Shown here in pieces: positions 1 through 44,068 of a stretch of DNA of 44,068 nt. The notes beneath the pieces were generated by a model. That model searched no databases. It was not told where the DNA came from and worked only from the letters and a program-made list of their open reading frames with translations. Source of the DNA: Leifsonia sp. C5G2 (GTDB lineage Bacteria; Actinomycetota; Actinomycetes; Actinomycetales; Microbacteriaceae); the NCBI RefSeq assembly GCF_013359685.1, contig NZ_JABFMV010000020.1, positions 1 through 44,068 on the forward strand, written 5' to 3'. The first letter of the stretch is position 1. Every line of letters starts with the position of its first letter. A program made the position numbers and the translations under genes.

Positions 1-55
1 GGGGGCCTGCGGCCGCGCTTCGCGACTGTCGTCCTCGGTCACGGTCTGGTCCGCG
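1..55. repeat. 55-bp terminal direct repeat (circular contig overlap)
   Basis: Bases 1-55 are identical to 44014-44068. An exact 55-bp overlap at the two ends is the usual mark of a circular molecule written as a linear contig. The unit length is then 44,013 bp. The reading frame of the MinD-like gene continues unbroken across this join, which independently supports circularity. Confidence 0.95.
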
Positions 56-285
56 TGGATGATCAGCGGCCATTCCCCGGCGGGGTCGCGGGTGAGGACG
101 TGCAGTGGTCGACCGAGCTGTTCGGCGCGGGCTGCGACGATCGCGACGACCTGGGCGCGCGCCTCGTCGACGTCGCCGGCCGCAACCTCCGTGACGGTGC
201 CGCCGATGGATACCTGGGCGGTGCCGTCCTCGTTGAGGGTCGCGGTGGCGCGGGGCCAGGCGGCGGCTTCGGTTGTCGTGCTCAT
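1..285 (-). CDS. MinD/ParA-like ATPase, N-terminal part (gene crosses contig junction)
   Basis: This is the 5' part of the gene that continues at 44013-42955. ATG at 285 is preceded by a good ribosome-binding site (GGAAGGAG, about 8 nt upstream) and the frame runs without a stop through base 1 into the other end. The protein begins MSTTTEAAAWPRATATLN and this part, about 95 residues, has no recognisable domain. In the linear contig the gene seems to start at a GTG at 44055, but that is an internal codon; the true start is here and the full protein is about 447 residues. It follows the M23 peptidase gene by about 20 nt and is probably co-transcribed with it. Confidence 0.85.
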   Translation of the reverse strand, partial: MSTTTEAAAWPRATATLNEDGTAQVSIGGTVTEVAAGDVDEARAQVVAIVAARAEQLGRPLHVLTRDPAGEWPLIIHADQTVTEDDSREARPQAP

Positions 286-304
286 GTGGGTGTTCTCCTT
301 CCGC

Positions 305-1363
305 TCATCCGCCGATAGTGATTCCCACGGTCTTCATAAAGGCCACGGGATCGGTGGGGGAGCCGTTGATCATGACTTGGAAGTGGAGGTGACAGCCTGT
401 GGATTGCCCGGAGGAGCCGATACGGGCGATCTGCTGGCCTGCGGTGACCTTCTGGCCGTCTTGGACGAGGATTCCGGAGGCGTACATGTGCAGGTAGACC
501 GTCTGCACGCCGCCGCCGTGGTCGATGACGATCGTGCCGTTGGAGCCGTAGCCGACGCCGAAGCCGCTGGCGACGACGGTGCCGGTCTGGGCGGCGTAGA
601 TGGGGGAGTCACAGCCGCCGGCGATATCGACGCCGGCGTGGAGCTGGTAGACGCCGGTCACTGGGTCCACGCGCATCCCGAAGGGATCGCTGATCGGTCC
701 TGCCGCCGGAAGTGCCCAGCCTTGGGCGCTGACGGTGCCGGTGCCGGTGGCGACCCCGGAGCAGACCTGGTTGCCGGTGCCGGTGCTCAGGCCGAGCTTG
801 GCTCCGGTAAGCCCTTCGACGACGGCCACGGCGGCGTCCCAGTACTGGGCGTAGTAGTACGGGTCCGCGTTCACCTGGACCTTGTGCGCGGCGATCGTCG
901 GCGCGAGGGAGTCGCGGTCGGTGATCGTGGCCAGCTTCTTGAAGAAGTTCGTTGCGCTGATGTACGGGTCCATGCGGTCACTGAGCGACCCCCATGCCCC
1001 GTTCGCGCGCTGCTGGAACAGGCCGCGGCTGTCCGGGCCTACAGCGTCGCCGTAGTTGAGCACGCGCAGACCGGATTCGCCCATCGCCGTCATGACGCCG
1101 ATGGTCTGATCGCGGGAGCTGAGGTTGAGATCCTTTCCGGCCTGGATCACATACGCGGCGTTCACGAGCTGGTCGTGCCCGTATCCCCTGATCGTGGTGT
1201 CGGGCACCGTCTTGGGGTCAATGGTGACCCCGGCGGCGCTGCTGCCGGTGGGGTTGCAGCTCGCGGACGCCGACGACGTGAGCAGCAGCATGCCCAACAC
1301 CGTGGCGAGGATCAGCACGGGCACGGTGATGATCGCTAGGAGCCCCCCGGACTTGCGATCCAT
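305..1363 (-). CDS. M23-family peptidoglycan hydrolase of the conjugation system
   Basis: A 352-residue protein from ATG at 1363, 2 nt after the stop of the upstream lipoprotein gene. Residues 8-28 form a membrane anchor or signal segment. A middle region (about 75-185; contains GESGLRVLNYGDAVGPDSRG) resembles lysozyme/transglycosylase-like segments of actinobacterial conjugation proteins. The C-terminal domain is an M23 LytM-type metallopeptidase: LHAGVD (His242, Asp246), LHMY (His292) and CHLHF (His325, His327) supply the expected zinc and catalytic residues. Such two-domain wall hydrolases open peptidoglycan for the mating channel in Gram-positive type IV systems. It lies in the leftward operon between a lipoprotein and the MinD-like ATPase. 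The longer open frame upstream of 1363 overlaps the lipoprotein gene and is not coding. Confidence 0.85.
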   Translation of the reverse strand: MDRKSGGLLAIITVPVLILATVLGMLLLTSSASASCNPTGSSAAGVTIDPKTVPDTTIRGYGHDQLVNAAYVIQAGKDLNLSSRDQTIGVMTAMGESGLRVLNYGDAVGPDSRGLFQQRANGAWGSLSDRMDPYISATNFFKKLATITDRDSLAPTIAAHKVQVNADPYYYAQYWDAAVAVVEGLTGAKLGLSTGTGNQVCSGVATGTGTVSAQGWALPAAGPISDPFGMRVDPVTGVYQLHAGVDIAGGCDSPIYAAQTGTVVASGFGVGYGSNGTIVIDHGGGVQTVYLHMYASGILVQDGQKVTAGQQIARIGSSGQSTGCHLHFQVMINGSPTDPVAFMKTVGITIGG

Positions 1364-1365
1364 CG

Positions 1366-1920
1366 TCAGTGTGTCCCCGCGGGAGGCGTGAATCGGCTGG
1401 CAAGCCACGGCGACGCGCCGTCGCGCCGCGTGAGGATGATCGTGTAGGTGCCGGCGTCGGTGGGAACCTCCACCGACACGGCGTAGGTGCTGCTGTCGTC
1501 GACGATGGTCCCGTGGCCGGTGAGCTTGTGCGCAGGGATGTTGGCGGGGTCGACGGACTGGTAGTCCTGCTGCGCCTGCGGCGTCAGGAGAGGCGACAGG
1601 GCCGCCCACCACTCGGTGGAGTTGAGGTCCGGCCGCGCGAACGCCGTGAGCGCCTTCTCGGCCGCGACAACGGCGTTGGAACGCTGCGACGCGTCCCAGG
1701 CGGGTGCGGGCTTCGGGTGGACCGTCCCGCCGCCGGACTCGTCGTCGAGTTTGGTCCCGTTCGGGGCCGGCGTGAAGGTGCTCAGGTCCGGGATGGAAAC
1801 ACCGGAGGGCGTGGGGGAAGGGCTCTCGCTCGGTCGCTGTTCGCTGTTACCGGCGCATCCGGCCAGCGCAACCGTGACCAAGACGACGCCGGCTAGACCG
1901 AGCGTGCACTTTCCCCCCAT
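1366..1920 (-). CDS. Putative lipoprotein of the transfer operon
   Basis: 184 residues, ATG at 1920. The N-terminus is a lipoprotein signal peptide: a hydrophobic core followed by lipobox LAGC with Cys22 as the likely lipidated residue. A Ser/Pro/Thr-rich stretch (about 30-65) follows, as in wall-spanning lipoproteins. The globular part (about 80-184) looks like small extracytoplasmic proteins found beside M23 hydrolases in actinobacterial conjugative plasmids; I do not recognise a named domain. Its start overlaps the stop of the upstream HTH gene by one base (TAATG), and the M23 gene starts 2 nt after its stop, so the three are one transcription unit. It probably works at the outer face of the mating channel (inference). 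Confidence 0.7.
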   Translation of the reverse strand: MGGKCTLGLAGVVLVTVALAGCAGNSEQRPSESPSPTPSGVSIPDLSTFTPAPNGTKLDDESGGGTVHPKPAPAWDASQRSNAVVAAEKALTAFARPDLNSTEWWAALSPLLTPQAQQDYQSVDPANIPAHKLTGHGTIVDDSSTYAVSVEVPTDAGTYTIILTRRDGASPWLASRFTPPAGTH

Positions 1921-2195
1921 TACCCCTCCTCGTGCTCCTCACCCCGCGCTGACGGCTGTGTCCGCCGTGAGTTCGCCCCCTGCTCTAGAGCTTCCTTTAG
2001 TTCATCCCGCAGGATGAACCATGTAGCTCCGAGCTTGTAGCCGGGAATCACTCCGTCTTTGAGCCACTTGTAGACGCCGGGCTTCGTGAGGCCCAGCATC
2101 TCTGCAACCTCTGGAACGGTCAGTGTCTCCTTGCGCCCCTTGAACAGCGCATCAAGCCCTGACGTCACGGGGAACACCGGAAGCCGCAAGCGCAT
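1920..2195 (-). CDS. HTH (MerR/excisionase-like) DNA-binding protein
   Basis: 91 residues. Residues about 24-62 (LTVPEVAEMLGLTKPGVYKW, then KDGVIPGYKLGATWFILRD) form a helix-turn-helix of the excisionase/MerR type with the usual G-Y-K/R-x-G wing. The start at 2195 has no Shine-Dalgarno sequence, but a TACACT box lies exactly 6 nt upstream, so translation from a leaderless mRNA is likely. It is the first gene of the leftward transfer operon and is divergent from the rightward operon, so it is a good candidate for the regulator acting on the shared intergenic dyad at 2227-2245 (inference). The next gene overlaps its stop by one base. Confidence 0.75.
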   Translation of the reverse strand: MRLRLPVFPVTSGLDALFKGRKETLTVPEVAEMLGLTKPGVYKWLKDGVIPGYKLGATWFILRDELKEALEQGANSRRTQPSARGEEHEEG

Positions 2196-2201
2196 GCAGA
2201 C

Positions 2202-2230
2202 AGTGTAAACGAAAGGTGGCTCTGTTGCAC
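2202..2230 (-). promoter_or_regulatory. Candidate promoter of the leftward transfer operon (leaderless)
   Basis: Reading the minus strand: GTGCAA, 17-nt spacer, TACACT, then 6 nt to the ATG at 2195. The -35 matches consensus at 3 of 6 positions; the -10 and its spacing to the start codon are typical of leaderless actinobacterial genes. Confidence 0.4.
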
Positions 2231-2245
2231 GCTGTTTATGCGTGC
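2227..2245. promoter_or_regulatory. Inverted repeat, candidate operator between the divergent transfer operons
   Basis: GCACGC-7 nt-GCGTGC is a perfect 6-bp dyad. It overlaps the -35 region of the leftward promoter and lies upstream of the rightward one, so a bound regulator could control both. The HTH protein encoded next to it is the obvious candidate (inference). Confidence 0.4.
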
Positions 2246-2264
2246 GTATCCCTGTAGCATGCTG

Positions 2265-2293
2265 TTGCTCCCAGTAGAACGATCGAGTATTCT
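2265..2293 (+). promoter_or_regulatory. Candidate promoter of the rightward conjugation operon
   Basis: TTGCTC, 17-nt spacer, TATTCT. It is the best sigma-70-like pair upstream of the GTG at 2337 and leaves a leader of about 37 nt that contains the purine-rich ribosome-binding site (GAGGGGGGAA). Confidence 0.45.
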
Positions 2294-2336
2294 TGTCGCG
2301 TTAGCGACGTCGAACACAATTATCGAGGGGGGAACG

Positions 2337-2969
2337 GTGAGCGACGGCATTAATCCATGGATATCCCGACCCACTGACCCTGAGCCGGCATCTCCGGCGA
2401 TCAGCGCACCGTCTGTTGCGCCGCCCACAGGGCCGGTCGGGCCTCAGCGTGGGGTTCCGGCCCCGGATCGCGTTGACCAGCTGCCGACCTACGACCGGCC
2501 GCAGGCAGCGCCGCTGTGGTGGCTCGGAGCGCACGGTGGTTCCGGTGAGTCGAGCCTGGCCGCGCTCGTGCCTGACTGGCTTGCTGCCGATCACGGTTGG
2601 CCGCACCCCCCAGCGGGGATGCCGGCGCGTGTCGTTCTCGTCGCCCGCTCCCACGCTTATGGGCTGCGTGCCGCCCAGGCGGCCGCAACTCAATGGGCGG
2701 CCGGCCTCGTTCCGCACGTGGAACTGCTCGGCCTCGTTCTCGTCGCTGACGCCCCCGGCCGGCTGCCGCGCCCACTGCGCGATCTGGCCCAGGTGGTCGG
2801 CGGCGGTGTCCCGCGCACGTGGAACGTGCCGTGGATCGAATCGTGGCGTCTGGGGGAGCCGTCGGCTCTCACGGACGCTCCGCGGGAGGTTCGTCGACTC
2901 GTCGACGAACTGAGCGCGCTGGTCACACCCGTTGCAACGGGCACCACCTACCGAAAGGAACAGCGATGA
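2337..2969 (+). CDS. DUF6668-like protein, first gene of the conjugation operon
   Basis: 210 residues from GTG at 2337, preceded by a strong purine-rich ribosome-binding site; the open frame extends further upstream but that part overlaps the promoter. After a Pro-rich N-terminus (about 1-60) comes WWLGAHGGSGESSLA, a degenerate P-loop-like segment, then strands such as RVVLVARSHAYGL and VELLGLVLVADAPGR. From memory this layout matches the DUF6668 family, found at the head of actinobacterial conjugation operons. The canonical Walker lysine is absent (GES in place of GKS), so ATPase activity is doubtful. The next gene starts within its stop codon (ATGA). Confidence 0.65.
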   Translation: MSDGINPWISRPTDPEPASPAISAPSVAPPTGPVGPQRGVPAPDRVDQLPTYDRPQAAPLWWLGAHGGSGESSLAALVPDWLAADHGWPHPPAGMPARVVLVARSHAYGLRAAQAAATQWAAGLVPHVELLGLVLVADAPGRLPRPLRDLAQVVGGGVPRTWNVPWIESWRLGEPSALTDAPREVRRLVDELSALVTPVATGTTYRKEQR

Positions 2970-3274
2970 GCACACTGCACACCATCCTGACCGCCGCAAA
3001 CGACTTCCTGGCGCACGTCCCGATGGTCGACATTCCGAACCCGAACCCCCAGCAGCCGCCCGGCACGGGCGGCATCACCACGATCATGGCGTGGTTGAAG
3101 TGGATCGGGTACGCCGTCGTCGGCGGCTCGATCATCGTTGGCGGCATCCTGATCGCCGTCAGCTTCCGCCGCGGCGAGGGCCACGACGCCCTCCCCAAGA
3201 TTCTCTGGCCAATGGCCGGCGCGATCGTGATCGGTGCAGGTGCCGCGTGGATCGGCACCATCGCAGGAGGGTGA
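2966..3274 (+). CDS. Small membrane protein, pilin/VirB2-TrbC size
   Basis: 102 residues from ATG at 2966, which overlaps the stop of the preceding gene by 4 nt and has the site AAAGGAA 5 nt upstream. It has two hydrophobic segments (about 38-62 and 78-98) separated by a short basic turn (SFRRGEGHDALPK), and a short Pro/Asn-rich N-terminal region. This two-helix layout and the position ahead of the TrbL/VirB6, VirB4 and VirD4-like genes fit a VirB2/TrbC-like component, but there is no decisive sequence motif. A Gly-rich end (TIAGG) closes the protein. Confidence 0.65.
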   Translation: MSTLHTILTAANDFLAHVPMVDIPNPNPQQPPGTGGITTIMAWLKWIGYAVVGGSIIVGGILIAVSFRRGEGHDALPKILWPMAGAIVIGAGAAWIGTIAGG

Positions 3275-3281
3275 TGCAGTC

Positions 3282-4031
3282 GTGAGCGACGACAACAACA
3301 ACGACAGCCAGAGCCCTTTCACACGTCCAGGCTTCATCGCCGCGGCGATCGTCGTCGCACTCATCGTCGTGTGCGCGATCATCCTCGTCGCCGTCAACGT
3401 GGGCAAAGGCGACCCGAAAGCGGATCCCACGCCCAGTGCGTCGAGCACGTCGCCCGGAATCATCTCGTCGCCCGGCCCTGTGTCGGGCGATAAGAGCGTC
3501 TGCGGTCTCAGTGGGACGGAGCTTTCCGGCACGGTGAGTGCAGCGCCCGAGACGTCCTGGAAGTACCAGGACGTGCTCGCCTACCCGACGTCGCAAGTCG
3601 CCGGCCCTGCCGCCACTGCACCGTCTGGGTATCGATACTGCTTCCAGCACACCCCGGACGGTGCGCTATTTGCCTCAGCAAACTTCGCAATCATGTCGTT
3701 CGATCAGTCGCTCCGGAGCACATGGCTCCCGTATGTGCTGGCCCCGGGCCAGTACAGGGACAGCCTGCTCAACTCGGGACTCAATGCAGCGAACCCGTCC
3801 GGCATTCGAGCATCCATCGCTGGATTCCGCGTGCTGTCGTACGACGGCGAGCACGCGCAGGTCGACGTCGCATTCCAGGCGACGGCTTCCGGTCAGATCG
3901 TGACCGGATCATTCGTCGCGAAGCTGGTCTGGTCAGGCGGCGATTGGAAGCTCGACTCGTCTGCGGCGAACCCCGCGCAGGTCGATCAGCTTCCGAACCT
4001 TGCCGGGTACACGGCATGGACGGTGGGATGA
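3282..4031 (+). CDS. Membrane-anchored conjugation protein
   Basis: 249 residues from GTG at 3282; an AGGAGG sequence at 3265-3270 supports this start. One transmembrane helix near the N-terminus (about 16-38) follows a short cytoplasmic Asn/Asp-rich tail. A Ser/Pro/Thr-rich linker (about 45-75) leads to an extracytoplasmic domain of about 170 residues. The topology and position resemble VirB8/TcpC-type channel proteins of Gram-positive transfer systems, but the sequence itself is not diagnostic and I make no firm family call. It lies between the pilin-sized and the TrbL-like genes in the same operon. Confidence 0.6.
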   Translation: MSDDNNNDSQSPFTRPGFIAAAIVVALIVVCAIILVAVNVGKGDPKADPTPSASSTSPGIISSPGPVSGDKSVCGLSGTELSGTVSAAPETSWKYQDVLAYPTSQVAGPAATAPSGYRYCFQHTPDGALFASANFAIMSFDQSLRSTWLPYVLAPGQYRDSLLNSGLNAANPSGIRASIAGFRVLSYDGEHAQVDVAFQATASGQIVTGSFVAKLVWSGGDWKLDSSAANPAQVDQLPNLAGYTAWTVG

Positions 4032-4034
4032 CCA

Positions 4035-5633
4035 ATGGCTGGACAAGACTGCGGATTCCTCGGCACCGGCTGCGTAGTACAGGACTGGGTGAACAGCGCG
4101 GTCGGTAACGCGATCGACAACATGGCGAAGGCGGTTCAGGAGGCTTTCGGCAAAGCGGTGGCCTCGCTCGGAACGGTCTGGGTGAACATCGGCACCCCCA
4201 ACCTGACGGGGACGGGCAGCAGCTCGTCGCTGACCGCAGGCTCGTCGGCGCCGAACTCGGAGGGCATCACAACGGTGCTCGGCTACGTCACCTGGGTGTC
4301 GTTGGCCATCTGCGGCATCGCCATGATCATCCTCGGGATGATCGTGGCATCGAGGTTGCGATCTGGCCAGGGCATCGCGGCTGTCGGCAGGGCCGGCATC
4401 ATCCTCGGTGCGGTGGTCCTGATCAGCGGGGCGAGTTCGCTCGTCTCTACGATCATCGCCGCAGGGCCGAGCGGCGCCGGGGGTGCGGTCGCGTTCCTGC
4501 AAGCGGGCCTCTGGTGGTACATGGGCGCGCTGGCCGTGCTGTCGGTGATCATCGGCGGTGCCCGGATGGCGTGGGAACAGCGGGCCGAACCGGGACGGGA
4601 GACGCTGAAAAGCCTCGTGACGCTGATCATCGTCGCGGGTGCCGGCGTGACCGTTGTCGGCCTACTCGTCGCGGCGTCCGACTCGTTCTCGGTGTGGATC
4701 ATCAACAAGTCGCTGGACTGTGATGTAGCCGCGGCCGGGTCGACATGCTTCGGCACGAACGTGCTGAACCTGCTGGCTCTGACGACGAACCCGGCCGCGG
4801 GCGGCCTGGGCTCGCTGCTGATCATCATCTTGGGGCTGATCGCGATCCTCGCGACGGCGTTTCAGATCGTGCTCATGGTCGCCCGCGGAGGCATGCTCGT
4901 CATCCTGACGGGCATCCTGCCGCTGTCGGCGTCGTTTACGAATCTCGAAACCGGCAAGGCGTGGTTCCGCAAAAACGTCGGCTGGCTGCTGGCGTTCATC
5001 CTCTACAAGCCGGCGGCGGCATTGGTGTACGCGGCCGCGTTCCAGCTCGTCGGCACGAACGTGTTCAAGGACGACGGCACGGGCCTGCTGGCCGTGCTCA
5101 CGGGCCTCATGCTGATGGTGATCGCGCTGTTCGCGATGCCGGCACTGATGAGGTTCGTCACTCCGCTCGTTGGCTCGATGGCTGGTGGCGCGGGTGGCGC
5201 TATGGGCGTGGCTGCTATGGCCGCGCTTCCGACCGGAGCTGCGGCGCTGGGACGTCTCGGGACGGGTAGCGGCAGCTCCGGCTCTGATGGCGGCACTGGG
5301 AGCACGGGTTCGACCGGCTCGACCGGATCACCCTCGGGCAGCCGCGGCGGCGGCGCGCCTGCGTCTCAGCCGGGCGGCGGTGGTGCGTCCACGGGTGCAG
5401 CGAAGTCGACTGGTGCGGCCGCGGGCACAGGTGGTGGAGCTGCGGCCGGTGGTGCGGCCGCCGGAGGCGGTGCTGCAGCGGGTGGTGCGGCCGCGGGTGC
5501 GGCTGCCGGGCCGATCGGAATGGGCGTGGGGGCAGCGGCCGGTGTGGTCGCTGACGGCGCGAAGAAGGCCGCACAGGCCGTTCAGAGCGTTGGCGAGCAA
5601 TCTACGGAGGGAGGCCCCAGTGGTGGCCGTTGA
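4035..5633 (+). CDS. TrbL/VirB6-like multi-spanning conjugation protein
   Basis: 532 residues, ATG at 4035, 3 nt after the preceding stop. An N-terminal periphery with two cysteines (about residues 5 and 10) is followed by at least seven hydrophobic helices between about residues 80 and 390. The last 120 residues are a low-complexity Gly/Ser/Ala tail (repeated GSTGSTGS and GGAAAGG units). Polytopic proteins with a Gly/Ala-rich tail in this operon position are TrbL/VirB6-type inner-membrane channel components. The repetitive tail sits over a shadow reading frame, and the next gene starts 14 nt before this one ends, after a GGAGG site. Confidence 0.75.
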   Translation: MAGQDCGFLGTGCVVQDWVNSAVGNAIDNMAKAVQEAFGKAVASLGTVWVNIGTPNLTGTGSSSSLTAGSSAPNSEGITTVLGYVTWVSLAICGIAMIILGMIVASRLRSGQGIAAVGRAGIILGAVVLISGASSLVSTIIAAGPSGAGGAVAFLQAGLWWYMGALAVLSVIIGGARMAWEQRAEPGRETLKSLVTLIIVAGAGVTVVGLLVAASDSFSVWIINKSLDCDVAAAGSTCFGTNVLNLLALTTNPAAGGLGSLLIIILGLIAILATAFQIVLMVARGGMLVILTGILPLSASFTNLETGKAWFRKNVGWLLAFILYKPAAALVYAAAFQLVGTNVFKDDGTGLLAVLTGLMLMVIALFAMPALMRFVTPLVGSMAGGAGGAMGVAAMAALPTGAAALGRLGTGSGSSGSDGGTGSTGSTGSTGSPSGSRGGGAPASQPGGGGASTGAAKSTGAAAGTGGGAAAGGAAAGGGAAAGGAAAGAAAGPIGMGVGAAAGVVADGAKKAAQAVQSVGEQSTEGGPSGGR

Positions 5634-7131
5634 TTCAACTCAGGAAGGCCCTCGGACCTACGGCAACTGGCGGCGCCCGACGTCGCCCGGCCTGCTTGGT
5701 CTGGGAACGGTCGGGACGGGGCTGCTGTTCGTCGCTCTGTTCGCGATCCTGATCGCGCTCATGTCGGCCGGCATCCTGGCAGCGCTGATCACCGCGGCGA
5801 TCGCGGGCGGTCTGCTGCTGCTCCTGGTGCTTAAGAACGCTGATGGGCGCAGTGTCCTCTCCCGCGCCTCGAACAGGATCGGATGGTTCTCTGCCCGTTC
5901 GCGCGGGACGCACCTGTATCGGTCCGGTCCTCTGGGCCGCACCGAGTGGGGCACATACCAGCTTCCCGGCGTTGCGGCAGCGACGCGGCTCAGCGAGCAC
6001 ACGGACTCCTACGGGCGTCCGTTCGCGCTCGTATACACGCCCGTCAGCAAGACCTACGCCGTGGTGATCGGCACCGAGCCTGACGGCGCGTCGCTGGTCG
6101 ACCCCTTGCAGGTCGACACGTGGGTTGCCGACTGGGGTCACTGGCTGTCCCACCTGGCCGACGAGCCGGGTATCGAGGGCGCTTCGGTTGTAATCGAGAC
6201 GGCCCCGGAGTCCGGCACTCGCCTGCGGCGTGAGGTCGAGCTGAATCTCGACCCGGACGCGCCCGAGTTCGCGCAGGCGATGCTGCGGGAGGTCATCGAC
6301 ACCTACCCCGCCGGCTCGTCGACGGTGAAGGCGTTCGTGACGCTGACCTTCAACGCGATCCCCCGGAAGGGTGCACAGCCTCGTAGGCCGGACGAGATGG
6401 CGCGCGAGCTCGCGGCGCGTCTGCCCGGTCTGACCGGCAACTTGCAGGCCACCGGGGCGGGGGCCGCGCGCCCGCTCGCGGCGCAGGAGTTGTGCGAGAC
6501 GATCCGGATCGCCTACGACCCTGCCGCCGCCCAGCTCATCGACGAAGCGCACGCGCAGGGTGAGACGCCCGAACTGTCGTGGCCGGACGTCGGGCCGACC
6601 GCGCATCAGGCGTCGTGGTCGGACTACCGCCACGATTCTGCGACGTCGGTCACCTGGGCGATGACTCAGGCTCCGCGGGGAACGGTGCAGTCGGGTGTTC
6701 TCGCCCGGCTGCTGGCCCCACATCGGGATATCGCTCGCAAGCGGGTGACGATCCTCTACAAGCCGATCGATCCGGCCCGTGCGGCCGGACTCGTGGAGTC
6801 CGATCTGACGGCCGCGCAGTTCCGTGCCAGCGCGACGCGAAAGCCGCAGGCGCGTGACACCCTCGCGGTGCGCGCCGCGGCCGCGACGGCGCAGGAGGAG
6901 GCATCCGGCGCCGGGCTAGTGAACTTCGCAATCTTGGTCACTGCGACGGTGCTCGATCCGGCCAGGGAGCCGGAGGCGGCCGCCGCGATCGACAACCTGT
7001 CCGCTGGCGCGCGCCTGCGCGTGCGCCGGGTGTATGGGTCGCAGGATTCGGCTTTCGCGATGGCGCTGCCGTTGGGACTGATCCCGACCAAGCACGTTCA
7101 GGTTCCCTCCACGCTCCGGGATCGGGTGTGA
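5620..7131 (+). CDS. SCO6880-family conjugation protein
   Basis: About 503 residues from GTG at 5620 (a second GTG follows at 5623), with a GGAGGGAGG site just upstream. An N-terminal pair of hydrophobic helices (about 25-70) is followed by a large cytoplasmic region without P-loop motifs. Segments such as GTYQLPGVAAATRLSEHTDS and RRVYGSQDSAFAMALPLGL are characteristic, from memory, of SCO6880-family proteins that always accompany the VirB4-like ATPase in actinobacterial plasmids and integrative elements. Its exact role is not established; the position suggests an inner-membrane partner of the ATPase. The open frame upstream of 5620 overlaps the TrbL-like gene and is not used. Confidence 0.8.
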   Translation: MVAVDSTQEGPRTYGNWRRPTSPGLLGLGTVGTGLLFVALFAILIALMSAGILAALITAAIAGGLLLLLVLKNADGRSVLSRASNRIGWFSARSRGTHLYRSGPLGRTEWGTYQLPGVAAATRLSEHTDSYGRPFALVYTPVSKTYAVVIGTEPDGASLVDPLQVDTWVADWGHWLSHLADEPGIEGASVVIETAPESGTRLRREVELNLDPDAPEFAQAMLREVIDTYPAGSSTVKAFVTLTFNAIPRKGAQPRRPDEMARELAARLPGLTGNLQATGAGAARPLAAQELCETIRIAYDPAAAQLIDEAHAQGETPELSWPDVGPTAHQASWSDYRHDSATSVTWAMTQAPRGTVQSGVLARLLAPHRDIARKRVTILYKPIDPARAAGLVESDLTAAQFRASATRKPQARDTLAVRAAAATAQEEASGAGLVNFAILVTATVLDPAREPEAAAAIDNLSAGARLRVRRVYGSQDSAFAMALPLGLIPTKHVQVPSTLRDRV

Positions 7132-8705
7132 TGAGGATGGCAACGAACAAGAAGCGCAAGAGCACCAAGAGCCCCGTGCAGAAGGCGCAGACGACGACTG
7201 AGCCGCGCTCGCTGCGCCCCAGTGGGCGCGGCTGGATCGGGCGCGGTCGCGGTACTGCCGGATACGTCCAGGCACCCGTCCAGTACCGCGGCACCACCGT
7301 TCAGGTGTGTGGGCTGTGGCCGTTCTCGGTGGGGACGGGCGCGCCGCTGGTGGGCGTGCCGCTCGGCCGCCACCTCTACACGGGCGCAACGGTGTGCGCG
7401 GACCCGATTTCGTGGTTCCAGCGCGCGAAGCTGATCAGCAACCCGAGCGTGTTCGTGCTCGGCTTGCCTGGCTTGGGGAAGTCGACGACCGTTCGACGGA
7501 TGGCCGCCGGCCTCGCCGGCTTCGGCTCCATCCCGTTCATCCTCGGAGACTTGAAGCCGGACTATGTTGACCTGATCGAGGCGCTCGGCGGACAGGTGAT
7601 CCGCCTGGGCCGCGGCCGCGGCCATCTGAACGTCCTGGACCCGGGCGAGTCGACCGAAGCCGCCGTGCGGCTGCGCGAGGCCGGTTATGAGAAGGAGGCG
7701 GAGGAGGTTGAGGCGGACGCCCACGGCCGACGCCTCACCATCGTCTCCGCCCTGCTCACGATCCTGCGCAAGCAGCCGCCGTCCGACGTCGAGGAGTCGA
7801 TCGTCGACCAGGCGCTCCGCATCCTAGATCGCCGGTTCGTCGACCAGGTGCCGGTCCTCGTGGACCTGCTTGCGATCGTGCAGGAAGGACCGGCCGAGCT
7901 GCGCGAGGTCGCCGTCGACCGTGGCGACTTTGCCGAGTATCAGCGCACGACCCGTGGTCTGGAAGCATCGCTGATCAGCCTCGCCCGCGGCGGCCGTCTC
8001 GGGGAGACGTTCTCCCGGCCGACGACGAATCCGATGCGGCGTGACCGTCCGGTGGTCTACGACATTTCCGGGCTGAAAGAGACCGACGTCGACCTGCGCG
8101 CCGCGACCCTGCTCGCGTGCTGGTCGAACGGGTTCGCCACGGTGAACGTGGCGAACGCTCTCGCTGAGGCGGGCCTAGAGCCGCAGCGGCACTACTTCGT
8201 GATCATGGACGAGCTGTGGCAGGCGCTCCGCTCCGGCAGCGGCATGGTGGATCGGGTCGACTCGCTCACCCGTCTGAACCGCCAGTTCGGTGTCGGGCAG
8301 GCGATGATCACCCACACGATGCGCGACCTCGACGCTCTCCCCACGGAGGAGGACCGGATGAAGGCGCGCGGGTTCGTCGAGCGCGCCGGCATGGTCGTGG
8401 TCGGCGGCCTTCCGCACTCGGAGATGCCGCTGCTGACCACGGCCGTGCCGTTCTCGCAGGCCGAGCAGAGTCTCCTCACCGGCTGGTCTGCGCCGCCGTC
8501 GTGGGATGCCACGACCGGGAAGGAGACGGAACCTCCCGGCCGCGGCAAGTTCCTGATCAAGGTCGGTGGCCGCCCCGGCATCCCGATCACGGTCAAGCTG
8601 ACCGAGACGGAGCGCTCGACCAACGACACGAACAAGCGGTGGCACGCGCAATCCCGTGTCGGCCGGCGCCTGCACGCCGTCGAGCCGGAGGAGGCAGTGT
8701 CGTGA
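7131..8705 (+). CDS. VirB4-like conjugation ATPase
   Basis: About 524 residues. ATG at 7131 overlaps the previous stop by one base (TGATG); a second ATG at 7137 is also possible. Walker A is GLPGLGKST at about residues 111-119, and Walker B is HYFVIMDE with the acidic pair at about 360-361. A basic N-terminus (NKKRKSTKS) precedes the domain. These features fit the VirB4/TraC-type AAA+ ATPase that powers pilus and channel assembly in type IV secretion. The gene is embedded in the operon between the SCO6880-like and VirD4-like genes and overlaps the latter by 4 nt. Confidence 0.88.
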   Translation: MRMATNKKRKSTKSPVQKAQTTTEPRSLRPSGRGWIGRGRGTAGYVQAPVQYRGTTVQVCGLWPFSVGTGAPLVGVPLGRHLYTGATVCADPISWFQRAKLISNPSVFVLGLPGLGKSTTVRRMAAGLAGFGSIPFILGDLKPDYVDLIEALGGQVIRLGRGRGHLNVLDPGESTEAAVRLREAGYEKEAEEVEADAHGRRLTIVSALLTILRKQPPSDVEESIVDQALRILDRRFVDQVPVLVDLLAIVQEGPAELREVAVDRGDFAEYQRTTRGLEASLISLARGGRLGETFSRPTTNPMRRDRPVVYDISGLKETDVDLRAATLLACWSNGFATVNVANALAEAGLEPQRHYFVIMDELWQALRSGSGMVDRVDSLTRLNRQFGVGQAMITHTMRDLDALPTEEDRMKARGFVERAGMVVVGGLPHSEMPLLTTAVPFSQAEQSLLTGWSAPPSWDATTGKETEPPGRGKFLIKVGGRPGIPITVKLTETERSTNDTNKRWHAQSRVGRRLHAVEPEEAVS

Positions 8706-10498
8706 GCACACCCAACAATCGCCGCCGCGACCCGGGCGGCCTGTCGGCGGAGTCGATGCTGCTCGCCGCCGGCATCGTGATCGTCATCGTCGGCGTGTTC
8801 GGGGTGAACCTCGCGGTTCGGCTCGGCCACCAGCTCGACCACACCGGGGTCACTCTCAGCAGTGACCCCTTCACGCTGACGTTCCAGGTCCTCATGGGGA
8901 AGGTGCCGTGGCCGCCATCGGGCACGTGGATCATCGCCGTGGTCGCGGCGATCGTGCTCGCCCTCGCCGTGCTGATCATCGTGGCGATCGCCCGCTACCG
9001 GAAGGCGCGCACCCGCGTCGACCGATCGGCCGCGTACATGGGCCGCGGCCGCGACGTCGCGGACCTCAGCCGCAAGAGCGCCCTGGAGAAGGCTCAGCGC
9101 CTCGGCGTGGCTGACGCGCCCGGTGTTCCCATCGGGCGCACCGTCGCGTCAGGACAGCCGCTCTACGGCTCCTGGGAGGACATGCACATCGACATCTGGG
9201 GGCCGCGCACCGGTAAGACGACCAGCCGCGCCGTCCCGGCTATCCTTGCCGCTCCCGGCGGGGTGCTCGTCACCTCGAACAAGCGCGACGTCGTCGACGC
9301 CACCCGGGACGTGCGCGAGAAGGCCGGCCCGGTGTGGGTGTTCGATCCGCAGGGGATCGCTTTGGAGGAGCCCACCTGGTGGTGGAACCCGCTGAGCTAT
9401 GTCACCGACGAGGTACGCGCCGCCAAGATGGCCCAGCACTTCGCCTCCGGCTCCCGCGACACGGACGCAAAGACAGATTCCTACTTCGATCCGGCCGGCA
9501 AAGACCTCCTGGCCGGTCTTCTGCTCGCCGCAGCGCTGGACAACCGGCCGATCACCGACGTGTACACGTGGCTGACCCGGCCCGCCGATGACACGGCGGT
9601 GGAGATCCTTCGACAGCACGGCTTCCCGCTGACCGCCGACCAGGTGGCCGGCGTCATCGACGCGCCGGAGAAGCAGCGCGGCGGCGTCTACGGCACCGCC
9701 CAGCAGATGGCGTCCTGTCTGACCAACCGCCAGGTCGCCCGCTGGGTGACCCCGCTCGGCGGGAACACGGCCGACCGGCGGCCGCAGTTCAGCCCGGACG
9801 CGTTCGTGCGCGGCGGTGGCACCCTCTACAGCCTCTCCAAGGAGGGCCAGGGCACGGCCGGTCCTCTGGTGACCGCGCTCACTGTCGCCGTGGTGGAAGC
9901 GGCGGAGGAGCGGGCCGCTCGGTCGGCCGGCGGCCGCCTCACCACGCCGCTCCTGGGCGTCCTGGACGAGGCAGCGAACGTCTGCCGGTGGCGTGACCTA
10001 CCGAACCTCTATTCGCACTACGGTTCGCGCGGCATCGTCCTGATGACGATCTTGCAGAGCTGGTCGCAGGGCGTGGAGGTGTGGGGCGAGTCCGGGATGC
10101 GCAAGCTGTGGTCGGCCTCCAACGTGAAGGTCTATGGCGGCGGCGTCTCGGAGGCCGGCTTCCTGGAAGACCTGTCGCGGGTCATCGGTGACTACGACCG
10201 TCTCTCGTCGTCGACGTCGAGCGGGCGCGGGCAGCGCACGGTGTCGCAGCAGCTCCACCGTGAGCGCATCCTGGACGTCGCGGACCTGGCCGCGATGCCG
10301 AAGGGTCGCGCCGTGGTGCTCTCCTCCGGCTCTCGGCCGACGCTGATCCGTACTCAGCCGTGGATGACCGGCCCGCGCGCGGCCGAGGTGCGGGCCTCGA
10401 TCGCCGCGCACGATCCGCAGGCGCAACGAACGATCAGTGAGGCGCAGCACGAGGTCGCGGCCGTGGAGGCGACAATCGGGAGCGAGGCGCGATCGTGA
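8702..10498 (+). CDS. VirD4/TraG-like type IV coupling protein
   Basis: 598 residues from GTG at 8702 in a GTGA overlap. Two transmembrane helices (about 18-38 and 75-98) are followed by a TraD/VirD4 ATPase domain: Walker A GPRTGKTT at about 167-174 and Walker B LLGVLDEAA with Asp422-Glu423. The segment RQHGFPLTADQ and the Gln-rich turn KEGQGTAG are typical for actinobacterial coupling proteins. It should recruit the relaxosome (relaxase at 14279-15976 and MobC) to the channel and pump DNA. The open frame upstream of 8702 lies inside the VirB4-like gene and is spurious. Confidence 0.88.
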   Translation: MSTPNNRRRDPGGLSAESMLLAAGIVIVIVGVFGVNLAVRLGHQLDHTGVTLSSDPFTLTFQVLMGKVPWPPSGTWIIAVVAAIVLALAVLIIVAIARYRKARTRVDRSAAYMGRGRDVADLSRKSALEKAQRLGVADAPGVPIGRTVASGQPLYGSWEDMHIDIWGPRTGKTTSRAVPAILAAPGGVLVTSNKRDVVDATRDVREKAGPVWVFDPQGIALEEPTWWWNPLSYVTDEVRAAKMAQHFASGSRDTDAKTDSYFDPAGKDLLAGLLLAAALDNRPITDVYTWLTRPADDTAVEILRQHGFPLTADQVAGVIDAPEKQRGGVYGTAQQMASCLTNRQVARWVTPLGGNTADRRPQFSPDAFVRGGGTLYSLSKEGQGTAGPLVTALTVAVVEAAEERAARSAGGRLTTPLLGVLDEAANVCRWRDLPNLYSHYGSRGIVLMTILQSWSQGVEVWGESGMRKLWSASNVKVYGGGVSEAGFLEDLSRVIGDYDRLSSSTSSGRGQRTVSQQLHRERILDVADLAAMPKGRAVVLSSGSRPTLIRTQPWMTGPRAAEVRASIAAHDPQAQRTISEAQHEVAAVEATIGSEARS

Positions 10499-11193
10499 GC
10501 GACTGGGGCGAGGACGAGTACGAGCCGCAGGACGCCGGCAGCTCGTCGACGACGGCAGCAGCTCCGTCCGGCGGTCGCGCGTTCGGGATCGACGTCGGCA
10601 GCTTGGCCGACGAGCTGGTGGATGCCGCGGTCAAGTCCTTGGTGCGCAAGGAAGTGTCGGCCGTAGCCGCCGAAGCCGTCAAGGACGCTCTGACCGACGA
10701 GGTGCTGGACGCGCTTCGCGATCGGGCGGAGACGGCGGCCGCCGCGGCGATCGCCGCGCAGCTCGAAGATTCCGGGCTGGACGATGACGCCCCGGCCGGT
10801 CCGGAGGACGCGGCAGAGCCCGTCCTGACGTACGGGAGCGTCGACGAGTTCCTGCGCGAGTATCTGCGCAGCGTCTACCGGCGCAAGATCGACGGCAAGA
10901 ACCGGGTGTGGGCGGCCGAATGGTGGAAGTACGACGAGGCGGTGATCCGTCTCGAAGCGCTCTGGCGCTCCTGGGAGTTCCTGCGCCGCGATCCGTCGAC
11001 CGGGATGAGTGTGTGGTGGCGTGACCACGCGGACACGCACATGGCCGTGCTGATGGACCCGCAAGGCCCGTTCGCGCCGGCCGACGCGATGGACCCGGAG
11101 AACCAGTGCAGCAAGGGCGACCCGCTGCCCTACAAGCAGCCGCCGGAAGGGCTGTTCCCCGACGTCCGGGCGGAGAACGCGGAAGTCAGTTAG
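10495..11193 (+). CDS. DUF4913 protein, last gene of the conjugation operon
   Basis: 232 residues from GTG at 10495, overlapping the coupling-protein stop (GTGA). The N-terminal half is acidic and Ala-rich with possible coiled coil (about 30-95). The C-terminal half carries the DUF4913 signature: FLREYLRSVYRR, WAAEWWKYDEAVIRLEALWR and MSVWWRDHADTHMAVL. DUF4913 proteins lie directly after the VirD4-like gene in many actinobacterial mobile elements; the function is unknown. Its stop codon overlaps the 3' end of the convergent restriction gene by 8 nt, with no separate terminator visible. Confidence 0.8.
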   Translation: MSDWGEDEYEPQDAGSSSTTAAAPSGGRAFGIDVGSLADELVDAAVKSLVRKEVSAVAAEAVKDALTDEVLDALRDRAETAAAAAIAAQLEDSGLDDDAPAGPEDAAEPVLTYGSVDEFLREYLRSVYRRKIDGKNRVWAAEWWKYDEAVIRLEALWRSWEFLRRDPSTGMSVWWRDHADTHMAVLMDPQGPFAPADAMDPENQCSKGDPLPYKQPPEGLFPDVRAENAEVS

Positions 11194-12289
11194 CAGGGCC
11201 GCTGCCGACTAGCCCAGGGAAGGGTGCAACCTGGAGCATTTCGGGCAGTGTCGCGAGCGTGAAGACGCGGCCGTCCGTGTCCCGGATCACCGGGCCGAGG
11301 GTGTCGTTCACGCGGGTCCAGCCCATGCCCGAGAGGACGGCTAGCAGAGGAACGCCCCCGAGGCGCACGGACTCCGCCCGCAGTCGCTCGAACCGCAGAG
11401 CCTTGTCCCGCGCGGTGCCTCCGTCGTTGACGAGCTTGCATTCGAGCATCGCGCGCAGCGTGCCTGACGAGTCGTAAACAACGAAGTCAGGGGCCGGCTG
11501 CACTTGAATCTCGAAGCGCGCAGCGATCTCGCCTTGGTCGTGGCCGCCTGTGCGAATGTATGGGATGCGGTTCTCGACGAACAACTCCTCGACGGCATCC
11601 TCGATCAGGTTACCCCGCTGAGTGGAGGTCGCGTCGAGCACCTGGCGGAAGGCGCCGCCGTAGTGTCGCTGGTGGAGAAAGTCGGCGTAGGGGACACCGT
11701 TCTCTGCGAGGCGGCGCACCGACTCCCATCCCTCACGGGTGTCGATCTTGTCTTGCTTGGAGCGAAGCTCGCCAGGAGGGTCACCGAAAAGAGTGCCGTC
11801 CATCGCCTGAGTGATCGTCCTGGCGACGAGCTCAGCGACAGAGTCGGTGACTGCGACTCCGTCCTTTTCCATCGAATCGACCTTGCCGGCCGAGATGCCC
11901 TTACCGTCGTCGCCGGCCACGAGGAGGGTGGCCTGAGCGAATTCATTCTTGGCGAGTCCGAGCATCGTGCGGAACGCCAGAAGCGAGCGCGGGGCGTCGT
12001 ACAACGCCCGACCGATGCTCACTTCATCCACACGGGTGAACCCGTCGGTTGCCTCGTAGGCGAGGTTGTACGCCGTGTGGAAGGTCTCGGGTTCGTAAAA
12101 CTCTGACTCGTTGATGTAGGCAAAGTCCGGGGCCAGGTGCGGCACGTAGGCCAACCGGGCGATGGAGGCGAAGATGCGCTGATGCTCCGCGGTGCCGTGC
12201 CGTTGCCCAATAAGGCGGATCAGGGCAACACGTTGGTCCCAGGAGGGTGCTCCAACGATCTCTGCGACGGTCTCGGAGGCGTCCACCAT
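11186..12289 (-). CDS. Restriction endonuclease, PD-(D/E)XK type
   Basis: 367 residues, ATG at 12289 overlapping the methyltransferase stop by one base (TGATG). Residues about 260-290 hold the nuclease core: PAPDFVVY supplies Asp268 and MLECK supplies Glu283 and Lys285, preceded by a helix with Glu231 (RGNLIEDAVEELFVENRIPY). The N-terminal 200 residues have no recognised motif and probably include the DNA-recognition part. Coupled translation behind an adenine/cytosine methyltransferase gene makes a type II restriction-modification pair the natural reading. The recognition site cannot be read from the sequence. It could in principle be a homing-type nuclease, but the pairing argues against that. 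Confidence 0.8.
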   Translation of the reverse strand: MVDASETVAEIVGAPSWDQRVALIRLIGQRHGTAEHQRIFASIARLAYVPHLAPDFAYINESEFYEPETFHTAYNLAYEATDGFTRVDEVSIGRALYDAPRSLLAFRTMLGLAKNEFAQATLLVAGDDGKGISAGKVDSMEKDGVAVTDSVAELVARTITQAMDGTLFGDPPGELRSKQDKIDTREGWESVRRLAENGVPYADFLHQRHYGGAFRQVLDATSTQRGNLIEDAVEELFVENRIPYIRTGGHDQGEIAARFEIQVQPAPDFVVYDSSGTLRAMLECKLVNDGGTARDKALRFERLRAESVRLGGVPLLAVLSGMGWTRVNDTLGPVIRDTDGRVFTLATLPEMLQVAPFPGLVGSGPAN

Positions 12290-13212
12290 CAGCCGACGTC
12301 CAGCAGCTTGCCGGGGATGTCGTGGGCCTCGTCAGCGTCAATCCGACGCAGCGCCTCGGTCACGAATTCCTCGTGCAGCTCAATACCCCCAGCTTGCCGG
12401 CCGTGACGGCGTGCCACCACGACGCTCGTTCCGCCGCCGGCGAAGGGATCGATGACGATTCCTCCCTCCGGCGACATGGCCTTGATGAAGAACTCGGCCA
12501 GCCCCTCTGGCATGGCGGCCGTGTGGGCGACGCCGTAGTGCTGGTTGTAGGTCTGCGAAACCGAGATCACATTGCCGGGGTCGGCCGCACCAAGCCTGTA
12601 GGTGGTGGTGCGGTCACGGCCAAACCCGGCATCGGTGGTCTTGCGCCCATTCGCATCCATGCTGCGGCGGGTGATCTCCGATTGCGGAGTCTTGTAGGGG
12701 ACCCGCACCGCGTCCAGATCGAAGTAGGGCCGGTTGCCGCGGGCGAAGTGATAGACGTACTCGTACGCATCTTTGGTGCGGGGCCCGAACTTGCCGGGGA
12801 CGGCGTTCGGCTTCGCCCAAATGTAGGTCTCGATCCACCGCCACCCCATGTTCTGGAGAGCGATCACCAGCTGATACACGTAAGGGTGACGCTGGCCCTT
12901 TAGCGGCCCGCTCTTAGCCACGCGGTTCTTGATGTTGATGACCAGCGATCCCGTTTCAGTGGTCGCCTCGAACATGTCGCGCGCTAACGGCAGGAACCAC
13001 TCGACGTAGCGATCCGGGTGGATACGGGAGTAGGCGCGGGCGTCCGCGTATGGCGGCGACGTGAAGAAGAGGTCCACGCTCGCGGGTGGGAGCTTGGGGA
13101 GCCAGTCATATGAATCGCCCCAAACGACGCCCTCCTCAGTGAGCTTCGCCAGCGCGGATTCCGGTTGAGAAGGTACGGCCGGGCGAGACGAAGGTGCGGC
13201 GTGGAGGTGCAT
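12289..13212 (-). CDS. DNA methyltransferase (beta-class, N4-cytosine or N6-adenine)
   Basis: 307 residues. Catalytic motif IV TSPPY at 51-55 precedes the AdoMet-binding motif I DPFAGGGT at 255-262, which is the beta-class order. The SPPY form is common in N4-cytosine enzymes, though some N6-adenine enzymes share it. The protein should protect the plasmid and host DNA against the nuclease encoded immediately downstream. The start at 13212 has no ribosome-binding site but a TAGAGT box lies 6 nt upstream, so a leaderless transcript is likely; such direct expression could help early methylation after transfer (inference). Confidence 0.85.
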   Translation of the reverse strand: MHLHAAPSSRPAVPSQPESALAKLTEEGVVWGDSYDWLPKLPPASVDLFFTSPPYADARAYSRIHPDRYVEWFLPLARDMFEATTETGSLVINIKNRVAKSGPLKGQRHPYVYQLVIALQNMGWRWIETYIWAKPNAVPGKFGPRTKDAYEYVYHFARGNRPYFDLDAVRVPYKTPQSEITRRSMDANGRKTTDAGFGRDRTTTYRLGAADPGNVISVSQTYNQHYGVAHTAAMPEGLAEFFIKAMSPEGGIVIDPFAGGGTSVVVARRHGRQAGGIELHEEFVTEALRRIDADEAHDIPGKLLDVG

Positions 13213-13218
13213 GCTGAG

Positions 13219-13224
13219 ACTCTA
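13219..13224 (-). promoter_or_regulatory. -10 box of the restriction-modification operon (leaderless start)
   Basis: TAGAGT on the minus strand, 6 nt before the ATG at 13212. No convincing -35 hexamer is seen at 16-18 nt spacing. Confidence 0.4.
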
Positions 13225-13361
13225 GCTAAGGGGGTGCGACAGTCGTCTGAGGCGCGCACCACAGGGCCGCTCCTCCATAGCCTCCAACGGAGGGCTTGTT
13301 CCGGCTCATACGCGAGTCGGATAATGGCGCGAACGTCGCTTCCCCCCAGCGACGGGGACAC

Positions 13362-13396
13362 AAGAAGGGCCGCGCTCCCCCCGCGCGGCCCTTCTT
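13362..13396. terminator. Strong hairpin terminator (14-bp stem)
   Basis: AAGAAGGGCCGCGC, 7-nt loop, GCGCGGCCCTTCTT: a perfect 14-bp stem. It lies 17 nt beyond the stop of the leftward mobilization operon (13414) and upstream of the methyltransferase promoter, so it would insulate the two. The terminal A/T pairs provide a short U-run in both directions. Confidence 0.75.
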
Positions 13397-13413
13397 CCTG
13401 TCTGCCGTCCGGT

Positions 13414-14262
13414 TCAGCGGCTCTGTTCGTTGCGCTGCACCTGGACGCCGCGGCCGCGGGCCTTGCGCGCCTTCGGTGCCTTGGCGGGGCCGCCTGCGGC
13501 CACCGCGGCGGTGGCCGGCTTCGCCTGGCTGACGTCGGCGCGCATCCGGGTCGCGATGACGTCCTGATCGATGCCCTTGCTCTCCAAGTCCGCCGCGGTG
13601 GACGCCCGCCGCTCGGAGCTGTCGTACGCGGTCGCGCTGTCCTCTCGGGCAGCGTCGGCCGTCACGGTGCGCTCGTCCGCCTCGGCCTGTGCTCGAGTAC
13701 GCTCCTCCGGGTCGGGCTCGTACTCGGCCGCGGCGCGCTCCTGCTCGGCCAGCCGGTCTTGCTGGTCCGCCTGCGCGAGGAGCTGCTGTGCCTCGACGTT
13801 CTCGACCGCGGAGCGCTGCCGCTCGACGTCGGCCTGCGCACGCCCCTGCTCGGCACGCTCGACCGCGGCGCGAACCGCGCCCGCATCGGCGCCCGTGTCG
13901 GCCGCGTCGACGCCGTAACGGGTGCGCAGCTCCTCACGCATCCGCTCCTCGGCGCGGGCCGCTTCCGGGTCGTCCTGCGACCATGCGCGGGTGGTCTGGT
14001 ACGTGCGACCGATCTGCTCGGGCGTCGACCGCTCCCACCAGTCCGACCGGTAGACGTTGCCGTACTCGGTGCGCGCCGTCCGCTGCTCGGCCTCGAACCG
14101 GGTCCGCAGCTCGCGCGCCTCGCGTTCGCTCGCCGCCTGCGCTCGGCGCAGCGCGTCCTCCCGCGCTCGGGCGATGCGCTCGCCCACCTGTCCCGCAGCG
14201 GTCACCGCGACCCTGATCTGCCCTTCGATCGCTTCCGCGATCCCGTCGCTTTCCTCGGCCAT
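13414..14262 (-). CDS. Long coiled-coil protein following the relaxase gene
   Basis: 282 residues, ATG at 14262 behind an AGGAGAGGGGGG purine tract, 16 nt after the relaxase stop. It is very rich in Ala, Glu, Arg and Gln with long helical heptad-like stretches (about 20-80 and 120-230), and a basic C-terminus (KAPKARKARGRGVQVQ). Tyr/Trp-containing elements (GNVYRSDWWERSTPEQIG) lie between the helical segments. No enzymatic domain is visible. Position as last gene of the mobilization operon suggests a relaxosome or DNA-handling accessory (inference). A longer upstream frame overlaps the relaxase gene and is rejected. Confidence 0.7.
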   Translation of the reverse strand: MAEESDGIAEAIEGQIRVAVTAAGQVGERIARAREDALRRAQAASEREARELRTRFEAEQRTARTEYGNVYRSDWWERSTPEQIGRTYQTTRAWSQDDPEAARAEERMREELRTRYGVDAADTGADAGAVRAAVERAEQGRAQADVERQRSAVENVEAQQLLAQADQQDRLAEQERAAAEYEPDPEERTRAQAEADERTVTADAAREDSATAYDSSERRASTAADLESKGIDQDVIATRMRADVSQAKPATAAVAAGGPAKAPKARKARGRGVQVQRNEQSR

Positions 14263-14278
14263 GATCGGCCCCCCTCTC

Positions 14279-15976
14279 CTATCGTTCCGGGCCGCGCTCT
14301 GCGCCCGGCCCCGTCCTCTGTCGTGGCTTCGTCGGCTCGATCTTGTTCGGCACCGGCGACGTCGCCGCCGTCGCCGGCTGAGCCTGCCCGGCCCGCAGCC
14401 GATCCAGCATCGCCTGCGTCTCCGAGTCCAGCGTCGCGGCCGGCGCGGCCGTCGTCGACGACGCCTCCGCGCTGACCGCCGGCAGCGCGTCACGAACGCG
14501 CGTCAGACGTCCCCGCACGTCCTCAGCCAACAGTCGAGCCTGCCGGGCCTGCTCGGCCGCCTGGGCGGCCTCGTAGACCGCCTGCGTAAGGCGGAGGAGC
14601 TGCCGGATCATCGCGGCCTGTGCCACCGTGCCCTGACCGCCACGTGCGGCGCTGGCCAGCAGCATCGCCGCCCCGGAGATAGCGGTCGTGCCCGCGCGAT
14701 GCGGCCGCACCGTGCGGGTGTACGTCTGCGCCGATCGTGACAGGGCCTCCGACGCCGCGGCGAGGTCGCCGGGCGTCTCCTCGGTCGCGTTGGACCAGGC
14801 CGCGAATGCGCCGGCTGTCTGTCGCGCGACCGTGGCCCACGTGTCCCTGTCGTCGACGGGAACCGACCGCAGCCGGTCTACGAGCTGCCGCAGCTCGTCG
14901 TTGCGCCGGCCCCACAGCTCGGGGTCCGGTTCCCGCGTCTCAGCTCCCGGTGCGACCACGCGGCGGCCGCGCTTGGCGGCGTTCCACTCGGCGGCCGCAT
15001 CGCTCGCTCCAGTCGGGGTATCCGGCCACCCGTCGCGCAGCCGGGGCAGCGTGAGATCGCGCCCAAGGTGACCCCCGCCGTACCAGATCGGACGCTCGCC
15101 GGCCGCGGGTCGCTCGGCCACCGAGTAGCCCGTGATGACGTCGGTACGTCCATCCGCGTAGCGGGGACGAACAAGCAAGCCCGTGCGTCGCATGCGGCGC
15201 ACGAACTCGGCTTCGTCGGTAGCCGCGGTCGCGCACCCGCGCACCTTCAACGCCAGCAAATAGCGGGGCTGATCGGTGCGCACCTCGGCGCTGATCCGCG
15301 CCTGCCGATCCGGCCCGGTCAGGTGTTCCCACCGCGGCGCGTCCTCGCCCAACTGCGGACGGGTGCGCTCGTACTTCGCACGTGCCCGCGACCGCGCCTG
15401 AGCTTCCCGCTCGGCCGGGTCGTAGCCGCGCGTCGACCGCTCGGCGCGCACCGATTCCAGCTGCTCCAATCCGTACTTCACTTCAAGCGCTCGGGTCGCC
15501 ACCTGGGCGCGGTGGAAGTCGTTGTGGATGGATGCCTTCGTGCCGTCCTCTCGGACCAGGTTCACGGCGATGTGGATGTGGTCGTTCCCGTTCGACGAGA
15601 CACCGTGCCGGACGGCGACCCACCGGCACGGGGCCTTCGCTCCTTCGTTGTCGTCGAACTCCATCGCCGTGATGAAGTCGTTCGCGATCGCGCCCCACTG
15701 CTCATCCGTGAGCTGTCCTTCGTCGGCGCGCAGCGAGAGCGAGCAATGCCACACGTGACCGCTGGGAACCTCGACACCGAATGCAGTTCGCGGCTTATCC
15801 AGGTGGCGCGCGATCGACAATGCCGCATCGCGTCCAAGCTCCGCGTCATCGTGCCACGCCATGAGCGCCGGATCACCCGCGACCAGATGCGGCTCAGTGT
15901 GCTCGTTCGACCGGCCCGGACCGGTGAGGTAGGTCATCAGTCCCGACATGCGATCGCCGCGGACAACGTTCGGCAT
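14279..15976 (-). CDS. Relaxase, VirD2/MobA-type mobilization nuclease
   Basis: 565 residues, ATG at 15976 overlapping the MobC stop (TGATG); GTG one codon upstream is an alternative. The N-terminal domain carries the relaxase histidine cluster: HVWHCSLSL at 74-82 and NGNDHIHIAVN with His133 and His135. Tyrosine candidates for the nicking residue lie near the N-terminus (Tyr16). The middle part contains a conserved segment (TGYSVAERPAAGERPIWYGG) and the C-terminal 250 residues are Ala/Arg/Gln-rich and helical. It should nick the oriT upstream of the operon and lead the strand into the coupling protein. Part of this coding sequence (15100-15134) is duplicated in inverted orientation at 42345-42379. 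Confidence 0.88.
   Translation of the reverse strand: MPNVVRGDRMSGLMTYLTGPGRSNEHTEPHLVAGDPALMAWHDDAELGRDAALSIARHLDKPRTAFGVEVPSGHVWHCSLSLRADEGQLTDEQWGAIANDFITAMEFDDNEGAKAPCRWVAVRHGVSSNGNDHIHIAVNLVREDGTKASIHNDFHRAQVATRALEVKYGLEQLESVRAERSTRGYDPAEREAQARSRARAKYERTRPQLGEDAPRWEHLTGPDRQARISAEVRTDQPRYLLALKVRGCATAATDEAEFVRRMRRTGLLVRPRYADGRTDVITGYSVAERPAAGERPIWYGGGHLGRDLTLPRLRDGWPDTPTGASDAAAEWNAAKRGRRVVAPGAETREPDPELWGRRNDELRQLVDRLRSVPVDDRDTWATVARQTAGAFAAWSNATEETPGDLAAASEALSRSAQTYTRTVRPHRAGTTAISGAAMLLASAARGGQGTVAQAAMIRQLLRLTQAVYEAAQAAEQARQARLLAEDVRGRLTRVRDALPAVSAEASSTTAAPAATLDSETQAMLDRLRAGQAQPATAATSPVPNKIEPTKPRQRTGPGAERGPER
15100..15134. repeat. 35-bp repeat inside the relaxase gene (donor copy)
   Basis: These 35 bases recur exactly, inverted, at 42345-42379. 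In the relaxase they encode the conserved TGYSVAERPAA segment, so this is probably the original. The repeat contains a 27-bp interrupted dyad at 15106-15132: CGGG-3-CTCGG-3-CCGAG-3-CCCG. Confidence 0.85.
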
Positions 15977-16395
15977 CACGACGCTGCACCGCTCAGCTCG
16001 TCGACGAATGCGTCGATCCGGTCGGCCACCTCGCGCACCTTGCGCAGCGTCGCCACCATCTCGGCCTGCACGTCACCGGTCGCGTTTGTCGCCTTCGCCA
16101 TCTGGTTCACGTTGTTCGCGATCGTCGCCAGCAGCCGGTGCGTGGAGAACATCTGAGCGATGACCTCGTGCCGCACCGACGCATTGGACGCGGCCGCCGC
16201 AGCCCCTCCCGCCAGAGCGGAGTCCACCAGCAACTTGGGCACGCTCACCTTGTACTGCAACGCGAGCGCAAGAAGCTGCCCCTCCTCCTCGGGAGTGACA
16301 CGCACAACATGCCGATGCCGGCGACCACCCTCGACGCGACGACGACGCGCCTGCCGACGGGGCTCCTGCTCCCCCGCCGTGTCAGAAACAGCCAT
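15976..16395 (-). CDS. mobC: MobC-like relaxosome accessory protein
   Basis: 139 residues from ATG at 16395, with the purine-rich site GAGGGGGTGG upstream. The basic N-terminus (RRQARRRRVEGGRRHRHVVR) leads into a ribbon-helix-helix-like region (VRVTPEEEGQLLALALQY). The MobC hallmark is clear at about 92-106: IANNVNQMAKATNATG. MobC proteins bind oriT and help the relaxase melt the nic region. It is the first gene of the leftward mobilization operon and borders the inverted-repeat cluster at 16427-16511. The longer frame upstream of 16395 runs into that cluster and is not coding. Confidence 0.85.
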   Translation of the reverse strand: MAVSDTAGEQEPRRQARRRRVEGGRRHRHVVRVTPEEEGQLLALALQYKVSVPKLLVDSALAGGAAAAASNASVRHEVIAQMFSTHRLLATIANNVNQMAKATNATGDVQAEMVATLRKVREVADRIDAFVDELSGAAS

Positions 16396-16426
16396 GTCAC
16401 CACCCCCTCTCGGCCCAGCGCAGCGA

Positions 16427-16511
16427 CCCCGCACAACGCGGGGACCACACATCCAGTGTGCCGCATCCTCGACCCCGTGTCGAGGATCAAGCCCGATCCG
16501 GTCACCGGATC
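16427..16511. other. Cluster of four inverted repeats, candidate oriT
   Basis: Four dyads lie in 85 bp: CCCCGC/GCGGGG (16427-16443), CACAC/GTGTG (16446-16460), ATCCTCGAC/GTCGAGGAT (9-bp stem, 16465-16487) and GATCCGG/CCGGATC (7-bp stem, 16495-16511). The region is non-coding and directly upstream of mobC and the relaxase, the usual site of a transfer origin. The nic site cannot be placed from sequence alone. Confidence 0.55.
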
Positions 16512-16613
16512 ATATAGCTTGCTCCGTTCCGGACTCGGTTTACTGCTGCTCACGTCCTCGGACGGGAGTGGTCGCGGCTTCGCCGCGCCTGCTTGTGAAC
16601 GTGTCGGCAGGTG

Positions 16614-16642
16614 TCGACGAGAAGCGCTCCACTCCGTACCAT
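16614..16642 (+). promoter_or_regulatory. Candidate leaderless promoter of the 16649 gene
   Basis: TCGACG, 17-nt spacer, TACCAT, then exactly 6 nt to ATG at 16649. The -35 matches at 4 of 6 positions. No Shine-Dalgarno sequence precedes the ATG, which agrees with a leaderless transcript. Confidence 0.45.
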
Positions 16643-16648
16643 GAGTGC

Positions 16649-17020
16649 ATGGCTACGCAACTGACACCAGAGGAAGCAATCGAGCGCGCACGGCGTCTAC
16701 AGGACGAGCGGCTGAATGCCGTTCGCGGCGTCGCGGAGGCGCGCCAGGCGCTCGTCGACGTGCGCGAGGAAACCGACCGTGAGCTGTCCGCGCTGCAAGC
16801 GCGGATCGCTGAGAGGATCGCCAACGCGGAGCGCGAGGACGTGCGCGCGTACTCGGCCGCGGTGAGCGCCGGATGGACCGCGGAGGAGCTTCGTAAGATC
16901 GGCTTCTCCGAGCCCGACAAGAAGGCGCGCGTCCGTCGCCGCTCCACGCGCAAGCCAGCGACACGGACGACCCCCGATGCGGCTCCCGCTTCGGGACAGG
17001 ACACTTCTTCGGAGGGTTGA
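16649..17020 (+). CDS. Small helical protein with basic tail, next to oriT
   Basis: 123 residues. The first 75 residues are a charged, heptad-like helical region (PEEAIERARRLQDERLNAVR and following). Then comes AAVSAGWTAEELRKIGF, which looks like a short helix-turn-helix, and a strongly basic tail (KKARVRRRSTRKPATRT) suited to DNA contact. No family is recognised. It diverges from mobC across the inverted-repeat cluster, so a role in oriT binding or in control of the mobilization genes is plausible. The true start is the ATG at 16649; a much longer frame upstream reads through the oriT candidate. An intrinsic terminator follows its stop. Confidence 0.6.
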   Translation: MATQLTPEEAIERARRLQDERLNAVRGVAEARQALVDVREETDRELSALQARIAERIANAEREDVRAYSAAVSAGWTAEELRKIGFSEPDKKARVRRRSTRKPATRTTPDAAPASGQDTSSEG

Positions 17021-17036
17021 TCCCGCAACAACGAAT

Positions 17037-17067
17037 GGCCCCGCGTTCCGCTCTGCGGCGTGGGGCC
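17037..17067 (+). terminator. Intrinsic terminator after the 16649 gene
   Basis: GGCCCCGCG pairs with CGTGGGGCC (one wobble) around an inner CCGC-TCT-GCGG hairpin, followed by TTTCG. It starts 16 nt after the stop at 17020. Confidence 0.7.
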
Positions 17068-17089
17068 TTTCGCGTGTCCCCGCGGTGCG

Positions 17090-17246
17090 GGGTTGCACTC
17101 CGCTACGAGGCCGTCAAGGGCGCTACGCGTCCCTTCGGGAGAGCCCTCCGGGCTCCCCTTGACCGCCTCTCCAATGCGTGCAAGTCGGCCAGTGTTCCGT
17201 TGAAAGCAGCCAGCTCGGCGCACGCGCCGAACTGCCAACTTTCAAT
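17090..17246 (+). ncRNA. Structured leader upstream of the 30-aa CDSCQ gene
   Basis: Non-coding and rich in stems. It opens with GGGTTGCACTCC (17090-17101), identical in both large elements at 36.9 and 39.0 kb. A closing stem GTCAAGGG/CCCTTGAC (17113-17120 with 17156-17163) encloses two hairpins: CGC-TAC-GCG near 17121-17129 and GAGCCC-TCC-GGGCTC at 17141-17155. A further hairpin TTGAAAG/CTTTCAA (17200-17206 with 17239-17245) contains an inner TCGGCG/CGCCGA stem. It ends 30 nt before the small gene. A cis-regulatory leader RNA is likely, but no known riboswitch class is recognised. Confidence 0.5.
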
Positions 17247-17275
17247 CGGACACACAACAACTGGAAGGCCGAACG

Positions 17276-17368
17276 ATGGACAGGGAAACCGCGCAGAGCG
17301 AGAACGTCGGAGGGTACGTCGTACCTGTCGACCCGATGGACGAGATGGGGTGCGACTCGTGCCAGTGA
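17276..17368 (+). CDS. 30-residue protein ending in the CDSCQ motif
   Basis: A 30-codon gene: it opens MDRETAQSENVGG and ends YVVPVDPMDEMGCDSCQ. ATG at 17276 has the ribosome-binding site GGAAGG 7 nt upstream. The C-terminal 18 residues closely match the end of the 93-residue protein at 36619-36900 (YVVPVDPMEALQCDSCQ), which is strong evidence that it is a real gene. The CxxC-type pair (Cys26, Cys29) may bind metal or be modified. The next gene starts inside its stop (GTGA), so both are translated together. Function is unknown. Confidence 0.7.
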   Translation: MDRETAQSENVGGYVVPVDPMDEMGCDSCQ

Positions 17369-17565
17369 ACGACGACCAGAAGCGGCCCACGATGCTCACA
17401 CCCAAGACACTTGCCGCGCAGCTCGGCGTCGACGTCGAGCACCTGCGCCGACTACGTGAACAGGGCATCGGGCCGGCCTACATTCGCATCACTCCCCGCA
17501 CCGTCCGATACCTCAGCTCGGAGGTCGCGGAGTGGCTGGATGAGGAGGTTACAGAGTCGGCCTAG
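17365..17565 (+). CDS. HTH (excisionase-like) DNA-binding protein
   Basis: 66 residues from GTG at 17365, coupled to the 30-aa gene by a 4-nt overlap. LTPKTLAAQLGVDVEHLRRL forms a helix-turn-helix and PAYIRITPRTVRYLSSEVAE the excisionase/MerR-like wing. Small proteins like this act as regulators or recombination directionality factors; being near a serine recombinase gene (18131-18727) both are possible. An ATG at 17392 is an alternative start but would cut little of the domain. Its stop codon overlaps that of the convergent gene at 17562. Confidence 0.7.
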   Translation: MNDDQKRPTMLTPKTLAAQLGVDVEHLRRLREQGIGPAYIRITPRTVRYLSSEVAEWLDEEVTESA

Positions 17566-18134
17566 GAGACGATCGCTAGAAGCGCGTCTAGGGCTCTCAG
17601 TGCTGCGTTGTAGTCCGCCTCTGCGGTGGGCTCGTTCTGGGTTCGAAGCAGTGTGCCGATGAGCCCTCGGGAGTCTGTCGGGTTTTCGCGCATGACCCGA
17701 TACAGCTCCAATGCCTGGCGCTGATCCTCCTCTGCCTCGTCAAAGACGTTGGCCGGTAGATGGAGCTGCGTCTCGGCCTCGGCCAGAGCGAACTTTCCGA
17801 CCAGCAGCTCGACCTGCGCCCGGATGCGTGCCGCCGTCCTTGGAGCTAGGTCCTCGGCCTGCGTCATCACCTCGCGCGCGAACTGCTCCTGGCCTTTGAT
17901 ATCGCCGTACGACTTCGGGTAGGCACTGTCCTTATAGAACCGGGCACGATCGCGCACCAGTCGCGCGCGGTACTCACTCACCACGCTCACGATCGCGCGC
18001 TCGGCGGCGCGGCGTTCCTTCGTCCGCTCCCCCAATCGGGTGATCGGCACGACCGTGAGCAAGCCGCCCGCGGCACCACCGAACAAGCCTGCGACGGCAG
18101 CGACGATGGTGTCCGTCGAGACCCACGCGCTCAC
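17562..18134 (-). CDS. Membrane-anchored protein of unknown function
   Basis: 190 residues from GTG at 18134, overlapping the recombinase stop (GTGA). One hydrophobic helix (about 8-32; Gly/Ala-rich) anchors a cytoplasmic, helical, charged domain (GERTKERRAAERAIVSVV onward). No known motif. It is the last gene of a five-gene operon that begins with the Fic module, and its 3' end overlaps the convergent HTH gene by 4 nt. Its hydrophobic helix and soluble domain would fit an accessory or immunity-type role, but nothing in the sequence proves it. Confidence 0.6.
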   Translation of the reverse strand: MSAWVSTDTIVAAVAGLFGGAAGGLLTVVPITRLGERTKERRAAERAIVSVVSEYRARLVRDRARFYKDSAYPKSYGDIKGQEQFAREVMTQAEDLAPRTAARIRAQVELLVGKFALAEAETQLHLPANVFDEAEEDQRQALELYRVMRENPTDSRGLIGTLLRTQNEPTAEADYNAALRALDALLAIVS

Positions 18135-18727
18135 GCTGGGATCCCCGCACCCTGACGCGCCTGGTCGTGCTTGGCGAGGGCGCGGGAGACGCTGGATGCT
18201 CCGACTCCGAAGGTGCGCGCGATCTTCGCGATGCTTACGCCGGCAGCGCGCATCCGGGCGGCTTCCTCGACGCGCTCGGGTGTCATCACGGAGGGCCGCC
18301 CGCCGACGCGACCCTGCGCCCGAGCGTGAGCGAGGCCGCGCATTGTGTTGTCGCGGATCGTCGCGACCCTCAACTGGGCGAGAACGGCCATGATGCCGAC
18401 GATGGCCTCCCCCATCGGCGTGGACGTGTCCACGTCCAGGAACGGTTCGGTGAGGCTCCGCAGCCGGATACCGCGGCGGCCCAGGTCACGGATCAACTCG
18501 ATGGCCATCAGCTCCGATCCGGCGATGCGATCCAGCGCCCGGATCACCAACGTGTCGCCCTCGCGGAGGAAGTCCAGGCACGCGACCCACTGGGGCCGAT
18601 CAGCGACCCTGCTGGACTCTCCCCGGTCGACGAACACGCGGCCGGCGCCGGCCGCCCGCAGCTCGGCCTCTTGCGCATCCGGGTTCTGCTCCCGCGTACT
18701 CACTCGCGCGTAGCCGACGATGTTCAC
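18131..18727 (-). CDS. Serine recombinase (resolvase/invertase type)
   Basis: 198 residues from GTG at 18727. The catalytic domain shows GYARVSTREQ with nucleophile Ser10 and Arg8, and LDRIAGS where Asp66-Arg67 match the conserved DR pair. The second arginine expected four residues on (Arg71 in gamma-delta resolvase) is Gly70 here, which is unusual. The C-terminal part (about 140-190) is a resolvase-type HTH (MRAAGVSIAKIARTFGVGAS). It may resolve plasmid multimers or act on a specific site; a palindrome pair (20118, 31179) is discussed as a possible target. It is embedded in the Fic operon by 4-nt overlaps on both sides. Confidence 0.85.
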   Translation of the reverse strand: MNIVGYARVSTREQNPDAQEAELRAAGAGRVFVDRGESSRVADRPQWVACLDFLREGDTLVIRALDRIAGSELMAIELIRDLGRRGIRLRSLTEPFLDVDTSTPMGEAIVGIMAVLAQLRVATIRDNTMRGLAHARAQGRVGGRPSVMTPERVEEAARMRAAGVSIAKIARTFGVGASSVSRALAKHDQARQGAGIPA

Positions 18728-18939
18728 GCTCGATCCTCTTTCGTCTCGACGGTGACGAGCCCGTAGCGCTGACGGGTGCGCTCCACTAGCTCGTCCGCGT
18801 CAATGTCTCCCGCGATGTACAGGTCCGCGTCCGCCAGCATCGCAGGCGACAGCGACAGTCCCTCCATTTCGGCGCTGTGGATGCCGTCAGCAACCTGGCG
18901 AGCTCGCTCGGCCGGCGTCGTCTCAACGGTGTTCGTCAT
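18724..18939 (-). CDS. VbhA-family antitoxin of the Fic toxin
   Basis: 71 residues, ATG at 18939 overlapping the fic stop by 4 nt. It has the class I Fic-inhibition motif (S/T)xxxE(G/N): SAEMEG at residues 22-27, followed by the VbhA-type helix pair (SPAMLADADLYIAGDIDADE) and the common end LVERTRQRYG. The glutamate of this motif would block ATP positioning in the Fic active site. The antitoxin gene follows the toxin gene here, whereas in the well-studied VbhA-VbhT pair it precedes it. Confidence 0.8.
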   Translation of the reverse strand: MTNTVETTPAERARQVADGIHSAEMEGLSLSPAMLADADLYIAGDIDADELVERTRQRYGLVTVETKEDRA

Positions 18940-19769
18940 CGCCCTTCCTGCCCTGCCTCGTACCCGCGCTCCGCCATCCGAGAAGTACTCGGCCGTGACT
19001 CCTGCGACGGTGTTGCGGGTGCCACTCGAGTGATGTCGTTTGCGGATCGTGGAAAGCTCACTTGCCAGAGGGCGCGCCCCGCTTCGGCTCCGGCTGGCGT
19101 CTCGCGGGAGCCTGGCTCAAAAGGGGCGATCGCCTGCCCGAGCACCGCGGCGAGCTGGTCGTTTCGGCCGGTGTCTTGGCTGTTGAAGCGGGCCTCCACG
19201 AATGCGTCGCGCAGCGGCGCTCCTGGCGCGAAGTGCGCCGGGTCGATGCGGTAGCCGGCCTGCTGCGCGAGCTGGGAGAAGAACACGAACTGGGTTCGGG
19301 TGTTGCCCTCGCGGAAGCTGTGGATCACGTTGACTTCGCCCCAGCTCTCCGCGAGCTGGTCGACGAACTCGGCCGGCTCTAGACCGCGCAGGTAGTTCTT
19401 GCTCGCCAGCTTCGCGTACTCGGCTTCCGCGGCCGCGGTCAGGTGGGGGCCGGCGCCGTAGTAGGCGTGGCCGTCCTTGGTCATGAACTGCCCGACCGGA
19501 GCGACGCGCTCCTGGCCGGCCCACTCGTACACGTCCTGGAAGATGTGCCCGTGGATGGCCTTCATGTGGTCGTAGTCGAATCGACCCTCGATCGGCGTCT
19601 CCGCCAACTCCTGAACACGCGAGTGGGCGTATGCCTCCTCTAGCGTGCGCAGCTTGTCGGGGTCAGTCTCGCCGTAGGGCTTGCCCGGAGCGGTGAACTT
19701 GTTCCGCAACACAGACGTACCTGGGATGAAGTAGTCATCCCAGGTACGGAAGGTAGTTGCGCGGGGCAT
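18936..19769 (-). CDS. Fic-domain toxin (AMPylating type)
   Basis: 277 residues, ATG at 19769. The Fic active-site loop HSFREGNTR is at 150-158, with catalytic His150 and the anion-binding GN pair; the last arginine of the classic motif is replaced (TQF), a variant common in actinobacterial Fic proteins. An upstream beta-hairpin region (GHAYYGAGPHL) would position the target. The C-terminal 60 residues are low-complexity and may be disordered. Overlaps on both ends place it between two small antitoxin-like genes, so it is a plasmid toxin-antitoxin module. The target is unknown; related enzymes adenylylate DNA gyrase and topoisomerase IV. Confidence 0.85.
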   Translation of the reverse strand: MPRATTFRTWDDYFIPGTSVLRNKFTAPGKPYGETDPDKLRTLEEAYAHSRVQELAETPIEGRFDYDHMKAIHGHIFQDVYEWAGQERVAPVGQFMTKDGHAYYGAGPHLTAAAEAEYAKLASKNYLRGLEPAEFVDQLAESWGEVNVIHSFREGNTRTQFVFFSQLAQQAGYRIDPAHFAPGAPLRDAFVEARFNSQDTGRNDQLAAVLGQAIAPFEPGSRETPAGAEAGRALWQVSFPRSANDITRVAPATPSQESRPSTSRMAERGYEAGQEGR

Positions 19770-19966
19770 CAGCCCTGGACGTGTCGGCGGATCGCTTCGC
19801 GCGCCTCGTCCCCGGTCAGCTCGTGCCGTGCCTGGCGCTCCAAGATGGCGCGCAGCTCCGGGTCGGTTACCTCGTGGCCGGCCAGGGCGAGCGCGGCGTC
19901 AGCGAACGCCACGCGCTCGTCGACGTCGGCCTGAGTGGGCCGGGCGGTTGCGATCGTGTGAGCCAT
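19769..19966 (-). CDS. Small protein upstream of fic, VbhA-like fold with degenerate motif
   Basis: 65 residues, ATG at 19966, stop overlapping the fic start by one base (TGATG). The layout ADAALALAGHEVTDPELRA followed by ARHELTGDEAREAIRRHVQG resembles the two-helix VbhA family. At the position of the inhibitory SxxxEG the sequence reads LALAGH, so the key glutamate is missing. It could be a second, non-inhibitory antitoxin subunit that binds DNA or stabilises Fic, or a remote antitoxin. It heads the five-gene operon and has an RBS-like GGAAGGGG about 7 nt upstream. Confidence 0.65.
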   Translation of the reverse strand: MAHTIATARPTQADVDERVAFADAALALAGHEVTDPELRAILERQARHELTGDEAREAIRRHVQG

Positions 19967-20007
19967 GATGCGCCCCTTCCGTGAGCTGCTTCCATTCTAC
20001 CAGAAAC

Positions 20008-20067
20008 CAACCGAAAACGGGGATATTGGTGTTTCGGTTGGAAAGAGTTTCGGTGGAGAGTTTCGGT
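20008..20067. promoter_or_regulatory. Repeat cluster (GTTTCGGT) upstream of the Fic operon, candidate operator
   Basis: GTTTCGGT occurs at 20031, 20047 and 20060. The first copy also forms a perfect 9-bp dyad, CAACCGAAA (20008-20016) with TTTCGGTTG (20032-20040). A TAGAAT -10-like box for the Fic operon lies just downstream on the minus strand (19994-19999). The arrangement suits autoregulation by the operon's own small proteins. Confidence 0.5.
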
Positions 20068-20117
20068 GCACTGAGAGTCGGCGTGTCGCGGTACTGATCG
20101 GGTCGAGGCAGATCGCA

Positions 20118-20137
20118 CCGGAAACGATCGTTTTCCG
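20118..20137. repeat. Near-palindrome CCGGAAACGATCGTTTTCCG, copy 1
   Basis: Shares 17 consecutive bases (ACCGGAAACGATCGTTT) with the perfect palindrome at 31179-31198. It lies between the Fic/recombinase operon and the cargo region. One extra T breaks the symmetry of this copy. Confidence 0.7.
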
Positions 20138-20222
20138 CGCAAGCCGCCCGGGCGCGCCTTTCATATCCCCGCGTATCGCCAGGCCGCGACAAAGGCGTTG
20201 CGTTAGGGCCTCGCGGTAGTAC

Positions 20223-20252
20223 TTGCGGGGCCTAGACAGGGCGTTCTAGACT
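20223..20252 (+). promoter_or_regulatory. Candidate promoter of the secreted-protein/exporter operon
   Basis: TTGCGG, 18-nt spacer, TAGACT, leaving a leader of about 34 nt before ATG at 20293, which has the strong site GGGGAGGA. Confidence 0.4.
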
Positions 20253-20292
20253 CCGGCTCAGCTGCACGTTCAATGAGGATTGGGGAGGAATT

Positions 20293-20649
20293 ATGAAAAA
20301 GCGTTCAATTATCGGGGTTGCGGGAGCTGCTGCCCTTGTCGCTGCTTCGGTCATCGGATTCAGCGCGCCGGCGCAGGCCTCGATCACGCAGTGCGGGAGC
20401 AACCGCGCGTGCGCGTGGACGGATTCAAGCTACGCGGGGGCATTCGGGTCTTGGACGAGTTCGCAGTCCTCCTTGCCCGGATTCCACGACAACATCTCTT
20501 CCGTGGCGAACAACCGGACAGCGTACATCGGATGGTTCAGCGACCCTGGCTACTCGGGCGCCTTGTTCCAGCAGGCTGGCGGAGCTGCAGGTTTCTTCAA
20601 CTGGCCCGACACGCGCAACGACTCGTTCGACTCCCTCTACTTCTACTGA
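20293..20649 (+). CDS. Secreted peptidase-inhibitor-like protein (family I36)
   Basis: 118 residues. Sec signal peptide: MKKR, hydrophobic core, cleavage AQA-S after residue 29. The mature part of about 89 residues has ACAWTDSSYAGAFGSW, HDNISSVANN and FSDPGYSGALFQQAGG, the pattern of the I36 (SMI-type, crystallin-like) inhibitor family from actinobacteria. Cysteines 34 and 40 may pair. It is the first gene of an operon with a lipoprotein, a membrane adaptor and a MacB-type ABC transporter, which is unusual for a Sec-exported inhibitor and suggests a bacteriocin-like or defensive role with dedicated immunity (inference). Confidence 0.75.
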   Translation: MKKRSIIGVAGAAALVAASVIGFSAPAQASITQCGSNRACAWTDSSYAGAFGSWTSSQSSLPGFHDNISSVANNRTAYIGWFSDPGYSGALFQQAGGAAGFFNWPDTRNDSFDSLYFY

Positions 20650-21485
20650 TGGCGGGTGGGCGGCTGACAGCGACAACGTCAGCAGCGGCGCTCATCACTG
20701 TCGTTGTGTTGACCGGGTGCTCGTCCGGGCCGTCGCAGGCGCATGCTAACGTGCGTGGACAGCTCGATCCGGCAACGGCGCAGATTGTGTTGCCACTTGA
20801 GTCCTACGCGATGAGCTGGGGTGAAGTGCAGACCGTAAATCATGCAAATGCGATTGCCATCGAAAAGTGCATGGCTAAGAAGGGGCTCACCTTTCCTCGC
20901 GCCTCTCAGGACTGGTCGGCGCTCACGCCTCTACCGGATCGTCGGTATGGGCTGTGGGCGCCGGCCGACGCTGAAGCCAACGGGTATGAGTTGCCCGAGT
21001 CGAGTCAATCGAAGGACGTTCAGGCCCAGGAGGATGCACTTGGTCCGGATTGGTGGCAGGACTATCAGGGGTGCTTCAAGTCGACCAAGCAGTTGCCGGT
21101 GATGGGGGTCAACACATCGCCAGATCAATCGGTGGTGGACCGTGGAATGAACGAGTCTTTTGAGGCCCTGCTTGCCAGCGACGAGTTCAAGTCGACCCGG
21201 GAGAAATGGCTCAGCTGCATCCAGAACGGCGGCCTTGCCGCCAACAAGGATGCCAGGGTGCTCGTGCCTCAATTTCCTTCTGCGGGAGAGGAGCAGTTGA
21301 AGGTTGCAGCCATCGATGTGCAATGCAAAGAATCGCTGAACTCCGTCCAGACGCTGGCGGACTGGGAGGCGACCAGGCAAGCAGAGTACATCGATGGTCA
21401 CGAGGGCGACCTGACGGCCTACCGCGACAAGGTCAAGAAGGTGGTCGCCCAAGCGCAGAAGCTGGTCACGACCGTTGGCGGGTGA
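20649..21485 (+). CDS. Lipoprotein co-transcribed with the I36-like protein
   Basis: 278 residues, ATG at 20649 overlapping the previous stop (TGATG). Signal peptide with lipobox LTGC, lipidated Cys24. The mature domain contains paired cysteines (for example IEKCMAKKGLTFP, YQGCFKSTKQ, LSCIQNGGLA, VQCKESLN), a pattern of small actinobacterial surface lipoproteins. No named domain. The operon context (secreted small protein before it, adaptor and ABC exporter after it) suggests immunity or delivery of the secreted protein. Upstream extension of the frame overlaps the inhibitor gene and is rejected. Confidence 0.65.
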   Translation: MAGGRLTATTSAAALITVVVLTGCSSGPSQAHANVRGQLDPATAQIVLPLESYAMSWGEVQTVNHANAIAIEKCMAKKGLTFPRASQDWSALTPLPDRRYGLWAPADAEANGYELPESSQSKDVQAQEDALGPDWWQDYQGCFKSTKQLPVMGVNTSPDQSVVDRGMNESFEALLASDEFKSTREKWLSCIQNGGLAANKDARVLVPQFPSAGEEQLKVAAIDVQCKESLNSVQTLADWEATRQAEYIDGHEGDLTAYRDKVKKVVAQAQKLVTTVGG

Positions 21486-22572
21486 GCCGCGGCGGTTGCG
21501 CCGATTGGACCATCCATTCCGCGCTCTCGCCTTCGTTGCGGTCACGGTTCTAATCGCGGGCGCAGCCTTCCTGCTGGGCATGTGGGTGCGGTCGCCGGAC
21601 TCGGCTGTCCTCGACGCTCGCGGTACAACTGTGCCCGTGTATGCGTCGGTTGAATCCAGAACCGTCACGGCAGACATTCGCATCCAGGGTGAGGTATCCG
21701 GGACGCAGCAACAGCCAGTGAGCGTTAATCCGCCAGCGGGGGCAGAGCGCATTGTCGTCACGTCCGTTTCAGCCAATCCGGGCCAGCTCACGAACGGCCA
21801 GCTTCTGGGCACCGTGTCGAACAGGCCAGTGTTCCTCTTCAGCGTGGATATCCCGCTGTTCCGAAACCTAGTAGCTGGAGATACAGGCAGTGACGTCGCC
21901 AGCCTGCAGAAAGCGCTTGGCGTCCCGCAAACAGGAAAGGTCGACAGTGCCACCCTAAGCGCCGTGCGCTTCGCTTACTCGGCCGCAAGTATTGAGCCAC
22001 CCGGCGGTCGATACTCCACGACCATCACCACCGCAGAGTTTTACACCGTTCCCACTTCCCTCGGTGCGCTCTCCTTGATCTCAATCGCTCCGGCCGGCTC
22101 CTCTGTAGACAGCGATCACCCCTTCGCTGTACTGGGAACAGGATCCCCATACGTCAGTGTCCGAGCCAGCGTGAGCGAGGCCGAACAGATCAAGCAGAAC
22201 GACAAAGTCAGCATCACCGGCTCTGGCGGGAAGAAGGGCACCGGCACGGTGGCCAAAATCAGCGAATTCCAGTCGAGCCCCACCAGCGGAGGACGACCAC
22301 CCGGCCGCGACATCCAAATCAACCTCGATGCTGGCGGAAACCTGAAGGCCGGTGATGCCGTCGCAGTCCTCTTCGGTACCGAGTCAAAACCCGATATGGC
22401 AGTACCCACGATCGCAATCCGGTCGGACTCGGGAGGCGACTACGTGATCAAGCGCAGCCAATCCACCACCCCTGCGCGCACACCAGTCGTCGTGCAAAGA
22501 AATGCAGACGGCTGGACGGCGATAAAGGCGGAGGGTCTCGCGGTAGGGGACCAGGTGCTGGTGTCCCAATGA
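21475..22572 (+). CDS. HlyD-like membrane adaptor with peptidoglycan-binding domain
   Basis: 365 residues if started at the TTG at 21475, which overlaps the previous gene by 11 nt; TTG at 21496 is an alternative and no good ribosome-binding site decides. One transmembrane helix (about 17-37) is followed by a beta-rich adaptor region and a PG_binding_1 segment (LVAGDTGSDVASLQKALGV) at about 125-160. The C-terminal part has barrel-like HlyD/MacA motifs (KNDKVSITG-type and LAVGDQVLVSQ). It would connect the ABC transporter downstream to the cell wall. The start overlap with the ABC gene (ATGA) confirms a single operon. Confidence 0.75.
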   Translation: MAGEPRRLRRLDHPFRALAFVAVTVLIAGAAFLLGMWVRSPDSAVLDARGTTVPVYASVESRTVTADIRIQGEVSGTQQQPVSVNPPAGAERIVVTSVSANPGQLTNGQLLGTVSNRPVFLFSVDIPLFRNLVAGDTGSDVASLQKALGVPQTGKVDSATLSAVRFAYSAASIEPPGGRYSTTITTAEFYTVPTSLGALSLISIAPAGSSVDSDHPFAVLGTGSPYVSVRASVSEAEQIKQNDKVSITGSGGKKGTGTVAKISEFQSSPTSGGRPPGRDIQINLDAGGNLKAGDAVAVLFGTESKPDMAVPTIAIRSDSGGDYVIKRSQSTTPARTPVVVQRNADGWTAIKAEGLAVGDQVLVSQ

Positions 22573-24503
22573 CCGTTTCACCACCACGGCTCACACTCAA
22601 CCGTATCCAGCGCCGCTATGGAGAGTCACAGCAGTGGTTCGCTATCCGAGAGGCGTCGCTGATCGTCGAACCTGGCGAATTCCTCGCCATCGTAGGGCGC
22701 TCCGGGTCAGGAAAATCGACCTTTCTCAACATCATCGGCTTGCTCGATTCACAGTGGGAGGGAAGCTACAAGCTCGGTGATATTGACGTTCGCAGTCTGA
22801 GCGCAACGCAGATCGACCGCCTGCGCAGCGCAACATACGGATTCATCTTCCAGTCTTCCTATGCAAACCCCTACGAAAGCACCGAACGAAACGCAACCCT
22901 GGCCCTAGCTATCCAAGGAGCACCGCTCCGCGAGCAATCAGAAAAGGTCTCGCAGGCACTGGAAGTTGTGGGGCTGGAGAGAAAGGCCGCTGCGCTCGCC
23001 CGCTCACTATCCGGTGGAGAACGTCAAAGACTCGCAATCGCGCGAGCCCTCACCACGAATCCCTCAATCATCGTGGCCGACGAGCCCACAGGAAACCTCG
23101 ACACTGAAACGGGCGACCAAGTGATGCAGGCCCTCCTCGAGCTCAATCGACAGGGGGCAACGGTCATCCTGGTCACCCATGACGCGCGGATTGCAGCTTA
23201 TGCCCACCGGACGGTTCGGATGGCCGACGGCATCCTTGAGACCACAGGGGCTGGCGCTTCTGTCGGTTCGACGACTGATGCTCAGGGGCCGCTCCCTCTA
23301 CGGCCAATTCTTTCAAAGAAGTTGCGTCGTGGCACACGGTTGCGACGAGCATCGGATCGACTCACTCGAGCGATCAATAACGTGACGTCTCGACCGTTGC
23401 GCTCGGTCGCGCTCATCGCCGCCTTCGCTTTGGCGTTCGCGGGACTCATAGGGGCGGCAGGCATCGGCGCGACCGCATCACAGCAGATCGCAGGGCGGCT
23501 CACCGCCGCAGCTCGAGACGAAGTCCGAGTGAACGTACCTGGCGGTACAGCGGACGATCAGGCGGCTCTCTGGCTGGACCGACTAGATTCGCTCCCACAT
23601 GTTCGAGAGGTCGGGCAAGTAGCGCCCCTGGATGCCAATACCGCGCGGACAAGTCGGTTCGCGTTCACATCGGCCAGCGGCAACTCACCGTTCCAGGGGA
23701 GCACCGTGGCTGTCGATAGAGGGCTCTTTGGCGTGCTGGATATTAGAACGTCTCCCCAGAGCGCAAGCAGACTGTTCTCCTCCACCACCAAACACATCGC
23801 GCTCGTTGGCGCGGAAGCGCGTTCACAGCTCGGCCTGTCGGACAGCGATGGTGTTGGAGCGGAGGTGTGGGTCAACGGCGAGCCGTACGCAGTGGTAGGC
23901 ACCATCACGTCCGCACCACGGGAGCCCAACCTACTGACGAGTGTTGTCGTGCCTCTAACGCAGTTTTCGACCGGTTCTCGACAAGTCGTGGTCCGAACCG
24001 ATCCCGGCTTTGCCGGCCCCTTGGCAAGCGCGATACCCCTCGCGCTCTCTCCGGCATCGCCTGCAGATATCTCAGTCGAGACCGCTGCCGAGCTGCGGAA
24101 CTTGCGAGTGGGAGTGCAAACCGACCTGAACGGATTACTTGCCTCATTGGCGATCGCCCTTCTCGCCCTTGCCATACTCAGCGGCGCCTCAGCGATGTTC
24201 ATCTCCGTTCAAGCGCGCACCCAAGAGCTTGCGCTCGCTCGGGCGGTTGGACTGGGAAAGGGCGGCGTAGCGACAATCTTCCTCTGGGAAGGCGTAGTCA
24301 TCGGCCTTGCGGGAGCGCTAGCGGGAATCGCAGGTGGACTAGCGATTTCCGTCGCAGTCGCCGCTCTACGCGGATGGACGGCAATCGCGCCATGGGAAAC
24401 GATCGCCATCGCACCAATAGCCGGAGCCCTCTGTGGTGCCCTCGCGGCCTTGCTCCCCGCCGCACGCGCCGCACACATCGACCCTGCCGACGCCATCCGA
24501 TAA
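22569..24503 (+). CDS. MacB-type ABC transporter, fused ATPase and FtsX-like permease
   Basis: 644 residues. ATPase domain: Walker A GRSGSGKST (43-51), signature LSGGERQR (147-154), Walker B IIVADEP (167-173) and H-loop LVTHD. The permease follows: a first transmembrane helix near 285-305, an extracellular MacB-like domain (about 310-510), then three helices (about 520-640) ending in PAARAAHIDPADAIR, the FtsX/MacB end. MacB-type machines act as mechanotransmitters for peptides, lipoproteins or drugs. With the adaptor and lipoprotein it probably handles or confers immunity to the secreted protein of this operon. Confidence 0.88.
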   Translation: MTVSPPRLTLNRIQRRYGESQQWFAIREASLIVEPGEFLAIVGRSGSGKSTFLNIIGLLDSQWEGSYKLGDIDVRSLSATQIDRLRSATYGFIFQSSYANPYESTERNATLALAIQGAPLREQSEKVSQALEVVGLERKAAALARSLSGGERQRLAIARALTTNPSIIVADEPTGNLDTETGDQVMQALLELNRQGATVILVTHDARIAAYAHRTVRMADGILETTGAGASVGSTTDAQGPLPLRPILSKKLRRGTRLRRASDRLTRAINNVTSRPLRSVALIAAFALAFAGLIGAAGIGATASQQIAGRLTAAARDEVRVNVPGGTADDQAALWLDRLDSLPHVREVGQVAPLDANTARTSRFAFTSASGNSPFQGSTVAVDRGLFGVLDIRTSPQSASRLFSSTTKHIALVGAEARSQLGLSDSDGVGAEVWVNGEPYAVVGTITSAPREPNLLTSVVVPLTQFSTGSRQVVVRTDPGFAGPLASAIPLALSPASPADISVETAAELRNLRVGVQTDLNGLLASLAIALLALAILSGASAMFISVQARTQELALARAVGLGKGGVATIFLWEGVVIGLAGALAGIAGGLAISVAVAALRGWTAIAPWETIAIAPIAGALCGALAALLPAARAAHIDPADAIR

Positions 24504-24539
24504 GCCTCTGTGAGGCATCCCCCGTGGCTGCTCACGGGG
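24504..24539 (+). terminator. Two hairpins after the ABC transporter gene
   Basis: GCCTC-TGT-GAGGC (24504-24516) begins directly after the stop codon and CCCCGTG-6 nt-CACGGGG (24520-24539) follows. There is no T-run, so it may only attenuate transcription into the next gene. Confidence 0.45.
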
Positions 24540-24552
24540 CTACCCTCGATGC

Positions 24553-24984
24553 ATGAGCGCGAAAGTTCTCACATCTGAGCTCAGCGAGCCTCGTACTGAA
24601 CACGGTTCGCGCGGGAATCTGCTGCTGATTATCGGCGCCGCCAGTGCAATTTTCGGAACGGTCACCTTTCTCATACAGGCCGACCATGCCGGCATTGCCG
24701 AGGTCCGCGCTTCTCAATTCGACCCTGCCGCGGCCTCAGCCGTCGCAGACGCGAGACTTTGGATGTGTGGGGGGATCCTATTAGCTGCCGTGGGGCTCTG
24801 CCTGGCGGGTGGGTCTCTCGCTACCCGGGTGCTCCGGGGGCGCAAGCACAGGTCAACACGTCACGGCGCGAGCCCGATGCCACCGCGATTCGCGCGCCAC
24901 CTCCGCAAGCTGGCATCTCTCCACGCCGAAGGGATTCTCACCGATGCAGAGTACGAGCAGGGCAAGCGAAAACTGCTCGAATAG
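24553..24984 (+). CDS. Two-helix membrane protein with C-terminal SHOCT domain
   Basis: 143 residues, ATG at 24553. A TACCCT box lies 6 nt upstream and no ribosome-binding site is seen, so it may have its own leaderless transcript. Hydrophobic helices at about 22-42 and 72-94 flank an external segment (HAGIAEVRASQFDPAAA). The last 30 residues form a SHOCT module (LRKLASLHAEGILTDAEYEQ), a short oligomerisation element common in actinobacterial membrane proteins. A function cannot be assigned; it is convergent with the RiPP-like operon. Confidence 0.7.
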   Translation: MSAKVLTSELSEPRTEHGSRGNLLLIIGAASAIFGTVTFLIQADHAGIAEVRASQFDPAAASAVADARLWMCGGILLAAVGLCLAGGSLATRVLRGRKHRSTRHGASPMPPRFARHLRKLASLHAEGILTDAEYEQGKRKLLE

Positions 24985-25188
24985 GGCCGCGATCGAAGAT
25001 CGACATTCCTGCGCTCGGCGCTGCGGCTAGAACGGCCGTTTCGTTACACGACAAAGCTCGGACTTTGGGAATTAGCTCGGCGGCGTGTCTGCTTGCTGTG
25101 AGCACATCACCAAGAAGCGACGCGGCCTTGCGCCTCAAGAGTCCGTCGGTACCCGGGAACGAAGAGTTTCGCATGACCTGGTGCCGCG

Positions 25189-25794
25189 TCAACCGGCGGG
25201 TTGTGCCCAAGGGAGGAGGGGCTGGGAGGCCTTCCATCGACGAGTCAAACTGAGCCAGTCTGGTTCGACGAGAAGGGAGCGGGCGGCGACGTTCCGAGTT
25301 TCGTCGAGGAGAACAAAGTATGGGTTGGAGCTGCCCGGGTTGTAATCCAGCAGGAACGTAGAGTCTGGAATCGGGATCAAGACCGGAAGGTCCACGCTCA
25401 CTTTGTCCTCCCTGGCGATCGTCGACAGCCATTCGCGCGTTGTCCGAGTATCTTCATTGCTCACCAGAACAATGTCTGTGTGGCTGCCGGAGGAAGCGAG
25501 CGAACTCAGCCTGCCTAGTTCTGGTAGTTCGCTTCGACACGCACCACAAGAGGGCGAGACGAAAACTAGTGCGGTGGCGCGCTGAAGATCTTCGAGCGCT
25601 ATCTCGGTTCCGCCTATGGTCCGGGCGCGGAACGGTGGAGCGGGGCGTCCGACGGGCAGCTGTGTGTCCGCTGAGCGGCGCCGCCGCAAGTCGATTTGAC
25701 GATGTAAGTAGACCGATACGCGTAGCAACATGAAGAGGTTCAAGCCCAGGAGGACGAGTACAGCGAGAAGGGTGATCAAGTAGACATCGCTCAT
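25189..25794 (-). CDS. TlpA/MauD-like membrane thioredoxin of the RiPP-like cluster
   Basis: 201 residues, ATG at 25794. N-terminal transmembrane helix (about 5-28), basic stretch, then an extracytoplasmic thioredoxin-fold domain with redox motif SPSCGAC (Cys83, Cys86) and the PAPPF-type start of AhpC/TlpA proteins at 51-55. MauD-type proteins of this design work with MauE-like membrane proteins in making disulfides of a Cys-rich substrate. Here the gene follows a MauE-like gene by 31 nt, in an operon headed by a six-cysteine precursor, which makes the same task likely. It is the last clear gene of the operon. Confidence 0.8.
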   Translation of the reverse strand: MSDVYLITLLAVLVLLGLNLFMLLRVSVYLHRQIDLRRRRSADTQLPVGRPAPPFRARTIGGTEIALEDLQRATALVFVSPSCGACRSELPELGRLSSLASSGSHTDIVLVSNEDTRTTREWLSTIAREDKVSVDLPVLIPIPDSTFLLDYNPGSSNPYFVLLDETRNVAARSLLVEPDWLSLTRRWKASQPLLPWAQPAG

Positions 25795-25825
25795 TTCGTG
25801 CCCTTTTTCCGATCTAAGTGGCCAG

Positions 25826-26353
25826 TCAGATGCCGCGCACTATGACACGGCCGACGTCGCGGAGGTTGATGATTAGGACCGTGGAGACGGCTGCGAGCCC
25901 TCCTCCTAGTAGTAGGTATTCCAAAGTCATCGAGAGCTGCCATTGGAGTGCGTCCCCGAGAGGGAGGCCCGTCACGCATAGGCCGATGAGCAAGACGTTT
26001 CGAGAGACGTCCCATGGAGAGACGGCCCGATCGCTGGGACCGAAACAGTTGCAGATCACAGCCTGTCGCCGGATCAAGACCGTGCTAATCGCCGCTGTGT
26101 ATACCAACAGAGAGCAAATGGCCAATATGAACCCGCCGACAGCGGCCGCGCCGCCAGCCATAAGCAGCAAGACGACCAGCACTTCGCTAGATAGCACCGC
26201 GACGGCTAGCGGGGTGACCGCGGCAGGTCTCACGAGGGAGAAAGAGCGTATAGCTGCCTTGAAACTCCGGAATGCTGTGGCCTTGCTTAAAGCTGACACC
26301 GCGAAAAGCATCATTGTGGTTAGGGCTACGTAGTCGTACAAGAAATCAGTCAA
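25826..26353 (-). CDS. MauE/DoxX-like redox membrane protein
   Basis: 175 residues from TTG at 26353, which has GGGAG 7 nt upstream; a GTG at 26383 overlapping the previous stop is an alternative. Four hydrophobic helices (about 8-26, 47-75, 78-95, 115-150) fit the MauE/DoxX family. The characteristic ICNCFG segment with Cys101 and Cys103 lies after the third helix. MauE-type proteins pass electrons between the membrane and a partner thioredoxin. The partner gene lies immediately downstream. The frame runs far upstream through the protease gene but that part is a shadow. Confidence 0.75.
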   Translation of the reverse strand: MTDFLYDYVALTTMMLFAVSALSKATAFRSFKAAIRSFSLVRPAAVTPLAVAVLSSEVLVVLLLMAGGAAAVGGFILAICSLLVYTAAISTVLIRRQAVICNCFGPSDRAVSPWDVSRNVLLIGLCVTGLPLGDALQWQLSMTLEYLLLGGGLAAVSTVLIINLRDVGRVIVRGI

Positions 26354-26379
26354 TTGTTCGCTCCCACCGGTCGTTAGAA

Positions 26380-27339
26380 TCACAGATCGCAGTCGGGAAC
26401 GATGTCCCACTTGATGAAGCCCTCCGGCGTACCGTCCGGGCCGGGCACAAGATGTTGCCGCCTCACCGCAGTGAAGTGCGGCGCAAGAATGACTCCGGTG
26501 GGCTGGCTGGTGAAAGCGAGCATGCCGGGTGCCTCCGCGAACGCTGCTCGTGCTGACTGCCAGGCCGCCCAGACCTCGCTCTCCTCTTCGCTTGTGAGGC
26601 GAGCAACGTTGAGCCCGATGGCTGCTGCCTCGTCCCAAGTGATTGGGTACTCGTGCGCATCGCGGGAGCAAAGGAATTCCACGATTCGTCGGCGCTTCCT
26701 CATTGGTCCAGGGACCTGATAAGCGAGGAAATCGAGGGCAGTCGATCGGACGAAGTTGCTCGCCCGATGGGCTGCACCGATGGATGGCAGGAACACCTGC
26801 TTCGAGAGGCGTTCGACTGCGCGAGCGTTGAATCGATACCCGCGGAGTCCAAACCAACTCTGCAAGGCCGGCTGAATCGCTTCGATATCGGCGGCGCTGA
26901 GTAGTCCACTGTCGCTCCCGTTGCTGCCCGATAGGTGTGCGTCTATCGGACCGATTTCGGACATCGACCCCATACCGATGCAGCGCGCGCCTAAACAGAT
27001 CAGGCTCGCGGCTGACGCGGCCCGGAATGGTATGACTACGTCGTAGCTGTCGAAGTACTCGCGTAGAAGATGGACGATCTTGCGCGCGACAGCCACCGAG
27101 CCACCCTTGCTCGAAAGGACGACGTAGATCTCCTTGCCCCCGCCGTGACGGCGGAGCGCTTCGTAGACATGGCGCTCGAGGTCTTCGTCGAGGAAGCCAT
27201 CGATGTACATCACAGGGGCTTTCCACTTGCCACCGAGTGATCGAAGGAGCTGGTGTGTGCGAGAAAGCACTGCTCGCTCGTGAGGTGCCGGATCGGGCTC
27301 ATGCGTGGCCTCGAGTGCCTTGCTAGCGTGGGTGCCCAT
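26380..27339 (-). CDS. ClpP/SppA-fold serine protease (SDH-like) in the RiPP-like cluster
   Basis: 319 residues from ATG at 27339, 7 nt after the maturase stop; a TTG at 27369 overlapping the maturase is an alternative. Segments IYVVLSSKGGSVAVARKIV (oxyanion/strand region, about 71-89), RAASAASLICLGA with putative nucleophile Ser109, and GSMSEIGPIDAHL (about 124-136) match the serine dehydrogenase proteinase (SDH) clan of ClpP-fold enzymes. No signal peptide or membrane helix. Position right after the ATP-grasp gene suggests it removes the leader peptide or processes the precursor. ClpP-fold proteases are uncommon in such clusters, so this is an unusual partner. Confidence 0.75.
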   Translation of the reverse strand: MGTHASKALEATHEPDPAPHERAVLSRTHQLLRSLGGKWKAPVMYIDGFLDEDLERHVYEALRRHGGGKEIYVVLSSKGGSVAVARKIVHLLREYFDSYDVVIPFRAASAASLICLGARCIGMGSMSEIGPIDAHLSGSNGSDSGLLSAADIEAIQPALQSWFGLRGYRFNARAVERLSKQVFLPSIGAAHRASNFVRSTALDFLAYQVPGPMRKRRRIVEFLCSRDAHEYPITWDEAAAIGLNVARLTSEEESEVWAAWQSARAAFAEAPGMLAFTSQPTGVILAPHFTAVRRQHLVPGPDGTPEGFIKWDIVPDCDL

Positions 27340-27346
27340 GGCGCGA

Positions 27347-28375
27347 CTAACCGTTCGCCCCGCGGGCAAGGCAGGATGCTAGGGCGCTTGTCATTCGAAG
27401 CTCCGGGACGAGCTTCTCAACCCAGATGAAGTTGCCATTCGGGTTGTTCTCCAAGAACACGTAGCGACCGTCCGGGGTCTTGACGATGTCCATCGTGCTG
27501 AAGTTGAGGCCGTAACTTCTCACGAAATTGATGCAGCGTTCTTGAACGTCGTCCGGCAACGTGCCGCGGGAATATCTAATCTCTAGGCCGCCGTTGGCCC
27601 AGTCTCGCCAATCCACGCTCGTTGACTCGCGGTCCTGCGAGTGAATTTCACCCACGAAGATGTCGTCTCCGATGACCGTCACCCGCAACTCCACGTCTTT
27701 TTCGATGTACTCCTGGAACAAGCCGGGTGAAAGACGGACCCCGTCGATCGCTTCGAGCTCCGCTTCTCCGATGAGGGTGGTCAGTGTGTGTCTTTGGTCG
27801 ACGGCGGCTTCCGGATGCTTCTCGCTGGTGGCTGTCAATCCAAGGCCCGGCTCCGAGAGGACCTTGTAGACCATCCGTCCGGGACACGCTGCGTAGAAGG
27901 CTCGGACAACGTCTGGATCCGACGTGATCGTGGTCGCAGGAGTCTCCAGCCCAAATCGCGCCGCACGGTCCAGTTGCTCAATCTTCAGGCTTGCCCGCCT
28001 GTTGTCCTCTGGGCGGTTCATCCAGTACGAGTCGAGGAGGGCCCACGTACCGGCGAAGGCCTGATCGAGTTCCGCCTTGACGAACTCCCGCTGTTGCTCG
28101 GGCCATCCATCCGGAATGCCGTAGTAGTTCCGCGGCCGCCTCCACCAGACAGACGTTATGTTCGACAAGCTGCGGAGAAGCGTCTGATCGGAATGCAACG
28201 AAGCGTCCCAGGACGATCGCCCGCCGCCGAGTGAGACGGTGATCGAGCCGTCCAAAGGCAAGGCGTCAGCGTTCACCTCCCGAACCTCCACGTGCATGTC
28301 ACGCAGTTCGTGCACGACGTCGTGGGTGTGCGGGTCGCCGGTCGAGCTGACGACGACTACGACTGGACTCGACAT
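27347..28375 (-). CDS. ATP-grasp peptide maturase (MvdC/MvdD-like)
   Basis: 342 residues, ATG at 28375 with a GGGGGA site upstream. The fold elements of ATP-grasp RiPP maturases are in order: an N-terminal pre-grasp domain, VWWRRPRNYY (about 97-106), YWMNRPEDNRRASLKIEQL (about 136-154), the phosphate-binding MVYKVLSEPG region, LFQEYIEKDVELRVTVIG (about 240-257) and the Mg-binding end FLENNPNG (Glu309, Asn311). These enzymes link side chains of Ser/Thr/Lys to Asp/Glu in microviridin-like graspetides. The Cys-rich precursor gene lies directly upstream on the same strand, separated by a hairpin. Confidence 0.88.
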   Translation of the reverse strand: MSSPVVVVVSSTGDPHTHDVVHELRDMHVEVREVNADALPLDGSITVSLGGGRSSWDASLHSDQTLLRSLSNITSVWWRRPRNYYGIPDGWPEQQREFVKAELDQAFAGTWALLDSYWMNRPEDNRRASLKIEQLDRAARFGLETPATTITSDPDVVRAFYAACPGRMVYKVLSEPGLGLTATSEKHPEAAVDQRHTLTTLIGEAELEAIDGVRLSPGLFQEYIEKDVELRVTVIGDDIFVGEIHSQDRESTSVDWRDWANGGLEIRYSRGTLPDDVQERCINFVRSYGLNFSTMDIVKTPDGRYVFLENNPNGNFIWVEKLVPELRMTSALASCLARGANG

Positions 28376-28426
28376 AGATGATCTATCCCCCTTGATAGCC
28401 AGAAATCTGAGCGAAACAGTAGAGGC

Positions 28427-28462
28427 TAGTGCGGGCGGAGTCTTCAGGCTCCGCCCGCACTA
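28427..28462 (-). terminator. Hairpin between precursor and maturase genes, likely attenuator
   Basis: A perfect 14-bp stem, TAGTGCGGGCGGAG with CTCCGCCCGCACTA, 8-nt loop. It lies 24 nt after the precursor stop and before the maturase start. No T-run follows, so partial termination or 3'-end protection of the precursor mRNA is likely, giving more peptide than enzyme. Confidence 0.7.
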
Positions 28463-28485
28463 TCCCCGACTGGTTCTGTCGAGAG

Positions 28486-28734
28486 TTAGTAGTAGTCGCA
28501 CCGGTAGAGGCCGCCACCCAGTGAGCTACACCCGCTCTGCACGCAGGTCATCGAGCTACCCGCGTAGTAGGCGTCGCAGTACCCACAGGTGCCGATGGCG
28601 TCGTGGGTGCAGTAGGCCTCGGTGGCCATCGCTGGACCAGCGGCTTTCCAGGGCTCCATAGCCTTGAGCGGCTTTGAGACCGCGAAGGCGAACGGCTCCA
28701 ATATGGTCCGCTCTTCGTTCAAGATAACCGTCAT
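28486..28734 (-). CDS. Cys-rich RiPP-like precursor peptide (82 residues)
   Basis: ATG at 28734 has the site GGAAGGA 9 nt upstream; earlier in-frame codons lie on or before the promoter. The leader (1-38) includes EPFAFAVSKPLKAMEPW, like the PFxxxxxxPL element that ATP-grasp maturases of actinobacteria recognise. The core (about 39-82) has six cysteines at 42, 50, 53, 64, 69 and 79, with Thr/Ser donors (43, 49, 60, 61, 63, 67, 70, 71) and acidic acceptors (Asp45, Asp54, Asp80, Glu39), and ends CDYY. So both side-chain ester/amide links and disulfides are possible. The gene heads the operon and no close known graspetide core is recalled. Confidence 0.8.
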   Translation of the reverse strand: MTVILNEERTILEPFAFAVSKPLKAMEPWKAAGPAMATEAYCTHDAIGTCGYCDAYYAGSSMTCVQSGCSSLGGGLYRCDYY

Positions 28735-28787
28735 TTTGATCATCCTTCCGTCATGCGCAGCTTCCTTACTGCGCCAGTAGACGGGAA

Positions 28788-28815
28788 GGTATACCCGGCA
28801 AATTCTCGACGTCAA
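28788..28815 (-). promoter_or_regulatory. Promoter of the RiPP-like operon
   Basis: TTGACG, 16-nt spacer, TATACC on the minus strand, the most consensus-like promoter in the cargo region. The expected transcript start leaves a leader of about 45 nt before the precursor ATG. Confidence 0.65.
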
Positions 28816-28846
28816 GAACCGGTTTTCTGGTCCGCTGCTCTCGCGC

Positions 28847-29323
28847 TCACATCTGGCCCGAGCACGCCGCGTAAAGCTTCACTTGGGTGCGAAGCGCTTG
28901 GTCCGCTTCGTAAAGTCCAACTATTCGGTCATGGGGCGGGGCCGGGATACGTCGGATCTCGGGTAAGGAGTTTGTTGACGCTATAGCACGGACGTTCGAG
29001 GCTACTGCCTGTTCACCGGCTTGTAGGACCTGGATCTCATGCCGAGAAGGGGTTGGCCACTCTGGACGCTGCAGGGCTCGCAGGACTTCCTGGGCGGCGC
29101 CCGCCGCTTGTCGAGCAGCGGTGTTGATCGCCGCGACGTTATTCGACCGGAAGGCGGTATCGAGCCGCTGCAATGACTGCATTTGCAAGCACCACCCCTG
29201 TGCGTACTGTTGCCTCGCCGAGCCATCGAATCTCTGAGAGCAGCCCGATACTGTCGCGATGAGGATCACGACGGTACAAGCAAGCAGAACTGCGTTTGGG
29301 ACGCGCAAAATGGGCCTCGGCAA
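28847..29323 (-). CDS. Small lipoprotein upstream of the RiPP-like operon
   Basis: 158 residues if started at TTG 29323; there is no ribosome-binding site and other starts (TTG, GTG within the signal) are possible. Hydrophobic segment then lipobox VSGC, lipidated Cys28. The mature part is helical (SLQRLDTAFRSNNVAAINTA and following) with Cys45 and a terminal CSGQM. No domain recognised. It ends just before the precursor promoter, so it is transcribed separately but on the same strand, and could be an immunity lipoprotein (speculative). Confidence 0.55.
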   Translation of the reverse strand: MPRPILRVPNAVLLACTVVILIATVSGCSQRFDGSARQQYAQGWCLQMQSLQRLDTAFRSNNVAAINTAARQAAGAAQEVLRALQRPEWPTPSRHEIQVLQAGEQAVASNVRAIASTNSLPEIRRIPAPPHDRIVGLYEADQALRTQVKLYAACSGQM

Positions 29324-29384
29324 ATTTGAAAACAGGCGCTAGTATCCGAGCACACGCATTCAGCTTGCGCAAGGAGGCCAAGGA

Positions 29385-29852
29385 ATGTTCAGGGGGAACA
29401 AGGTTCCGCGCATCGATCGCGACAAGAAGGCTGGCGGTATCTCCGCTGCCACCTTCGGAGATTCGGTGGGGTCGCATTTTCTCCTTGGGTCGTTGGACCA
29501 AGCGCTCACGGTGGCGACGGAGTGTGAAGCGCTGCTCGACTCGATCAACCACACCCCCGAGGCCACACGCCCCGATGCTAGGGCCGCCCTCCGGCTGCGA
29601 GTAAAGCTGGCCGATCTGGAACACGCACTTGATGACGTGACGTGCAGGCCCGAGGACGAGCCGATAAGAGAAGAAGCAAAAAACGCAGTCTCGTTCTACG
29701 AGCTGATGCTGAAGTACTCAGTCGAGGCCTGGTACTCACACCTATCGCGCGATGACATTCGCATTCGGCGGTCCGAGGCACCATCGGTGCTCGAGAATCT
29801 TGGTCGCTTGCGCGAGGAACTGGCTCAGTCACTCGACGAGGTCCCCGCATAG
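29385..29852 (+). CDS. Hypothetical helical protein
   Basis: 155 residues, ATG at 29385 with AAGGAGG about 8 nt upstream. The first 30 residues are polar (KVPRIDRDKKAGGISAATFG); the rest is mostly amphipathic helix with acidic stretches (ARAALRLRVKLADLEHALDD). No membrane segment, no motif known to me. It diverges from the lipoprotein gene at 28847-29323 and shares its upstream region. Confidence 0.55.
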   Translation: MFRGNKVPRIDRDKKAGGISAATFGDSVGSHFLLGSLDQALTVATECEALLDSINHTPEATRPDARAALRLRVKLADLEHALDDVTCRPEDEPIREEAKNAVSFYELMLKYSVEAWYSHLSRDDIRIRRSEAPSVLENLGRLREELAQSLDEVPA

Positions 29853-29884
29853 CTCTCGCTCAAGCGGGCGTGCCTAAGTGACCG

Positions 29885-29937
29885 CGGACGGCTTGGCGTC
29901 GGCACGAGCATGTCGGGCTCTGGACCAACGCCGTCCG
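29885..29937. terminator. Possible terminator between convergent genes
   Basis: CGGACGGC (29885-29892) pairs with GCCGTCCG (29930-29937) across a 37-nt loop in the only gap between the convergent genes ending at 29852 and 29975. Weak evidence. Confidence 0.3.
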
Positions 29938-29974
29938 ACGAATCGGCTACGAGACCGACCAGGAGAGCTGACCT

Positions 29975-30403
29975 CTACGGGTAGACGTAGAACTCGTGAG
30001 GCTCGCCGGCTTGCACCGAGAGCGAACCGCCCGGACCATTGCTGTCGACCGTGAGCTTGTAGGGCACCCCGGACCCGTGGTTTCGTCCGGCGCACACGCA
30101 TTGGCATGTCCACGCGGTGTCCGGCCTGCCCTTCCAGCAAGCCTCGACACATTTCTCGACCCCGCCGTACTGGATGACCTTTACTCGCCGCCTGTAATGT
30201 GCGGCGAGTCCGAGGATGACGGCGTTCGTGTGGGTTCGCGCGACGGTCCAAAGCCCACGACCCTCATACTTCACCTGGCCTCGACGAGACGCATCGATCA
30301 TGTCGTCGAGGATCGCGTAGCCGCGACCGTTCCCCTCGTACGGCATGTTTCGAATCTCGGTCCGCTTGCCGTTCGATCTGATGGTCACTGTCACATCCCC
30401 CAT
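29975..30403 (-). CDS. Cys-rich hypothetical protein
   Basis: 142 residues, ATG at 30403, with TACGCT 7 nt upstream (leaderless candidate). The centre reads WTVARTHTNAVILGLAAHYR, then GGVEKCVEACWKGRPD and WTCQCVCAGRNHG: five cysteines and nearby histidines that could bind zinc. The pattern looks conserved rather than random, but I cannot name the family. It probably acts in the cytoplasm, since there is no signal peptide. It lies at the edge of the cargo region, downstream of a small membrane-protein gene on the same strand. Confidence 0.6.
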   Translation of the reverse strand: MGDVTVTIRSNGKRTEIRNMPYEGNGRGYAILDDMIDASRRGQVKYEGRGLWTVARTHTNAVILGLAAHYRRRVKVIQYGGVEKCVEACWKGRPDTAWTCQCVCAGRNHGSGVPYKLTVDSNGPGGSLSVQAGEPHEFYVYP

Positions 30404-30466
30404 GCCCCCGAGCGTAGAGTGTCCTGAGGCGGAGTGAGAATCTGGGGCGCCAGCATCAGACCGATG

Positions 30467-30625
30467 TCACTGGGGAGGGCGATGCCGGAGGATTATCGAG
30501 AGCACTTTTCGTGCCGTCTTGCCTCGCGGGCCTGTATTGAATGCGGCGACCCAGACGACCGGAAGGATGGCGAGCAGAGCCAAAGCGGGTGTCACCCAGC
30601 CCGTGTACGTGGCGATGTCGTGCAT
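30467..30625 (-). CDS. 52-residue single-span membrane protein
   Basis: ATG at 30625 with GGGAG 5 nt upstream. The sequence starts MHDIATYTGWVTPALALLA, has one transmembrane helix (about 10-29), and ends in a basic cytoplasmic tail (GPRGKTARK, then ILRHRPPQ). Good ribosome-binding site and composition support it, though its length is short. It precedes the Cys-rich gene at 29975 by 63 nt. Confidence 0.55.
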   Translation of the reverse strand: MHDIATYTGWVTPALALLAILPVVWVAAFNTGPRGKTARKVLSIILRHRPPQ

Positions 30626-31178
30626 CGCGTCTCCCAACTAGCGCGACGCCCAGGATGAGGCGCTGATGGTTGACGTTCGGTGCGTTGATCGGGGTAAAAG
30701 GCGTGTGAGTGCGGCCGGAGGCTGGAGCCACGATCGGTCTCCTGGGGACGTGTAGCTCAGTCCTCGGCTGTACTCGCCTACTCGCTTGCAGCGCTCTCGG
30801 CGCTCCTAGCGAAATCAAGCCGGCCCCGCCGGTCTTGACGTTCGTACACACCATCCGGGCGTTTCGCCGTGGATGGCGCCTTGCGGGCGTTGCGCTCGCT
30901 CCGCTCAGGCGTTTCGCCCAAACGTCTCCGCTCCTTGCTTTTCGCCAGGTGCGTATTTGCCCATGTCGGGCCCCGGGTTACCGCCCCGGTTGGCGTGTGC
31001 CCATGTCGGGCCCTGTCCGACCCCGTTTCGGCGTCGGTCTGCTCCCGTGCGGGTGCAGAGCCAGTATGTGGATACTAGCAACAGCGTCGATAACACGAAT
31101 GTCTGCTGTTGGCGTGTCGGCCAGTACGGGCACAAGCGGGGTAGCGCGCCCCGGGACGCATCCAGCCAAGGAGGTCGA
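30626..31178. other. Non-coding region with direct repeats and dyads, possible replication or recombination site
   Basis: About 550 bp without a credible gene. TGCCCATGTCGGGCCC occurs at 30958-30973 and 30998-31013 (40 bp apart). GGCGTTTCGCC occurs twice (about 30858 and 30908). Dyads include AGTAT-GTGG-ATACT (31063-31076) and CAACAGC/GCTGTTG (31079-31111). The end of the region is the perfect palindrome at 31179. It could be oriV or a recombination/regulatory region; nothing is decisive. Confidence 0.45.
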
Positions 31179-31198
31179 CCGGAAACGATCGTTTCCGG
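31179..31198. repeat. Perfect 20-bp palindrome CCGGAAACGATCGTTTCCGG, copy 2
   Basis: Shares ACCGGAAACGATCGTTT with the copy at 20118. The two copies bracket the less GC-rich cargo region (20.2-31.2 kb). The central dinucleotide is AT, as in crossover sites of many serine recombinases. Confidence 0.75.
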
Positions 31199-31251
31199 GA
31201 CATTAGTGCGGACGTGTTTCTCAGCAATTCCCGACAGCTAGAGTGACGGCG

Positions 31252-31740
31252 ATGGCTCAGAGAAAAGCTCACCAACGCGGGAACCCGGCAGCTCGGGGGC
31301 CGGCCTCGAACAAGCCCGGTAAGCGCCGGCCGCAGGGGTACCGGCTGAGCGAGCGCACCATCCAACGATGGACGCGCGGGCTGATCTACGCGATGCTCAT
31401 CGGCTTCGCGATCGGCGGCGTCATCGCGCTCGTCGGCGTCATCATCAACAACAACGACCTGCCTCCGCTAGGGCTCGGCCTCGCTGTGCTCTGGGCGCTT
31501 GTCATCCTCCTGATTGCCGCCTTCATGGGCGGCCAAGCTCTCGGCCGGTTCGGCGGCATCCTCGGGCTCGCCCTCATCGCCGGCATCGTCTTCGGCCTCA
31601 CCGGAGACTTGATCGCCCCGTGGGTGCACTGGGCCGGTCTCGCCGTGGCCGTCCTCGCGGGGATCGGCTTCTTCATCATGGGTATCTGGCGGCGTGTGCC
31701 CATCTGGTTCGGTGGCAGCAACGACGGTCCCCCTCGCTGA
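31252..31740 (+). CDS. Four-helix membrane protein
   Basis: 162 residues, ATG at 31252 with TAGAGT 7 nt upstream (leaderless candidate); an in-frame GTG at 31243 is less likely. The basic N-terminus (about 1-40, rich in Lys, Arg, Pro) is followed by hydrophobic helices at about 44-66, 76-98, 100-118 and 122-145. No enzymatic motif. Short membrane proteins of this kind are common on actinobacterial plasmids and may act in exclusion or stability, but this is not shown. Confidence 0.65.
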   Translation: MAQRKAHQRGNPAARGPASNKPGKRRPQGYRLSERTIQRWTRGLIYAMLIGFAIGGVIALVGVIINNNDLPPLGLGLAVLWALVILLIAAFMGGQALGRFGGILGLALIAGIVFGLTGDLIAPWVHWAGLAVAVLAGIGFFIMGIWRRVPIWFGGSNDGPPR

Positions 31741-31795
31741 CCACAGGTCCCAGGCCGCCTCCCCACGGCCGGAGGGCGTGTGAGAGGGTCGATGC

Positions 31796-32068
31796 ATGAG
31801 CGAACAACCAGAAGCGAACCCCGCCCTGCGGGACGCGCTGCTGATCGCCCGGCAGCAGTGGCAGCTCAACGAGATACGCCAGCTCGTGCGCAGCTTCGCC
31901 CGCAGCGGCACCTCTACAGCGCCGCCGGAGGCGTACGCCTACCTCGAACTGATGGTGGATGCGATCGTGGACGACCCGGAACGGGTGATGACGCTCAACG
32001 CGGACGTGAGCCGGCTACTCAACGACGGCGGCTCGACCTTCCATCCAGGCGGCAGCCAGGCCGGCTGA
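31796..32068 (+). CDS. Hypothetical acidic protein
   Basis: 90 residues, ATG at 31796. Helical and acidic, with ALLIARQQWQLNEIRQLVRS in the first half and YLELMVDAIVDDPERVMTLN in the second. No recognised domain or ribosome-binding site. It follows the membrane protein gene by 55 nt and is convergent with the gene ending at 32074. Confidence 0.5.
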   Translation: MSEQPEANPALRDALLIARQQWQLNEIRQLVRSFARSGTSTAPPEAYAYLELMVDAIVDDPERVMTLNADVSRLLNDGGSTFHPGGSQAG

Positions 32069-32073
32069 GAGCT

Positions 32074-32418
32074 TCACGGCAGTAGGCGCGGCTTCCCACT
32101 CCGGGGATCGAGGCCGGCCGCCCATCGCTGGCGCTGCTCCTCCGGCGTCACGATCTGCCCGTCCGGCCCTGTGACCGGCGCAAGGAACTTCGGCACGCCC
32201 AGCTCTCCTTCAGCGGCTGCCTGCGCCGCCGCGAGGGTGTCGTAGTAGCCCAGCGGCCACCGCTCTGCGCGTTTCAGCACCCAATGGTCGACGCGGTACA
32301 TCATCAGCGTTTCACCCGTGAGCTTGTTCACGGCCGGCCCGTGGTGGATGAGGAAGCGCGGTTGTATCGCGTCGTCGAGCACGAGCCAGTCGCTCTCCCC
32401 TACCCGAATCGTTCTCAC
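32074..32418 (-). CDS. Hypothetical plasmid protein
   Basis: 114 residues from GTG at 32418. Begins MRTIRVGESDWLVLDDAIQ and contains YRVDHWVLKRAERWPLGYYD, then VTPEEQRQRWAAGLDP. Many aromatic residues, no membrane segment, no known motif. It is divergent from the gene at 32463 across a 44-nt region with a clear dyad, so both may be controlled together. Confidence 0.55.
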   Translation of the reverse strand: MRTIRVGESDWLVLDDAIQPRFLIHHGPAVNKLTGETLMMYRVDHWVLKRAERWPLGYYDTLAAAQAAAEGELGVPKFLAPVTGPDGQIVTPEEQRQRWAAGLDPRSGKPRLLP

Positions 32419-32424
32419 GAATCT

Positions 32425-32444
32425 ATTCGAACATACTTTCGAAT
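32425..32444. promoter_or_regulatory. Operator-like dyad ATTCGAA/TTCGAAT
   Basis: Perfect 7-bp arms (32425-32431 and 32438-32444) around a 6-nt spacer in the short divergent region between the 32418 and 32463 starts. TCTAAT at 32451-32456 lies 6 nt before ATG 32463 and would be the -10 of a leaderless transcript just next to the dyad. Confidence 0.5.
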
Positions 32445-32462
32445 CTCTGGTCTAATGGACTC

Positions 32463-32789
32463 ATGGGAACGAACCACCGGTACCCGGAGATGGGGCTCGG
32501 TCGAGGCATCGAGGAGATTCTGATCCGCGCGCAGCCGGTGAGCTTGACAGATGCGGAGCTCGACGTCGAGCACCATCCCGTCTATCGGCCGGCGGAGCCG
32601 CGGCCGGTGCGGGCGTGGGTGCGTTTCCCGGAGACGGTGATCCGGCCCGAGTGCGAGGCGATCGCCTGGACGGACCGAGCGGTGCAGGTCCGTTGGACGT
32701 CGGTCAACGGCATCGTGCGCACCGCCTGGGTGTGGCGTGGTGCGATCGAGGAAGGTTGGGACCGGCCGCCCATTCCTCCCCGCCGCTAG
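32463..32789 (+). CDS. Hypothetical protein
   Basis: 108 residues, ATG at 32463, leaderless candidate (TCTAAT 6 nt upstream). The C-terminal half (RPVRAWVRFPETVIRPECEA, then AVQVRWTSVNGIVRTAWVW) is beta-rich and looks like a small barrel. No family recognised. The last 4 nt overlap the 3' end of the convergent gene at 32786. Confidence 0.55.
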   Translation: MGTNHRYPEMGLGRGIEEILIRAQPVSLTDAELDVEHHPVYRPAEPRPVRAWVRFPETVIRPECEAIAWTDRAVQVRWTSVNGIVRTAWVWRGAIEEGWDRPPIPPRR

Positions 32790-33313
32790 CTCTCAGCGCG
32801 GCGCGCTGTTGCTTGCGCTTCGAGCCGTTCGCGGGCCTCTGCGATGAGCCGGCCCAGCTGGAACATGCTGACGATGGTCTCGGGGTTGCCGTGGTTCTCC
32901 TCGTCGACGAGGGTCACTTGAAGCGGGTTCTCGTCCTCGGAGCGGTCGTCGACGACGGCGCGGATCGTGATGGCGTCGATATCCGCAAGGAGGGCATCAC
33001 GCCGGACAAGAGCGAACGCCGCCCCGTCGACGGCCACAGTGCCGTCCTGGCGTCGCTGGAATGTGGTTGCCGTGGTGGCCGTTGGGGGCAGATACCAGAG
33101 CAAGTCATCGCCCAGCTCGGAGCCGGCCGGCAGCCCCATCTTGGCCAGGAAAAGACGGGTGTAAGTGGGAGCGAGCTTGCTCGTCTCCTGCGCCAACCAC
33201 TCGGAGCGGAGTTCTTCTTGCTCCGCCGCTTCCTGCGCCCGCTTGGCCTCAATCTCGGCTAACTCGTTGCGGTACTTGGAAAGGGCGGCGTCCGCCAGTC
33301 GTGAGTTCGTCAT
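32786..33313 (-). CDS. Hypothetical protein of the parAB-linked operon
   Basis: 175 residues, ATG at 33313 overlapping the preceding wHTH gene's stop (ATGA). The N-terminal 45 residues are a charged helix (KYRNELAEIEAKRAQEAAEQ); the rest is mixed alpha/beta with LTRRDALLADIDAITIRAVV-like strands. No known motif. It is the last gene of the leftward unit that seems to begin near the partition genes. Confidence 0.55.
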   Translation of the reverse strand: MTNSRLADAALSKYRNELAEIEAKRAQEAAEQEELRSEWLAQETSKLAPTYTRLFLAKMGLPAGSELGDDLLWYLPPTATTATTFQRRQDGTVAVDGAAFALVRRDALLADIDAITIRAVVDDRSEDENPLQVTLVDEENHGNPETIVSMFQLGRLIAEARERLEAQATARRAES

Positions 33314-33651
33314 GCTCGTTTCCTCTCGTCCTCGCCTCTCTCGTAGAAGTCTCGGAGTGCAGTCAGGTCCGACACAAAGTCGGGCCGATGGGCGGTGAAG
33401 TGATCGGGGTGCCCGTGTTCCCCGGTGCCCTCGTCGACAGCTACGTATCGCAGCGTCACGAGGTCGGCCAGCGCCGTGGAAACAGCGGGGTTCGAAAGAC
33501 CGGTGCCGTCCGTGATATCGCGGCGGGTAGCGTCCGGGTGATCGAACAGGTAGGCCAGCGCGGTCCGATGCGGACGACGTTCGAGTACGTGCAGCGCGGC
33601 CGCTGCCGGCGTCAGCGGCTTTCCGTTGGTCGGGTCGATGCGCTCGGCCAT
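33310..33651 (-). CDS. Winged-helix (MarR-like) DNA-binding protein
   Basis: 113 residues, ATG at 33651 overlapping the stop of the upstream gene (TGATG). HPDATRRDITDGTGLSNPAV and STALADLVTLRYVAVDEGTG give the recognition helix and wing of a MarR/ArsR-like winged helix; GEHGHPDHFTAHRPDFVSDL follows. Likely a plasmid regulator. Target sites cannot be inferred directly, though the AGTACT palindromes lie not far upstream. Confidence 0.7.
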   Translation of the reverse strand: MAERIDPTNGKPLTPAAAALHVLERRPHRTALAYLFDHPDATRRDITDGTGLSNPAVSTALADLVTLRYVAVDEGTGEHGHPDHFTAHRPDFVSDLTALRDFYERGEDERKRA

Positions 33652-34400
33652 CAGCGCGACTGGCGGGCGCGCTCGGTATAGGTCAGGCCGGTACGGCGCA
33701 GCGCGTCGGCCGGCGTGCCCTCGCTGTAGTCGGGTGCATCCCCCGTCATTGGCAACGGCGCGTGGATGCGCGCGTACTCGTGCACCTGGTCGGTGAAGGC
33801 ATCCCACGTTGGGATCTCACCCACCGGAGTGGTGACCAGCTCGACGTCGCATGTGATCCCACGCTCAGTCAGATAGCGACGAGCTGCCGTGAGATACGCC
33901 TCGGCGTACGCGGCCAGGTCGCGCGCGAACAGCGCTTCCACGTCGTCTACGAGTTGTTGCGCCGCCGTGGCCTGCTCCTCGGTCATTCCCTCGGTGAATG
34001 TGGCTTCTGCGGCCGCGTCGCGCTCGTCGTCGTAGAGGTCGCCTAGACCGAAGTCGTAGAACGCATCCTCCGCGTCGAAGGGCAGCCGCACGGGCTCGGT
34101 GCGGTAGCGCAGCAGCTCCGCATCGTCACCGCCCGCGGTGCTGTGGACGATCTGGCGCACGTAGTCGGCTTCCCATGATCCGGGCCGGCCGGCCAGCAGC
34201 TCCTCAACGCCGCCAAGGTTGGCGGCAACGGCTGTGAGGACGTAGGTGGCGATTTCTCCGAAGTCGACGGGCTCGACGGTGGCCTGCTCGGTGCCGGCGC
34301 CGCGCACACGCGTCTGACGCGCGGCCGCGGTGAGCGCGGCGATCGCGTCGGCTACCGGGTTGGGCTCGGCGGCCTCGACCGCCTGCAGTGTGGTGCTCAT
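33651..34400 (-). CDS. Hypothetical acidic plasmid protein
   Basis: 249 residues from ATG at 34400, with GAAAGGA 8 nt upstream. Strongly acidic and helical; contains AFYDFGLGDLYDDERDAAAE and the C-terminal YSEGTPADALRRTGLTYTE. No motif known. It lies between the parB-like gene and a winged-helix gene, in the same direction, and an upstream extension of the frame overlaps the parB-like gene and is rejected. Confidence 0.6.
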   Translation of the reverse strand: MSTTLQAVEAAEPNPVADAIAALTAAARQTRVRGAGTEQATVEPVDFGEIATYVLTAVAANLGGVEELLAGRPGSWEADYVRQIVHSTAGGDDAELLRYRTEPVRLPFDAEDAFYDFGLGDLYDDERDAAAEATFTEGMTEEQATAAQQLVDDVEALFARDLAAYAEAYLTAARRYLTERGITCDVELVTTPVGEIPTWDAFTDQVHEYARIHAPLPMTGDAPDYSEGTPADALRRTGLTYTERARQSR

Positions 34401-34438
34401 CGTGTAGTCCTTTCGGATCGATACTCGAGGACGGCGGC

Positions 34439-34861
34439 CTACAGGTTGGCCGCGGCGGCCCCTTGGGGCAGCTCGCGGGCTCCAACGGGCGGGAACGGCT
34501 GCCCGTTGTTGTACTTGGCTTCCAGGCGCTCGACCTCGGCCATGACGGCCTTGTGGATGAACTGCGAGAGGTTGCGGCTGCCCTCGGTGGTCATCGTGTA
34601 GAGGATCGCACCACGCACCCGGTCGGTGTCGGCGGGGTCTTGGTAGAACGACACCTTCGCCCGTGACTTGGGCTCGCGCGGCGCGGGCTTCGCGGCAGCG
34701 CGCTCGGCCTCTTGGTCCCGGCGGGTCTGCTCTACCTGGTCGGCGTCCTCGTGCTGTTCCCGCGTCCATCCGGTGGCGTCGACGGCGGCCGGCGCGGCCG
34801 CGGGCGGCGTGATGGGGCTCGATCCGGCGAGGCTGGATTTCCGTGGTGCTGGTCGGTTCAT
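34439..34861 (-). CDS. ParB-like centromere-binding protein (ribbon-helix-helix type)
   Basis: 140 residues, ATG at 34861 overlapping the parA stop (ATGA). A disordered Pro/Ala-rich N-terminus is followed by a basic segment (RAKVSFYQDPADTDRVRG) that looks like the RHH strand, then TEGSRNLSQFIHKAVMAEVE, the helices of a ribbon-helix-helix domain. A small DNA-binding partner directly after parA is typical of type Ib plasmid partition. It may also bind the AGTACT palindromes as a repressor, as omega-type RHH proteins do for their own plasmids (inference). Confidence 0.75.
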   Translation of the reverse strand: MNRPAPRKSSLAGSSPITPPAAAPAAVDATGWTREQHEDADQVEQTRRDQEAERAAAKPAPREPKSRAKVSFYQDPADTDRVRGAILYTMTTEGSRNLSQFIHKAVMAEVERLEAKYNNGQPFPPVGARELPQGAAAANL

Positions 34862-35655
34862 GATGCGGCTCCTTCGATCGCAGTCAGGTGGTCGGCGTAG
34901 ATGGCTCCGAGTTCTGTCGCTTCGGAGCCTCCCCACTCGTCGAGGCCGCGGGCGGCCTCGGCCGCGTCGGAAATGACGACGCGCTTGGGGACAACGGGTG
35001 AGAGCATGCGCAGCCCTCGGGTTGTGATGGCCTGTTCCAGCTCGTCCAGCCATGTACGGCCGCTGACGGTCTTTTCCTCGTGTCTGTTGACGATGACGCC
35101 CGCGACGCTCAGTCGGGGGTTGTAGTAGGCTCTGACGTTCTCGATCGTGTCGAGGAGCTGGCCTAGTCCGTTGGCGCTGAACAGCTTGGATTCGGTGACG
35201 ATCACGACGGCGTCGGCGGCCGTCAGGCTGTTGATGGTGAGCTGGTCAAGGCTGGGCGCACAGTCAATGAGGATCAGGTCGTAGTCGTCGATGACGCTGG
35301 CCAGGGCCTCGCGCAGGCGGCCCTCTCGGCCTGCTCCTGCGATCACGAGTTCGTCGCGCACGTAGCCGAGCGTGACGCCGCTGGTTGGCACGACGTCGAG
35401 GCCCGGCCAGACGCCGGGAACGATGACGTCGCGGATGGTCTCAGGTGCGCGCGAGCTGAGCGCGTCGGCAAGGCCGGCCTGGTCCTCCCCTACGTCCTCG
35501 GCCGCGGCGATCGTCGTCAGGTTGCCTTGCGGGTCGTTGTCGACGGCGAGCACGCGCCGGCCTGCGCGCACCGCGGCGCGCGCCAGGTGAAACGTGGTCG
35601 TGGACTTGCCGACGCCGCCCTTCTGGTTGCAGAGGGCGAAGATTCGAGCGGTCAC
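34858..35655 (-). CDS. parA: ParA partition ATPase
   Basis: 265 residues from GTG at 35655, supported by GGAGG 8 nt upstream; the open frame beyond 35655 runs through the promoter and is not coding. Deviant Walker A QKGGVGKSTT at residues 11-20, LAVDNDPQGNLTTI-type motif A' and LILIDCAPSLDQ Walker B are all present. The short N-terminus without HTH marks a type Ib ParA. A palindrome (35677-35690) lies between the ribosome-binding site and the expected promoter, so autoregulation is likely. Confidence 0.9.
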   Translation of the reverse strand: MTARIFALCNQKGGVGKSTTTFHLARAAVRAGRRVLAVDNDPQGNLTTIAAAEDVGEDQAGLADALSSRAPETIRDVIVPGVWPGLDVVPTSGVTLGYVRDELVIAGAGREGRLREALASVIDDYDLILIDCAPSLDQLTINSLTAADAVVIVTESKLFSANGLGQLLDTIENVRAYYNPRLSVAGVIVNRHEEKTVSGRTWLDELEQAITTRGLRMLSPVVPKRVVISDAAEAARGLDEWGGSEATELGAIYADHLTAIEGAAS

Positions 35656-35676
35656 GTTGGTTACCTCCAATGGGTC

Positions 35677-35690
35677 TAATAGTACTGTTA
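35677..35690. promoter_or_regulatory. AGTACT palindrome A, upstream of parA
   Basis: TAATAGTACTGTTA. It is 22 nt before the parA GTG and overlaps a TACTAT -10-like box on the minus strand. Confidence 0.65.
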
Positions 35691-35730
35691 CCGTCACGCA
35701 ATGCGGGTGCGTTGTCCGCGCGTGGCGTGA

Positions 35731-35767
35731 CATGGCCGGGGAGCTGTCGGGCAGCTCCCCGGCCATG
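35731..35767. terminator. Strong hairpin after the SSB gene (16-bp stem)
   Basis: CATGGCCGGGGAGCTG, 5-nt loop, CAGCTCCCCGGCCATG, a perfect 16-bp stem 7 nt beyond the ssb stop. It separates ssb from the parA promoter. No T-run follows, as is common in high-GC genomes. Confidence 0.75.
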
Positions 35768-35773
35768 CTCGGC

Positions 35774-36160
35774 TCAGAACGGGGTTTCGTCGTTGGTGTC
35801 GACGGCGGCGGTCGCGCGCTGCACGGTGACGCTCTGTCCCCGCAGGCTCACTCCGATTTCGTCGGCTCGGACCTCGTGCTGAAGCCGACTGCCCTGCTCG
35901 CCCTTGTACTCGGTGATGCGGTAGCTGCCGGAGAAGGTCACGCGGATGTTTCCGCCCGTCTCGGCCGCGTCCACGAGGTTCTGCGCCTGGTTGCCGCTCA
36001 CGGCGACGTCGTAGGCGGTCGCGGGTCCATCGCTGTACGAACCATCCGACTGTCGGATGCGATCGCTCACGATGACGCGGGCGTAGGTGTACGGGCCGTG
36101 CTCCCCCTCCCGGAGCGTCGGCGTCTCGGCCAGGTTTCCAGTGCGAGTGATGTAGCTCAT
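35774..36160 (-). CDS. ssb: Single-stranded DNA-binding protein
   Basis: 128 residues from ATG at 36160 with GGGAGGA 6 nt upstream. MSYITRTGNLAETPTLREGE, then YTYARVIVSDRIRQSDGSYS and an OB-fold with RVTFSGSYRITEYKGEQGS and VRADEIGVSLRGQ match bacterial SSB. The C-terminus ends in DTNDETPF, a short acidic tip as in SSB tails. Plasmid-borne SSBs assist replication and entry of single-stranded DNA after conjugation. The AGTACT palindrome B lies 30 nt upstream of its start. Confidence 0.85.
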   Translation of the reverse strand: MSYITRTGNLAETPTLREGEHGPYTYARVIVSDRIRQSDGSYSDGPATAYDVAVSGNQAQNLVDAAETGGNIRVTFSGSYRITEYKGEQGSRLQHEVRADEIGVSLRGQSVTVQRATAAVDTNDETPF

Positions 36161-36189
36161 TTCGATTCCTCCCAGAATGATGGTGACTC

Positions 36190-36203
36190 TAACAGTACTG
36201 TTG
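36190..36203. promoter_or_regulatory. AGTACT palindrome B, upstream of ssb
   Basis: AACAGTACTGTT (12-bp perfect palindrome) flanked by T and G, 30 nt before the ssb ATG. Confidence 0.65.
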
Positions 36204-36225
36204 GGGTTTATAGAGTTGCAATGAT

Positions 36226-36462
36226 CTAGTAGCGCTCGACCTCCATCTCTCGACCGTCCATCTGGGACGGGTACAGCACCCACTCGATGCCGCTGGCGGG
36301 GTTCGGGCTCTCAACCCGCACACCGCGCACGGGTGAACCGAACTCGATCGGCCCCAGCTCGTCCGTAACGCGCAGCGGCGTGGAGTACACCCGGCCGCCG
36401 TGGCTGAGAATGCGGTCCCCGATCCGCAGGTCTGCGAGTCGAGTAACGATGATCTTGGACAT
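36226..36462 (-). CDS. Small hypothetical protein
   Basis: 78 residues, ATG at 36462 with AGGAGAA upstream. IVTRLADLRIGDRILSHGGR, then VRGVRVESPNPASGIEWVLY suggest a small beta barrel. No family recognised. Palindromes C (36490) and D (36587) lie in its leader, the second overlapping the -10 of a good promoter. Confidence 0.6.
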   Translation of the reverse strand: MSKIIVTRLADLRIGDRILSHGGRVYSTPLRVTDELGPIEFGSPVRGVRVESPNPASGIEWVLYPSQMDGREMEVERY

Positions 36463-36489
36463 GGCTTCTCCTATGGAGTGATCTAACGG

Positions 36490-36503
36490 TAATAGTACTG
36501 TTA
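36490..36503. promoter_or_regulatory. AGTACT palindrome C
   Basis: TAATAGTACTGTTA, 28 nt before the ATG at 36462. Flanked by short CCCTAA-type repeats on the minus strand. Confidence 0.65.
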
Positions 36504-36586
36504 GGGTCGTTAGGGCTATTTGGGGTTCTGCTGGTTCGTACCGGCGGATGGTGACCGGACCGCTACGCGGCCCTACCGTCTACATC

Positions 36587-36617
36587 TAATAGTACTATTA
36601 CCAGCGTTGGAGGTCAA
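36587..36617 (-). promoter_or_regulatory. Promoter with AGTACT palindrome D over its -10 box
   Basis: On the minus strand TTGACC (36617-36612), 17-nt spacer, TACTAT (36594-36589). The perfect 14-bp palindrome TAATAGTACTATTA (36587-36600) covers the -10, so a protein bound here should repress. It drives the 36462 gene and possibly ssb. Confidence 0.65.
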
Positions 36618-36618
36618 G

Positions 36619-36900
36619 TCACTGGCAGCTATCACACTGCAAGGCTTCCATCGGGTCGACCGGCACCACGTACTCCGCCACCGGAGCGCGGTAGTGGTCA
36701 TCGCCCTCGTCGTCACCTTCGGCGTGCGCCTCGATCCACATGTCCGCGCTGGCGGGCTCTCCGATCGCTCGAAGCATCCCCGCCAGGGCCTCAACCTCTC
36801 CGCAGCTCAGTTGTGGTCCCACGTCGCCCGCCAGGTCTCCGGCCGAGAACACCGCCGCGAATCGAGTGACGTCGCTGGTGTTGGTAATGAGTGTGCTCAT
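36619..36900 (-). CDS. 93-residue protein ending in the CDSCQ motif
   Basis: ATG at 36900, with the purine tract GGGAGAGGGAGAGAAG just upstream. Residues 35-60 (EVEALAGMLRAIGEPASADM, then WIEAHAEGDDEGDDHY) form an acidic helical region; the C-terminus is YVVPVDPMEALQCDSCQ, nearly the same as the end of the 30-residue protein at 17276. So the tail is a discrete motif that occurs alone and as a domain. Function unknown; possible zinc binding or post-translational modification. The gene lies 22 nt after a large structured element (36923-37125), probably its leader. Confidence 0.7.
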   Translation of the reverse strand: MSTLITNTSDVTRFAAVFSAGDLAGDVGPQLSCGEVEALAGMLRAIGEPASADMWIEAHAEGDDEGDDHYRAPVAEYVVPVDPMEALQCDSCQ

Positions 36901-36922
36901 CGCTTCTCTCCCTCTCCCTCAT

Positions 36923-37125
36923 GTTTTTTTGCCGGGAAGGCACGTAGTGCCGTTCAGGGAGAGCGGTTGGAGTGCAACCCGAAAGGGCAGCGGGGGAGAG
37001 AATTTCCGCGCGAAATAAGGGAGCTTGCGACCGCGTGCGGAAAGTCTCGGCGGAGCTGGCTCCCGGAGGGAGCTTGCGCGGAGGCCGCCGACCGTAGAAT
37101 GCCGCAGGCTTCCCGGCAAAAAGAC
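36923..37125 (-). ncRNA. Structured element 1, candidate leader RNA of the CDSCQ gene
   Basis: About 203 nt closed by a 17-bp inverted repeat (36923-36939 with 37109-37125, one mismatch). Inside: GGCAC-GTA-GTGCC, a long stem TTTCCGCGCG/CGTGCGGAAA, and GCTCCC-GGA-GGGAGC (plus-strand reading). The second element at 39039 keeps the same loops and spacings but has different paired bases in the closing, long and short stems, the sign of compensatory change in RNA. The sense strand is unknown; minus is chosen because the CDSCQ gene follows and because the related 17.1-kb leader has that orientation. Not a known class to me. Confidence 0.6.
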
Positions 37126-37146
37126 AGGGGCCGAAGGCCGTACAGT

Positions 37147-37200
37147 CGGCCGGCTCCGTCCGGCCGTCCGTTGTCGGCGCCGGCTCCGTCCGACGCCGAC
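37147..37200. other. Two tandem hairpins with the same loop
   Basis: CGGCCGG/CCGGCCG (37147-37166) and GTCGGCG/CGCCGAC (37173-37200) have the same loop sequence (CTCCGTC). They directly follow the stop of the 37215 gene on the minus strand and precede structured element 1, so they may be a terminator or part of that RNA. Confidence 0.45.
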
Positions 37201-37214
37201 CGCTCTGGACGGGT

Positions 37215-37424
37215 TCAGTCGATACCGGGGCCGAAGTTGTCGGCCCAGCATTGCGGGTGGATGCCGGACCGGATCAGCTCGCGTTCCGCGGCTGGTCTTG
37301 TGGGTGCAGCGTCCTGAATCAGCGCGCCCGCGCGCAGTGCGGCGGCTTCTTCTGCGGTGAGCTCGACGACGCTGCTCTGGTGACAGAACATGCATGCGGG
37401 GGTGGTGTGCGCCTCGGTGGTCAT
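37215..37424 (-). CDS. Small protein with Cys-pair motif
   Basis: 69 residues from ATG at 37424 with GGAGGA 4 nt upstream. ACMFCHQSSVVELTAEEAAA at residues about 10-29 carries a CxxC, and GIHPQCWADNFG near the end a further Cys and His, so a small zinc-binding fold is possible. No family name. A degenerate AGTACT-type site (37434-37447) lies 10 nt upstream of its start. Confidence 0.6.
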   Translation of the reverse strand: MTTEAHTTPACMFCHQSSVVELTAEEAAALRAGALIQDAAPTRPAAERELIRSGIHPQCWADNFGPGID

Positions 37425-37433
37425 TGAGTCCTC

Positions 37434-37447
37434 CAATAGTGGTGTTG
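37434..37447. promoter_or_regulatory. Degenerate copy of the AGTACT palindrome
   Basis: CAATAGTGGTGTTG matches the other sites except for the central bases. It overlaps the ribosome-binding site region of the 37424 gene. Confidence 0.35.
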
Positions 37448-37450
37448 GGG

Positions 37451-38068
37451 TTAGTCGGCGGCGAGGTCGTAGCCGCCGAGCGGGGAACGGCCCGGGACGT
37501 GGCGGCGTCCGTGCTCGCCGCGCTCGGTGAGGATCGGCGCGCCGGGCCGCTGCCAAGCGGCCGGATACGTGGCAGCGACCCACGCGGCGACGGCCGCGAT
37601 CCGCTGCTTGTTCTCGAAGCGGGCCAGCTTGCGCGGCAGGATCGGCAGCTCGCGCCAGCCGGGGAGCGCGTGATCGTGCCACGCCTCAACGGCGGCGTTC
37701 TCGTTGTCGGTGATCACGTGCCAGGCGCAGCGGGGGCAGTTCGCCTGATACCGGCCGCCGCCGGGCAGTGGAGCGGCGCTGTGGTCGTGGTCGGCCTCCC
37801 GGCACCAGGCGTCCGCGGTGAACATGTGCAGCTCGTGACCCTCGGTAAGGGTCGGGCCGCCGCCGTAGTGCGCGGAGTGCCACATGTGGCTACGGGGGAT
37901 GCAGCCGAAGTGCCCGTGTTCGGCGCAATAGCGCTCGAACGCGGCGACGAGGGCGGCGGGTTCGTAGTAGTCGGTCGTGTACGTGAGGGGCGCGCCATCC
38001 CAGGGGGTGGCGGCGACCGCCTCGCGCTCGAATTCGGCCAGGTCGAACAGGGTCGGCTCACCGGTCAT
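37451..38068 (-). CDS. DUF6349-like protein
   Basis: 205 residues from ATG at 38068, with GGAGG 9 nt upstream. TLFDLAEFEREAVAATPWDG, CAEHGHFGCIPRSHMWHSAH, HELHMFTADAWCREADHDHS and CPRCAWHVITDNENAAVEAW give many Cys/His pairs. From memory this fits DUF6349, common on actinobacterial plasmids and phages, function unknown; metal binding is likely. Palindrome E (38081-38094) is 12 nt before its ATG. The upstream reading frame runs through the ArdC-like gene and is not coding. Confidence 0.65.
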   Translation of the reverse strand: MTGEPTLFDLAEFEREAVAATPWDGAPLTYTTDYYEPAALVAAFERYCAEHGHFGCIPRSHMWHSAHYGGGPTLTEGHELHMFTADAWCREADHDHSAAPLPGGGRYQANCPRCAWHVITDNENAAVEAWHDHALPGWRELPILPRKLARFENKQRIAAVAAWVAATYPAAWQRPGAPILTERGEHGRRHVPGRSPLGGYDLAAD

Positions 38069-38080
38069 TTCGATTACCTC

Positions 38081-38094
38081 CAACAGTACTATTA
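38081..38094. promoter_or_regulatory. AGTACT palindrome E, upstream of the DUF6349-like gene
   Basis: CAACAGTACTATTA lies 12 nt before the ATG at 38068 and touches the GGAGG ribosome-binding site, so a bound protein could block translation initiation or transcription. Confidence 0.6.
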
Positions 38095-38097
38095 GGG

Positions 38098-38982
38098 TCA
38101 GACGGTGGCGGGCTCGGGTGCGGGCTCGGTGAGCGCGTCCGCGAGGGTGTGGGCGGCTCGAAGCACGTTCGCCGCGGTGGCCTTGATGGTGTCGGCGTCG
38201 CAGTTGCTCCACCCGGCGACGTATCCGACGCTGTAGGCGCTGGTGTCCAGTCCGAGAATGCCGGCGACGACGTAGGCGACGCTCTCGGCCTCGGTTTCCT
38301 TCACGCCGCGGTGCTCGATGTACTCGGCGTGATCTTCCTCCGCGTGCAGGATCGCGTGTGCTGCCTCGTGCAGGGCGGTCTTGGCTGCCTGGGCGGCGGC
38401 GAGGTTCGCGTCGATGACGATGCGTCGGGCCTCGGGGTCGGTGTAGCCGTTGGCGGTTCCCGCGATGGGCTCGCGCTCGACTGTCCAGCCGGTGCCGGTG
38501 AGGTAGTCGGCGGTGGCGGCGAAGATGCCGCGTGCGTCGTCTCCGGTGAGGGGGCGCGCAATGTCGGCGGGGTCGCCAGCTTCTTCGTCGATGAGGTCGG
38601 TCTGTCCCATGTCGAACACGGAGACGGGGAAGAACCGGACGCGGCGCTGTTCTTCTTCCTCGCCGGTTCGCTCGTTCTCGACAGTCTCGCGAATCTCGCG
38701 GCCGCCGAAGATGCGGATGCCGCGCTCGCCCTTGCGCACCTGGCGGTTGAGCTTCTGCCAGGTCCGGTATCCGGCGACGTGGGTCGCCTCGGGACGCTGG
38801 GCGAAGATCAGGAGGAGGTTTCCCAGGCTGTAGCGGTGGAACGACTGGGCGAAGTTGAGGAACCGCGCCCATGCCTCGGACTCGCGCAGCGCCTCGACCT
38901 GTTCCGCGATCGTCGCTTGCAGCTCCTCGGCCTCGGCGCGACGCTCCTCGGGGCTCTTGGTGCTGGTGATCTTGCGGGCCAT
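38098..38982 (-). CDS. ArdC-like antirestriction protein with zinc-metallopeptidase domain
   Basis: 294 residues, ATG at 38982 with GGAGG 7 nt upstream. N-terminal domain (SEAWARFLNFAQSFHRYSLG, then NLLLIFAQRPEATHVAGYRT) is the ArdC ssDNA-binding fold. C-terminal domain has the zinc motif HEAAHA (TALHEAAHAILHA, about 202-214) and a downstream acidic ESVAYVV helix. ArdC proteins protect incoming plasmid single strands against restriction, useful here because the plasmid is conjugative; this plasmid also carries its own restriction pair at 11.2-13.2 kb. Palindrome F lies 20 nt upstream. Confidence 0.85.
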   Translation of the reverse strand: MARKITSTKSPEERRAEAEELQATIAEQVEALRESEAWARFLNFAQSFHRYSLGNLLLIFAQRPEATHVAGYRTWQKLNRQVRKGERGIRIFGGREIRETVENERTGEEEEQRRVRFFPVSVFDMGQTDLIDEEAGDPADIARPLTGDDARGIFAATADYLTGTGWTVEREPIAGTANGYTDPEARRIVIDANLAAAQAAKTALHEAAHAILHAEEDHAEYIEHRGVKETEAESVAYVVAGILGLDTSAYSVGYVAGWSNCDADTIKATAANVLRAAHTLADALTEPAPEPATV

Positions 38983-39002
38983 CTCGCTACCTCCGGTGAC
39001 GG

Positions 39003-39016
39003 TATTAGTACTATTA
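39003..39016. promoter_or_regulatory. AGTACT palindrome F, upstream of the ArdC-like gene
   Basis: TATTAGTACTATTA, 20 nt before the ATG at 38982. Confidence 0.65.
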
Positions 39017-39038
39017 GGGCCACTCAGACCCCCCTCAC

Positions 39039-39236
39039 GTTTTCTTGCCGTGAAGGCACGTAGTGCCATTCAGGGCAGAGGAGGGAGTGCAACCCGGAGG
39101 GCGGTGGGGGAGAGAGTTTTCGGCCGAAATAAGGAGCGCAGCGACGCGGCCGAAAAGTCTCGGAGGAGCCGGCGGCGAAGCCGCTTGCGCGGACGACGAG
39201 GCCCGTAGAATGCCGCAGGCTTCACGGCAAGAAAAC
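39039..39236 (-). ncRNA. Structured element 2, paralogue of element 1
   Basis: 198 nt closed by a perfect 17-bp inverted repeat (39039-39055 with 39220-39236). The internal stems are GGCAC-GTA-GTGCC, TTTTCGGCCG/CGGCCGAAAA and GCGGC-GAA-GCCGC; paired positions differ from element 1 while loops and flanks (CGTAGAATGCCGCAGGCTTC, GAAATAAGG, GAGTGCAACCC) are kept. It lies upstream of the ArdC-like gene on the minus strand, 22 nt from palindrome F. Sense strand not proven. It could also be a small mobile repeat, but the compensatory changes favour RNA. Confidence 0.6.
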
Positions 39237-39305
39237 GAGCGCCGCAGGCGCGAGAAGCAGCCGGCCGCGTGCGGCCGTCCACTGATGTTCTGCTCGACCG
39301 GTCGG

Positions 39306-39605
39306 TTAAGGGCGGCCGGTCGTCACGTACCGCATCACCGAAGCGCGATCGGGGAGTGTCATGCGCTCCCACTTGTCGTGCGCGATGCTGCCAGTGCCAT
39401 TGCGCCAGTGCGGGGTCCGCAGCTCGAACTGTCCGCCGCCGATGGCTTGGATGCTGAAACGCGTCCGGTGGTCGCCTCGGGTCCACTCATCGAAGAAGAA
39501 GTCGGCGTCGGTGTCGCCGTCCTCGATCGCCTTCCTCCGGGATTGCCACCCATTGGCGCGCATAAAGATGTCGAGGATCTCGTCGTACGGTTCCGACTCG
39601 TCCAT
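39306..39605 (-). CDS. Hypothetical protein
   Basis: 99 residues, ATG at 39605. Begins MDESEPYDEILDIFMRANGW and contains GDTDADFFFDEWTRGDHRTR and RFSIQAIGGGQFELRTPHWR. Mixed alpha/beta, no motif recognised, no clear ribosome-binding site (a GATAACCTCG leader). It follows the replication gene by 21 nt on the same strand and may be co-transcribed with it. Confidence 0.55.
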   Translation of the reverse strand: MDESEPYDEILDIFMRANGWQSRRKAIEDGDTDADFFFDEWTRGDHRTRFSIQAIGGGQFELRTPHWRNGTGSIAHDKWERMTLPDRASVMRYVTTGRP

Positions 39606-39626
39606 ATGTCGAGGTTATCCGGGGCG

Positions 39627-41705
39627 TCAGGCCGTTTGGAGGTCGAGCGAGTCGCGCGCGTCGGCGCTGCTAGCGCGGTCGATCGAGTTCCAGGGACGCC
39701 GGGCGACGCCGTTGCGTTCGTGCTCGACCTCGCGTCGAGCTGCGCGCCAGTCGAGGCGGCCGTCAGGCCGGCGCGGATGGGGGCCGTACGCGTGGGTGCC
39801 GTCGTCGGGGTAGAGGGCGAGCTGCCCGCGGCCGGGTCGGCGGTTGGGGCTGGTGCGTCGCGGGGCGCGCATCCATGTCTCCTCGGCTTGCCACCACGCC
39901 CATAGCTCGCGCTCGACCGCGTAGCGGGCGGCGCGCTCCTGCAGTCGACCGTCGACGTCGACCTGAATAGCGGCGGCTCGACGGTAATCCACCGATCGGC
40001 GTCGCCACCCGTCACGGTTGTGCACGAGGACGCCGGCACGGGTGAGCCGGTCGAGGGTCGGGCGCACCTGGTCGACGGTGCATCCAGCGGAGTGGGCGAT
40101 GGCGTCGACAGGCTGAGGCTCACTCGTGGTGCGGGCGTAGATGTTTCCAGCGTGGAAGCCGATGCCCGGTCCCAGCGTGAAGAGGTCGTGTGCGGCATCC
40201 GCGGTTCTCTCCGTAAGGGCAGTGAGGAGGATGAATCGCTCAGCGGACCCTGCCCCTGCGGGGCGCGGGTCCGCTTGTGACCGACTTGTAGATGCAGGGC
40301 TGGGGATAACCGACTGGGGGTCGATGGTCCAGTGCGCGGCGTGGGGGCCATCGGCCGCGCGGGCCTGCTCGATCCATCCATCTGCGGCAAGCCGTAGGAG
40401 GGCCGTTCTGGCCGTCTCCCGGCCGATCCCGGCCAACAGGGCGAGCCGGCGGGTATCGGCCTCCAGAGAGGCGCTGAGGGCTTTCAGGGCGAGCATGCAC
40501 AGGACGTCGAGCACGCGGCGGTCGGCTGGGCCGCCACGGTGGGCCCAGCGGCCGGCGGCCGCATCCGCTCGTGCCTGGATGTGGCGGACGTGGGCGGCGA
40601 TCGCGTCGGCGCGGGCGTCGAAGGTGGGGTCGTCTCCGACCTGGCGGTCGGTGGTGGCGACGAATCGGACGGCTTTGTCCCACTGCCGCCGCAGCACGTG
40701 TGCAGCGCCTCCGCGGCCACGTGGGCGTCGCTGTAGGCGGTCGCGCTCGGTGCGGACGTGCTCTAGGCCGGGGGCTTCGTCGACGAGCGCAGCGACGTCG
40801 GCGTGACGCCACCTGGCGGCCGCGGCGCCGACGAGGATGCGCCAGAGGACAGCGGAGGCGTCGCCGGAGGCGGCGTCCTCGCGAAGTGCAGCGGCGCTGC
40901 CTGCTGTGAGCTCGCGGCGCGGGCCGGGCAGGTAGAGCCGGCCGTGTTCGTCGACGGGGATCGGGCGCTTGGGGTCGATGCGTCCGGCAGGCTCAGCGCC
41001 GTTGCTGAGCTTGGCCAGGGCCTCGACGAGGCCACGCACCTGCGCCGCCGTGGTGGTGGGAGCGGTGAGCGTGCCGAGGTCGCCGCGCAACACCGTCGAG
41101 CGGCCGCCGTGGCGGTGCGGGGCACCTGGTGGCCGCAGGCAGCCGGTCTGTGGGTTGGTCAGGGGAACGATGTCGAGTGTGGGGCACTCGTTCCGCAGGA
41201 AGTGCGCGAGGGTGGCGATCGTGTCGGCGTCGACTCTCTCGGAGAGAGCGGCCCAGACGTGGCGGCCGTGTGAGGGGCCGGACTCGCAGACGACGTGTTG
41301 AATGCCGGCGTCCGTGAGGAGGCCGGCGATCACTTCGGCGTCACGAGCTGCCGCGGCCGCGGCATCCGGCGTCTTGGCGTCCAGGTCGAAGCCGAGGAAG
41401 CGGAAGCGTCCGCTGGCGTCGGCCAGGTACATGGCCCACGGGCGTGCGGGCTCTTTGCCGTCGACGCGGCGGTGGGCCGGGTAGCGGTTCTGAACGTCGC
41501 CGTAGGCGTCTGCCACAGCGACGCGCACGCTCGGGCGGGGGCTAATGGTGCGCGTGAGCAGCCACGACGCGCCCTGAGCGTCGCTGTATGCATAATCCGC
41601 CGACAGCGTTATGATTGCACCAACTTTCAAGTGTTGCAGGTACGACAAGGCCCCGGCCTCGTCAGCCGGATTCTTGGAATGAGCCCGATCTGTTCCCGTC
41701 GCCAA
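39627..41705 (-). CDS. Replication protein, archaeo-eukaryotic primase-like
   Basis: 692 residues if started at TTG 41705; start uncertain because no ribosome-binding site is seen and a GTG around 41500 would remove only a divergent end. The primase core is present: FLGFDLDAK with Asp107 and Asp109, SGPSHGRHVW with the S-x-H signature near 145-149, and TNPQTGCLRPPGAPHRHGGR. C-terminal helical HTH-like regions follow (IGRETARTALLRLAADGWIE and VRPTLDRLTRAGVLVHNR). AEP-type proteins with winged-helix tails initiate replication of actinobacterial plasmids. No other Rep candidate exists in the window. Confidence 0.75.
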   Translation of the reverse strand: MATGTDRAHSKNPADEAGALSYLQHLKVGAIITLSADYAYSDAQGASWLLTRTISPRPSVRVAVADAYGDVQNRYPAHRRVDGKEPARPWAMYLADASGRFRFLGFDLDAKTPDAAAAAARDAEVIAGLLTDAGIQHVVCESGPSHGRHVWAALSERVDADTIATLAHFLRNECPTLDIVPLTNPQTGCLRPPGAPHRHGGRSTVLRGDLGTLTAPTTTAAQVRGLVEALAKLSNGAEPAGRIDPKRPIPVDEHGRLYLPGPRRELTAGSAAALREDAASGDASAVLWRILVGAAAARWRHADVAALVDEAPGLEHVRTERDRLQRRPRGRGGAAHVLRRQWDKAVRFVATTDRQVGDDPTFDARADAIAAHVRHIQARADAAAGRWAHRGGPADRRVLDVLCMLALKALSASLEADTRRLALLAGIGRETARTALLRLAADGWIEQARAADGPHAAHWTIDPQSVIPSPASTSRSQADPRPAGAGSAERFILLTALTERTADAAHDLFTLGPGIGFHAGNIYARTTSEPQPVDAIAHSAGCTVDQVRPTLDRLTRAGVLVHNRDGWRRRSVDYRRAAAIQVDVDGRLQERAARYAVERELWAWWQAEETWMRAPRRTSPNRRPGRGQLALYPDDGTHAYGPHPRRPDGRLDWRAARREVEHERNGVARRPWNSIDRASSADARDSLDLQTA

Positions 41706-41733
41706 ACAGTTCCAGATCAGGCACTTAGCTTCG

Positions 41734-41758
41734 GCCCCCGTCTCGTAGAGGCGGGGGC
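41734..41758. terminator. Hairpin between the RHH gene and the replication gene
   Basis: GCCCCCG (41734-41740) pairs with CGGGGGC (41752-41758), extended by TCT/AGA with a 3-nt loop. It starts 8 nt beyond the stop at 41766 on the minus strand, so it should end or attenuate the long leftward operon before rep. Confidence 0.6.
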
Positions 41759-41765
41759 TCGCTCG

Positions 41766-42029
41766 TTAAGCGGCCGGTATAGGCAGCTCCTCACGCTGGG
41801 GGCGCGGAGACGCGATCGTGGGGAGCGCGCCTTCCGTGTCTTCGATCTGGGTAATGAGCGCCTCCAAGTAGTAGGCGATCGAGACGCCGCTGCGGGCGGC
41901 GGCTTCCTGCACAGCGGCTCGCGCGTGCGGTGCGACGCGGCCCTGCAGGAGCACGGTGGGCGATCCTTCCGCGCGACGCGCGCGTGTCCTGATTGCGCTC
42001 ATGCCGCCAGCCTGGATTAACGTATGCAT
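41766..42029 (-). CDS. Ribbon-helix-helix protein
   Basis: 87 residues from ATG 42029, or 78 from ATG 42002, which seems equally possible. TVLLQGRVAPHARAAVQEAA then ARSGVSIAYYLEALITQIED is a ribbon-helix-helix (CopG/MobC-like) DNA-binding domain; the C-terminal tail is Pro-rich. Placed directly upstream of the replication gene, it may control rep or copy number. It is the last gene of the leftward operon coming from the FHA/MinD genes. Confidence 0.65.
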   Translation of the reverse strand: MHTLIQAGGMSAIRTRARRAEGSPTVLLQGRVAPHARAAVQEAAARSGVSIAYYLEALITQIEDTEGALPTIASPRPQREELPIPAA

Positions 42030-42059
42030 TCTCGGGCGTAGGTGGGCGGCGTGTCGTAA

Positions 42060-42347
42060 TCACCGTTCTACCCTTTCGATCGTGCATACGACGTCGCCCA
42101 TGCGCAGGCTGGTGCCGGGCTCGATCGTGTAGGGCACGCCGGCCTCGAATCGGCGGGGCGGGTCGGTCTGCGTCTCGATGCCGTTGCCGCTGTGGTAGTC
42201 GGTGACGACGATTCGGCCCTCGTCGTCGACGTCGACGAGGGCGTGTGTGCGTGAGAGCATTCGCTCGGGGCTCTCGACCGTGATCGGCTTGCGATCGCCC
42301 ACGGCGACGGGATGGCGGCCGAGCACGACGCTTTCGCTGGTGTCCAC
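42060..42347 (-). CDS. FHA-domain fragment, separated from its N-terminal part by a 35-bp insertion
   Basis: 95 residues if started at GTG 42347. FHA motifs are clear: VVLGRHP (Gly10-Arg11), LSRTHALVDV (32-41, phosphate-contacting SxxH) and SGNGIE (53-58). Its GTG lies inside the 35-bp insert (42345-42379) and has a TAG two codons upstream. Removing exactly those 35 bases joins this frame to the upstream 193-codon frame and gives one continuous FHA protein of about 287 residues. So this is probably the C-terminus of an interrupted gene, perhaps still translated separately. Confidence 0.75.
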   Translation of the reverse strand: MDTSESVVLGRHPVAVGDRKPITVESPERMLSRTHALVDVDDEGRIVVTDYHSGNGIETQTDPPRRFEAGVPYTIEPGTSLRMGDVVCTIERVER

Positions 42348-42958
42348 GGGCTACTCGGTGGCCGAGCGACCCGCGGCCGTGTCGCGGGCGGGGGAGTGGG
42401 CTTGGCCATCACTGTGTGGTCCAGCTCCTCGACGGGGACCATGACGGCGCGCACGACGGGCAGCTCCTCGACGGTGGTCGCGGCGTCGGGTACGACGGCC
42501 TTGACGTCGATCGGGTCGGCTTCGACGCGGTGAGGCTCCGGCGTCTTGCACTGGACGCACACCGCTTCGGTGACCGGTTGGAGTCGCCGGCAGATGCGGC
42601 ATCGTCCTTCGTGGACGGTGAGCCCGTCCGCGGGCGGGATGGTGCCGGAGGCATCGAGGAGCTGCACGATGCCTTCAGGCCGCACGCCGAGCGTCCACGT
42701 CTGGCTGCTGTCCTTGACAGTGAGGCGCACCGGCCGGTGCAGGCGGATGGCGATCGCCACGCATCGGGCGATCATGCCGGTGCGCAGCTCCTCGACGCTC
42801 GCGGCCTCGCAGGGCCGCTCAGTGCCGTTGATCGTGATGCTGCCGATGTAGGTCGGCCGCCCGTCTCCGAGCTGGTCGCTGGCACCGTAGATGCTGGCGA
42901 CGACTTTGGGCCAGTCCGCGACGGCTTCTGATGGGCGGAGGGCCTGTGTGGCGCTCAT
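42068..42958 (-). CDS. N-terminal part of the FHA-type plasmid protein; tail out of frame
   Basis: ATG at 42958 overlaps the MinD-like stop (ATGA). The first about 193 codons look native: PTYIGSITINGTERPCEAAS, MIARCVAIAIRLHRPVRLTV, a zinc-ribbon-like RCRICRRLQPVTEAVCVQCK (about 145-164), then an acidic linker. From about 42380 on, the frame runs through the 35-bp insert and then out of register over the FHA domain (composition becomes Ser/Arg/Pro-rich). The intact form is usual after the MinD-like gene in actinobacterial plasmids. It may act with the MinD-like ATPase in transfer (inference). Confidence 0.7.
   Translation of the reverse strand: MSATQALRPSEAVADWPKVVASIYGASDQLGDGRPTYIGSITINGTERPCEAASVEELRTGMIARCVAIAIRLHRPVRLTVKDSSQTWTLGVRPEGIVQLLDASGTIPPADGLTVHEGRCRICRRLQPVTEAVCVQCKTPEPHRVEADPIDVKAVVPDAATTVEELPVVRAVMVPVEELDHTVMAKPTPPPATRPRVARPPSSPWTPAKASCSAAIPSPWAIASRSRSRAPSECSHAHTPSSTSTTRAESSSPTTTAATASRRRPTRPADSRPACPTRSSPAPACAWATSYARSKG
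42345..42379. repeat. 35-bp insert identical (inverted) to relaxase sequence
   Basis: Exact inverted copy of 15100-15134. It begins at a codon boundary of the upstream frame and ends at a codon boundary of the FHA frame, and 35 nt is not a multiple of three, which explains the split. It carries the dyad CGGG-3-CTCGG-3-CCGAG-3-CCCG. Confidence 0.85.
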
Positions 42959-44068
42959 AGCCCGCGGGCGACGGCGGCCGCGGCCGCCAGCCACTTCCGT
43001 TGCGTGGTGGGTCGGAGAGCGCCGTAGTGCAGCACGCCGTCGACCATTGCCTGGTCGAAGGGGATCGTGACGGCTTCGCGAGTGATTTCGCGGTAGCCGG
43101 CCGCGACGCGCTGCATGTCGGCCGGGGTGGCCTTGGGGTCGGCCTGGGTGACGATCACCACGGCGTTGTCGGCCAGGCTGGCCGATCGCTCGTCGCGATC
43201 GGCCAGCGCTTCCAGGAGAAGCGCGCCGGCCTCGGCGTGGTCGTCTCGGGTGGTGGTGGCCACCACGAGCTGGTCGGCGTGGTCGATCATCCGCCGCCAC
43301 ATCGGATCGGATTCGTCGTTGCCGGAGTCGATGAAGATCAGCCGGTAGTACTTGCTGGCGACGGCATGGATGGCGTCGACGTCCTCGGGCTCGATGCGCT
43401 GCTCCTGGGCGAGCGCCATCGGCTTGGAGCGGAGCACGTCGAAGCGGTCGCGGGTCTGGTGGTGCACGTAGTGGGCCAGGTCCGCGGACTGGGCGCTGGT
43501 GCTCAGGAGTCGATCGACCTGGGGCAACAACTCGAGCAGGGTCGACTCGTGCGGCCCCTGCTCGGTCCGCCAGCCGAGCGTGCCTCGGGTCTGGTTGTTG
43601 TCCCAGGCGAGCACGCCCGCGCCGCCGTAGCGGGCGAACACGCCTGAGAGGAGCACAGTGCTGGGAGTCTTGCCAGCGCCGCCCTTGCCGTTCACGATCG
43701 CGATCGTGCGCGGGCCGGGCCAGTGCTGGGAGACGGCGAGCACGTCGGCGCGCTCTGCGCGCTCCTCCTCGCTGGGGCTCATGCGGATACCGGCCCGCGT
43801 TGCCAGGCCTCGCCACCCGGTGGTGGCCGGCTCCTCGATCTGCTCCCTGACAAGGAACGACTGGCGCATGGCTCGACGTGTCGGAAGATCCGCACCCGGC
43901 GCGGCAGCGGCGCTGGCGGTGGCGGTGACCCATGAGCCCGGACCGGCCGGAGACGACGGCGACGGCTCGGCGGCCTTCGGCTCGGCGGGGGCCGGTTCCG
44001 CGGCCGCGGGCTCGGGGGCCTGCGGCCGCGCTTCGCGACTGTCGTCCTCGGTCACGGTCTGGTCCGCG
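42955..44068 (-). CDS. MinD/ParA-like ATPase, main part (continues at 285-1)
   Basis: The larger part of the 447-residue protein that begins at 285. A Pro/Ala/Glu-rich segment (PEPAAAEPAPAEPKAAEPSP) is followed by a ParA/MinD ATPase domain: deviant Walker A NGKGGAGKTPST, LAWDNNQTRGTL and RLIFIDSGNDESDP as Walker B. MinD-like ATPases of this layout occur in the transfer operons of actinobacterial conjugative plasmids and differ from the partition ParA at 34858-35655. The role may be to place or energise the transfer apparatus. The next gene starts in its stop codon (ATGA). Confidence 0.85.
   Translation of the reverse strand, partial: ADQTVTEDDSREARPQAPEPAAAEPAPAEPKAAEPSPSSPAGPGSWVTATASAAAAPGADLPTRRAMRQSFLVREQIEEPATTGWRGLATRAGIRMSPSEEERAERADVLAVSQHWPGPRTIAIVNGKGGAGKTPSTVLLSGVFARYGGAGVLAWDNNQTRGTLGWRTEQGPHESTLLELLPQVDRLLSTSAQSADLAHYVHHQTRDRFDVLRSKPMALAQEQRIEPEDVDAIHAVASKYYRLIFIDSGNDESDPMWRRMIDHADQLVVATTTRDDHAEAGALLLEALADRDERSASLADNAVVIVTQADPKATPADMQRVAAGYREITREAVTIPFDQAMVDGVLHYGALRPTTQRKWLAAAAAVARGL
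44014..44068. repeat. 55-bp terminal direct repeat, second copy
   Basis: Exact copy of bases 1-55; see the entry at the start of the window. One copy should be removed when the plasmid is circularised. Confidence 0.95.

Follow-up and report, generated by a model that had tools for sequence, protein, structure and literature searches.

A plasmid-borne graspetide-type gene cluster from Leifsonia with an SDH-type protease and a MauE/TlpA-like redox pair

The systems closest to the cluster described here are the TIGR04187/TIGR04186 (tgmB/tgmA) and MvdC/MvdD pathways, with which it shares an MvdD pre-ATP-grasp domain, a precursor gene beside the synthetase gene and, in one relative (L091), a leader resembling that of TIGR04186 (E 0.0018, 18.3 bits, cut-off 25). 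It differs from both by the presence of an SDH-type protease, a MauE protein and a TlpA-like thioredoxin, and by scores under the curated cut-offs. Compared with tgmB/tgmA, the present cores contain 2–6 Cys whereas seven control precursors have none in their C-terminal part, and the methyltransferase gene following tgmB (at loci L137 and L139) is absent from the five-gene run. As in the MauD/MauE pair of methylamine dehydrogenase, a protein of the MauE family (PF07291) occurs together with a membrane-anchored thioredoxin, but here the pair lies beside a graspetide synthetase and a protease, and the thioredoxin fails the MauD model (TIGR02661, 24.5 bits, cut-off 188.6); by sequence we class it as TlpA/redoxin-like and not as MauD.

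Two published surveys come near to parts of this gene set. Three Streptomyces candidate families with MauE, one of them also with MauD, were found by decRiPPter; their predicted precursors are Cys-rich with at least 8 Cys, a role of MauE in precursor modification was proposed, MauE is cited there as speculated to act in disulfide formation, and the ATP-grasps of the candidates are described as having no direct similarity to microviridin-type ones (PMC7794033). Our cluster is like these families in its MauE and its Cys-rich precursor and, compared by description only, unlike them in that theirs are from Streptomyces with at least 8 Cys, with no SDH named and an ATP-grasp not plainly stated in the accessible part of that paper. 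In graspetide group 9 over half of the members come with a serine proteinase (PMC13097080), a likeness that stays at the level of description as its protease type is not given in the part of the article available; the present clusters may overlap with this group, and the words MauE, thioredoxin, TlpA, cysteine and disulfide were not found in the accessible main text. The statement that no described graspetide family has this gene set therefore stands insofar as none was found in the open-licence literature searched, tempered by these earlier hints from the decRiPPter MauE families and the group 9 serine proteinase. The cluster is new as a variant, while its kind, the graspetides, is already known.

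The analysed stretch of DNA, 44,068 nucleotides from the soil-type actinobacterium Leifsonia sp. C5G2 (the window), carries a plasmid-borne run of five genes at 25189–28734 on the minus strand, all found in the order proposed by the initial annotation:

28486..28734, minus strand: precursor peptide, 82 aa, ATG at 28734 and stop at 28486, by translation
27347..28375, minus strand: MvdC/D-like ATP-grasp graspetide synthetase, 342 aa, by PF21068 and TIGR04187
26380..27369, minus strand: SDH-type ClpP-fold serine protease, up to 329 aa, by PF01972
25826..26383, minus strand: MauE-family membrane protein, 185 aa, by PF07291
25189..25794, minus strand: membrane-anchored TlpA/redoxin-like thioredoxin, 201 aa, by PF08534 and PF00578

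The region had been drawn as 25189..28815, which covers these genes; its edge at 28815 is the TTG of a longer, 109-aa frame, and the 82-residue six-Cys precursor itself was confirmed from its ATG at 28734, with GGAAGG 9 bases upstream. All six Cys lie within the C-terminal 41 residues. The Cys count by itself was discarded as evidence for a precursor, since four frames of 60–120 aa in the window, the precursor included, have six Cys in their last 45 aa. What lifts the frame beyond chance is its conservation, with eight more precursors beside the same four genes in six other genomes, together with a third-position GC of 0.82. No Pfam or NCBIfam family matched the window precursor, and its AlphaFold2 model was not usable (pLDDT 44, pTM 0.19).

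Genome searches revealed six further actinobacterial loci with the same five genes, giving seven clusters with nine precursors. This recurrence in seven genomes supports the proposal of a RiPP cluster of graspetide type that brings thiol-redox proteins of its own. In six of the seven the genes run precursor(s), ATP-grasp, SDH, MauE, TlpA; in G1417 the precursor is located after TlpA. The clusters were located via SDH, so that clusters lacking it would escape, and the genome draws overlap among searches with a different query each time. One search gave loci at 30 of 37 places, the neighbour check covering the genomes there other than G801, G1017, G721 and G762, and another gave loci at 30 of 43 places, to which inspection was confined; such loci carry about 1.5 kb of flank. 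As controls, 21 of 21 other ATP-grasp loci (L010, with E 3e-4, being excluded) showed no MauE, TlpA or SDH profile match and 17 of 17 other SDH loci no ATP-grasp, MauE or TlpA match (both at E 1e-5). Six distant ATP-grasp loci from genome contigs, two of them on short contigs, also lacked the set. For three clusters the SDH was also run against plasmids, which yielded 2, 35 and 5 records, each spanning less than 80% of the query; in two of these records the neighbours were inspected. Among 86 plasmid records matching the ATP-grasp seven were inspected.

Alignments of the nine precursors show a leader region in common. The leader had been described as of a PFxxxxxxPL type, which is not conserved as written; instead a pattern of about F-[AG]-[FLM]-x-[VIL]-A followed by Trp recurs (LGFDLA in G662 and LLAFKLA in G1417). 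In the window the leader contains FAFAVSKP and Trp29, the core begins with Cys42-Thr43 and the terminus is Cys-Asp-Tyr-Tyr. In all nine precursors the Trp lies upstream, the first Cys belongs to a Cys-Thr pair whose Thr never varies, and an Asp sits close to the C-terminus. TIGR04186 matched weakly in two of the eight precursors scanned, the ninth (L135) being outside the scan. The comparison of leader and Cys that had been suggested across clusters largely comes out in favour of the proposal, with the leader region conserved and the six-Cys pattern variable: with counts of 6, 6, 6, 6, 4, 4, 2, 2 and 2, always even, a fixed six-Cys scaffold is ruled out. From cluster to cluster there is wide variation in how the Cys are spaced and in how far the Thr lies from the Asp, a range that is unusual for one fixed ring and counts against the ring-and-disulfide model given below.

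The ATP-grasp matches PF21068 (31.6 bits, cut-off 27) and TIGR04187 with E 9e-62, yet the 209 bits of the latter stay below its curated cut-off of 350, and no curated cut-off of TIGR04187, MvdC or MvdD is reached. A profile built from six of the cluster synthetases matches the solved structures 5ig8 (E 5e-61), 7mgv (CdnC) and 5ig9. The window enzyme is 29–55% identical to its six relatives, and many columns are invariant in the alignment of six clusters. Judged by sequence, two marks of graspetide membership are present: an MvdC/D-like ATP-grasp ligase and an adjacent precursor with a conserved leader. A single clade for the seven synthetases was not borne out by the ATP-grasp tree (two label changes; the seven united in 4% of 200 bootstrap trees), in which G662 sits on a long branch. 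A Deinococcus synthetase groups with six of the seven with a support of 88/98, below the program's 95/80 mark. Its locus lacks SDH, MauE and TlpA, and its precursor has a homologous leader (LFAFHVGKPA..YDAEAQVW) and no Cys; at the aligned Cys-Thr position the Thr is kept but not the Cys.

Taken together, we favour a distinct graspetide sub-type in which Cys-bearing precursors would receive an ATP-grasp ring, leader removal by SDH, disulfides by MauE/TlpA and export by an ABC transporter, and from the sequences we give this reading a probability of about 0.6. The ATP-grasp would bind the leader and join a Ser/Thr hydroxyl (or Lys amine) of the core to a core Asp/Glu, the best candidate pair being the Thr that follows the first Cys in every precursor and the Asp close to the C-terminus. 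The SDH/ClpP-fold protease would then cut off the leader, MauE and TlpA would act on the peptide by thiol exchange, making or repairing its one to three disulfides, and the ABC transporter, whose gene in the case of the window is missing or lies elsewhere, would export it. The product may thus combine a macrocycle with disulfides. A more detailed model, with an ester ring, one to three disulfides made by MauE/TlpA at the cytoplasmic membrane face before export and leader removal by SDH, seems unlikely as a whole.

The protease matches PF01972 (36.4 bits, cut-off 31.3) and does not reach NF047768 (49 against a cut-off of 250). Its 329 aa are counted from a TTG, with an alternative ATG at 27339, and its AlphaFold2 model (pLDDT 72.4) is matched by Foldseek to ClpP (E 1.4e-6, TM 0.41 by query and 0.64 by target). 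When a single sequence served as query, an SDH from outside the set (8e-7) proved as near to that of the window as the SDH of G662 did (E 6e-7). That the protease is no maturase and serves in self-protection, as the peptide's target or as a non-cleaving synthetase partner is rather unlikely, even though the serine proteinase of group 9 and the other proteins that accompany groups 7, 9 and 10 have been suggested to confer self-resistance, and partner-protein-dependent graspetide synthetases exist (both PMC13097080). Against this, SDH stands directly after the ATP-grasp with overlapping frames in all seven clusters, its presence being partly selection because the clusters were found through it. 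Furthermore S119, D143 and H239, presumably the Ser-Asp-His triad of SDH-type ClpP-fold proteases, are invariant in all seven. An ABC transporter gene adjoins the cluster in five of the six relatives, and as a Pfam scan found no peptidase domain in these transporters, SDH is left as the candidate for leader removal.

The MauE protein matches PF07291 with 75.3 bits (cut-off 27), and its gene begins at a GTG that overlaps with the stop of the SDH gene; a search against solved structures gave no relative at E 1. The CxCFG motif, typical of MauE, is found in all seven clusters (six in the alignment), as is the CxxC of the TlpA-like protein (PF08534, 32.3 bits, cut-off 26.6), which reads CGAC in the window. 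By the positive-inside rule, uncalibrated by canonical MauD/MauE, the CxxC domain is cytoplasmic in seven of seven and the CxCFG loop in six of seven, the exception being the MauE of L135, where a crude scan gave only three membrane segments. A plasmid search for MauE topology controls matched none, and MauD above cut-off was absent from own and control genomes alike. With this charge pattern simple disulfide formation outside the cell fits poorly. The same pattern would suit a reductive pair keeping core Cys free for an ATP-grasp thioester or for metal binding, and ester-making ATP-grasp enzymes are described to yield thioesters when the nucleophile is substituted (PMC12291112). We nevertheless consider this improbable, as the Cys counts are even in all nine precursors, the cores of L091 and L092 (one Asp, four Cys) would be left with an odd number after one thioester, and the Cys-free Deinococcus relative keeps the Thr and not the Cys. 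A role of MauE/TlpA in disulfide formation is suggested by the pairing of redox genes with even-numbered core Cys. A merely disulfide-bonded, bacteriocin-like peptide with no ATP-grasp ring, which would avoid greatly differing ring sizes and fit a window precursor matching no graspetide model, is very doubtful given the invariant ATP-grasp columns in six clusters, the strong match of the profile to graspetide-type synthetases of solved structure and a leader like those of graspetide precursors.

The initial annotation was right that the operon of the window has no obvious exporter, and no co-directional ABC transporter lies beside the cluster. The MacB-type system it pointed to nearby is probably unrelated, as judged from a Leifsonia shinshuensis plasmid carrying MacB, adaptor, I36 and SHOCT proteins of 89, 92, 95 and 73% identity; a tblastn search with the five cluster genes against the full 52.7 kb of this plasmid gave no match (E 1e-3). 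With such a similar cassette on a plasmid lacking matches to the cluster genes, MacB as a dedicated exporter was rejected as the simplest reading; it may act as a substitute exporter.

If the proposed reading is true, a second, oxidative kind of cross-link would be added to the graspetides, with a small gene set for peptides held by esters and disulfides, and SDH-type proteases and MauE/TlpA would have proposed roles outside their known settings. Related leaders in front of cores with 0, 2, 4 and 6 Cys suggest how a redox module may join a macrocycle pathway.

The five-gene cluster claimed in the initial annotation is complete in the window, and all of its genes lie on one strand:

28486-28734, minus strand: precursor
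27347-28375, minus strand: ATP-grasp enzyme (graspetide synthetase)
26380-27369, minus strand: SDH protease
25826-26383, minus strand: MauE
25189-25794, minus strand: TlpA-like thioredoxin

The cluster is real and conserved, as the search for homologous neighbourhoods proposed there yielded six further actinobacterial clusters with the full set, giving seven in total, all from searches through the SDH protease. This protease is the more telling query, the ATP-grasp enzyme finding distant synthetases only (9/396 genomes of the window's order at E 1e-20 and 4/99 relatives at 1e-3, self included in both). With the SDH protease 9 of 394 genomes of the class matched, and the full set is present in the window, G665, G507 and G662 (relatives' loci L041, L042 and L043) and absent in the other five. 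Within the order of G665 10/249 genomes matched and three (G665, G859 and G894; the latter two loci L091 and L092) carry the full set, and in the genus of G859 all three matches among 54 genomes do so (G859, G894 and G1417, locus L135). The single matches in the order of G507 (1/3) and the genus of G665 (1/2) were these genomes themselves. The order of G662 gave 34/196 matches with the set in G662 only among 30 genomes checked, and the phylum 39/246 at 1e-15 with the set in the window only among 30 places checked. When first found, using profiles without these members, the SDH proteases matched at E 6e-78 (G859), 1e-74 (G894) and 3e-81 (G1417), and the best SDH outside the set reached 1e-39 with any cluster profile. 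The case of G662 is less clear-cut, its score against the window SDH as single query (6e-7) resembling that of an SDH outside the set (8e-7). Two 43.7-kb E. coli plasmids (NZ_CP081794, NZ_CP081704) also encode an SDH-like 'serine protease' with about 31-34% identity to two cluster SDHs.

The gene set looks all-or-none in these clusters found through SDH, since at E 1e-5 the MauE, TlpA and SDH profiles matched 0/21 other ATP-grasp loci and the ATP-grasp, MauE and TlpA profiles 0/17 other SDH loci, with control flanks varying from about 1 to 10 kb. It is without description in the open-licence literature searched (including PMC7794033, PMC13097080, PMC8939145, PMC13003496 and PMC12291112; subscription papers and supplements were outside the scope). 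The accessible text of PMC8939145 does not mention MauE, thioredoxin, ClpP or SDH; it ties precursor Cys mainly to thioethers and describes, for ATP-grasp branches 7 and 8, loci with peptidases of several unrelated families and without predicted precursor.

The seven loci encode nine precursors, each of which has an upstream Trp, a Cys-Thr pair with no earlier Cys, an Asp near the C-terminus and an even Cys number. The six-Cys pattern is not fixed across clusters: the number changes (six in the window, in G1417 and in both of G507; four in G859 and G894; two in G665 and in both of G662), and the spacings vary between genomes. All six-Cys precursors end in Cys-Asp plus two residues. G507 and G662 have two tandem precursor genes per cluster, and the two G507 cores are unlike in sequence with identical Cys spacing. 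A recognisable precursor is present in 7/21 control ATP-grasp loci (L002, L003, L005, L011, L137, L138, L139), none with C-terminal Cys; one or two Cys occur farther upstream in the frame in L002, L003, L005 and L139, and the Deinococcus precursor (L011) keeps leader, Trp and Thr with no Cys at all. The motif scan of 12 of the other 14 loci (L004 and L007 left out) gave no precursor match.

The ATP-grasp profile matches the solved structures 5ig8 and 5ig9 ('ATP grasp ligase'), both microviridin synthetases, as well as 7mgv (CdnC) and 7m4s (AMdnB). Six cluster enzymes group with Deinococcus in a 24-synthetase tree (88/98, below the program's 95/80 mark), and the seventh, that of G662, stands apart on a long branch; a branch separating all seven from the rest occurs in 4% of bootstrap trees. 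The SDH Ser, Asp and His, the MauE CxCFG and the TlpA CxxC are kept in 7/7, and the modelled SDH structure resembles ClpP. By charge, an uncalibrated placement, the TlpA active site (7/7) and the MauE motif (6/7) lie on the cytoplasmic side, which poses the main mechanistic puzzle.

The window is one contig of a 35-contig, 4.09-Mb assembly, and the exact 55-base overlap between its ends (1-44068) suggests a complete circular plasmid. A Leifsonia shinshuensis plasmid shows 90.5% identity over 46% of the query 20000-44068, which points to a Leifsonia-like host. The relaxase (14279-15979) shares 78% identity with its counterpart on L. shinshuensis plasmid NZ_CP043643. GC content is 59.9% in the five-gene stretch versus 67.0% in the remainder of the window; it falls below the flanks in four of six relatives (a clear drop for L041 and L043, a small one for L042 and L135) and is a little above them in L091 and L092. 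Only in the window and L041 is the cluster likely to have been acquired separately.

An obvious exporter is indeed lacking in the operon. A motif scan for ABC ATPases (Walker A plus signature) shows MacB as the only one of the window. The MacB-type system noted nearby is present, within this cassette:

20293-24984, plus strand: I36 peptidase-inhibitor-like protein, hypothetical protein, adaptor (peptidoglycan-binding and RND-type matches), MacB-type ABC protein, SHOCT protein

The cassette is, however, also found on NZ_CP043643 (73-95% identity, four proteins compared), a plasmid without the cluster. An MsbA-like ABC transporter directly follows TlpA in L041 and L042 and lies directly upstream in L043, and in L091 and L092 an ABC ATPase and a putative permease without Pfam match follow TlpA; a Pfam scan detected no peptidase domain in the relatives' ABC transporters, and the 14 kb of L135 contained no ABC ATPase by the Walker A plus signature scan. 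Other neighbours are a large AAA/LuxR-type regulator in L091 (8213-11092), a regulator of similar look in L092 (2202-5072), a ROK-family regulator gene in L042 (9598-10845) and, by eye, an oxygenase-like gene upstream of the ATP-grasp gene (4230-5084) and a P450-like gene downstream of the precursor (8749-9978) in L135.

The cluster probably represents graspetide biosynthesis in a new variant form, and its predicted product could plausibly be a peptide with both ester and disulfide.
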